From assembly GCA_030248195.1 (NCBI GenBank), contig JASAND010008520.1, forward strand, positions 1 through 64,000: a stretch of DNA of 64,000 bases. Reading direction: 5' to 3'. Made by a program: the position numbers and the translations under genes. The notes below the pieces were generated by a model that saw only the letters and a program-made list of their open reading frames with translations, was not told the DNA's origin and did not search any database. Positions 1-64,000 of the stretch are shown here, piece by piece. Position 1 is the stretch's first letter. Every line of letters begins with the position of its first letter. Source of the stretch: Trissonchulus latispiculum (taxonomy: Eukaryota > Nematoda > Enoplea > Enoplida > Ironidae).

Positions 1-1301
1 TTTCTCGAGATTGGCTGGACCGATCGGGCTGAAATTCTCACCATAGTAGTAGGGTGGCCTGAAGTGGTACCGGAAGTAGGGGCAGCCCGATATCTTTCGG
101 ATTCCGGGAATGGCGGCTCCCGGAATTTTTAAAATCGTAAGGGGGGACCAAGGCGATTCTAAAAAATGGTCAAAAATTTTTTGTCTCCGATTTGGTTCAA
201 AAGTTGATCCTAGGGTAACCCGGGGACGTAGATTCCAAATCTGCAATCGAAATTTTCCTAACCCTTGTGGATCTCGAGATATGGCCAAAAGTTACACTGT
301 TGGAGACCGCAAAAGTGAGCAAACTGCCCAGAAACGCCTAATATAAGAGTTTTTGACCCTGTTAGTCAAGCTGAGCTGGTGGATTTGCTAGAATACCTTT
401 TAAGATGCTGTATTAAATAACGTTTAGCAATAATCATCGATAATCTCTTATCCCAACTGCCCTTTTATGGGCAACCATTTTGAAAATATGGTCAAAATTG
501 AGAGTTGTCGGATCGGGGCAATATTGGTATCATTCGAAAGCTCTCATCGAGCTGAGAAAAAGTTGTAATAGGGCCAAGTCTTGAAAATGTACGAAAATTG
601 CGTTTTCACCCTCGATACGCGCATGCTGCAAAAATGGTCAAAATTTAAAGTTGACCAATTGCGTTCGTATTGACGTCATCTGGCTTATTTTTAGGCAAAA
701 ATTTATGGGGGGGGGCTTCATGGGGGGGCCCGCCCATCGATGGGGGGGGGCTGACCCAAAATGGGGGGGGCATATTTTGGAAAAAATTTTCGAATTTTTG
801 CGGGTTTTTCGTGTAAAAATGTGTAAAAATCGCTAAATAATGAATAATTTTAAGTGGTTTTTAGGCTAAAATAGTGAAAATTTCGTTAAAAATCCGGCGA
901 AGCCGGAAAAATTTTTGAAAATTTAGGGTAAAAACGGTAAAATTTGGCAAGTTTTGGGGTTATGGGGGGGGAGGTCGGAATTTATGGGGGGAGGCATTTC
1001 ATGGGGGGGCTCCTCGAATGGGGGGGGGAGGTCGCCGAATGGGGTGCGGTCCCCCGCCCCCCCCCCAGTAAAAATAAGCCAGGTCATTCGAAAGCTCCAA
1101 GCGAGTACGAAAAAAGTTGCAATTGCACCAAATCTTCCAAATGTGCCAAAACTGAGTTTTGGCCCTTTAGATAAGAGGAAAAATGGCTGCGACAACCCGT
1201 TGATGCCGGTAGGATTTATTATTATTGGTTTGCCGCTACTTCCGAAGGAAAAGGGCAAACCCTTATTCTCGTCGTGTTATTATTATTCTTCTTCTTCTTC
1301 T
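1..1301. repeat. partial first unit of large tandem array (block A)
   Basis: This block recurs almost base for base at 5219-6521 (offset 5218, with small length changes only in G runs). It contains one G-run transposable element (680-1082) and ends in an ATT/CTT microsatellite before the boundary motif GTCCCCCCCTATTAACTC. ORFs in it run through G runs on both strands and look non-coding. Confidence 0.85.
680..1082 (+). mobile_element. G-run MITE-like element, copy 1
   Basis: The element is bounded by 14-bp perfect terminal inverted repeats, CTGGCTTATTTTTA at the left and its complement at 1069-1082. It is flanked by the 5-bp direct repeat GTCAT (675-679 and 1083-1087). Inside are ATGGGGGGG-type runs after the left end, a central GGC-GAA-GCC hairpin near 893-906, and a mix of G and C runs before the right end. 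No plausible protein is encoded. The ends and target duplication show it is a non-autonomous cut-and-paste element; the superfamily is unknown. Confidence 0.85.
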
Positions 1302-2027
1302 TGTCCCCCCCTATTAACTCAAGCTAGGCTCAACGCCCGGAGCTGAAATTTGGTGGGTATGTGGGGGTTGGTCCCGAACCTGGCCCATTTTAATTTCATC
1401 GCTCTAGACCCACCCAGTCGTCCAGGGCAGGGAATTTAATTTTTTAAAATCGTAAGGGGGGACCAAGGCGATTCTCAAAAATGGTTGAAAACTTTTTGTC
1501 TCCGATTTGGTTGAAAAGTCAGTCCTAGGGTAATTCGGGGACGCAGATTCCAAATCTGCAATCGAAATTTTTCTAACTTTTGTGAATCTCGAGATATGGC
1601 CAAAAGTTACACTGTTGGAGACCGCAAAAGTGAGCAAACTGCCCAGAAACGCCTAATATATGTGTTGTTTGAACTCGTTAGTCAAGTTTAGCCGGTGGAT
1701 TTGCTAAGATATCCTTTAAAAAGAAGTGTCAAGTAACTTGTGGCAATATTTAATCGAAAATTCCTTATCCCAACTGTCTTTTTATGGGCAACCATTTTCA
1801 GAGGAAGGTGTCAAGAATGGTCGAAAACTTTCTCTCCGATTTGGTTGTAATAGGGTAAAAGTCAGTCATAGGGTAATTCGGGACGCAGATTCCAAATCTG
1901 CAATCGAAATGTTTCTAGCTCCCGTGGATCACGAGATATGGCCAAATGCTACGCTGTTGGAGTCCGCAAAAGTGAGCAAATTGTTCAGAAAAGCCTAATA
2001 TCAGCCTAATTCCTTATCCCAAATGCC

Positions 2028-2221
2028 CTCTTAAGGGCAGCCATTTCCAGGGAATGTTGCTTATCCCAACTGCCCCTTTAAGGGCAACCATTTCCAGGGA
2101 ATGTTGCTTATCCCAACTGCAACTTTAAGGGCAACCATTTCCAGAAAAATTCCTTATCCCAAATGCCCTTTTAAGGGCAACCATTTCCAGGGAATGTTGC
2201 TTATCCCAACTGCCCCTTTAA
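2028..2221. repeat. 47-bp minisatellite, cluster 1
   Basis: About four units read CTTATCCCAACTGCCCC followed by TTTAAGGGCAACCATTTCC and a short variable linker. Each unit holds an imperfect dyad around TTTAA. The cluster is split by the TTAA-site element and resumes at 3209-3465. Long open frames across it are due to the repeat period and not to a gene. Confidence 0.85.
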
Positions 2222-3204
2222 GGTGGTGATTCCCTTTGGTCACATAAAGTTTGCACCATTATAACTCATTCATTACTTGGAGTTAAGAAGCCATTTTTAT
2301 ATCAAAATGTAGCTTGACATTTTCTCTTTTTAATGAGTACAATGAATCTAAGTTTGGCTTTCCAAAATGTTTTTCCTGTATTTTAGAAAAAGTATAATTT
2401 TTCAGATTTTTTGCAGGCTGAAGTAGATTTTTTCGCAAGACATCGGTTAGAGCATTCGATACCTCTATCAAATAGCTGGGGACCCTTTTTTAGTTATTGT
2501 GATATCGCTCTTCGTTATGGAGAAATAAACTAAAATGTCTGCGCAACCTGGATTTTGCCTACTTTTCACTACTTTGGCAAGCCACTACTTCAGTTAGAAA
2601 GCAGCTATCGGGGCAACTAAAAAAGGGTCCCGGGGTATTTTTGTGTAGAACACATCTGCTAAGTGGCAACTCTCTAGCTTGCATACTAAATTCTGCACAA
2701 TCGCTGGAAAAAAATTTGGTCGTGTTTTTGCAAAAACTACATTTTTTGTGATAGCAGCCTAAGGGATAGCAATTGTACGATGGTCATGCCTCCGATAATT
2801 GGCCTCTGTGAGACCTTTAAATTGACACCCTTAGTTAAATTTTACGGCTTTCGTAGCTCAAGAAGTAGTGGATTATTTGATTTCTGCAGAAAGGACAAGT
2901 TTTTGACGCCAAAATAAGAAAATTGGCTATATCTCACGATAGGGAAAAGCTAGAAATTTCCTTCCAAAAGCAAAATTGTAGAGTTTAACGAGTTCTTTCG
3001 AATGGATATAGTCATAGCCATGCAGCTGCTGCCAAACTTTCAGAAATTGGCAAAAACCGCCCTGAACGCAAATGTTGAATTTTTGAAGCGCGATTGCCCA
3101 GAGGGTGTTAGAACGCTAAAACAACTTATTTTGGAAAGTTTCGTTGAATTTCATCCTGGTTTACGCCATCAATCAACAATATGTGCCCAAAAGGAATCAC
3201 CACC
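2222..3204 (+). mobile_element. TTAA-target DNA element, complete copy
   Basis: The element begins GGTGGTGATTCC and ends with the complement GGAATCACCACC; the inverted repeat extends with mismatches to about 22 bp. TTAA flanks both sides (2218-2221 and 3205-3208). It sits inside the minisatellite, whose unoccupied units show the single TTAA, so the insertion is directly demonstrated. Further copies lie at 34211-35163 (same strand) and 12971-14517 (opposite strand). No transposase is visible. TTAA targets suggest a piggyBac or Kolobok relative; the ends do not decide between them. Confidence 0.85.
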
Positions 3205-3208
3205 TTAA

Positions 3209-3465
3209 GGGCAACCATTTCCAGAAAAGATCCTTATCCCAACTGCCCCTTTACGGGCAACCATTTCCAGGGAATGTTGCTTATCCCAACTGCCCCTTTA
3301 AGGGCAACCATTTCCAGAAAAACTCTTTATCTCAATTGCCCTTTCAAGGCCGACCACTTCAAGGAAAACTACTTATCCCAACTGTCCCTTTCAGGGCAAC
3401 CATTTCGAAAGAATGCTCCTTATCCCAACTGCCCCTTTAAGGGCAACCATTTTCCGAAAACAGCA
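3209..3465. repeat. 47-bp minisatellite, cluster 2
   Basis: Roughly six units continue cluster 1 after the inserted element. Later units are more diverged, and the cluster ends at a sequence that is also shared by units 2 and 3 of the array. Confidence 0.8.
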
Positions 3466-4385
3466 CGGAAAATGCTTTTTCCCACCGATTTGATTAAAAT
3501 AGACGCTACAAACGTACCTGCGTAAAGAAAGAAGCGGCGGCAAACCATTCATGCCAATTTAGCTTGTTATTATTATTATTCTTCTTCTTCTTCTTCTTCT
3601 TGTCCCCCCCTATTAACTCAAGCTAGGCTCAACGCCCGGAGCTGAAATTTGGCAGGTATGTGGGGGTTGGTCCCAAACCTGGCCCATTTTAATTTCATCG
3701 CTCTAGACCCACCCAGTCGACCAGGGCAGGGAATTTAATTTTTTAAAATCGTAAGGGGGGACCAAGGCGATTCTCAAAAATGGTCGAAAACTTTTTGTCT
3801 CCGATTTTGCTGAAAAGTCAGTCCTAGGGTAATTCGGGGACGCAGATTCCAAATCTGCAATCGAAATTTTTCTAGCTTTTGTGAATCTCGAGATATTGCC
3901 AAAAGTTACACTGTTGGAGACCGCAAAAGTGAGCAAACTGCCCAGAAACGCCTAATATCTGTGTTTTTTGAACTCGTTAGTCAAGTTTAGCCGGTGGATT
4001 TGCTAAGATATCCTTTAAAAAGAAGTGTAAAGTAACTTTCAGTGATATTTAGTAGAAAATTTCTTATCCCAACTGCCCTTTTATGGGCAACCATTTTCAG
4101 GTGAAGGTGACAAAAATGGATAAAAACTTTTAATGTCCGATTTGGTTGAAAAGTCGGTCATAGGGTAATTCGGGAACGCAGATTCCAAATCTGCAATCGA
4201 ACTTTTTGTAGCTCCTATGGATCTCGAGATATGGCCAAAAGCTACACTGTTGGAATCCGCAACAGTGAGCAAATTGTTTAGGAAGCCTGTTTTTTCGAAC
4301 TCGTTAGTCAAGTTGAGTTGGTGGATTTGGTAGGACACCCTTTAAGAGGGTGTATCAAGTAACGTATAGCGATATTTAGTGAAAA

Positions 4386-4800
4386 ATTAGTTGCCCCAAC
4401 TACCCCATTAAGAGCAACCATTTCCAGGGAATGTTGCTTATCCTAACTGCAACTTTAAGGGCAACCATTTCCAGAAAAATTCCTTATCCCAAATGCCCCT
4501 TTAAGGCCAGCCATTTCCTGGGAATGTTTCTTATCCCAACTGCCCCTTTAAGGGCAACCATTTCCAGGGAATGTTTCTTATCCCAACTGCCCCTTTAAGG
4601 GCAGCCATTTCCAGGGAATGTTGCTTATCCCAACTGCCCCTTTAAGGGCAACCATTTCCAGGAAAACTCTTTATCTCAACTGCTATTACAAGGCCGACCA
4701 CTTCAAGGAAAACTACTTATCCCAACTGTCCCTTTCAGGGCAACCATTTCGAAAGAATGCTCCTTATCCCAACTGCCCCTTTAAGGGCAACCATTTTCCG
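4386..4800. repeat. 47-bp minisatellite, cluster 3
   Basis: About nine tandem units of the same minisatellite. It is nearly identical to 7308-7722 in unit 3. Confidence 0.85.
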
Positions 4801-5897
4801 AAAACAGCACGGAAAATGCTTTTTCCCACCGATTTGATTAAAATCGACGCTACAAACGTACCTGCGTAAAGAAAGAAGCGGCGGCAAACCATTCATGCCA
4901 ATTTAGCTTGTTTTATTTTTAAAACGCTACATTTACGACAAACAGCACTTACATTGCTACACTAATAGATACCATTACAGATACAGGTTTACATTTAAAT
5001 ACAATCTTCAAAGCAATAACAACGATTATGCCTCAATGGCACAATGTCCCTATACAACGTAAGGCCAACAATAAGGCTAGCCTTACTTACATGCAATTAG
5101 TGTAAGTACTTACCCAAGCACGTAAGTAAAATGCCCGTAAAATGACGGGCGGGAACCACTTGATGCCTTTTGACTTATTTATTTATTATTCCGGTCAACA
5201 CTTTGTCCCCCCCCCCTTTTTCTCGAGATTGGCTGGACCGATCGGGCTGAAATTCTCACCATAGTAGTAGGGTGGCCTGAAGTGGTACCGGAAGTAGGGG
5301 CAGCCCGATATCTTTCGGATTCCGGGAATGGCGGCTCCCGGAATTTTTAAAATCGTAAGGGGGGACCAAGGCGATTCTAAAAAATGGTCAAAAATTTTTT
5401 GTCTCCGATTTGGTTCAAAAGTTGATCCTAGGGTAACCCGGGGACGTAGATTCCAAATCTGCAATCGAAATTTTCCTAACCCTTGTGGATCTCGAGATAT
5501 GGCCAAAAGTTACACTGTTGGAGACCGCAAAAGTGAGCAAACTGCCCAGAAACGCCTAATATAAGAGTTTTTGACCCTGTTAGTCAAGCTGAGCTGGTGG
5601 ATTTGCTAGAATACCTTTTAAGATGCTGTATTAAATAACGTTTAGCAATAATCATCGATAATCTCTTATCCCAACTGCCCTTTTATGGGCAACCATTTTG
5701 AAAATATGGTCAAAATTGAGAGTTGTCGGATCGGGGCAATATTGGTATCATTCGAAAGCTCTCATCGAGCTGAGAAAAAGTTGTAATAGGGCCAAGTCTT
5801 GAAAATGTACGAAAATTGCGTTTTCACCCTCGATACGCGCATGCTGCAAAAATGGTCAAAATTTAAAGTTGACCAATTGCGTTCGTATTGACGTCAT

Positions 5898-6302
5898 CTG
5901 GCTTATTTTTAGGCAAAAATTTATGGGGGGGGCTTCATGGGGGGGCCCGCCCATCGATGGGGGGGGCTGACCCAAAATGGGGGGGGGGCATATTTTGGAA
6001 AAAATTTTCGAATTTTTGCGGGTTTTTCGTGTAAAAATGTGTAAAAATCGCTAAATAATGAATAATTTTAAGTGGTTTTTAGGCTAAAATAGTGAAAATT
6101 TCGTTAAAAATCCGGCGAAGCCGGAAAAATTTTTGAAAATTTAGGGTAAAAACGGTGAAATTTAGCAAGTTTTGGGGTTATGGGGGGGGAGGTCGGAATT
6201 TATGGGGGGAGGCATTTCATGGGGGGGCTCCTCGAATGGGGGGGGAGGTCGCCGAATGGGGTGCGGCCCCCCACCCCCCCCCCCCCAGTAAAAATAAGCC
6301 AG
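5898..6302 (+). mobile_element. G-run MITE-like element, copy 2 (in duplicated block A)
   Basis: It is the same insertion as copy 1, with the same CTGGCTTATTTTTA ends and GTCAT flanks (6303-6307 on the right), so it was copied with the array unit and did not insert independently. It differs from copy 1 mainly in G- and C-run lengths. Confidence 0.85.
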
Positions 6303-6521
6303 GTCATTCGAAAGCTCCAAGCGAGTACGAAAAAAGTTGCAATTGCACCAAATCTTCCAAATGTGCCAAAACTGAGTTTTGGCCCTTTAGATAAGAGGAA
6401 AAATGGCTGCGACAACCCGTTGATGCCGGTAGGATTTATTATTATTGGTTTGCCGCTACTTCCGAAGGAAAAGGGCAAACCCTTATTCTCGTCGTGTTAT
6501 TATTATTCTTCTTCTTCTTCT

Positions 6522-8040
6522 TGTCCCCCCCCTATTAACTCAAGCTAGGCTCAACGCCCGGAGCTGAAATTTGGCAGGTATGTGGGGGTTGGTCCCAAAC
6601 CTGGCCCATTTTAATTTCATCGCTCTAGACCCACCCAGTCGACCAGGGCAGGGAATTGAATTTTTTAAAATCGTAAGGGGGGACCAAGGCGATTCTCAAA
6701 AATGGTCGAAAACTTTTTGTCTCCGATTTTGCTGAAAAGTCAGTCCTAGGGTAATTCGGGGACGCAGATTCCAAATCTGCAATCGAAATTTTTCTAGCTT
6801 TTGTGAATCTCGAGATATTGCCAAAAGTTACACTGTTGGAGACCGCAAAAGTGAGCAAACTGCCCAGAAACGCCTAATATCTGTGTTTTTTGAACTCGTT
6901 AGTCAAGTTTAGCCGGTGGATTTGCTAAGATATCCTTTAAAAAGAAGTGTAAAGTAACTTTCAGTGATATTTAGTAGAAAATTTCTTATCCCAACTGCCC
7001 TTTTATGGGCAACCATTTTCAGGTGAAGGTGACAAAAATGGATAAAAACTTTTAATGTCCGATTTGGTTGAAAAGTCGGTCATAGGGTAATTCGGGAACG
7101 CAGATTCCAAATCTGCAATCGAACTTTTTGTAGCTCCTATGGATCTCGAGATATGGCCAAAAGCTACACTGTTGGAATCCGCAACAGTGAGCAAATTGTT
7201 TAGGAAGCCTGTTTTTTCGAACTCGTTAGTCAAGTTGAGTTGGTGGATTTGGTAGGACACCCTTTAAGAGGGTGTATCAAGTAACGTATAGCGATATTTA
7301 GTGAAAAATTAGTTGCCCCAACTACCCCATTAAGAGCAACCATTTCCAGGGAATGTTGCTTATCCTAACTGCAACTTTAAGGGCAACCATTTCCAGAAAA
7401 ATTCCTTATCCCAAATGCCCCTTTAAGGCCAGCCATTTCCTGGGAATGTTTCTTATCCCAACTGCCCCTTTAAGGGCAACCATTTCCAGGGAATGTTTCT
7501 TATCCCAACTGCCCCTTTAAGGGCAGCCATTTCCAGGGAATGTTGCTTATCCCAACTGCCCCTTTAAGGGCAACCATTTCCAGGAAAACTCTTTATCTCA
7601 ACTGCTATTTCAAGGCCGACCACTTCAAGGAAAACTACTTATCCCAACTGTCCCTTTCAGGGCAACCATTTCGAAAGAATGCTCCTTATCCCAACTGCCC
7701 CTTTAAGGGCAACCATTTTCCGAAAACAGCACGGAAAATGCTTTTTCCCACCGATTTGATTAAAATCGACGCTACAAACGTACCTGCGTAAAGAAAGAAG
7801 CGGCGGCAAACCATTCATGCCAATTTAGCTTGTTTTATTTTTAAAACGCTACATTTACGACAAACAGCACTTACATTGCTACACTAATAGATACCATTAC
7901 AGATACAGGTTTACATTTAAATACAATCTTCAAAGCAATAACAACGATTATGCCTCAATGGCACAATGTCCCTATACAACGTAAGGCCAACAATAAGGCT
8001 AGCCTTACTTACATGCAATTAGTGTAAGTACTTACCCAAG
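6522..8040. repeat. tandem array unit 3
   Basis: It matches unit 2 with a constant 2922-bp offset (for example 4081-4338 with 7003-7260) and ends by running into the left arm of the 2.3-kb palindrome. Confidence 0.8.
7308..7722. repeat. 47-bp minisatellite, cluster 4
   Basis: About nine units, the unit 3 counterpart of 4386-4800. Confidence 0.85.
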
Positions 8041-8170
8041 CACGTAAGTATTTGCTTACCCAAGTACGTAAGTATTTACTTACCTAAGCACGTAAGTATT
8101 AGTCTTATAAGTCTACGCTTACAGAAGAGTCAATTTAAACTCCTACACAAATTGGTAATACGACAAATAC

Positions 8171-8801
8171 CTATGATGAAAGATTTTCAAATTCGCCATC
8201 ATCTTCCACAGGCTCGTAGCTAATTGTGAGAACGTATTCATCTATACTTCTGTTCTTCTCAACAGCGATTTTATACGCATCTAATGGTTCCATACCTTTA
8301 TCATCCACTAGTTCGTTCTTTTTATCAATTATTTCCTTTATAATGGGATCATTACCGAAAGCAATGAGCTCAGCAAATTTATTCAGCACCAGGCCGTTAA
8401 TAGTTCTTCTGATGCGTGGGATAAGGTCATCAAAAGCTTCTCTTTCTGCTTCTTTGTTTGAGTAACCACCTTCTTCGTATCCGAGTTAAGCGCGACCTGT
8501 GTTTTGCTAAGGCTTGTTCTTTCAAATCTTGCCAGAAATGTGACAATTTCTCTCTGCTAGCACTGCTATCATTGGTGTCAGTGCTGTCCTCAGTTTCATA
8601 ATCTTCTCCGTCATTTTCTGAAGTATTGTGTGCCCTCAGCTTGTGAGTGTACAAGCTTTGACGATGGCGGTATACTTTTGAGCATTCTGAACACTCATAC
8701 ATAGTGAAGGAGAATTTACGGTAAGATGAGTTCACTATAACAGCACCCCTTTTATTAATTTCTTTCCATCTACTTACGGTAAGCCTTACAACATACTGCA
8801 T
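8171..8801 (-). pseudogene. C2H2 zinc-finger protein, frameshifted left-arm copy
   Basis: This is the mirror copy of the intact gene at 9393-10034. Reading starts at 8801 with the same N-terminus and zinc finger. An 11-nt deletion near 8485 then shifts the frame after the SRLTRI residues. The rest of the protein continues in another frame (8389-8171) down to the shared C-terminus. One early residue also differs (SRW is preceded by V here and by I in the intact copy). The finger itself is undamaged, so a truncated protein of about 123 aa could still be made. Confidence 0.7.
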
Positions 8802-9392
8802 CAGTACTTACGCATCCCTGACGTAAGTGACTTCGGTAAATCTTGTAAGTGGTTTACAAATACTTACGTAAATAAACCTGTTTGTTGGTGCTTTTGAGCA
8901 AAACTCATTTAGTAAACTAACAGACCGAGGTTCGCCACATAGGCAGACCGTTTCGCTGCGGCGCGCACTAACTAAGGTCGAATCGCGGTTCATAACGTAT
9001 CCCAACAGCCCTCTTAAGGGCAACCCAAATTTAATCTATCGCAATGTATTCGCTTACAAGATTGGTTAGAGTAAGTCAGCATCGAATAAATGTTTACCCA
9101 GTGGTAACCATTGGTGTATTTGTAATTTAAAGGCTTTATGCGGAACTTCAAGTATAGATTAAAATTTGGGTAGCCCTTAAGAGGGCTGTTGGGATACGTT
9201 GTGGACCGGGATTCCAGCTTAGTTAGTGCGCGCCGCAGCGAAACGGTCTGCCTATGTGGAGAACCTCGATCTGTTAGTTTACTAAATGAGTTTTGCTAAA
9301 AAGCACCAACAAACAGGTTTATTTACGTAAGTATTTGTAAACCACTTACAAGATTTGCCGAAGTCACTTACGTCAGGGATGCGTAAGTACTG

Positions 9393-10034
9393 ATGCAGTA
9401 TGTTGTAAGGCTTACCATAAGTAGATGGAAAGAAATTAATAAAAGGGGTGCTGTTATAGTGAACTCATCTTACCGTAAATTCTCCTTCACCATGTACGAG
9501 TGTTCAGAATGCTCAAAAGTATACCGCCATCGTCAAAGCTTGTACACTCACAAGCTGAGGGCACACAATACTTCAGAAAATGACGGAGAAGATTATGAAA
9601 CTGAGGACAGCACTGACACCAATGATAGCAGTGCTAGCAGAGAGAAATTGTCACATTTCTGGCAAGATTTGAAAGAACAAGCCTTAGCAAAACACAGGTC
9701 GCGCTTAACTAGGATATCAAAGGAATACGAAGAAGGTGGTTACTCAAACAAAGAAGCAGAAAGAGAAGCTTTTGATGCCCTTATCCCACGTATCAGAAGT
9801 ACTATTAACGGCCTGGTGCTGAATAAATTTGCTGAGCTCATTGCTTTCGGTAATGATCCCATTATAAAGGAAATAATTGATAAAAAGAACGAACTAGTGG
9901 ATGATAAGGGTATGGAACCATTAGATGCGTATAAAATCGCTGTTGAGAAGAACAGAAGTATAGATGAATACGTTCTCACAAATAGCGACGAGCCTGTGGA
10001 AGATGATGGCGAATTTGAAAATCTTTCATCATAG
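9393..10034 (+). CDS. C2H2 zinc-finger protein of palindromic element (213 aa)
   Basis: A single intact reading frame lies in the right arm of the palindrome. Residues about 36-59 form one C2H2 finger, C-X2-C-X12-H-X4-H, followed by a Ser/Asp/Glu-rich linker. A charged helical C-terminal domain with a DPIIKEI...A..IA..K pattern follows, and the tail is acidic. An alternative start with a better context (ACC ATG) is at 9492, directly before the finger. From memory, similar finger-plus-helical proteins occur in many copies in invertebrate genomes, but I cannot assign a family or function. Its presence in both arms suggests it belongs to the element. DNA binding is the only role the sequence supports. 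Confidence 0.65.
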   Translation: MQYVVRLTISRWKEINKRGAVIVNSSYRKFSFTMYECSECSKVYRHRQSLYTHKLRAHNTSENDGEDYETEDSTDTNDSSASREKLSHFWQDLKEQALAKHRSRLTRISKEYEEGGYSNKEAEREAFDALIPRIRSTINGLVLNKFAELIAFGNDPIIKEIIDKKNELVDDKGMEPLDAYKIAVEKNRSIDEYVLTNSDEPVEDDGEFENLSS

Positions 10035-10251
10035 GTATTTGTCGTATTACCAATTTGTGTAGGAGTTTAAATTGACTCTTCTGTAAGCGTAGACTTACAA
10101 GACTAATACTTACGTGCTTAGGTAAGTAAATACTTACGTACTTGGGTAAGCAAATACTTACGTGCTTGGGTAAGTACTTACACTAATTGCATGTAAGTAA
10201 GGCTAGCCTTATTGTTGGCCTTACGTTGTATAGGGACATTGTGCCATTGAG

Positions 10252-11294
10252 AAAGTGCTGAACTAGTCTTACTCTGTCAGTTATGAAAGCTGATTCTTAG
10301 TAATAAAATAAAAGGACAGTCATGAAAAGTACGGCGGCGGGGCGGGGCGGAAAAATGTAACTGCAGTGTTCGCTGCACGCTTGCGCATTAATCAGCTGCG
10401 CTGATTGCGCCTGCGGGCAGCGTGACAACTAATCAGGTAATCAGGTAAATCTGATTTTAAACTAAGTTTGATTACTTGCAGGGAGAGGAATTTGCGTAGT
10501 AATTGCAGCTGGAAACCAGGCTGGCTGCAGACTAGTTTTGTCTGGGACGGAAGACTCGTCGATTTTATGTTTTTATTGAGAAAACAGCTGCTTACGCAAC
10601 CAGTGAAAGTTTGGCAAGGAAACTTGTCTATTGCCTGACTTACAGCTTACGCAGCAGAGATATTTTATTAATGTGCCATAATCAGCGGCAATATTGTCAC
10701 GAAGCATGCGACTGTGGATTCAGAAAGAAAGCAAATATGCAACTATAGTAGCGTATTTGCGAAATAATGCATTAATTAGTGTGTCTTGAACGTTTCAGAC
10801 ACGTCCACTCCGTTGAAAGGAATGAGATGTCTTGGCTGAGTTTAGTGTAAGCATAAAGAGGCTTGTTTTTTATACTAAAACACAGCTATTTTATGACTTA
10901 TTAAACACAGCGGATGACTTATTAAAGTTAATTTAGTTACTAGTAGACATACGACAGCTGATGGCAATTGTTTATATAAAATATGCCCGTGCAACAAGAC
11001 AACGCTATATGATTAACACATCATGTGTTGAAGATACGGGGGGGGTATCCATCATCTATACTACTCTTCTGCCATTACAATCTGACTGAATAGAGTCCTC
11101 CCTCTCTCCAACACCAAACATTGTAGGGAAACTAAGATTCCCCTCAAAGACGAATGGTTGTATATTTAACTGATACGGACTTTGATAAAACGCATGGAGC
11201 TTATCTCCTAACAACATATCATATATGTAACAAAATTATAAGCTTGATTATATATGTTCTCTATTAACTTTGTTTCTCTTTAGTGTTGCTCGAA
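10252..11294. other. upstream region of nicastrin, no gene seen
   Basis: Between the palindrome and the nicastrin start codon I see no convincing exon. It contains a GC-rich patch near 10332-10356, a TATAAAA-like site near 10975, a G run at 11039-11046 and AT-rich DNA. A CTCTTTAG acceptor-like site at 11276-11283, 12 bp before the start codon, leaves room for an upstream non-coding exon. Confidence 0.5.
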
Positions 11295-26938
<15,644 letters not shown>

Positions 26939-27057
26939 CAATCATGATCACTTTAAAAACTATTTTGAATCTAGCCTTACTGAATTCTACTAAACTACAG
27001 CGTTTATAAACTAGAGATTGGACATCTATCTACTAGAGAATTAATTCTACAATGCAG

Positions 27058-27063
27058 ATTAAA
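27058..27063 (+). terminator. possible nicastrin poly(A) signal ATTAAA
   Basis: ATTAAA lies 120 bp after the nicastrin stop and is the best match seen before the NXT gene begins on the other strand. Confidence 0.4.
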
Positions 27064-27074
27064 CAACAACGTCT

Positions 27075-27080
27075 TTTATT
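27075..27080 (-). terminator. NXT gene poly(A) signal AATAAA
   Basis: A perfect AATAAA on the - strand lies 51 bp after the NXT stop codon. The two convergent genes therefore probably end in overlapping or abutting 3' UTRs. Confidence 0.55.
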
Positions 27081-27130
27081 AAACATGGATATTTACAAAG
27101 GAGGACAGTAGACAGACACAAATTTAAAGT

Positions 27131-30100
27131 TTAAGTCAAAAATCGAAATCGATCCATAGCAATTTTCCACTTAGAATCTTCCACACATAGCATAAAGGTC
27201 TGGGCAAAGGAATGGAGTTTGGACTGAAACTGGACCGTCCCGGCCACATGAACCATCATCATCGTTCTCCCGTCAGATACACACTCTACAATAAATAACA
27301 GTATAACTACATAATAAAAATGAGAGCTAAAAACTACACAATTCTTTGTACAAACGGGTGGACACCAAACCAACAGGACCTATAAATTTGTAAACAATTT
27401 TGATAAGCCAAGCGACTAACGACGGAATACGTACGCACCAATATTGATAGGTATCGACTGTTCATTAGTTCAAATTTTAATACACACTCGTTCTCATAGA
27501 GGTTTTACATAGACACTGCGCAAGAGGATAATGTTTAAAATACATAGAAATCGTTCTAAACATAGCTTTTTGTGTTTGTTACTGTTTTCGCACACTTCTT
27601 CCTAGAACAACACATTTAAAAAACACACCGAAATTTTGAGTTTCAAAAGCAAACTTTTACTAATTTCTTTAAAAGTCTTGCACTACTAAAGACTGTTGAA
27701 GAATTTTGGGATTTCGGCGCACTAGTGTTTTGCTTAATTCTTTCACAACCTCCTCGACGTCCTACTTTTACTTATGGTTTGTACTTCTGTTCTTTTTTCT
27801 TTCGTAGACCTCTACTATAACGCTTAGTCTACAACAATAGCTAATTTTTGCAGTAAATCATTTCTGTTGTTTGCAAATGAAAAACTGGTTTACTAAATTG
27901 AAAGATTTAACTGTTTCCATTGTAGCTATACATTTTTAAAAAATTCTTAACACGTTCCCTGCCACCATTGAGTTGCTCTTAGTGTTATTCCCCGGCCACT
28001 ACCTTAACGCTGCCGGCCACGTCACTCATATTGAGTGCCAGCCAGACTTGTCAACCATTTCACCAAAAAAATCGCGAGCTTAAGATGTGTGCCAACACGT
28101 AGTAGTTATTTGTGTAACGTCCCGGCCAATGTAGAGAAATTGCATTGTTTAACAACCGAGTGTCACTCAATATGAGTGCCATGGCCCGTAGCAAATATGA
28201 AACTGTCACTCTATATGAGTGACATGGCAGGGAACGTGAAGCGCCCCCCAGACCCCGTTGTGACTGCGATTGCTTCGTTGTAGCACAATTCTATAGCGTC
28301 AAAGCCTTCCAAATCGCCCATACAAGTTAGTATTTATTTTCTTTCATCGCTTGAACGACAAAAACTAACGAGGAATACATATGCTGTGTGTTGTAAAAAC
28401 TGTCGTAAACACCTAAACCGCGAAAAACCAATTTTTAGAAAAAACATTCATTTTCTTAGAAAAACACACTGAAAATCACAGGTCTTATTTTGAAAAACCC
28501 TGGTTTTAAGTAAAGATAAATTACGTAGCTGCTAGTCCAACATAATTTACTTCGTACCAGGGACTGCCTGAGCATCCAGAGTCTTTACACGATGCTGACT
28601 GGGTGGGAGTTTATCCAAAAACTGACTGATTGCATCCTTTCCCTCAACAGGGTTTCCGTTCCATACCATACAGGCTCCGGCTGAATACATTTCTCCTATG
28701 CGCTAAAAGTGGTATAGGAAAATAGTAAAACGCGTAATAAAAATTGTAAACGTACATATACAGCTGGAATAAAAGACAGCCCTCTGGGAACAGTCGAACA
28801 GACTCTGACTTTTTCTTAGACAATTTCGGGTGGATGGGGATAGGGTTGTGCTCGGGCCGTGAATCGGGCCTCGGGCTCGGTTCGGGCTCGGGCTCGGGCC
28901 GGCCCCGGGCCGGCCCGGCCCGAGAAATAAATTCAGCGGCCCGAACCGAGCCCGAACCGAGTGCTTCTGCCAGCCCGAACCGAGTCGGGCCGCTCGGGCC
29001 GCTCGGGCCGTTCGGGCCGCTCGGGCCGTTCGGGCCTTCATATCCAATACTTGCATATTGCAGGAATTATTGATTTTTGAGAGGCTGCTAGAGTCTGGAC
29101 ATACTTTCTCACAGTGCATTGACGCTAGGCATTGCTTGATAGGACTAGTTTTAGTCTGAATTCAAGTGTATACTGTGTGTGCGTGTTGGTTCCTTTTGCT
29201 TTCAATTTTTGGTGATAATGGTTGGTCTGTCTAAAGAAGACAAATCCAATATACAAAGAGGATTAAGGAATTACAAAAATTTTTTGGTTTTGTATCTGAT
29301 ATGGTAAAAATGCCTGTTTGCGTTTAATTTTAGGTCGGGTAGTGCCTGACTAAATGGAACAGTTTGGTTGATTGAAGGGCTTACTTAAGTTAGGATTATG
29401 GTGCTTAGGGTTATTTTGTATCACGATCGGAGTAACTATGTCGGTTTAGGTCGTGTAGTTTCGTGCGTCTGGTCATGTTGATTTTGGGCTGATATACTTG
29501 GGGGCTGGGGCATGACCATGGTAAGAGGGATGCTCTCACAGATCTGTCCGGTTTGGCCGTGAATTGATTTGGGAGATTGGGGCCCTGTGGCTGCTCGTAT
29601 TGGTCGGGCCGCGAATCGGTTCGGGCCGCTCGGGCTGCTCGGGCCGCGAATCGGTTCGGGCCATTCGGGCCGCCCGGGCTGCTCGGGCCGTGAATCGGTT
29701 CGGGCCGCTCGGGCCTTGACTCGGGCCTCGGGCTTCGGGCCGGGCTCGGGCTGGCCCGGGCCCGAACCGAGCCCGAACCGAAGAAACAGTTCGGCCCGAG
29801 CCCGAGCCCGGCCCGAGAAATTTCTTACTGGCACAACCCTAGATGGGGAAGTCTAAGGGGTCCCCCCCCAGGGATGGAGGGGACGAAAACGTTTTTCGAA
29901 AAATGCTTAAAAAAGTTTTGCTGCTGCGTTAAAAATTATGCAATTTTCAGCATAGTTTTAAGCTGAAAATAGCTAACCTAAAAATACGGCGAAGCCAGAA
30001 AATTTTCTAAAAATTTACCCTCCAAACCCTATTTTTTTCTGTTGACTTTTGAAGTCTGGGGGCCGGCAGGCCTTAATCCTGGAGGGGACGACTCTGGGGG

Positions 30101-31045
30101 ATCCACGTCTGGGGGGCCGGTTTCTGGGTGGGCCTCCCCCCGTTGGAAAAAGTCGTAAAACTTTCCAGCTCAACCCAGCCCAACCCAGTCCAACCCAACA
30201 GTTATATACATCGGTATCCAAACTTTTGGTAAATTTTCGGGTGGTTGGACAAATATAGGCTGGCTTTTTCCTAGGCAAAAATTGATTGGTCTGGGGGGGG
30301 GGTCGGATTTCTGGGGGGGGAGAAAATTTTTTAGAAAAATATCTAAAAATAGCTATTTTTTACTGCTGAGCTAAAAAATTGACTATTTTTAACTTAAATT
30401 TAAGCTGAAAATAGCTAAAAATGCTTAAAAATGGGTAAAAATCCGGCGAAGCCGGAAAAAGTTTTAAAAATTTCCCCTCAAAACCCTATTTTTCCGGGCA
30501 CTTTAGGGTGGGGGGGTTCTGGGCGGGGAAGGCCCGAATCCTGGGGGGCGACCCAAGTCTGGGGGGGAACGGATTTCTGGGGGGGCACCCCCCCTGTAGG
30601 AAAAAGCCAGAGGTGTCATCTTCACTATGTCAAGATATATGCAGGAGTGAACCAAATTACTTGATAACGAACTGCACAGATAGGTAACAATGTATTGCGC
30701 TTTCTGCTGGTATATTTGAAGCCCATAGAACTAACAAGGGTGCTGGAGACAGATGGATTTCCCCAAAAAGGATGGTTTCCTTGCTCACCCCATGACTTTT
30801 AAGACTATATATACGTACACAGACATTCCAACTTACCGGTCTATTGTCATCGTAGTTCTTATAATAAAGAGCATAAAATTTTTCAGCCGAGTCACAAGTC
30901 TGAGAATCCGCCTATAAGTATTATAGAAAAATGTATATGCATGTGCATATATATACTGACTCTTATAGCATCAAAATATATAATACGTACATAAACATAG
31001 TTCTAATTACCAACAGAGAAAAATTAACTTGCCTGTTTTAGCATA
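27131..31045 (-). CDS. NXT1: NTF2-related export protein (NXT1/p15-like)
   Basis: NXT proteins are small NTF2-fold partners of NXF1/TAP and form the heterodimer that exports bulk mRNA through nuclear pores. Reading from the 5' end, the exons are 31045-31034, 30911-30837, 28702-28558 and 27285-27131. The splice phases fit and give 128 aa (human NXT1 has 140). Seen: CDSAEKFYALYYKNYDDNR (NTF2 helix 1), then VWNGNPVEGKDAI..FLDKLP, then MVHVAGTVQF and FAQTFML, and finally WKIAMDRFRF at the C-terminus. These blocks match NXT in order. The 12-nt first coding exon (MLKQ) ends at a GC donor (GCAAGT) and is the least certain part. NXT2 rather than NXT1 cannot be excluded. Its introns contain hAT, piggyBac-like and G-run elements. 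Confidence 0.87.
27951..28238. mobile_element. piggyBac-like MITE in NXT intron
   Basis: The inverted ends are CACGTTCCCTGCCA. TTAA is present on the left (27947-27950) but the right flank reads AAGC, so the right target copy is mutated or lost. The interior has repeated TCACTCATATTGAGTG-like dyads. No ORF. Confidence 0.65.
28841..29841. mobile_element. hAT-like element with CGGGCC-repeat arms
   Basis: The ends TAGGGTTGTGC are inverted and flanked by the perfect 8-bp duplication GATGGGGA (28833-28840 and 29842-29849), as expected of hAT. Both subterminal regions (28850-29040 and 29600-29825) consist of degenerate GGGCC/TCGGG repeats in opposite orientation; frames through them give Gly/Arg/Pro-rich nonsense. 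The centre (29060-29580) is AT-rich. It lies in the NXT intron between exons 2 and 3. Confidence 0.88.
29858..30150 (+). mobile_element. G-run element fragment
   Basis: It shares the GGCGAAGCC core (near 29984), the AAAATAGCTAA-type text and G/C runs with the 30260-30610 element. The ends are not intact. Confidence 0.6.
30260..30610 (+). mobile_element. G-run MITE-like element, copy 5
   Basis: The inverted ends are CTGGCTTTTTCCTA and the hairpin core CCGGCGAAGCCGG lies near 30443. G runs flank it as in the other copies. No clear target duplication: the flanks read ATAGG and AGGTG. Confidence 0.75.
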
Positions 31046-31171
31046 GCTTTATTCCCCCACATACGGGGAATATTTACTTATTATTTACTTACTTATTTAC
31101 TTACTTTATTCCCCCACATTTACATAACTGGTGAACTCAGCTTCCACCAAGGAATGGGGACTACACAGTAA

Positions 31172-31350
31172 CCTGGCATTTTCCTAGGCAAAAATTTCTG
31201 TGTGGGGAAAGTCTGGGGGCGGCCCCCAAGCGGAACAGATTTCTGGAGGAGAAAAGTTTTTTCGAAAAAATGCTTACATATGGCTATTTTACTGCCAAGC
31301 TAAAAATTTAACCATTTTTAACCTAAATTTAAACTTAAAATAGCTAAAAA
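31172..31350 (+). mobile_element. truncated G-run element
   Basis: It begins CTGGCATTTTCCTAGG, like the left end at 30260, and continues through G-rich text to about 31350. The hairpin core and right end are missing. Confidence 0.55.
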
Positions 31351-31884
31351 ATCATAGCGTGCTGTTTACGGAAACAGTTATGCTGCTCGCCTAAGACTAC
31401 CTAGATCAGTATATATATACCTAACTTTTTTATATTTTTATATTTCAAAAGCATAGGGACTGCGCTTCTTAAGAACATAAAATATAATAATGAGCATACT
31501 TTTGATACTGAAATTGGGGACGATTTTAGCGAAATGTTCACATGTTCAAAAGTGGTGATTTTCCATCTTCAAGCGAACTTTTAGACTGCTACAAAATAGT
31601 TATCCTTCTATTTTCAAAAGCAGCTACTACTACCACGCAAACACCATTTTATTATACATTTTTGCAATCAAAGCTGCTGCTGGATTATCCCTAATTTGCG
31701 GTGGCCAATATGGCCTACTGATTACAAAGAAAAATGGCTAAAGTTGCCCCAGGCCAGTCTTAGTTATGGCCAAAGTCAACCTGGCAAAAACAGGATTTTA
31801 GATCGTTGAAAATCAGTATATATTAGTCGATGTGTCTGCAAATAATCGGTGTCCGTTCATTTCGTATACCGACATTCCGTATAC

Positions 31885-32394
31885 TTACATTTCGTATACA
31901 AGACATTTGGTATACTGACATTTGGTATACAACTTTTTATCTTTACTTGCCACAATATTTGACTGGTTGATAAGATGTGCAATAGAGCGAAGATATGTGA
32001 TCAAGTTTTCTCTGTTATTATAATTTTGAACAATTGCTTTGATTCTTTGGTCCAAAATTTTATATTTCTTCTTTTCCTGGCGAATTCTGTTTCCTTGTGC
32101 CAACTGAGCTACCAGTCGCGAGTTGCATCGTTGTAGCTCCTTTATAGCTGCAACAAACTCCCAAATATTTGGATGGACCTTTCCTACGAATTTCTTTAGC
32201 TTGCTGTGAAACCTTTCCAGCTTGTTAGTAGTTCTAGCTTCGTTGTCTATAACTCGATTGAAGCAGTTCCACAAAGTATGCGGGTACAGTGGAGCCATTC
32301 GGCGAATTATTTGATTGGCAGGATTGCGAATCGGACGTCCATGTAGGAAGGTATTGTCAAAATAATCGACAATATTGCGTCCAGCCATTCAAAA
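31885..32394 (-). pseudogene. MULE transposase, C-terminal fragment
   Basis: The frame of about 168 aa begins with a YFDNTFLHGRPIRNP stretch. This is followed by PLYPHTLWNCFNRV and RTTNKLERFHSKLKK. This is the C-terminal portion of MULE transposases, in which a W/FxGRPxRN motif and TNNxxExWH-like motif are common; here the usual TNNAVEGWH reads TNKLERFH. The catalytic domain is absent. The C-terminal end runs into the terminal tandem repeat. Confidence 0.75.
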
Positions 32395-32395
32395 A

Positions 32396-32580
32396 TTGTT
32401 CGGTTGTTGCGTGTATGGCTCTTCCACCACAGTTCCTGTCAATACATATCCAATACTCTGCACTGCATTCCTTCCAGTTCTATTCAGTGTGTATGAATAG
32501 CCATCGCAGTGCAAAAGATCACGATTACGATCACGATTTTGGAAAATTCCATCCATCCGAGCTGATGAGTAGAAAATCTA
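32396..32580 (-). pseudogene. FLYWCH-like zinc-finger remnant
   Basis: Reading leftwards from 32580, one frame shows LLHCDGYSYTLNRTGR, resembling the start of a FLYWCH finger, followed by degraded text and a stop near 32396. FLYWCH domains commonly accompany MULE transposases in invertebrates. The later Cys and His ligands are not clear. Confidence 0.45.
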
Positions 32581-33107
32581 CAAGAGTGTAAAACTAGTTC
32601 GTACCACCAATAATCGTACACACGTAGTGGTACGCAGCTTAAGCTTAAAATAATTTTTCAATTTTTATTGTGTGTATACGAAATGTAAGTATACGAAAAA
32701 ATATACGAAATGTCGGTATACGAAGTGTCATTATACGAAATGTAAGTATACCAAATGTCAGTATACGAAATGTCAGTATACGAAACGTAGGGGAACCAAA
32801 TAATCTAACTACAGCCAGACTATCATCTGTCACCACCAAAACACTTGGAGCCTATAAGATATTTTGAGCGGCTTCAAACATGTTAAAAATATGTTTAATT
32901 GCGACGATGCTGGACGTCGGCGGGAACACTTGCTGAAAACAAACCACTGGAATCGAAATAGCGAAAGAACACACTCTACCGAAGTCACGTAAAATGTAGA
33001 CCTCCCTCAAACCATGACAGAGTAATTCAACCAACTGGCTACGATCTTTGTCAACTCCGTTGTCGGAGGCCCTCTTTGGAGCTGCTGGCAAACACGGTGA
33101 TGTAGTA

Positions 33108-33660
33108 CTGGGTTTACTTTACTGGGAGGGGGGGCGGTCGGGTTCACCCCACTCGACCTCTTCCCCCAGTCCTGGCTTATTTTTAGGCCAAAATTTATGG
33201 GAGGGCGATATGGGGGGGGGCTCAAAGTTGCCCCCCCCCATCGATGGGGGGGGGGGGGCTCACCAAAAGTGGAGGGGGCATATTTTTGGGAAAAATTTTG
33301 CAAATTTTTACGTTTTTTGTGTAAAAATTGCCAAAAATCGCTAAAAAATGACTAATTGTAGGTGTTTTTTACGCTAAAATAGCGAAAATTTCGTTAAAAT
33401 TCCGGCGAAGCCGGAAAATTTTTTGAAAATTTAGGGTAAAAATGGTGAAATCTGGCAATTTTTTGGGTTATGGGGGGAGGTCAAAATTTATGGGGGGGCT
33501 TTTATGGGGGAGAACCTCGAATGGGGGGGGAGGTTGCCGAGTGGGGGAGGCCCCCCCCACCCCACCCCCCAGTAAAAATAAGCCAGCAGTCGGCCCCACA
33601 ACTTTTTTGGGCTTCCCCCCACTCACTATAGTCTTAGTGTGTCCTTGACAACCAAACTTG
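33108..33660. mobile_element. CTGGGTTTA-ended G/C-run element, interrupted
   Basis: The left end CTGGGTTTACTTTACTGGG matches the element at 35956. After 64 bp it is interrupted by a G-run element (33172-33586). It then continues as ACTTTTTTGGGCTTCCCCC and CTCACTATAG, as at 36065-36105. The distal part is missing. Confidence 0.7.
33172..33586 (+). mobile_element. G-run MITE-like element, copy 4 (nested)
   Basis: It has CTGGCTTATTTTTA inverted ends and the 5-bp duplication CAGTC (33167-33171 and 33587-33591). The CCGGCGAAGCCGG core is near 33403. It lies inside the related CTGGGTTTA-ended element. Confidence 0.88.
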
Positions 33661-34206
33661 AATTGCCAATTTGGTGGTTCAGTCAACCCTCGAAAGATCT
33701 AAGGTCGAAGGTCTTGGACTGAAGTTCTTGTAGAGTTAAAACTGGTCTAAATTAATCACATATACTTGTAGAATCTGTCCAATCTTTTGAATCGCTGAAA
33801 GACCTACACTGAATTCTGGATGCTTATCTACGTCCAAAAACGACAACTTTCACGAATACATGTAGCGCCGCTGGCATTGTGGACGTGAAATTTTTGCAAG
33901 AAGTAAAGATTGCATCAGTTGACTACGACTACTTTTGATGGCCTGCCAGTGAAGATATTCTCATGGAAAGAACCTCCTGCGCATCCTGAGCGCAGATAAC
34001 CTACTGAAGCAGCACAAAATTTCGCTAAGGGTCAGACATCGTCTGTAGCAATATTGAAGACTGTTTGTAAGATTATATATATACTTCTGTGCAGAAAAAT
34101 TCATGGTGGTGAACTTTAAAATATCTGCAACTTCAATGCCAAAATGACAGTTTGTCAGACTGATAGGCGATTCATGAATATTACAAATTTTTGCTCGATT
34201 TGTCGC
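33661..34206. other. no feature recognised
   Basis: A moderately AT-rich stretch with only short ORFs and no repeat that I could match elsewhere in the window. Confidence 0.4.
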
Positions 34207-34210
34207 TTAA

Positions 34211-35163
34211 GGTGATGATTCCTTTTGGAGACATCAACTTTGAACCATTATTACTCAAACATTACTTGGAGTTAAGAAGCCATTTTTATATCAAAATGCA
34301 GCTTAACATTTGCTCTTTCTAATGCATACCATGAAACTAACTTTAGTTCTTGGAAATTATTTTACTGCATTTTCGAAATACTTTAATTTTCCAGATTTTT
34401 TGCAGACTAAAGTAAATTTTTTCGTGAGGCATCGGCCACATCATTCGATTCCACTATCAAATAGCTGGGGACCCATATTTAGTTATTATGAAACCGCTCT
34501 TCGTTATAAAGAAATTAGCTAAAATGTATGTGCAACCTGGATTTTGCCTACTTTTCCCAACTTTGGGGCAAGCGGTCACTTTAGCTAGAAAGCACCAATC
34601 GGGACAACTAAAAAAGGGTCCCCGGGTATTTTAGTGTAAAACACGTCCAGTAAGTGGCAACCATCTAGGTTGTATAGTAAATGCTCCACAATCGCTGGAA
34701 AAAATTTGGTCATGTTTTAGCAAAAACTACATTTTCTATGATGGCAGCGTACGGGCTAGCAGTAAAAAGATTATAATGTCATGGATAATCGGTTTCGACG
34801 AGACCTTCAAGACAAATTGACACCCGTAGTTTGATTTTACGGCATGCATAGTTCAAGAAATGATGGATTATTTGATTTCTGCAAAAATTACAAGATTTCG
34901 ACGCCAAAACAAGAAAATCGATTATATCACACGGTAGAGAAAAGCTAGAACGTTGCTTTAAAAAGCAAAAATATTAAGCTCAACGAGATCTTTCAAATGA
35001 ATATAGTCATAGCTGTATAGCTGCTGCCAAACTTTCAGAAATTAGGAAAAACCGCCCTGACCGGAAATCTCGAATTTTTGAATCGGGATTGCGCGGAGGG
35101 TGTTAGAACGCTAAAAGAACGTATTTCGGAAGAATTCGTCAAATTTCATCTTGATTTACGCTT
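34211..35163 (+). mobile_element. TTAA-target element, right-truncated copy
   Basis: It starts after TTAA (34207-34210) with GGTGATGATTCC and follows the 2222-3204 copy to about 35163, where homology stops before the right terminus. Confidence 0.8.
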
Positions 35164-35955
35164 CAGCGCACACTGCCAGCTTTGGACAATTTTGCTGTTC
35201 AATTTTAGTAATTTTGATAGATCCTGTCGTAATTTCGTCAACTATAAAATTAATTTTGTTCATTATATCATCTTGTTTATTTCGTTTTATTGTTTATTAT
35301 AACTCAGTTTATTCAGTCTTTATGGATGCTTTAAAGAGTGCGGTGATATAACGTTGATTACAGAATATTTTAATTGGATTCGGGCTGTTAAATTTGTGAC
35401 AAGCAGCCATAAATTCGTTGTAGCCATAGTTACACCACTTCGGGGCCAAATTTGGGCACCATCCTTTTTTGGTCTGAGCCATAGTGGAAACTCAGAGATT
35501 GAAATTTGAATGGTGGCGACTTTGCCACCCACCTCTTAGGCACATTTGCCGAGTTAAATCACTGAAAAAAGGAACAGTGCCAAAGTTTGACAATGGCCAG
35601 TGTTACCCCATTTTACCGTAGGCCCCCACCCTGGGGTGGATCGAATGGGGAGGGCGGGGACGGCGGCGGCCCTCCCTATCGCAATAAATGTTACTAAAAA
35701 TCTCCAATATTGTCAAAACATTAAGCTTTAATGTGCGCGTAAAAATATTGCTGAATGGGGTGTCGCACCCCCCACCGTCCCCAATTCCTGGATACGCAAG
35801 TGCCCTCCCTACAAATTTCGAAACGCCATGAAGCCGAACAATAGTGCATATGTAAATATCAGCAGTTCTGCTTAAATCCTTGAAACCAGAGTTGTAAGAA
35901 ATCCTCAAATTAGCTTAACAGCTCTTAATTTTAGGTATTTTTGATAATTGCTACA
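35164..35955. other. intergenic, with fragment of GC-rich repeat
   Basis: 35620-35860 contains C- and G-rich blocks and a GAATTCCTGGATACGCAAGT-like end reminiscent of hAT termini (inverted). No partner end or target duplication was found. No gene seen. Confidence 0.4.
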
Positions 35956-36413
35956 CTGGGTTTATTTTACTGGGGGGGGGGGGGGGGGGGGCGCGCCCCC
36001 CCCCCCACTTTTTGGGTTCCCCCCCCACTCGAGCACCTCCCCCCCCCCCACTCGTCCCCCCCCAATTTTTTGGGCTTCCTCGTCCACCCCCCTCACTATA
36101 GGTTTTAGGATGCCCAGAAAATGCCAAATTTTAGGATTTTTGGTCAAAATTTTCAAAAATTTTCCGGCTTCGCCGGAATTTTTTGGTCAAAAATCGTCTT
36201 TTTTGGTGCTAAAACACAATTTTTGAGCACTTTTAAGCTTAGTTATAGCAGTATATGTAGAAAACAGGCTTTTTATACGGTATTTTTGGCATTTTTTGCC
36301 CATTTTATTTCCCCCCCCACTTTTCGACCTCCCCCCCCCCCCAGGGGGGGGGGGGGGGGGGGGGGGGGGGGGGCTCCCCCCCCCCCACTTTTTTTCGCCT
36401 AAAGTAAACCCAG
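35956..36413. mobile_element. CTGGGTTTA-ended G/C-run element
   Basis: The inverted ends are CTGGGTTTATTTTA and the complement of CTGGGTTTACTTTA. The interior has long C and G runs (including a run of about 30 G with one interruption near 36343-36373). It also has the GGC-TTC-GCC hairpin, the reverse complement of the core seen in the CTGGCTTA elements. The immediate flanks (CTACA and AGTAA) do not show a duplication. Confidence 0.7.
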
Positions 36414-36429
36414 AGTAATGATTTAACTT

Positions 36430-37010
36430 TCTCTAAACATATAAGTCAAATTAGAGCTAAGGCCAACCAGAGAGTAGGAATTATTTTTAGCAGTTTCTCT
36501 AGTAGAGATGCAGTCCTCTTAACTAAACTTTTGCATTATGTTAGCCAATTTTGGAATATTGAAAACTTCAGATATGGTCACCTAGTTTGCTTAAAGACAT
36601 TGACACTGTGGAGGGAGTACAGCGTGCATTTACAAAACGACTGTATGGCCTTGAAAATTTACTTACAAAGAAAGACTTAAACGTTGCAACCTACAATCAT
36701 TAGAGGAAATGAGAAGGTTAATGTATGATTTATATTTGATGCATAGTATGTAGCAATGCCTTGATTGTTCTTTTGATGATTATTTTTACATATTCGACTT
36801 ACGCAGGGACAAGGGGCTATAATAGTTTGTCTATTAGATCAGCGATAAAAAGTCTAGAGCAAGTCATTTCTTTTTCTATAGAATTTGCAATGTTTGGAAC
36901 TGTTTACCGGACAGTATAGTTACCTGTTCTTCTCTGAGCACATTTAAGTCGAAATTGTTAAAGCATGAAGCTCAGCTGCACAAGTTTATGAGGGGGCGTG
37001 CATTACAATG
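36430..37010 (+). pseudogene. decayed non-LTR retrotransposon fragment
   Basis: Frames with stops show KDIDTVEGVQRAFTKRLYGLENLTYKERL-type coding split by stops, then SLEEMRRLMYDLYLMH and a later WNCLPDSIV...LSTFKSKL segment. This is the same reverse-transcriptase C-terminal region as at 20039-20570, but more decayed. Confidence 0.7.
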
Positions 37011-37727
37011 ACAGTAGTCCTTTGCATGCCATAATTTATTTGGTTTCACGCAATGTGTGTACTTTCATAAACTAAATAACTTTAATTTTGTTGTTCTCAG
37101 TCGCATTTTATTTAAATATCTAATAGCGTACAAACCCGGGTTGCCAACCTTGCGTCACTGTGTGTATATATACGCTCATGCCTTTGTATGAGTTTATATA
37201 TAATTGCCTACTAATCCTGTCACGACGTAGCCGCTTACATGCATCAGCATCGCCGTGGCAGATGTAATACCTGTTGTATGTGGACGCGGCATTGGGGTTG
37301 GGCGGCCGCGGGGCAAATCACGTCTATGTAATAAAAGATAATGTACTAACAAGGCGTGATTTACTCGGGATTAAAAAAAAAAACGTCTATTCATCCGTAA
37401 TGTGGACGAAGCTGAGGTTCTTTAATGAGGCTTTAATGTGGAATGCACTGTGACGCCAATATGAGCCTCGTTGTAGGACAGGCTCATATGTTAAGCGGTT
37501 GCAACTTGTTTTCCTTAATTTACAACCTCCCTACGGAACTGATATGTATTTTACAGGCTAGTTTTTGCTTATGTACAACCTGCCTACGAAGCCTCATATG
37601 TATATATTTTACATGCGACGAAGGAGCACTTTTGGTTCTTGTTTTCTATTATTTTATATATGTATGCTCCTGAAGGTATAATCTTTCAACAGTAGCAAGC
37701 AAGCCAACCACAGCTCGTACCGCTTAC
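37011..37727. other. no gene recognised
   Basis: Mixed sequence with two related CCTACGAAGCC / CCTCCCTACGGAAC segments and short ORFs. Nothing convincingly coding. Confidence 0.4.
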
Positions 37728-38420
37728 ACTCTACAGCCACTTTAAACATTCAGTTCTATGACAAATGTTGCTCAGCTCGCTCAGGGCTTTCATTTGGTAC
37801 CAAATTTGACCACTTTTGGAAAATTTTAGTTTTGACCACATGACCTCCCACCGACATGACCCTCCAGATGGCAAAATGGAACCAGCACAGCAAGATGGGT
37901 GGGTCCAACGGCAAAAGAGATGGCAGGAATGAGCTGGGCGCACCAGAAAACCCCTATGGACAATGTTTTGAGAGGCTATGTATGTATATACAGTTCTATG
38001 TGGTGTTCCCGGAAGTCGGTACTGACCGGACCCTCCAGACGGCAAAGTGGAACCAGCACAGCAAGATGGGTGGGTCAGACGGCAAAAGAGATGGCAGGAA
38101 TGAGCTGGGCGCACCAGAAAACCCCTATAGACAATGTTTTGAGAGGCTAAGTAAAGCCTACTATGGACCTCCGGGAAGCGGTTACCGACCTGACCCCTCA
38201 GAAGGTCAAGTGGAACCAGCCCAGCAACTTGGGTTACTCGGGCAGCAAAACTGCTAGCGGGAATCGATTCTCCGTCCCAAAAAACCTTTGTATGCAAAAT
38301 TTGAGCCACCCATGTAGCAAAATAAGCGAAAAATTAAGTTCAAAGTTCGACCCAAAATTCACCAACTTTGGCCGGCCAGTACCGAAAAATTACGCAGAGA
38401 GAAGGAAAATCATATAGCAT
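37728..38420. repeat. compound satellite, array 1
   Basis: One unit of CACTCTACAGCCACTTT-type sequence is followed by about three units (37858, 38029, 38190; period 161-171 bp) of GACGGCAAAGTGGAACCAGC-type sequence. Both strands stay open across the units, which encode repeated peptides. The same two components occur in the same order at 39140-40200. Confidence 0.85.
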
Positions 38421-38525
38421 TTGAACAACCGCGATATGTGTACTGTTTAACCATATAGTCAACATTGCCCCATATATTGCCCAGTCTGACTTATTAAGGC
38501 GCCTTTGAAGCTTATATATATACTT

Positions 38526-38955
38526 TTGGCCATTTAGCGTTTTGGCCGACTTTGGCCCCCAGCCAAAAATTTTTTCCGGCTCCGGGAGGCATAAAAACTA
38601 GCTTATTTTCTTATTTTCGATTTGTACTACAAGAATATATATGGGTTTCATAGGCAAAAACTTTTCCATCTGTAGTTATTCAAGCTACAAAACCCTCTTA
38701 TGAGACATCAAAAGCGAGAAACCGGAAAAAACATCACTCTCGTAAGCGATTTTTGGGGCAACTTTTTAACGGAAAGTGGTACGGGGATGAAACTTGGCAA
38801 ATATACTAAACTCGACACGTACAATTTTTTGCGCACATAATCTGCGCAGGATCTGCGCAGCTTCCGCGCAGCCTTGTTTTACACGCTCATGCGACCATTT
38901 TCACTCATATTATAGGGGTCGCTCGCTACCGCACCGGCGCACCCCCTATGATATA
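38526..38955 (+). mobile_element. TGCGCAG/hairpin repeat, copy 2
   Basis: This is the inverted match of 19637-20036. It ends at an imperfect AGGGGTCGC...GCG...CCCCCT hairpin and a TATGATATA tail. Confidence 0.7.
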
Positions 38956-39139
38956 ATAAAATCAACATTGCACATAAGTATATACGTATGTATATATATT
39001 ATATATATATACAAGTAACAAAAATGCTCCGCACAAAAGAGGATAATATATATGTGTGTGTTGGCTGTGTCTATATACATCCTTTAAATTCCGGTCGAAG
39101 AAGTAAAGATAACAGTTTCATAGGCACGTGACGTTATTT

Positions 39140-40200
39140 GGCACAGCAAGTTTGGGTGGGTGGCTCCATGACAAGTTGCTTAGCTCGCTTAGGGCTTTCA
39201 TTTGGTACCAAATTTGACCACTTTTGAAAACTTTCATTTTTGACCGAAAATCGCCTAAGTCCCCACCCCACCCCACCACAGCACTCTACAGCCACTTTGA
39301 GCATGCAGTTCTATGACAAAAGTTGCTCAGCTCGCTTAGGGCTTTCATTTGGTACCAAATTTGACCACTTTTGAAAACTTTCATTTTTGACCGAAAATCG
39401 CCGAAGTCCCCACCCCACCCCACCACAGCACTCTACAGCCACTTTGAGCATGCAGTTCTATGACAAAAGTTGCTCAGCTCGCTTAGGGCTTTCATTTGGT
39501 ACCAAATTTGACCACTTTTGAAAACTTTCATTTTTGACCGAAAACCGCCTAAGTCCCCACCCCACCCCACCACAGCACTCTACAGCCACTTTGAGCATGC
39601 AGTATGACAAAAGTTGCTCAGCTCGCTTAGGGCTTTCATTTGGTACCAAATTTGAGCACTTTTGAAAAATTTTATTTTCGACCACTTGACCCCCCCCATC
39701 CGACTGACCCTTCAAACGGCAAAGTGGAACCAGCCCAGCAAAATAGGTACGTCGGACGGCAAAACGGATACCGGGAATGAGCTGGGCACACCAGAAAACC
39801 CCTATAGACAAAGTTTTGAGAGGCCAGGTAGAGCCTACTATGGACCTCCAGGAAGCGGTTTCCGACATGACCCTCCAGACGGCAAAGTGGAACCAGCACA
39901 GCAAGATGGATGAGTCCTACGTCAAAAAGGACACCGGGAATGAGCTGGGCGCACCAGAAAATCACTGTAGACAAAGTTTTGAGAGACCCGGTAAAGCCTA
40001 CTATGGACCACCAGGAAGCGGTTTCCGACTTGACCCTCCCGACGGCAAAGTGGAACCAGCCCAGCAAGATGGGTGGGTCTGACGGTAAAACTGACTGCGG
40101 GAATCGATTCTCCGTGCCAGAAAACCATTGTATGGAAGATTTGAGCGTTCAAAGTTAAATAGATAGCGAGAAATTTCGATTTTTCATTTTTCGAATTTTC
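39140..40200. repeat. compound satellite, array 2
   Basis: CACTCTACAGCC begins at 39282, 39429 and 39575 (period about 146 bp). Then three units of the GACGGCAAAGTGG satellite start at 39705, 39870 and 40032 (period about 164 bp). Frames are open on both strands because of the period, so I do not call a gene. Confidence 0.85.
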
Positions 40201-40499
40201 GCCATCTTTGACGGGCCACTGTGGTCGCTAGGGAAGTGATAGAGAAACGCAACCTGGACCGTTAGTTAGTTCAATATATGTAGTTTCTGAATATAAAAAG
40301 AAATCAGCTCCAGCTCGTAACGTTCGACCTGAGCGACGACCACAAAAATGGTCACTTTTCGCTATGAGCCGACTTTGCGGCGCCACTGCGGCGCTGTGGC
40401 GCAGCTGCGGCGCAAAAAAAGTTGTGATTCTTAAATTCTTTAGAGGGTACTACTAGACCCCATAGCCCTTTAGGTTGGCCCACCGCTGCAGATCACGTG

Positions 40500-40775
40500 A
40501 AAGCGGCGAACATTATGTACAATACAACCATCAAATAGGAGAAACCGGAAAAAAACATCGCCGCCATAACCGGTCCGGGGCGCAACTTTTTAACGGTAAG
40601 TGATACGGGGCTGAAACTTCACAACATACTAAACTCGATGTGCTCTACAATTTGCGCATGAAATCTGCGCAGGATCTGCGCAGGATTTTGCGCAGCTTCT
40701 GCGCAGCTTATTTTACACTGTCTCCAGCCACTTTTCACACATATTATATATAGGGGTCGCTGCCGCGACCCCTAT
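40500..40775 (+). mobile_element. TGCGCAG/hairpin repeat, copy 3
   Basis: It is a shortened match of copy 2 with three TGCGCAG units. It ends at a nearly perfect hairpin AGGGGTCGC-TGCC-GCGACCCCT (40752-40773) followed by ATGATATATA. Confidence 0.75.
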
Positions 40776-41879
40776 GATATATATACACGTACGGCTCTTA
40801 CAGCGGAGGAGACCTGTCCTGACGACATTTGAATAAGCAAAAGTCCAACTTGTATCTGAATGAAATGAATAAACATACGTATATACACAGATGAATATGG
40901 GGAATGTAGGACAAGGAAGGGCGGGTCGCAACAACTTGGCCGCCCCAAAGTCGAGAACAAACGACATTGGTATCAAACGTTTGGTCACGTTTGATACGTT
41001 TGTTCCACGCAAAAGTAATCGTTTGTTCACGGTCCAGTTCTGAGATAGAGGTCGGGGGAAAAACCAACCTTCCAGTGGTGGGGAAAACCAACCCCGCATT
41101 TGGGCGATGGGGACGAGCTAGGGGGGGCTCAAATCTTTCATGCAAGTTGGCAGGCCCATCCAACCTACCACAGGAAATTTGAGTCTGATCGGACCTCTTC
41201 GCCCCCCAGACCCCTTGGTAGAAACCTTTTTCCGTGGGGACCCGCACCCCCCGTCACAAAATCCTGGATCCGCAGCGCCCTGGGCCCCTCTCCTGTTGCC
41301 GCCACTGATGATCTCAGACACCGCCCACTCGAATTTACCCAACCACTCTCCTCAACGTCACACCGCACCCTTAAAATTTAAATTTTGACCAAAACATTGA
41401 ATACGGAAAATTTTTGGACTTATCGCAACCATAGGTGTACACCTGTTTGGGTTGGGGAGAGTAGGAGGTCCAAATTTGGCTCGGGGGACCCCACCAAAAT
41501 CCGAAATTTGGGGGTGGGGAGGACCCCCTAAACTATACCCAAATTTTTTAGCTAAAAATGCTTCTTTTTCGATTACACAAAAGCTTCTGTCAATAGTTTT
41601 CGCATGCGAAAACAGGGCCTAAAAAGTGACAAATTTGTGCTAAGATATGCTAAGATTACCCCAGATTGTGGTTTATAATTGCGTATGTTACGTTTTAGTT
41701 GCTGTAAATAACCTCTTTAGCTGTTTATAGCTGATTGGTAGCCATTTTCTCGAATTTTTTCAAAAACTTTCAGAAATTGCAAAAAAATTTTAAATTTTGC
41801 ATTTTTATTTGGTTTGGAGCTAATTTTAGAGGGGAAGGGCATGGGTGTGGCTGGTGACAAACGTGGGGGCAGATGTAGG
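40776..41879. other. repeat-derived sequence, no gene
   Basis: 41050-41100 resembles the GGGAAAAACC blocks of the 18502-19607 element. 41260-41310 has a broken CTGGATCCGC/GCCGCCACTG hAT-like end. G-rich segments begin at 41450. Open frames here overlap on both strands and show no domain. Confidence 0.45.
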
Positions 41880-42290
41880 TGTGTTAGGGGTGGACCCCCC
41901 CCAAATGGAGGGGTCGCCGAAAACTCCGCCTAAAAAATTTTTTCTACCCCTCCTCCCAAATCTGCCTTCGGCCGCCCCCCCCCTCTAAATATTTTCAGCC
42001 CTCTACCTGAATTTTTGCAAATTTTTACCCAAAAATTCGAAATTTTCCAAAAAATTAGCGAAAAATTGCTAAAATACGCTTACTTACCTTAAAAATCGCT
42101 GAAAATTGAGAACAAGTTCTTTTAACGCAAAACCGATTATTCGCCGACCCCCCCCCCCTCGAAAATTGTTCTTACCCCTCCCCCCCAAATCCACTTTGTC
42201 CGACACCCCCCCCCCTTTTTTGCCAGACCCCCACCCAACTTTTTTTGAAACCCCCACCCCCACTTTTTCGCCAGCCACATCTATGCGTGG
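41880..42290 (-). repeat. K-type G/C-run repeat, copy 2 (empty site)
   Basis: It matches 16660-18235 without the hAT insertion, with a single CTTCGGCC at 41966-41973. C runs follow at 42144-42260. Confidence 0.8.
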
Positions 42291-42699
42291 GGGAGGGTGG
42301 GGGGGGGGTGAAAAAAGTAGAGAGGGGATCTGGCAAAAAAGGGGGAGGGGGCATGTGCTTGGGGGCACTAGCGTAGCTAGATAAAAAATTTCGGAGGAGG
42401 GCAAGCCAAAATTTATCAGAAATTAGTGCTGAATCGGAACCTGTAGAATCTGGTTTCAAGTGCAAGCTGCAATTTTTGTGGCATTTTCGTGGAAAATTAG
42501 CGCCGCAGGCGAATTTTTTTGGAAATATTGATTAGAATTCTCATTTGCTGTTAAAATTTTCTCTTTCGCCTCCGATTTCGGGGGGGGCATACCCCCCTGG
42601 CTACGCGCCTGCTTGGGGGGGGGTTGGGAGGGTTTTCACCCTCACCCCAGACCTGGACCTCACACATAGCTTCCTGTGGGGGGGGGGGGGGGTATCCCC

Positions 42700-42985
42700 C
42701 CAAAATTTTCGACCAAATTTACCCCCCCCCAGATTTTTTACTTACCCCCCAAAAGTTTTGGCTACCTCCACCGAACCCCAACACAACGATTTTCGGACCC
42801 AAAAAGTTGGTCGAAAAATGGTCATTTTTTGAAAATTTTTTCTAAAATTTTGGCCTAAAATCGCTTTAAAACGGTGCAAAAACGCCTAAAACGTTAAGAA
42901 CAAGCCTTATTTTGATGCAAAAAGGGCTAAATTACTGCAAATTTTGCATTTTTTGGCCATTTTTCGAAAATTCTGAGGTATGAAT
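42700..42985 (+). repeat. L-type G/C-run repeat
   Basis: The order of blocks is a C run, CCCCAAAAGTTTTGGCTACC, then a GGTCATTTTTTGAAAATTT-like block, AAAACGGTGCAAAAACG and GGCCATTTTTCG, then a G run. Inverted copies lie at 43560-43990 and 44510-44830; a fragment lies at 14522-14660. Confidence 0.75.
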
Positions 42986-43284
42986 TCTGGGGGGGGGTGT
43001 TGGGGGGCACCCGCCCCATCACATTTCGGAGGTCGGCCAAGATTTGCCCCCTTCCCCCGAGACCCAAAGTTCCAGGGAAACTATGACGTCACCCCCCCCC
43101 CAGAGAAATCCCACACTCCCTGGGATCCCAAGATTCCGGAATCCGGATTTTTCCTTTTTTGGCAAAAAACCGGAAAAATCCGGTTTTACGGCGGCCTTCG
43201 GACGCCGGCTCACCACCACCAACCCCACCCCCCCTGCAGGCCAGAACTTCCCCTCCTGCACATGTCTGGCGCGGGGCCGAAAAA

Positions 43285-43560
43285 GTATATAGATTTGGGG
43301 GAGGGGTAAGAAACATTTTCGAGGGGGGGGGGGTCGGCGAAAAATTGGTTTTTCGTTAAAAAACTGAAAAACGTTCGCAATTTTCAGCTATTTTCAGCAA
43401 TTTTTAAGGTAATTAAGCGAATTTTAGCAATTTTTCTCTAATTTCTTGAAAATTTACGAATGTTTGGCTAAAAATTTGGAAAAATTCATGTAGGGGGCTG
43501 AAAACTTGTAGGGAGGCGGGTCGGCCGAAGGCGATTTGGGGGGAGGGGCAGAAAAATATT
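43285..43560 (+). repeat. K-type repeat, inverted copy 3 (empty site)
   Basis: It is the reverse complement of the K-type copies, with GGCCGAAG at 43523-43530 marking the unoccupied hAT target. Confidence 0.75.
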
Positions 43561-43990
43561 TTAAAATTGGGACCTCAAAGCATCCAAAAAACTGGCCTAA
43601 AAATACAAATTTTTTTGTATATGAACGCTTTTCCGTGAAAACAAGGCTTGTTTTGACAGTTTTGGGAGTTTATACGCGGTTTTAAAGCGATTTTAAGTCA
43701 AAATTTGAGAAGAATTTTTCAAAAAATGACCATTTTTGGGCAAAATTTAGCTAACTTTTTGGCTCCAAAAAGGGTCGGGGGGGGGGGGTTGGGTGGGGGT
43801 AGCCGAAAGTTGGGGGAGGGGATGTCGAAAATTTTGGGTGGGGGCAAAGGGGGTCGAAAATTCCCCAAACCCCCCCCCCCCTGGTTAAAATATGGTGGTT
43901 CCGACGGAGGGTGGGGGGACTCCCCCCCCCCTAAATTTTCGATTTTATGCCATTTTTGGCCAAAAATCTGGGGGGGGGGGGGGGGGTAGC
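43561..43990 (-). repeat. L-type repeat, inverted copy
   Basis: It matches 42700-42985 in reverse complement and ends in long alternating G and C runs (43777-43990). Confidence 0.75.
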
Positions 43991-44079
43991 AAAAATCTGA
44001 AAATCTGGGGGGCGCCAAAATCTCCGGATTCACAGCCCGAAGCCAGGAGCGACAACTCTAATGTTGACTACATCTGTGG

Positions 44080-44335
44080 AAGGGGGGCCAGCCCTTCATC
44101 AGGCATTACGCCAGAACACAGACTCCTGTTACCTTCCCACCGCAGTGGTACCCATTTACCGACCAGTTATGGATAGACAGCTGGGTTGGCTGGAGCCCAC
44201 GGCGAACCGATATGTGCTTAGTCCCTTGCTCAAGGGGATTTGTGAAAGCCTTGTGGCAGCGGGGGTTCGAACCTATGACCGTCAGATCTTCAGTCGAACA
44301 CCTTACCACTCGGCCATTACGGCACATCACATTTC
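44080..44335 (-). mobile_element. tRNA-derived SINE
   Basis: On the - strand a tRNA-like head has a perfect A box TGGCCGAGTGG (44316-44306) and B box GGTTCGAACCC (44273-44263), about 34 bp apart. The body continues with CCTTGAGCAAGGGACT and AATGGGTACC, blocks that recall conserved SINE bodies of several invertebrate groups. The anticodon-stem text GACTGAAGATC is closest to a Phe (GAA) pattern. No target duplication was identified. Confidence 0.75.
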
Positions 44336-44509
44336 GGGTTCGGGGATCGACCACCAAAGTTCCAAGATGCCCCCCCCCCCGAGACATAAAGTTCCAGGAA
44401 AACTATAAAGTAAACCATAGTTTCACCGGAAATTTTGGTTGGGGGAGGGGTAAGCTCTAGAAATTTGGTGGTCGACCCGCGAAATGTGATGGCGGGTACC
44501 CTCCCCCCG

Positions 44510-44830
44510 AACCTCCTCCCAAAATTGGGACCTCAGAAAATCCAAAAATAGCCTAAAAATGCAGAATTTGCTGTATTTTAACGCTTTTTCCGTGAAAACA
44601 AGGCTTGTTTTGACAGTTTTAGCCGTTTATACGCTGTTTTAAAGCAATTGTAAGTCAAAATTTGAGACAAATTATTCAAAAAATGACCATTTGTGGGCGA
44701 AATTTAGCTATCTGTTTGGATCCAAAAGGGCCGGGGGAGTTTGGGTGGGGGTAGCCGAAAGTTTGGGGAGGGGATGTCGAAACTTGGGGAGGGCAAAGGG
44801 GGTCGAAAATTTGGGGGAGTACCCCCCCTA
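44510..44830 (-). repeat. L-type repeat, second inverted copy
   Basis: Same orientation and block order as 43561-43990, with shorter G runs. Confidence 0.7.
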
Positions 44831-44918
44831 GTGAAACTATGAGGCAAAAACCCAGCCACACTGTAAGGGAAGCAGGCATAGGAAAGATTGATAAGCCTGA
44901 TATGGGAGTTCAGCTGAT

Positions 44919-44992
44919 GGTCCTGTGGTGTAGTTGGTTAGCATGTCTGCTCCGGAGTCAGAAGGGCCTTGGTTCAAAACCCGGCTGGGCCA
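44919..44992 (+). tRNA. tRNA-like sequence, probable head of a second SINE
   Basis: The 74-nt stretch folds as a cloverleaf with a 7-bp acceptor (one mismatch), a wobble-rich D stem, and B box GGTTCAAAACC. The anticodon stem and T stem each have a mismatch and position 33 is C, so the anticodon (CGG or CCG) is unclear and normal function is doubtful. The following text to about 45180, with pyrimidine-rich and TACAAG motifs, looks like a SINE body. Confidence 0.55.
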
Positions 44993-45381
44993 ATTCTTTA
45001 CTTTCAATGGTGAGTGAAAAGCTGAACCTCCCTCTTCCCTTCTCTCTTCTAGGTCCTGGTTTCGTGGGTACAAGGGTGCCTGACGCCTCCCGTTCGGGCT
45101 TGTCCTCGGTTTCCTCTTGGTTTACCATCCCTGGTACAAGCGCTTCAACACCTTAAAGCCCAACCCTGAACCCCCAATCCATTAAATCTAAATTAAATAA
45201 GCCGATAAATTACCACATTTTACCATTTTCCGTAAATTTTCGATAACATTTTCCGTGCACGGAATTGTTAACGAAATTTCCGCTATTTTAGATTAAAGGC
45301 ACCTAGAGTTACGTAGTTATATTTTAACCACTTTTAGCAGTTTTGTTACATAAAAAAATCACAAAGAAATTTCAAAAATAC

Positions 45382-45740
45382 TAGTGATGGGCAGCGCATA
45401 TTTGTTCATATCCGGTTATCCGCCTATCTGGCGTTAACGGATATCCGGTTATCCGCCTATCTGGCGTTAACGGATATCAGGTTATCCGCCTAATCAAAGT
45501 TAACTTAAAAACAATTTTTGATTTTACAGTTTAAATTTCAATTTTTCTGGCAATTTTTCGGTACGCTGGTAATTTCTATGATACAACCAAACCACAACCT
45601 TGGTTTCAAGACATGACAAGAGAAATTTAGCAAAAATATTTTAAAATCTTCGAACTTTTGTAAAAATTTGCTAATTTTTCATTATATACTTTGTCTGAAA
45701 TGTAAACGGATATCCGGATATTAAACAGTGCCCATCACTG
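45382..45740. mobile_element. hAT-like MITE
   Basis: The inverted ends are TAGTGATGGGCA and CAGTGATGGGCA. The flanks AAAAATAC and AAACATAA agree at 6 of 8 positions, an eroded 8-bp duplication. A 37-bp direct duplication (TATCCGGTTATCCGCC type) lies inside. Confidence 0.7.
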
Positions 45741-46827
45741 AAACATAATTTCGGTGAGCCCTATTTAGGATGGGCTGTAATACATCAACGGATGGGCTTC
45801 TCCGAGCCCCCTCCGCCTAAATTATGGCCTAGACGTCGATCAGAATGGCCGCCAGATTTTAGGGTCGTCCCTCCTTTCAAAATTAGAGACGAATCAGCCG
45901 TGCTGGATTGGGTTTTGAGTATTCCGGTACTGGTATAGATTTCCCGCGTGTCGACTGCGGTGCTGTTACTGCCTCCGCTTTTTGGCTTTTTTGGTTAACG
46001 GCCAATATTAGTCGAATGCCTGTTTGGTTGGCTTGGCTGGGATGGTTTTGCTTCTGATTCTCTGGTATAGTTCAGGATACTGTATTGGAATGCGAACTTT
46101 ACGAAAAATTGTGCTTTGGACAAAATTTGCATATGCAGTTGTTGAGTCTTCACAAGCAGTCTATATATAGACGAAAGCGCAAAAGAATAGTAAAAATCAT
46201 AAACAGGGAATTACATACCACGCATCCTATTTTTTTCCTTGGTGTCGATTAGGAGCCATGATAGTATTATAAGAACAAATGAAAGCTACATTTATTCATA
46301 CGCCAACACATTGCTTATTAGCAGGTGCACATTCACGGCAAAATAACAAATCATCATCGAACAACCTACTTTAGTAAGTTCATGCGACCTCTGCCAGACC
46401 AGAGTTCACGATATAGCCGGCTCATCAGTGGAGCTGTATTGAACTTTGTTTTTTGGTAAATGTAAGAAAAAATATATAAATAAGTAAGAAAAGGTTTCGC
46501 CGCTGGTCGCCTCAAGACGTGATCTTAACACATAAACAGAATGGAAGGGAGATCCCAACTTAAAATTGAATTGATACATATGATTTTAAATATACAAATT
46601 TATTATGTACCGTTTTTGAAAAAGCTGTAACGTATTTTATATAACTGAAAAAAGACTATATAGAATTTTCTTAAACTGAAAATGAATATAAATTACTAAT
46701 TATTTTTTAAAGTCACAAGACAATGACTATCTGTAAAATGATAGTCATGAAATCAGACACATTTATCGATATTGCAGATTATACAAATAACCGAAACAAA
46801 AAACTACAAGCATAATTTTCCAATATA
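45741..46827. other. no gene recognised
   Basis: AT-rich sequence with short ORFs only. Confidence 0.4.
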
Positions 46828-47397
46828 ATTTACTGTAGTGATCTATTTGTTTGAATAAAAGCGAAAATTGGCCAGAACAAATTTTCAATGCACAAAAACT
46901 AATAATTAAGCAAAACTAACTGATTGCACAGCAATTAAGCAAATGTCCGGTATAATGCAAGTGTAAGTTGTAGCGCTGCCAGCAGTGCTCTCAGAGATTT
47001 GTATGCACACCAGCAGGCGAGGCTCCGAGTGAAGGGTTCCGCCGTTCACGAGGGCTTCGCCTGCAAGTGAGCTCACAAATTTCTGTGAGCACATCATCAT
47101 CATCATCATCATTATCATCAGGGCAGAAAGTATATAATGGGGAGAAATTCTTAATCATTGCAGTCAGTTCTGCTGGCTGTCAGCAGCCTCGCTGCATACT
47201 CGAAGACTTACCCTGCACTGTGCAGTACAATTGTACGGTACGGTGTAGCGTGCAACTCAATTGTACGCAGGCGGTTGTAGCATGGTTCGCTTTACACTGA
47301 GCCATGTTACAACCATAGTTGTTTTCCATAATAATTACTGTAGTTTTCCATTTGTTTGAGTAAAACCGAAAATTGGTTAGAACAAATTTTCAATATA
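46828..47397. repeat. direct repeats of about 76 bp around a 417-bp segment
   Basis: 46828-46903 and 47321-47397 share blocks such as TTACTGTAG, ATTTGTTTGA.TAAA and AGAACAAATTTTCAAT in the same order. The segment between them has a CAT microsatellite and short ORFs. Confidence 0.6.
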
Positions 47398-48038
47398 GAT
47401 GGTTAAGTAGAGACACGACAACACAAGATATATATACGTACTATTTTCACGTACAAACAACATAAACGTCGTTATGACATAAACATGTAATGTATATGCT
47501 GAGATTAAAGGGATGGGTAATGTTCAATCAATCTATGGAAGTATAGAAAGAAGGAACGGTTCTATATTACGACCGAAGTTGTCAAACTGCACCAAAGAGT
47601 ATATACTGGTATATACTCAAATGATATTGATCTATATTACGACATACATCGTCAACTCTTGTATTTAATATACAAAACTGCTTAAATATCAAAGTTTATG
47701 CGTTAAGATTTTAGGTGTGATGTTAAACTTGGGCGACCATTTGGTGCGTATCGCACCAGCCTGTCAGTAGGCAAAAAGCGGCACTGTTTCTTTGAAGTTG
47801 TGCTCAGAAAATGCAGGCTTGACAGACTAACAGAAATGACAGACTAAAGCCTGATTGACAGACTAACAAGTCGCCGCCCCCGCCCTCCCCCTTCACGCAG
47901 ATTTGCTTAGTCCGTAAAGATGCTGTTGTAGGTATATATACATATACATACTATATATATATATACGACATATATACTATATATAGTATATAGCTTCAGT
48001 CTAGTTCACAATTGACAGACTAGGGCAGACTAATTTAC
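47398..48038. other. non-coding, TGACAGACTAA motif cluster
   Basis: TGACAGACTAA or close variants occur at about 47819, 47837, 47857 and 48013. A TA-rich palindromic tract lies at 47935-47990. The outer Gypsy homology begins just after. No LTR could be identified here. Confidence 0.45.
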
Positions 48039-48545
48039 ATGCTGATCATTACGAATCTCACCGAATTACGGAGCTTCCTCGGCCTTGCCTCATATTACAG
48101 AAGAATCATTAAGAATTTCGCTCAGGTCGCTTACCCCCTCTACTCCTTACTAAAGAAAGAGCATCAATACCAATGGACTGAAGACTGCAACCACAGTTTC
48201 TCTACATTACAAGAATGTCTCATCACATCACCTATCCTTGCGTTCCCCGACCCAAACCGCCCATACACCTTACAAACGGATGCCAGCGTGTTCGGTCTAG
48301 GAGCGGTACTGTCCCAACTCAATGCTCAAAACAAAGAGCATCCAGTGGCATATGCCAGTCGTACTCTCTCAAAGGCTGAAAAAACTATCCTGTCATAGAA
48401 CTTGAAGCATTGGCTATAGTATTTGGCGTCAAATACTTCCGCCATCTCATTTACGGGCAACAGGTCACCATTCTAAACCACTCTAAGCCTAAACCCTCTC
48501 CGATGGCTTATGACAGTAAAATCCTCCTAACAACATGACTTCGTA
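48039..48545 (+). pseudogene. outer Ty3/Gypsy element: RNase H region
   Basis: The frame 48039-48398 starts at ELRSFLGLASYYRR, the classic boundary after the Gypsy RT, and continues through YPLYSLLKKE, LQTDASVFGLGAVLSQ and YASRTLSKAEK. A frameshift at about 48397 moves the ELEALAIVFGVKYFRHL block to another frame. The usual TDHSPLKWL motif is corrupted to LNHSKPKPS. Everything upstream (gag, protease, RT) is missing from this copy. Confidence 0.85.
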
Positions 48546-48549
48546 ACAT

Positions 48550-49636
48550 ATGCTCCAACAGCCAAATATCAAGCATTTCCTGGACTACCTTGAAACCGGC
48601 TCTCTACCGGAAGATCTTACAGTAGCAACTCACACTGCAATCAAGGCCGCTCGTTACTTCGTAGAGGACGGGCTCCTGTATCATGAATATCCACATGCCA
48701 ACAAACCCGGCAAACTATTTGTTCAGCTAGTCATTCCGCAAGTAGACACATCTGAAGTGTTTAAATCCTGTCATGAAGATATTACAGCAGGATATTTGGG
48801 ATTCGAGAAGACCTACCTCAAAATTCTAAGCCGCTACTGGTGGGATACTATAAGAAAAGATGTCAAAGAATGGTGCAAAATCTGCGAAGCCTGTATTTGC
48901 GAAAAGAGTCCCCCAAAAGCTGTAAGAGCACCTCTAGTATCTATCCCAGTTGAACCTGGGACCGAGTCGCAGTTGATATCCTTGGTCCGCTACCTCAAAC
49001 GGAAGAGGGATACAGATATATTATAGTCTTTACGGAATACCTCCCCAAATCGGTTGAAGTCTTTCCCCTAACAGACACTAAGGCCCAAACAGTTGCTAGA
49101 GTCTTTGTCGAGGAAATTGTCTGCCGTTATTCTTGCCCCAAGGAACTGCTTTCGGACCGTGGAGCCAATTTTCTCAGTACACTTATGATGGAAACGTGTA
49201 ACCTACTAAGAGTTACGAAGCTCAACACTACAGCTTATCATCCACAGGCAGATGGCCAATGTGAACGTTTCAACGCAACACTCATGCAAATGATCAGCAA
49301 ATATGTATCCCACACACACACAAAAAGATTGGTCCAGTTTCATTAACTTTTGCCTCTTCGCATACCGCACATCGGTACACTCGTCTACCCTGGACACACC
49401 TTCTTTCTCAACTTTGGTCGCGAAGCCAGGCTACCTCTCGATGCCGTACTACGGGAAACCCGGGGAATCTACTGCGAAATTGAGTACTACCGAACTGATC
49501 TTGTTCAAAATACAGGAGGCTTGGACTCTAGCTAAGAAACATATCGAGCTTGCTCAAACAAAGCAAAAGCACTACTACGACCGCAGGTCAACTAATACGG
49601 AATTCTCGGAAAATCAGCTAGTTATGCTGTATTTAC
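48550..49636 (+). pseudogene. outer Ty3/Gypsy element: integrase
   Basis: It carries the zinc-binding region (SCHEDITAGYLGF...CKICEAC) and then the catalytic core in a second frame (FTEYLPKSVEVFPL, LLSDRGANF, ADGQCERFNA), so D, D and E positions are visible but split by frameshifts near 48960, 49310 and 49380. It breaks off at QLVMLY, where the inner element is inserted, and resumes at 60802. Confidence 0.88.
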
Positions 49637-50178
49637 TGTCGTAGCTAGGTGTTGTCTTGTCTTGGTGTGTCATGTCTGTAATGCTGATAAACGTGCTGAA
49701 GTCTCGCATTAATTATTCATATAATAATGTCTGGCTGTCAGCATGTAGCTAACAGTATGTAGCTGTCTGGTAAACTATTCCTAAATTGTTTCAATTATAG
49801 GTTTCCTACCTCGTAAATTGCCTATTAGTGTTATTATGTCTCTGTCTGCTTATCAATGTTTGCATGAATATTTAATGGGCCTATGCTATATAAGGAGTAA
49901 CCTTGTTTGTCAGTGGAGTTCAGTTCTGTCTGTACTCTGTACGTGAGTGTCGTCAGTAAATCACTGAAGTTAGAATTGAATTCAGGTGGTTAGGGTGATT
50001 CCGTCTACTAGACACTAGACGAGGACGTTTATTCCTACGAACGCTATCAGTTCGTAGAAGGGACATACAGTCCAGACACATACGAGCGTACGGCTCTACG
50101 CATACCCCCTACGCACTGTAGGAGAATAATTAATAATTACTACTGTACCAGTAGAACAAATCAACGATACCAGCAGCA
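49637..50178 (+). repeat. 5' LTR of inner Ty3/Gypsy element (542 bp)
   Basis: It begins TGTCGTAGC and ends CAGCAGCA. It is nearly identical to 60271-60801, with a handful of substitutions and three small indels, including one of about 10 bp. It contains a TATA box TATATAA (49887-49893). The outer flank TTTAC and the flank beyond the 3' LTR TACAG share only TAC, so a clean target duplication is not seen. Confidence 0.92.
49887..49893 (+). promoter_or_regulatory. LTR TATA box
   Basis: TATATAA followed by GGAGTAACC. It is conserved at 60514-60520 in the 3' LTR. Confidence 0.65.
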
Positions 50179-50211
50179 TGTGAAACTATTCAGTTGTGCC
50201 CAAGTTGAACA

Positions 50212-51521
50212 GTGGACTCGGGAGAACAGAACAGAGGTTTTGACCAAAAAACGACACAGGCTATCAAATTTGAGCGAGTGTCGAAAAATTTAGGTGAAGT
50301 CCCTAAGACGGAAACCTCTGGTCAGTCCGTAGCCTCTACAGGTAGCGGCAGAAAGGAAACACGTTCAACACAGACAGGCTCCTGTGACCAAGCCTCCGTA
50401 CGAAGTTTACAATCCTTGAAGCACACTAGTAAAAATATTTCTGAGACAGCTCAGCGTTGGATTGACGAGGCCAAAGGAAGACAAGACGAGTGGGCGAAAC
50501 AAGTACAGATATTGGTCAAAACGGAACCTACTGACTCCGACATTTTCGACTTTTTTGGATTTTCTCAAGCTGAGGTAGACAGTACCGCTGATCTAATAGC
50601 AAGTCTATATCCAAATCTAACACATTTGGATCCGACAATGGCATTGCCTGACTTTTCGGGCCTGCAGTCTGCCTTACAGAGTTTACCCGCACATTTCAAA
50701 CAGGCCGTGCAAGGAATGCACGGAGTAACCAGTCTACTAGGGCTGAGGTACTCAGGTCAAGCACAAGAAAGCTGGCGCGACTTTATAGATTCCTTTGAAA
50801 TCATCAGCACTGCCAATGACTGGACACCAGACGAAAAGGCACGCACGCTGCCGGTCTGCCTACAAGGGCAAGCTAGAGACATCTATGCTGCCATGGATGC
50901 CACCACAAAAACAGACTTTGGTGCTTTGATAAAAGCCTTAAAAGAATCACTTGAGCCGGCTGAAATGGCCAGATTCAAGAGTGCACAGCTGCATAAACGT
51001 ACTCAACACTTACAAGAACGTGTAGCAGATTTTGCTGCCAGCATTAAAAAGCTTGTCAAAGGTGCATATCCTAACTTCGACCAGAGTCATCAGGATACGC
51101 TAATGATGGAATTTTTCATCGCTGGACTTTTGCCGCACTACGGCAGGCTAGTAATGTCAAAAAACCGTCCAGCTTTGAGGAGGCCCTCAAGTATGCAAAG
51201 CTAGTCGAAGCAGGAGAATATCTCACAGCCGGTACTCCCGTCGCTACCGACAAGGCTCAAACGTTCTACACAAGCATAAACACGGAACTTAGTGAACTCA
51301 AAAATGCCTTGACATCCTTGCAGGAACAGTTCCAGAAATTTTCGTTTGACCAACAAAGGCAGAACGGATATATGCAAGGAGTTTTGGCCCACACTAACAA
51401 TCAAAATACGGCCCAACCAGTTGGAAGAACGGATCAACGTTCACAAGGGCGGCAATGGACCACAGATAATCGAGTTATCTGAAACTATTGTAGGAAACCC
51501 GAACACTATGTGATAAATTGT
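50212..51521 (+). pseudogene. gag: inner Gypsy gag (capsid plus zinc knuckle)
   Basis: The frame 50212-51204 has no early ATG and could start at a non-ATG codon or upstream. The capsid domain shows LGLRYSGQAQESWRDFI, PVCLQGQARDIY and TLMMEFFIAGL, typical of Gypsy retrotransposon gag. A frameshift in the A run near 51160 moves the frame. The zinc knuckle, C-X2-C-X4-H-X4-C, is at 51480-51521, but its first cysteine codon is TGA. The downstream basic/Asn-rich region stays open into the env-like part. Confidence 0.85.
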
Positions 51522-53798
51522 CGAAAGCGCCAGAGGGACCGGGGAGCCGATAACGGTCCTATAACAAGACCAAAACCTGCCCAAAACTATGCCCCGCGCG
51601 GGACGACCAATCGCAGCGGTAATACGAGTTATAACAGCGGTTACAATAACCGTACCAATACAGCCTATGCAGTTGTCAGTGATGAAACTCATGTTCCAAC
51701 CGCTGTTCCTGATTCGCCGCCGGAAATAACCGAGCTAAAAGAAACAATTAGAATTATCTCGGAACAGAATGACCAGTTGATTCAGCAACAATACCGTAAT
51801 TTTGTGGGTAGCATCACCGTGGTGTCCGATCATACACCTAATACAGATAACCGAAAGGAACATAACTTGGAGAAACAAACAAATACAAAGCGAAAGGCGC
51901 CTATGCAGACTACGAAAACTGCACACAAATCAAAACAACCCGAAGTATCAGATACACCCGTTCGTATTAACTTGAAGCTGTGGGTTCTGATGATACTGAC
52001 CGCCTGTTGTTTCATGCCCATAGAGTCTGTGAAGAGTGCTGCGGAATTGTCAAGTGGCCCCATGATTTGCCAAACAGAACAAGGTCGAGCTCTGTGGCAG
52101 CTACCTGGACGATTGTATTGTAATCCTGGCGTGCCGTCTGCTAAATCACGAATTCACCAAACCCAACTTACTCTATAAACGAAATTATGTAAAGTACAAA
52201 TCAAAAGCTTGGAAATGTGTCATAGTGAAGCAAACAGTAAAAACGTTCACCTATTTCTTTGCAAATTATCACCTAAAAGAAGAGGAGAAGCATGACATTC
52301 GCGTAACTGGAGCCGAATGTGAAGCTATGCGCCGTTTCCATCAATGCGACGCAGGTCCACTTGTCCAAAAAGGTGGACTTTGGCAGACTGACAACAAAGT
52401 CGACTTCGAATGGTCAGGAGGTGGAATTAACTGTTGTCGATGGCACAGCTACACTGCAACCAATTGCTTCATGTACGAAGCATACGTGTACAAACGCCAC
52501 AGCAGCGAAACAATGGAATCTACTGCTGGCTGGGTTGAACACTGCGACTACCGAACCGGAGGATGTCAGCTACGTGACGGAAGCTACCTGCTGTGGGAAC
52601 CTGACAGCAATGAGAAATGCGAATTCCTAGAATGGTAAACTCTAAGTGGAGAAATGTGGGACACAAATTGGCTAGCAGACAGCGACCTTTTAGCCTTAAC
52701 CTTCCGCAACGGAAAATACGCCAGCGACTGTGAAGGGAATAATGTATTCCTGAATCCCAGTTCGTATTATGCGAAACGAATCCCGAACTCGTAGAGACAC
52801 AACACTGACTAATCAGACAAATTTTCAAGACTATATTCAGAAAGCTGAGTCTATCTCCAGCCGTGACCTGAAAGCATGGGCTGCTGAGCACGGCCTCGTT
52901 ACAACTGACGTTCTGGCTGCATCCTTACAGTCTCAAGAATTCACAAACATGCGAAACTTGAACTTTGCCTTTAAACAAGCCATGAACGCTGCTTGCCGGT
53001 CTATGGCAACTATAATGGAAGTACTGAAAGCAGATATGCTAGCAAACCCTACGCTGGCACTGCGTGCCATCCTTGGGCGAAATGACATCGTTGCTAGAGC
53101 TGGAGGGCACGTTATATCAACTTGGCCTTGTCAGGAACTGGAGCACGGACTATATCACTTCGATCCAATGAATCAGTCATGTAGCATGGAGATGCCTATT
53201 AAATTCCTACTGAACTCACAAGAATATACAGCATACATGGACCCCATAACTAACATTGTTCACAAGAAACCCTACCCAGTAGATTGTCGTCTCAATAGGG
53301 AAATTCCCGTCCAAGTCCATGGAAAAATGTACATGTACCAGAGTGAATCTGGGGATCTAGCCCCGTTACAACACATTCCAGAAATAAGGGCATTTTCATG
53401 GAACTCTAGTGAGCCCTGGAGCTTCCAACCTACGATTTTTAGCCAAATTGTGATGTATAATTTCTCCGAAATAACTTCGGAAATAGGCCTAAATGAAATC
53501 ATTGGCGGGCTACAACATCAACAACGAATTATGAGTGCCTTAAGCGACAGGACCTCTGGCCATACACCCCCAGCAAACGGCACAAGGTGTGGTTAACGGA
53601 ATCATGCAAAAAGGGTTCTTCGGATTCCTACACGGATTCGCAGTTAGCCCATGGCAATTATGGGGTTTTCTAGTGTGCACTTATGTATCCCTCAGTTTTC
53701 TTATTTTACACTGCTGCCCTATAAACATTCGCCGGAATATGCTATACCCCAGCATTGGCCAAACCTCCGTCGATGGGCAAGAAAAAGAAGAAAACTAA
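51522..53798 (+). pseudogene. env: env-like glycoprotein, broken, between gag and pol
   Basis: The frame 51510-52178 runs from the gag zinc knuckle through a polar linker to a hydrophobic signal-like segment (51971-52020). A Cys-containing region with the pattern ALWQLP...C follows. A frameshift near 52170 leads to a Cys-rich ectodomain (52225-52638) with INCCRWH, TGGC and DGSYLLWEP motifs. A stop at 52636, another shift near 52780, and a frame 52769-53596 follow. A further shift at about 53590 precedes a membrane segment at about 53659-53720 and a basic tail. The order signal, Cys-rich ectodomain, membrane anchor indicates an envelope glycoprotein. From memory the Cys/Trp pattern resembles glycoproteins of chu-like or rhabdo-like mononegaviruses captured by LTR elements. 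No product can be made from this copy without several repairs. Confidence 0.65.
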
Positions 53799-54170
53799 CT
53801 ACAAGGGCGGTTGCTCTGCGAATACAACGAAAACGACGCCGCAGTCCTAATGGAAGCTCTAATGACGACGGCGAAATGCAGGAACCCGTGAGATCGTCTA
53901 TGCATATTGCAGCACCAACTGCGCCCTCGTTCTACGCCGCCTACCCAAACTCCCATTCTACTTGCGGAAGAAGTACAAGCGGACCACGAAGTGACAAATC
54001 CAGACTATCCGATTAACCAACACCAATTATTTTCCCAAGATATCCCGTATAACGAAAGACATACTCAGGTTACACCATCGTTACCTACATCAACGGGAGA
54101 AGCACAGCTCTCAACTGAAGGTCCGACTCCGCGGCTGAGCCGAACCTTATACCCTTAAACTGTATCCCAG

Positions 54171-54758
54171 GTGTCAACACTGAATAAAACTTTCGTCCCA
54201 ACTGTACCAGTGTTTGTGAATGGACGACCAATGAAAGCTCTCCTAGATACGGGATCCACGATTACTCTGATTGATAAGTCTACTTATAATCACATAAATA
54301 AGGGTGTAACCACAACGGCAGTGAAACCCCATGCCATTTCAGCGACTAGCATGACCGGTTATCCGTTAAATCTCGCTGGGCAGACAGAACTAAAGATTAA
54401 ATCGGCACCAGGCAAATTACTCATAATGCTTATATCGTGTATGATGCACCACATGACTGCATTATGGGGTGGATGTGCTACGCAAGCTTGGACCGTTCAC
54501 CGTAGATTTGGAAAAATCAGTTTTCCTAGAAAGTGGGATACCCCGGAAAAATTGCCAACTAGGCACGTAACTGTGGACGAAGACATAGTAATCCTACCAC
54601 GTACACAAGTTACGTTCGCCTGTAAAACTTCCGAAAACACAGTTGGTGGAATATTTGAGCCAAACAAACGAGTGGAACATGCCACCGGTCTATATATAAC
54701 AAGAAGTCTGGTCGATAAAGGCAGTGAAATACCCACTCGAGTACTTATGCTAGTATAG
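54171..54758 (+). pseudogene. pol: inner Gypsy aspartic protease region
   Basis: VFVNGRPMKALLDTGSTITLI gives the retropepsin active-site motif DTGS at 54246-54257. The rest of the frame follows the usual linker towards RT. The following frame, starting about 54794, is separated by stops, so protease and polymerase are no longer continuous. Confidence 0.8.
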
Positions 54759-54793
54759 CTCCTATAAAGCTTTACAAAAACACCAGAATCGGA

Positions 54794-55620
54794 GTGGTAT
54801 ACACTGCTTACCATACCACTGTGCCAACTGCCAAAGATGGTAGTAACGAATGCAATCCCCTAACTGAAATCAACCTAGACAGCAGCAGCTTGACATCCAC
54901 ACAGAAAAATAAACTCTTATCTATCCTAAGGCAATTTATCGATGTATTCGCCAAGAATGACAATGATATTGGATGCGCTACAGCAGTGAAACACACTATC
55001 GATACTGGAGATCACCTACCCATTTATCAACGCCCCTATCGAACCCCCGTATCCATGCGTGATACCGTTCGCCAAAATTCGTTCATTAGAAACTTTGAAA
55101 GAATAGCTCATCCGCTTTATAGCTTGCTAAAGAAGGAGTCTTCCTTTAGTTGGACTCAGCACTGCGATAATAGCTTCACAGTTTTGAAGGACTGTCTGAC
55201 CTCAGCACCAATGCTAGCATTCCCGAATATTAACAAGGCATTTCTGTTGCAAACAGATGCCAGTATAAAAGGACTGGGAGCGGTACTGTCACAACTGGAT
55301 GACACTAACAAAGAACATCCAATCGCTTACGGCAGCAGAACGTTAACGAAGGCTGAAAAAATTACCCTGTTATAGAACTAGAAACACTGGCTATTGTTTT
55401 TGGTTTGCAACATTATCGACACCTTATTTACGGGCAAAAGATAGTAGTACTTACCGACCATAGCCCTCTTAAATGGCTCATGACTGTAAAATCTCCTAGT
55501 GGTCAACTCATGCGATGGATTTTGCAGCTACAGGAATACAATTTGGAAATACAATACAAACCAGGGAAGAAACACTCAAACGATGACGCACTGTCACGGC
55601 TGCCCAATATAGAACCTACC
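54794..55620 (+). pseudogene. pol: inner Gypsy RT remnant joined to RNase H
   Basis: The frame contains the N-terminal RT lead-in (DVFAKNDNDIG...HTIDTGDHLPIYQRPYRTP). It then passes directly, near 55058-55080, to the post-RT block RNFERIAHPLYSLLKKE. The palm and fingers with the YxDD catalytic site are absent. RNase H follows with LLQTDASIKGLGAVLSQL and, after a frameshift at about 55370, LETLAIVFGLQHYRH, LTDHSPLKWL and NDDALSRLP. The RNase H acidic residues are present but split by the frameshift. Confidence 0.88.
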
Positions 55621-55699
55621 CAACCACAGTCAAACAACTCAAATAATACAGATCACCTCGAAGACCGTGTGCTAGTCATCACAGTTACTGACAAAATTT

Positions 55700-57116
55700 C
55701 CCTTCGTAGAGCTCAAATGTTTCAGCGACTTACAGCAACTAATACAGTACCTCAAACAAGGTATCATACCGGACGACCCAACAGAAGCTATTAATCTAGG
55801 ATCACGTAGCTATCGCTACTACCTAGAAGAAGGAATACTATATCATGAATATGTTCGTGCCGGTTCGCATGCTGTGCGTCTATACCAGCAGGTTGTTATA
55901 CCGTCCAGCCTCACTCGCGACGTCTTTAAATCCTGCCATGAGGAATGCACAGCATCGCACTTGGGGTTCAACCGAACTTACCTTACCATACTCAGCCGAT
56001 ACTGGTGGGACACCATGCGCCAAGATATTAAAAAGTGGTGCAAACAATGCGATGGATGTCGAAGAAAGAAAAGTCCACCTAAAGCTGTCAAAGCTCCACT
56101 AATACCCATTCCCGTTGAAGGACCCTGGGACCGTGTAGCAGTAGACATTATTGGACCTCTTCCACAAACAGAAGACGGTTACAAATATGTTTTAGTCTTC
56201 GTAGAATATCTTACTAAATGGGTCGAAGCCTTTCCCTTAAGTGATACTACTTCGGATACCATCGCCAAAGTATTTGTAGAGCAAATTGTATGCAGGTTTT
56301 CTTGTCCTAAGAAGCTACTATCCGACCGAGGGTCTAATTTCCTTAGTGATCTCATGCTGTCTGTTTGTAGCTTATTGGGTGTACATAAGATAAACACCAC
56401 AGCCTATCACCCGCAAACTGACGGGTTATGTGAAAGGTTTAACGGAACCTTAATGAACACGCTTAGCTTTTACGTTTCCAAAACACAGAAAGATTGGTCT
56501 ACGTTCCTGAACTTCGCTTTATTTGCATACCGCACCTCAGTGCATTCCTCCACCCATGACTCTCCAATCTATTTAAATTTTGGTAGAGAACCAAGATTAC
56601 CTATAGATACCTTACTTCGCCCAAAACACGCAATGTATACAGAAATCGAAGATTACCGCTACGATCTTACAACAAATATATCATTGGCATGGGAAGCAGC
56701 CAAATCTGAAATTTCTGTAGCACAGACTCGGTATAAACGCGATTATGATCGAAAAGCTACCGAAGTGGACTACTGCCAAAACCAACTTGTCATGCTCCAT
56801 GTCCTTCAAGTCGGGAAAGGAAAAACAAAGAAACTGTCTCTCCCTTGGCAAGGACCCTACCGTATTACTAAAATTAGTTGAAATAAGTGAATGTGGTAAC
56901 CCTCAGAAAGCAGCACAAAAAGTGCACGTGAATAGACTGAAACCAGTCACTGAAGCGACTGCAATTCTGCCGACAAGTGAACCAGATCAAGAAAAAACCA
57001 GCGATACCAAAGGCAATACTCTTTCGTCCTCACATAATGCTGTATACAATAAAAGTGAAACCAAAACCCACCAGTACAACCTACGCTTGCGCAAGAAAGC
57101 GGAAACTGCACCATAA
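55700..57116 (+). pseudogene. pol: inner Gypsy integrase
   Basis: The zinc-binding domain (SCHEECTASHLGF...CKQCDGC) is followed by the catalytic core, with D in AVDIIGPLP, D in LLSDRGSNF and E in DGLCERFNG. Then come YRTSVHSSTHDSP and a C-terminal PWQGPYRI motif (GPY/F type). The main frame 55874-56881 is intact. Its N-terminus (55790) and its C-terminal tail (56882-57116) lie in other frames because of small indels. It is the best preserved part of the element. Confidence 0.9.
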
Positions 57117-57802
57117 CCTTCTACTGTATTAAATCCAACTATATCTATCAAATCCCTGACTATGTATAAATATATAACTACACCTGTATATACGACCACC
57201 TTTGTGTTACTATACCGGTTACTGCAATTGTGTTCGATCCCACGCTAACATACATGTACTCGTATAGGAATTTGACATTATTTCGAACATAATCATCTTG
57301 GTCAACCTCGTTCAAATACCCAGTATCACAAAATCAAACTAACTATCAACCCAACGTTCATATTTAATTATTTCATTTTGGACTCTGATAACCGCAAACA
57401 GCAGAACTAATCCAAATATAATCCGACTAGCATATGAAGGTGAACAAAATAAGAATAAATTATGCTGATGAAAGGTAGTCTTTTGTGCTGACCGCTAATA
57501 TCTTCTTTCGGAAAGGAAACTACCAAATATTACATTCCGAAGATTACCACCTGCTCCCATCACGTAGTGGGATTCAGAAATTAACTTTTACCCTCATCCT
57601 GCTAAACACTAATCCTTTTTGGAAATTCCCAAATATGAAATCCATAAAGACAGATGACCACCTGCTCTCATCACACTTCGGGATAATGTTCACTTGAACA
57701 TTAGGCCTTTCGGTTCTTAAGGTTCACCCAACCGCTGAAGTCTGGCCCGGAAGATAATTTAAAATTTATGACTCAGATAAATTAATTGCTGACATGATAA
57801 CC
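57117..57802. other. spacer between integrase and accessory region
   Basis: AT-rich, non-coding in appearance, with a local repeat of GATTACCACCTGCTCCCATCA and GATGACCACCTGCTCTCATCA type (about 57540 and 57652). Confidence 0.55.
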
Positions 57803-57810
57803 TATAAAAG
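57803..57810 (+). promoter_or_regulatory. internal TATA box of accessory region (inner element)
   Basis: TATAAAAG followed by GC-rich sequence lies 174 bp upstream of the accessory start codon at 57977. The outer element has TATAAATA 178 bp upstream of its own accessory start. Confidence 0.5.
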
Positions 57811-57976
57811 GCTTACGGATTGCAGCCATAGTCACTTTGATATTTTCTTCCAACGAGAAGCTGGAGTTGAATCGTATGCTGAGTTCACAGGCACTTATAG
57901 TGCTCCTATAACCGCTGTATATACTGAACTTATTGAACCACTATTGTATCCTACTCATCCCTGAACGACAAGCAAC

Positions 57977-60012
57977 ATGTCAGACAGCGACAACGACACC
58001 AGTGACGTAAGTTATCCACTGTTAAATTTAAATTATTTAACTACATTAGATACTAGTACAGCCATGCGATTTCTTGCAGCTCATTACCATGTCAAACACT
58101 TCATGGAAGGTGAACTACTCAGAACCCAGTGACATATGGGTGAAATGTTTTAGTAGAGAGCAAAAACTACGCCCTACTCTTCCCCTAACTTGCTATGGCT
58201 CTATACGCGAGCCCAGCCCACAGTAACGTTACTGCAAGACTTAGGATTCCTTGATTGTCTCAGTGAATCCTTAGCTAACTCCTTTACCCCCGACGAGTTG
58301 GTTTATACAACCACTGGCTTCTTCAGCGAAATGCTGCAAGTCTCTTTCTGTCCTAATATGCACCTAAGCGCGCCACCACTATTCAGCTTACCAGACACGA
58401 CATTTGCGGAAGCCTTTAATGAATTAACTCGCTGGGCTATGAAATACTATGCCGAACCAAAAATGTGGGAAGTCGAAGCCAGAGAAGGCTCAAAACGAAA
58501 TCGCATTGCAGGACGCAACTTGAAACTGGTTGCTCTAACTATCCTAAATTCGCGTAGAATAGGTCTGGATGTCACTTTTTCGGACCACTTTATAGCGGCC
58601 CATCAAGCTCTAACCAAAGGCAACATCCCATTACTGCCACAACCTCATTCTCAAACTTTGTATGACATTTTCCACGATTCGATTCAAGAATACAGTTTCC
58701 TTAGATTTTCAACCTGTCACATTGACAGTCCTCAGTATTTACCTACTCCCAAGGACTGATACGGTCCTATTCCCATTCCCAAACCTGTACTAACGTTATC
58801 TGTACATAAACATTGCAAATAAATAAGACTTACAACGCACCTATATACAACGTCGAAAGCACATCAGTCAATAATCATATCAATCATAATGATCAGGGCA
58901 ATAACAGAACGCCCATCAACACTAGATATATACAATTACAGGAACAAATCTCAGGCATACTGCACATTTAAAAAGAACGAGTGCAGCGAAGCCACTGCCA
59001 GGTTCTATATACCGCTAAGACCACTACTGCATTTTTCTCAGTAATCAACTTATGCAGCCCGTGCACAAATCCCAGGTTCTCTAAACAATCCCACATATCC
59101 ATACTTATATACATCTGTATATACATACTATGGTGGACTTTTCCTCACCCCCCCCCCCCCCCCCGGCTCAAATCGCAGTCGTCATATAACCTTGCGAACG
59201 TAACACTCCCGTTTATGACTACTGCACTACGCCTACGCACCCTATATATGTACTTATACTGTTATCTGTACCTATTTCAGGGTAACTCCAGCAGTGGGTC
59301 AGATCGAGAGAGCGAAACTATAGAAATCGACCGCTGCCAAATAAAGGACCTCTTTGGTAGTGATTCTGACTCAGATGCGCCAACTTCACCTAACCCTAAA
59401 CAACAGGCCAGGGATCCTTCCAACGGAGAGGAGGAAGAACTCATCGCACCTGCTCAAAACTCAGAGCCACTACAAATCCCTTCTACTTCCCCTAAATCAG
59501 CGAAAATCCAGCGAATTGGGAGCGAAAGTGTTCCTCCACCTACAGCGGCAGTTCGCTCCAAGCATAAACAAGGCAAAGGCGCAAAAGGAAAGGAGCCAGC
59601 GACATCACCTCCACTAGTTGTGCCTCGCATAGAGGAATTTCATGACGGATATGTTACTTCATGGGCCACCGAACCCGTAAATATAGCGCCAATGCCTGGC
59701 CCGTCCTCTTCTAAACGTCGCTGCCAGAGCAAAGTGGTCAAACCAGCAGTCAGATGCTCACCTCCACGACCACCAGTTCAAAACTTGATGCCACAGCATC
59801 AGGAACAGCCCTCTCACATCAAGGCTACAACTTTGATGTTCTGGGAAGCGGCTTGTTCGGGCTATACCGAACCTGATGGCCAAATCTATCAGGTAACCCT
59901 TCCTCGTGATCAGGAAGAATTTTTAAGCCCAAACCAAACCCAGGCCATGTTCCGCTTATTCCAGCGGCAAAGGCTCAGCGTCGCAAAACTAGACGCCATG
60001 AAAATCTGTTAA
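57977..60012 (+). CDS. accessory protein B, predicted two-exon gene (253 aa)
   Basis: Predicted exon 1 (57977-58006) encodes an acidic decapeptide and ends at a consensus donor GTAAGT. Predicted exon 2 starts after CTATTTCAG at 59281, in phase 0, and ends at TAA 60012. The protein is Ser/Asp/Glu-rich at first, with DLFGSDSDSD, then Pro/Lys-rich and intrinsically disordered. A short ordered-looking C-terminal domain follows (FWEAACSGYTEPDGQIYQVTL, MFRLFQRQR). DLFGSDSD recalls the start of the Paf1-complex subunit Leo1, but low complexity makes this weak. It lies between integrase and the 3' LTR on the sense strand. No function can be assigned. Confidence 0.55.
58089..58759 (+). pseudogene. accessory ORF A, inner element (one frameshift)
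   Basis: An ATG at 58089 opens a frame (MSNTSWKVNYSEPSD...) that stops near 58224. The protein continues in another frame, 58190-58759. The combined product would be about 220 aa. It aligns along its length with the ORF at 62209-62919 of the outer element: DIW.....E..L.P.LPL..YG, then SP/TPDELVY, then a late SFLRFSTCHIDSP block. It lies inside the predicted intron of accessory protein B. No known family is recognised. Confidence 0.6.
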
Positions 60013-60270
60013 ACCAAGCTGCAAAATTGATCCTCTTTGGTCTCGACAACCCCAATGGTGGAAAAACGAAAATCTTATCTGGGGTCAAATTGCTGGGATC
60101 TCTGGTGTATGATATCAGACGAACCGAAGGAGCCGGAGCTGATCCGGACAACAGTCGTTCCGTCCCACCATTGCTAGGCTGTCGAAGGAAACGTCCCTAC
60201 CGATAAGCAATAATACAAACTAACTACGTCATCGAAAAAGAGGACTTTTTCTTTCCCTGGTCGGAAGTAA

Positions 60271-60801
60271 TGTCGTAGCTAGGTGTTGTCTTGTCTTGGT
60301 GTGTCATGTCTGTAATGCTGATAAACGTGCTGAAGTCTCGCATTAATTATTCATATAATAATGTCTGGCTGTCTAATAACAGTATGTAGCTGTCTGGTAA
60401 ACTATTCCTAAATTGTTTCAATTATAGGTTTCCTACCTCGTAAATTGCCTATTAGTGTTATTATGTCTCTGTTAGCTTACCAATGTTTGCATGAATATTT
60501 AATGGGCCTATGCTATATAAGGAGTAACCTTGTTTGTCAGTGGAGTCCAGTTCTGTCTGTACTCTGTACGTGAGTGTCGTCAGTAAATCACTGAAGTTAG
60601 AACTGAATTCAGGTGGTTAGGGTGATTCCGTCTACTAGACACTAGACGAGGACGTTTATTCCTACGAACGCTATCAGTTCGTAGAAGGGACATACAGTCC
60701 AGACACATACGAGCGTACGGCTCTACGCATACCCCCTACGCATTGTAGGAGATTAATAATTACTACTGTACCAGTAGAACAAATCAACGATACCAGCAGC
60801 A
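60271..60801 (+). repeat. 3' LTR of inner Ty3/Gypsy element (531 bp)
   Basis: TGTCGTAGC...CAGCAGCA, matching the 5' LTR. TATA box at 60514-60520. It is preceded by GAAAAAGAGGA, a weak polypurine tract about 30 bp upstream. Confidence 0.92.
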
Positions 60802-61260
60802 TACAGTTGCTCTGTGACATTACCAGCCCTAACCAAATGGAAAACCGTGAAGCTAAATAGACCATGGCACGGTCCTTTCCGCATAATCAAACTTTCGCCA
60901 CCAACAGCCGAGATACAGGAGTGTGGTCAACCGAACAAATCGTTTCAGAAAGTTCACGTCAATTGTCTAAAGCCCATCACTACCAGTTATTACGTGCCCC
61001 TTCGAACTCCGACCCTACCGAATGCCGCCGACGGGCCCTTTATTCTGGCAAAGGAACTGCTCCGTTAAGAACAGTTCTTTCCCCAGGTCAACTGTACGAC
61101 ATCTCGAGCAAGTGGACTGTTCGTAGATCAGTATGACGAACCCGGCCAAGCCGGCGCCTCCCGAACTACCGTTTCATTGCTCCGACGCCATACAGCGGAG
61201 GACTATCAAGATCCCCTCTTCCTCGTCAAGGCCCTCAATTCCGGGTTCAGAACGTTGTAA
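60802..61260 (+). pseudogene. outer Ty3/Gypsy element: integrase C-terminus, resumed
   Basis: Directly after the inner 3' LTR the integrase tail resumes with KWKTVKLNRPWHGPFRIIKL (the GPF motif), IQECG and FQKVHVNCLKPI, matching the inner element's tail. A second frame then gives LFVDQYDEPGQAG to about 61257. This proves that 49637-60801 was inserted into this gene. Confidence 0.88.
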
Positions 61261-61935
61261 ACAAAGGCGAAACTCTATTTCAGGAAAACAGTTTAAAAAC
61301 ATAGCCAATCGAATTCGTAATGAAACACAAACCCTACCATATCAATACCATATCCCTATCATCTAGTAGTCCATCTCCAACAAAGGTATATCCTCACCGA
61401 TTTGCTCTCAATCACTGCTTATTCTTATATTAACACTATCCTTAATATTTTATACTCACTTCTATTTATACTCATATTAATACGTATATACTCATTCCCA
61501 TATGCTATCTATCTTGACTTCTAGTTGAACATTGTGCTTATCGCGAATTTATACCTTGTTTTTATTACCTCTTTCTCCTCCTGCATATTGCAGCCTATAT
61601 ATCTATACGATCTACCTACATACATGCGTATACGTCTGTGTATATAGACTTCCCTTTCTGCTACTATTCGACTTCCCGTAATCAGCACATACATTAAACA
61701 GCGCATTAATTACAACGTATAACTGTCAAAAGTTGATACTAAGGAGTCCTAGCAAATGCCACCCACCTACTAACATAAGGGTTCAAAATTTAGAATGAAA
61801 TCGTAACCTTCAATCCACCAGCACAATTCCACTTGTGATAAAACTAATATTTAAAGATGTCTTACGCACCTACTTAACACAATACAACAAACTGACCTTA
61901 AACGAGTTTACGTTCTACAATCCGTACACAAGCAC
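61261..61935. other. spacer between integrase and accessory region (outer element)
   Basis: AT-rich and without convincing coding, the positional equivalent of 57117-57802. Confidence 0.5.
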
Positions 61936-61943
61936 TATAAATA
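61936..61943 (+). promoter_or_regulatory. internal TATA box of accessory region (outer element)
   Basis: TATAAATA in CACTATAAATACCCCC, 178 bp upstream of the ATG at 62114. Spacing matches the inner element. Confidence 0.5.
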
Positions 61944-62113
61944 CCCCCACTTCTTAAAACCAATCAGTTGCACGTTTCAAAGCATCTAGAACTGCTGCAA
62001 CTATAGTTGCAACTACAAACAGCTATCCTTCATGATCCCTGAACAGTATCTCTACTAATCTTCATTTCCACTATTTCTTCATTATTTACTTATCCTCATT
62101 CCCAACTATCTTC

Positions 62114-62137
62114 ATGGCTTCTACGTGGTCAGATTCG
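62114..62137 (+). CDS. predicted short first exon of accessory gene (outer element)
   Basis: ATG plus seven codons (MASTWSDS) end at GTAAGA. This parallels the ten-codon first exon and GTAAGT donor of the inner element at 57977-58006. The matching second exon was not found in the remaining sequence. Confidence 0.4.
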
Positions 62138-62208
62138 GTAAGAAGTTTTTACTCTGATTCCGTTCAAAGTTATCTAAAAACGCGGTCAGTCACAGATCTC
62201 TCGATTAC

Positions 62209-62919
62209 ATGAATAGCTTCATCACTGCAGTGGCAACCAAATGGAAACTCGATCTTGAGAATAATTTGGATATTTTTATCCCAGAGTTTCTTGCTGAAAA
62301 GAATCTCTACCCTTGCCTCCCTCTTTCCACTTTTGGCGTTGTTCGCGGGCTCACAGTAAATTCTATTATTAGCCTAAAAAAGTTACAAAAGCGAGGAGAT
62401 GCCTACGCTAAACAGCTCTCGCCTGACAAGTTAGTTTTCCTTCCGCCGAACTACCACCAACTCATGTTCCGAGCACACTGTCGTTCGAACTTGACGCCAG
62501 CCATGGCTAAATTATTCGAAATTCAGAAACCTGAAGAATTCGGCGAAAAGTTTGACTTTATCACGGGATGGCGCATGGAGGGTTCAGTTTCATGAAAAAC
62601 CCCAGTTGTAGGAAATTAAACAACTGTGGGGTTAGGTTATGTAAGCGTTGCAGCTCGTTCTGTCCACCTTGCGGCACACACTGCTCTTGGGGCTCGATTC
62701 GCTGATTGTGCACTATCTGAAAATTTAATATCTAAGTGCAAATTTCTGATCAACAGCAAATTGGCTTTCCCAAACCATTTCAACCAGCTGTTCGAGCCAT
62801 CTCTCAAAGACAACAGCTTTACACGAATCACTATGGCATACATTGATCCTATACCATACGACGAAAGTAGTATATGGTCAGCATTTCATACCCCACTCTC
62901 GGGAGGGAATGACCTTTGA
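62209..62919 (+). pseudogene. accessory ORF A, outer element (broken near 62595)
   Basis: The frame 62209-62595 encodes about 128 aa, with DIFIPEFLAEKNLYPCLPLSTFG and SPDKLVFLPPNYHQLM. After stops and a shift it continues at about 62626-62919 with HTALGARFADC...SKCKFLI and NSFTRITMAYIDPIPYDES. The same blocks in the same order occur in the inner element at 58089-58759, with diverged residues. That both Gypsy elements keep this ORF in the same place suggests it once mattered to the elements. Function unknown. Confidence 0.6.
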
Positions 62920-62989
62920 CCCGCCCTACTGCCAGTTTTTTGGTTCCGTCCTTGCTCGCGACACATACCCCCAGTACACCTAGTAGTTA

Positions 62990-63190
62990 CTCCTAGTTCT
63001 TCCTGGTTGTTCCCCCAGTTCTTCCTGTTATACCCGTAGTTCTAGCATCCAGTTCTACATCTAGTTTTTACCCACACCAACCACACACCTTCACAACACC
63101 CTGTATATACCCCTAGTTCTAGTATCCAGTTCTACATCCAGTTTTTACCCACACACCTTCAGTGCACCCTGTTTCAACACCTAGTTCTCC
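62990..63190. repeat. CTAGTTCTA tandem repeat
   Basis: A unit of about 80 bp (CTAGTTCTAGYATCCAGTTC, TTTTTACCCACAC, ACCTTCA.., CACCCTG) is present twice, with shorter CCAGTTCTTCC fragments before it. Confidence 0.7.
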
Positions 63191-63397
63191 CGGATGCCAC
63201 ACCCAGATCCTGTCACACGCCGGCCCTCTGCGTTCTTCCCCCGGGGCTTGGGACCCGGCGTCGGCCCATTACCGGACACCTACCTAGTCTACCTACGTAC
63301 TTACACTACTAGTCCGGCCCTAATGTTTTTGGTATTTTCATTATTTTTTCTTTGTACTACAACTTACACACAAATTAACAAATATGTACAGGTAGCC

Positions 63398-63796
63398 CTA
63401 AAGAGGACTGTTGGGATAAGGGGAACAGAGGTGGAGGCGAAGCTTGGTTCCCAGGGTTTGTGCAAGACTGTCAGTAATTGGAATTTGTTTCTGGTCTACC
63501 ATCCGGAGGTCTACCAAATCGGGTCCTTCTAAAACTCCCAGAAATGGCAATCCAAAATTTCCTCTAAAATTAAATGTCGCCGATCTTCCTTCCTCAATTG
63601 CTGATTCCGTAGTGAAGTAGCTGGGCGCGCTGTAGTTCCAAACCTCCACTTCGTTACCTTTTACACTGAACCAACACCACCAGTACATTTTTGAAAGAGC
63701 ACTTTTGTAACCGACCGTTCGCGACGACAGACCAAGCCCAACTGACGCGATATCACGATTTACACCCTTTATATACCTCTTAAACCATTCTTTCAA
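63398..63796 (-). CDS. unrecognised ORF (132 aa), possibly chance or element-derived
   Basis: An open frame on the - strand starts at ATG and ends in CSPYPNSPL. It is mixed hydrophobic/polar with several Trp (MYWWCWFSVKG) and without repeats. The last codons overlap a motif (CTAAAGAGGACTGTTGGGATA on the + strand) that resembles the GCCCTTAAGAGGGCTGTTGGGATA-type motif at the centre of the 7954-10251 palindrome. No family is recognised. Confidence 0.25.
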   Translation of the reverse strand: MKEWFKRYIKGVNRDIASVGLGLSSRTVGYKSALSKMYWWCWFSVKGNEVEVWNYSAPSYFTTESAIEEGRSATFNFRGNFGLPFLGVLEGPDLVDLRMVDQKQIPITDSLAQTLGTKLRLHLCSPYPNSPL

Positions 63797-64000
63797 TACC
63801 TACAGCATACTGCAATTACTTCATGTTTACACAAGGTCTTACTACCAGTTATACTTTCCTAGTCTCACACTGGCTGCCTGGCTACCGTTACTTTGTGCTC
63901 CGAGTCACTCCAAATTAGCTCCCAGTTTACTCCTAGTATACACCGAGGTTACTCCAAACTTGCTCCGTTCTTGCTCCATTTATGTGTTTTAACCCTACTT
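63797..64000. other. no feature recognised
   Basis: Short pyrimidine-rich sequence with loosely repeated CTCCAAA/CTCCTAG words. The 3' end of the outer Gypsy element, including any LTR, is not identifiable in the window. Confidence 0.4.

Follow-up and report, generated by a model that had tools for sequence, protein, structure and literature searches.

The window, by which we mean the whole stretch of 64,000 nucleotides analysed here, contains two nested retrotransposons, and the integrase of the outer element is split by the insertion of the inner one (Table 1). LTRs were present, and the pol order protease-RT-RNase H-integrase was seen in relatives; on the basis of domain order and Pfam matches we assigned the elements to Ty3/Gypsy (Metaviridae). 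The inner element matched Asp_protease_2 (2e-5), RT_RNaseH_2 (2.5e-23), Integrase_H2C2 (1.3e-20) and rve (1e-10), and the outer element matched RT_RNaseH_2 (6.7e-26) and Integrase_H2C2 (5.3e-18), with Integrase_p58_C (E = 0.022) below the cut-off. A domain search did not find the RT catalytic domain (RVT_1) in either window copy; it was detected at 1.6e-38 in the relative L059. The inner-element LTR begins with TG, and a possible 3-bp target duplication, TAC, was noted by eye. An assignment to Troyka was dropped, since in the text available from PMC12440569 Troyka has no envelope and CG..CG termini.

Table 1. Features of the inner and outer elements, in window positions
Feature	Position	Strand	Basis or detail
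Outer element
RNase H and integrase, 5'-truncated	48024..49633, resuming 60803 to ~61068	+	domain matches
TATA box (TATAAATA) ahead of ORF A	61936..61943	+	sequence; box shared by most outer-type relatives
Proposed shared first exon (MASTWSDS)	62114..62137	+	donor GTAAGA at 62138
ORF A, broken	62114..62919	+	pieces 62158-62592 and 62620-62916; open in relatives such as L031, L034
Inner element
5' LTR	49634..50179	+	96.5% identity to 3' LTR (546 columns, 8 mismatches, 3 gaps)
gag, broken	50209..51482	+	Retrotrans_gag E = 5e-4, below cut-off
Broken class III fusion-glycoprotein region, gag-protease interval	51960..53798	+	weak domain matches
Protease, RNase H, integrase, frame-broken	54159..57116	+	domain matches
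TATA box of proposed internal promoter	57803..57809	+	sequence
Proposed shared first exon of A and B (MSDSDNDTSD)	57977..58006	+	donor GTAAGT at 58007, phase 0
ORF A, broken	57977..58759	+	frame lesions between ~58083 and 58210; open in relatives L009, L010, L014, L016 and others
Proposed intron, 1274 nt	58007..59280	+	donor GTAAGT, acceptor TTTCAG, both phase 0
ORF B, broken	59281..60203	+	pieces 59281-60009 and 59910-60203; alignment with 11 relatives
3' LTR	60268..60802	+	same LTR-pair alignment as 5' LTR

ORF A in the two elements and their relatives

The earlier note had described, downstream of integrase in both elements, two homologous ORFs of about 220 aa, here called ORF A. When the ORF pieces, which lie in separate frames, were compared one by one, the two ORFs were found in place and aligned significantly: inner 58157-58756 matched outer 62158-62592 (BLASTP, E = 3e-5), and inner 58089-58208 matched the outer ORF within the window (tblastn, E = 3e-6). 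Direct comparison of the outer 3' piece (62620-62916) with the inner ORF yielded no match; the two are linked by way of relatives, among them L014 (E = 1e-9) and L024 (6e-12). The proposed length and inner start had to be revised: the frame-broken window copies correspond to 252-275 aa in open relatives, which place the inner start at the ATG at 57977 and not at 58089. We also considered, and dropped, an intron immediately upstream of the inner ORF A, because relatives are open across that stretch.

ORF A encodes a compact acidic protein. The lack of a significant pairwise alignment, absence from other family members and a dN/dS near 1 in intact copies had been named beforehand as findings that would speak against the earlier note. 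The genome gave at least 72 and at least 77 matches to the ORF A family, and omega in open copies was well below 1, with values of 0.06-0.42 in all eight pairs with dS < 1.2 among 30 open copies. The seven independent pairs had omega values of 0.15-0.42, with 78/4199 non-synonymous versus 95/1201 synonymous substitutions (p = 2e-25; the counts 78 and 95 are rounded).

Of the first 20 loci retrieved, each 6-10 kb long, 13 had same-lineage integrase upstream of ORF A, as did all five further loci; the place and orientation of ORF A were constant across loci. ORF A distances followed integrase distances (14 loci; Mantel r = 0.81, with none of 5000 permutations as high), ORF A diverging faster than integrase; the trees of the two conflict at L024. 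Integrase linkage, matching distances and purifying selection bear out the suggestion that the ORF served the elements; the kind of service we infer below. A host gene as the identity of the cassette was considered and dropped.

ORF B, candidate splice sites and a candidate promoter

The earlier note had recognised a single accessory ORF. ORF A is indeed present, but a second gene, ORF B, had been overlooked; the outer element's copy lies past the window end, at contig positions 66655-67500. ORF B was matched in 17 of the first 20 loci retrieved and at E < 1e-21 in eight of nine outer-type downstream loci; the ninth is partly N, yet the B N-terminus is visible there. The protein has an acidic N-terminus, a proline-rich middle and a basic helical C-terminus, with a pI of 4.0-4.6 over the first 80 and 9.7-11.5 over the last 140 residues (12 proteins). 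Its hydropathy over 19 residues reached 1.64 in L014, in an alanine-valine-proline repeat, and was at most 1.15 in the other 11.

Neither protein matched any family searched. AlphaFold modelled A confidently (pLDDT 84.4) and the C-terminal domain of B at pLDDT 84.8; no structural match was found for A in BFVD and PDB or for the B domain among PDB folds. Among about 5.8 billion proteins no homologue was found for A, by single sequence and then by a 25-sequence profile, or for B by profile (best 7,997 candidates scored). Pfam, searched with 25 proteins of A and 11 of B, gave no credible match and no functional domain; it includes a foamy Bel family, and homology to Tas or Bel2 was not seen in these proteins. 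IMG/VR scans gave no confirmed relative, the sole match in phage records had E = 7, and PDB sequence searches with A and B returned no credible match, ephrin-B2 (E = 0.19) being judged a chance hit.

We observed a donor sequence, GTAAGN, just past the ORF A start in 31 of 35 copies (40 loci minus five whose frame stops short of the start), in phase 0 in every case; it was missing in the other four. The donor valine codon was GTA in 28 of 30 near-complete ORFs, versus none of 30 other conserved columns with a top codon share above 60%. Past nucleotide 70, GTAAG occurred eight times in the 35 ORFs (26,538 nt in total). In the inner element the proposed intron takes up almost the whole of ORF A, and the introns predicted in 11 relatives measure 918-1564 nt. 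A phase-0 acceptor-like site was among the two best candidates at 17 of 21 B loci, a count that the choice between two candidates favours, and no such site was among them at the remaining four. At nine of 18 B loci (L016, L023, L050-L052, L054-L057) the frame opens immediately past the acceptor's own TAG. ORF B often lacks an ATG of its own, and at L052, L054 and L057 no Met stands ahead of its first conserved block.

A TATA motif was present at -230 to -90 in 18 of 30 family copies, versus a mean of 3.3 and a maximum of 8 in 200 shuffles; within the tested interval it was found in 15 of 17 outer-type and 3 of 13 inner-type copies. The position from which the earlier note had begun its feature, 57803, coincides exactly with the TATA box of the inner element. 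A bacterial promoter scan was disregarded, the host being a eukaryote. Words common to the inner element's putative internal promoter and its LTR were not in excess (7 nine-mers versus 5.3 shuffled; 1 ten-mer versus 1.3), so the inner element did not show the response element that promoter and LTR would share under a Tas-like activator.

Glycoprotein region and genes of a distant relative

The region between gag and protease matched BDV_G (2.7e-4) and Monjiviricetes_fusion (1.5e-3), both below the curated cut-offs, and the sole hit of a PDB sequence search with a piece of the glycoprotein had E = 0.73. At 35 of 78 ORF A places the same strand carries a glycoprotein 5.4-9.4 kb upstream, and in three relatives a mononegavirus-type glycoprotein is in an open frame with gag. 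Anakin, in the account available from PMC7642597, is likewise an LTR element carrying a chuvirus-type glycoprotein, but it belongs to the BEL/Pao superfamily; for arthropod Gypsy elements, such capture is not clearly evident according to the available text of PMC10084718. A distant glycoprotein-bearing relative, L066, has other genes at the place expected for A and B. Its glycoprotein is followed, at a distance of about 5.3 kb, by an ORF for a protein kinase (Pkinase 1.6e-14) and one of 699 aa matching NADAR (4.2e-32) and, weakly, a 3'-5' exonuclease (0.0023, below cut-off); pol presumably lies between the glycoprotein and these genes.

Proposed organisation of the cassette and alternatives

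Judging from sequence features, we consider it probable, at roughly 60%, that the two genes of the cassette form one conserved transcription unit of regulatory function, located between integrase and the 3' LTR and switched by splicing. The internal TATA promoter would start a transcript that, unspliced, would give ORF A; if the donor, located 6-19 codons after the A start, were joined to an acceptor 0.9-1.6 kb further on, the product would be ORF B, headed by the first residues of A. With a common promoter and a choice of splicing, a single unit would yield either A or B, as is the case for Tas and Bet in foamy viruses. The pair may act early, ahead of the structural genes. Most likely B acts in the nucleus, regulating element transcription or the export of RNA, as its acidic N-terminus and basic helical C-terminus suggest, and A may be a partner of B or an antagonist of host defence.

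Like tas (bel1)/bet of foamy viruses (Spumaretrovirinae), as outlined in the available parts of PMC8003144 and PMC12789967, the cassette has two ORFs ahead of the 3' LTR, an internal promoter (putative here) and a spliced second product (predicted here) that starts with the N-terminus of the first ORF. It differs in its Ty3/Gypsy host lineage, in a proposed shared exon of only 6-19 codons and in a glycoprotein outside the env position. CERV, from the Ty3/Gypsy element Cer1 of C. elegans, has 517 aa and five exons, exons 1-3 being in the gag frame, and the description available mentions no internal promoter; here a TATA box often precedes the proposed shared exon, which lies with its conserved donor within ORF A. 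Bdelloid rotifer LTR elements resemble the present ones in their varied non-env ORF3 genes, an exonuclease included, but these are single captured enzymes, and the text available from PMC5408684 does not describe an internal promoter or two-gene splicing. The Drosophila MDG1 group likewise has two accessory Ty3/Gypsy proteins, sORF1 and sORF2; by the account available from PMC11952523, however, these are short, sORF2, a transmembrane protein, is usually encoded ahead of gag, and no alternative promoter is recognised by the authors. The freely available literature searched, largely at title and abstract level, described no member of Ty3/Gypsy that has a cassette of this kind or carries an envelope between gag and pol.

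In a broader reading, to which we give slightly less than even odds, a Ty3/Gypsy lineage independently evolved a complex-retrovirus organisation, combining a fusion glycoprotein in frame with Gag-Pol and a regulatory or counter-defence pair with new folds, driven by an internal promoter and switched by splicing, in a post-pol place that is exchangeable (kinase and NADAR-exonuclease genes in the distant relative). A Tas/Bet-like arrangement with open copies in Ty3/Gypsy would make multiple origins of such control testable.

It is a serious but rather unlikely alternative that A and B are cargo against piRNA/siRNA or other innate defence, carried in a post-pol slot, and not regulators of transcription or export. 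Foamy virus Bet, the analogue of B, counteracts APOBEC3 according to the available parts of PMC3751544 and PMC8003144, and the kinase and NADAR/weak exonuclease ORFs of the distant relative, as well as the faster divergence of A than of integrase, are consistent with such a role. However, that cargo comes from one distant locus only, where pol is presumed, Pfam revealed no defence-related domain in A or B, and the layout of B fits a nuclear regulator equally well.

We regard as improbable a capture of A and B, as nucleoprotein and phosphoprotein, together with the glycoprotein from a mononegavirus-like virus. The same elements do carry the glycoprotein with its weak BDV_G and Monjiviricetes_fusion matches, and the succession of a globular protein and an acidic, probably disordered one resembles the N-P order. 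Yet known mononegaviral N proteins are longer than A, and conserved splice sites are unexpected in genes copied from most such RNA viruses, although bornaviruses do splice. The fold searches with A and the B domain also gave no match, a result compatible with an N fold.

An envelope or small fusogen in place of env is very improbable for ORF A: it occupies the usual env position, but its hydropathy over 19 residues reached at most 1.26 in 30 copies, so that it has no hydrophobic segment and shows no signal peptide and transmembrane segment of a retroviral or errantiviral Env, and the elements have a glycoprotein elsewhere. Finally, we give almost no credence to decaying passengers or an unrelated unit inserted by chance, which the broken state of both window copies might suggest, given purifying selection, constant place and orientation, and divergence in step with integrase.

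Nested elements and accessory ORF A

The right end of the window holds two Ty3/Gypsy-type elements, one nested in the other; the inner element is inserted in the integrase of the outer, which is truncated at its left near 48024. RNase H and integrase domains were identified by Pfam in both elements and a protease domain in the inner one; the gag match was weak, and neither copy gave an RT catalytic domain. The fetched relative L059 has a strong RT domain (RVT_1, 1.6e-38) that the inner copy is without (window 54728-55375) and, given this missing domain, the inner copy is judged to be internally deleted.

The earlier note had described an ORF after integrase in both elements and proposed that the two were homologous. 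Both claims held: direct comparison of two inner and outer pieces gave a BLASTP E value of 3e-5 and a second pair of pieces gave 3e-6, the outer 3' piece being linked to the inner ORF solely via relatives. In the whole genome (734 Mb, 21,732 contigs) the inner-piece query had at least 72 matches and the outer-piece query at least 77, many within open frames of 250–320 codons, and 40 loci of this ORF (ORF A; L009-L048) were fetched from these matches. Frame lesions break both window copies, and relatives with an open ORF A exist. Their proteins, counted from the first ATG, have 252–275 aa, begin with M..SD-VSYPLL (inner type) or M..DP-VS.F (outer type), and show 13 invariant columns in an alignment of 25 sequences. 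Among 30 open copies, eight pairs had dS < 1.2, each with an omega of 0.06–0.42; pooling of seven independent pairs gave 78 non-synonymous changes in 4199 sites versus 95 synonymous changes in 1201 (counts rounded, p = 2e-25).

Integrase of the same lineage lay upstream at 13 of the 20 first-fetched loci, contig ends cutting some of the others, and at all five further loci. Distances of ORF A and integrase (one integrase piece per copy) were correlated over 14 loci (Mantel r = 0.81, 0 of 5000 permutations), and the divergence of ORF A was roughly double that of integrase. The two trees disagreed on the placement of one locus (L024), as would be expected from recombination between sublineages.

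Features of the elements and of a distant relative
Feature	Location	Remarks
Inner element LTRs	window 49634-50179 and 60268-60802	96.5% identical
Class III fusion-glycoprotein region, mononegavirus-type	window 51960-53798	between gag and protease
TATAAAA, inner copy	window 57803	coincides exactly with the start given in the earlier note
ORF B of outer element	contig 66655-67500, beyond the window	broken
Protein-kinase ORF	L066, 2-415 and 614-2710 (given for the kinase and NADAR ORFs)	Pkinase 1.6e-14
699-aa ORF	L066	NADAR 4.2e-32, weak 3'-5' exonuclease match

ORF B, splice-site sequences and the putative internal promoter

Downstream of ORF A lies a second gene, ORF B, with 288–347 open codons in fuller copies and the conserved blocks LFGSDSDSNAP.SP, GY.ASW, FWEAACHGYTEP and RRHE..LHQAAKLILFGLD...GSLV.D.RR. 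Of the 20 loci fetched first, 17 were matched by an inner-type query. Downstream of outer-type copies, ORF B was present at E < 1e-21 at eight of nine loci; the ninth is partly N, yet the N-terminus of B is visible. In the copy L053 the latter part is a long N stretch within and past ORF B. In 12 proteins the first 80 residues had a pI of 4.0–4.6, the last 140 a pI of 9.7–11.5, and proline content was 12–21%; omega was 0.13 and 0.30 in two pairs.

The sequence GTAAGN, encoding Val-Ser or Val-Arg, occurs 6–19 codons from the start of ORF A in 31 of 35 copies (5 of the 40 loci were left out, their frame falling short of the start), always in phase 0 and as GTAAGT in 23 of the 31. The other four copies have GTAACT, GGAAGT, GTGAGT and GTAGGT. 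The donor valine codon is GTA in 28 of 30 near-complete ORF As; elsewhere GTA accounts for 24% of valine codons, and in all 30 other conserved columns the top codon has a share of at most 60%. A formal probability for this bias is unsafe, as the copies are related to one another. Judged by codon usage, conservation of the donor is not accounted for by coding.

ORF B starts behind a pyrimidine-rich acceptor. A phase-0 acceptor site was within the two best candidates at 17 of 21 B loci, although choosing two favours success. Since 9 of 18 B loci have a frame that opens immediately behind the TAG of the acceptor itself and three relatives (L052, L054 and L057) have no methionine ahead of the first conserved block, ORF B appears to need splicing from the first exon of A. 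Nearly all of ORF A falls inside the putative intron, whose length is 1274 nt in the inner copy of the window and 918–1564 nt across the 11 relatives measured. Very probably, the anatomy is one of two conserved genes whose starts are linked by conserved splice-site sequences.

A TATA motif was found 90–230 nt ahead of ORF A in 18 of 30 copies, versus a mean of 3.3 and a maximum of 8 in 200 shufflings. The motif was common among outer-type copies (15 of 17) but rare among those of the inner type (3 of 13), for which the promoter claim is therefore weaker. Upstream of the window's internal TATA, a 23-bp direct repeat (57541-57563 and 57652-57674, 91% identical) is a possible regulatory site.

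Possible roles of the A and B proteins

Neither ORF had a credible match in Pfam, protein collections, viral contigs or PDB. The AlphaFold model of A (pLDDT 84.4, pTM 0.80) is a single compact alpha/beta protein, and that of the C-terminal domain of B (84.8 and 0.71) a helical hairpin accompanied by small helices; structure searches with these models gave no convincing match for either.

The A/B anatomy is in outline that of foamy virus tas/bet. Passages of the respective papers state that Tas activates both promoters (PMC12789967) and that Bet counteracts APOBEC3 (PMC8003144). Since A and B differ in matching no known family, the cassette would, by analogy, work like the tas/bet cassette without being a member. 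The nearest functional precedent that we found in Ty3/Gypsy elements is CERV of Cer1, described in PMC10309623 as an accessory protein made by splicing and required for the export of genomic RNA; its first exons are there placed in the gag frame, whereas the shared exon here is A's own. The full reading, which we hold at a probability of about 60% from sequence, would combine a real internal promoter, real splicing, an early regulatory role and a nuclear B. Counter-defence is the main rival, which we consider plausible but less likely. ORF A is unlikely to be an envelope, being without a hydrophobic segment.

Glycoprotein within gag-pol and other regions

The best families for the glycoprotein were the same in each copy, Monjiviricetes_fusion (4.5e-4 in L059, 6.2e-4 in L060 and 1.5e-3 in the window) and BDV_G, all below curated cut-offs. 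In three relatives analysed piecewise (L058, on the reverse strand, L059 and L060) gag and glycoprotein share one open frame, in which protease and RT then follow in L059 and L060. The window glycoprotein had at least 139 matches among 654 genomic candidates (138 scored). For 54 of the 139 listed the surrounding open frame reached or exceeded 2000 codons, and for 40 it reached or exceeded 2500; the former count suggests, from frames known by length alone, that a gag-glycoprotein-pol polyprotein is a general feature. A literature search found no description of a glycoprotein between gag and protease in such elements. Among 78 ORF A places typed from both genome searches (fragment rows omitted; the comparison drew on 79 of the 139 rows for the glycoprotein), 35 had a glycoprotein 5.4–9.4 kb upstream on the same strand, one being the window's outer copy scored on the glycoprotein of the nested inner element, and none had it in another arrangement within 10 kb.

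One distant relative has a 49% identical glycoprotein whose open frame spans 2599 codons. The region about 5.3 kb downstream of this match (L066, 3.2 kb read) has the kinase and NADAR ORFs, and ORFs A and B were not found in it. From the frame length, pol would lie between the glycoprotein and these genes. Given the two ORFs at this one locus, the slot after pol seems to accommodate host-interaction genes that are exchangeable.

Elsewhere, window 7954-10251 has long inverted repeats (arms of 527–555 nt, 97–99% complementary) flanking an ORF that occurs as two near-identical copies, perhaps a DNA transposon or a duplicated gene. Long TG/CA dinucleotide arrays at 12745-13092 and 20627-21220 have several frames open on both strands.
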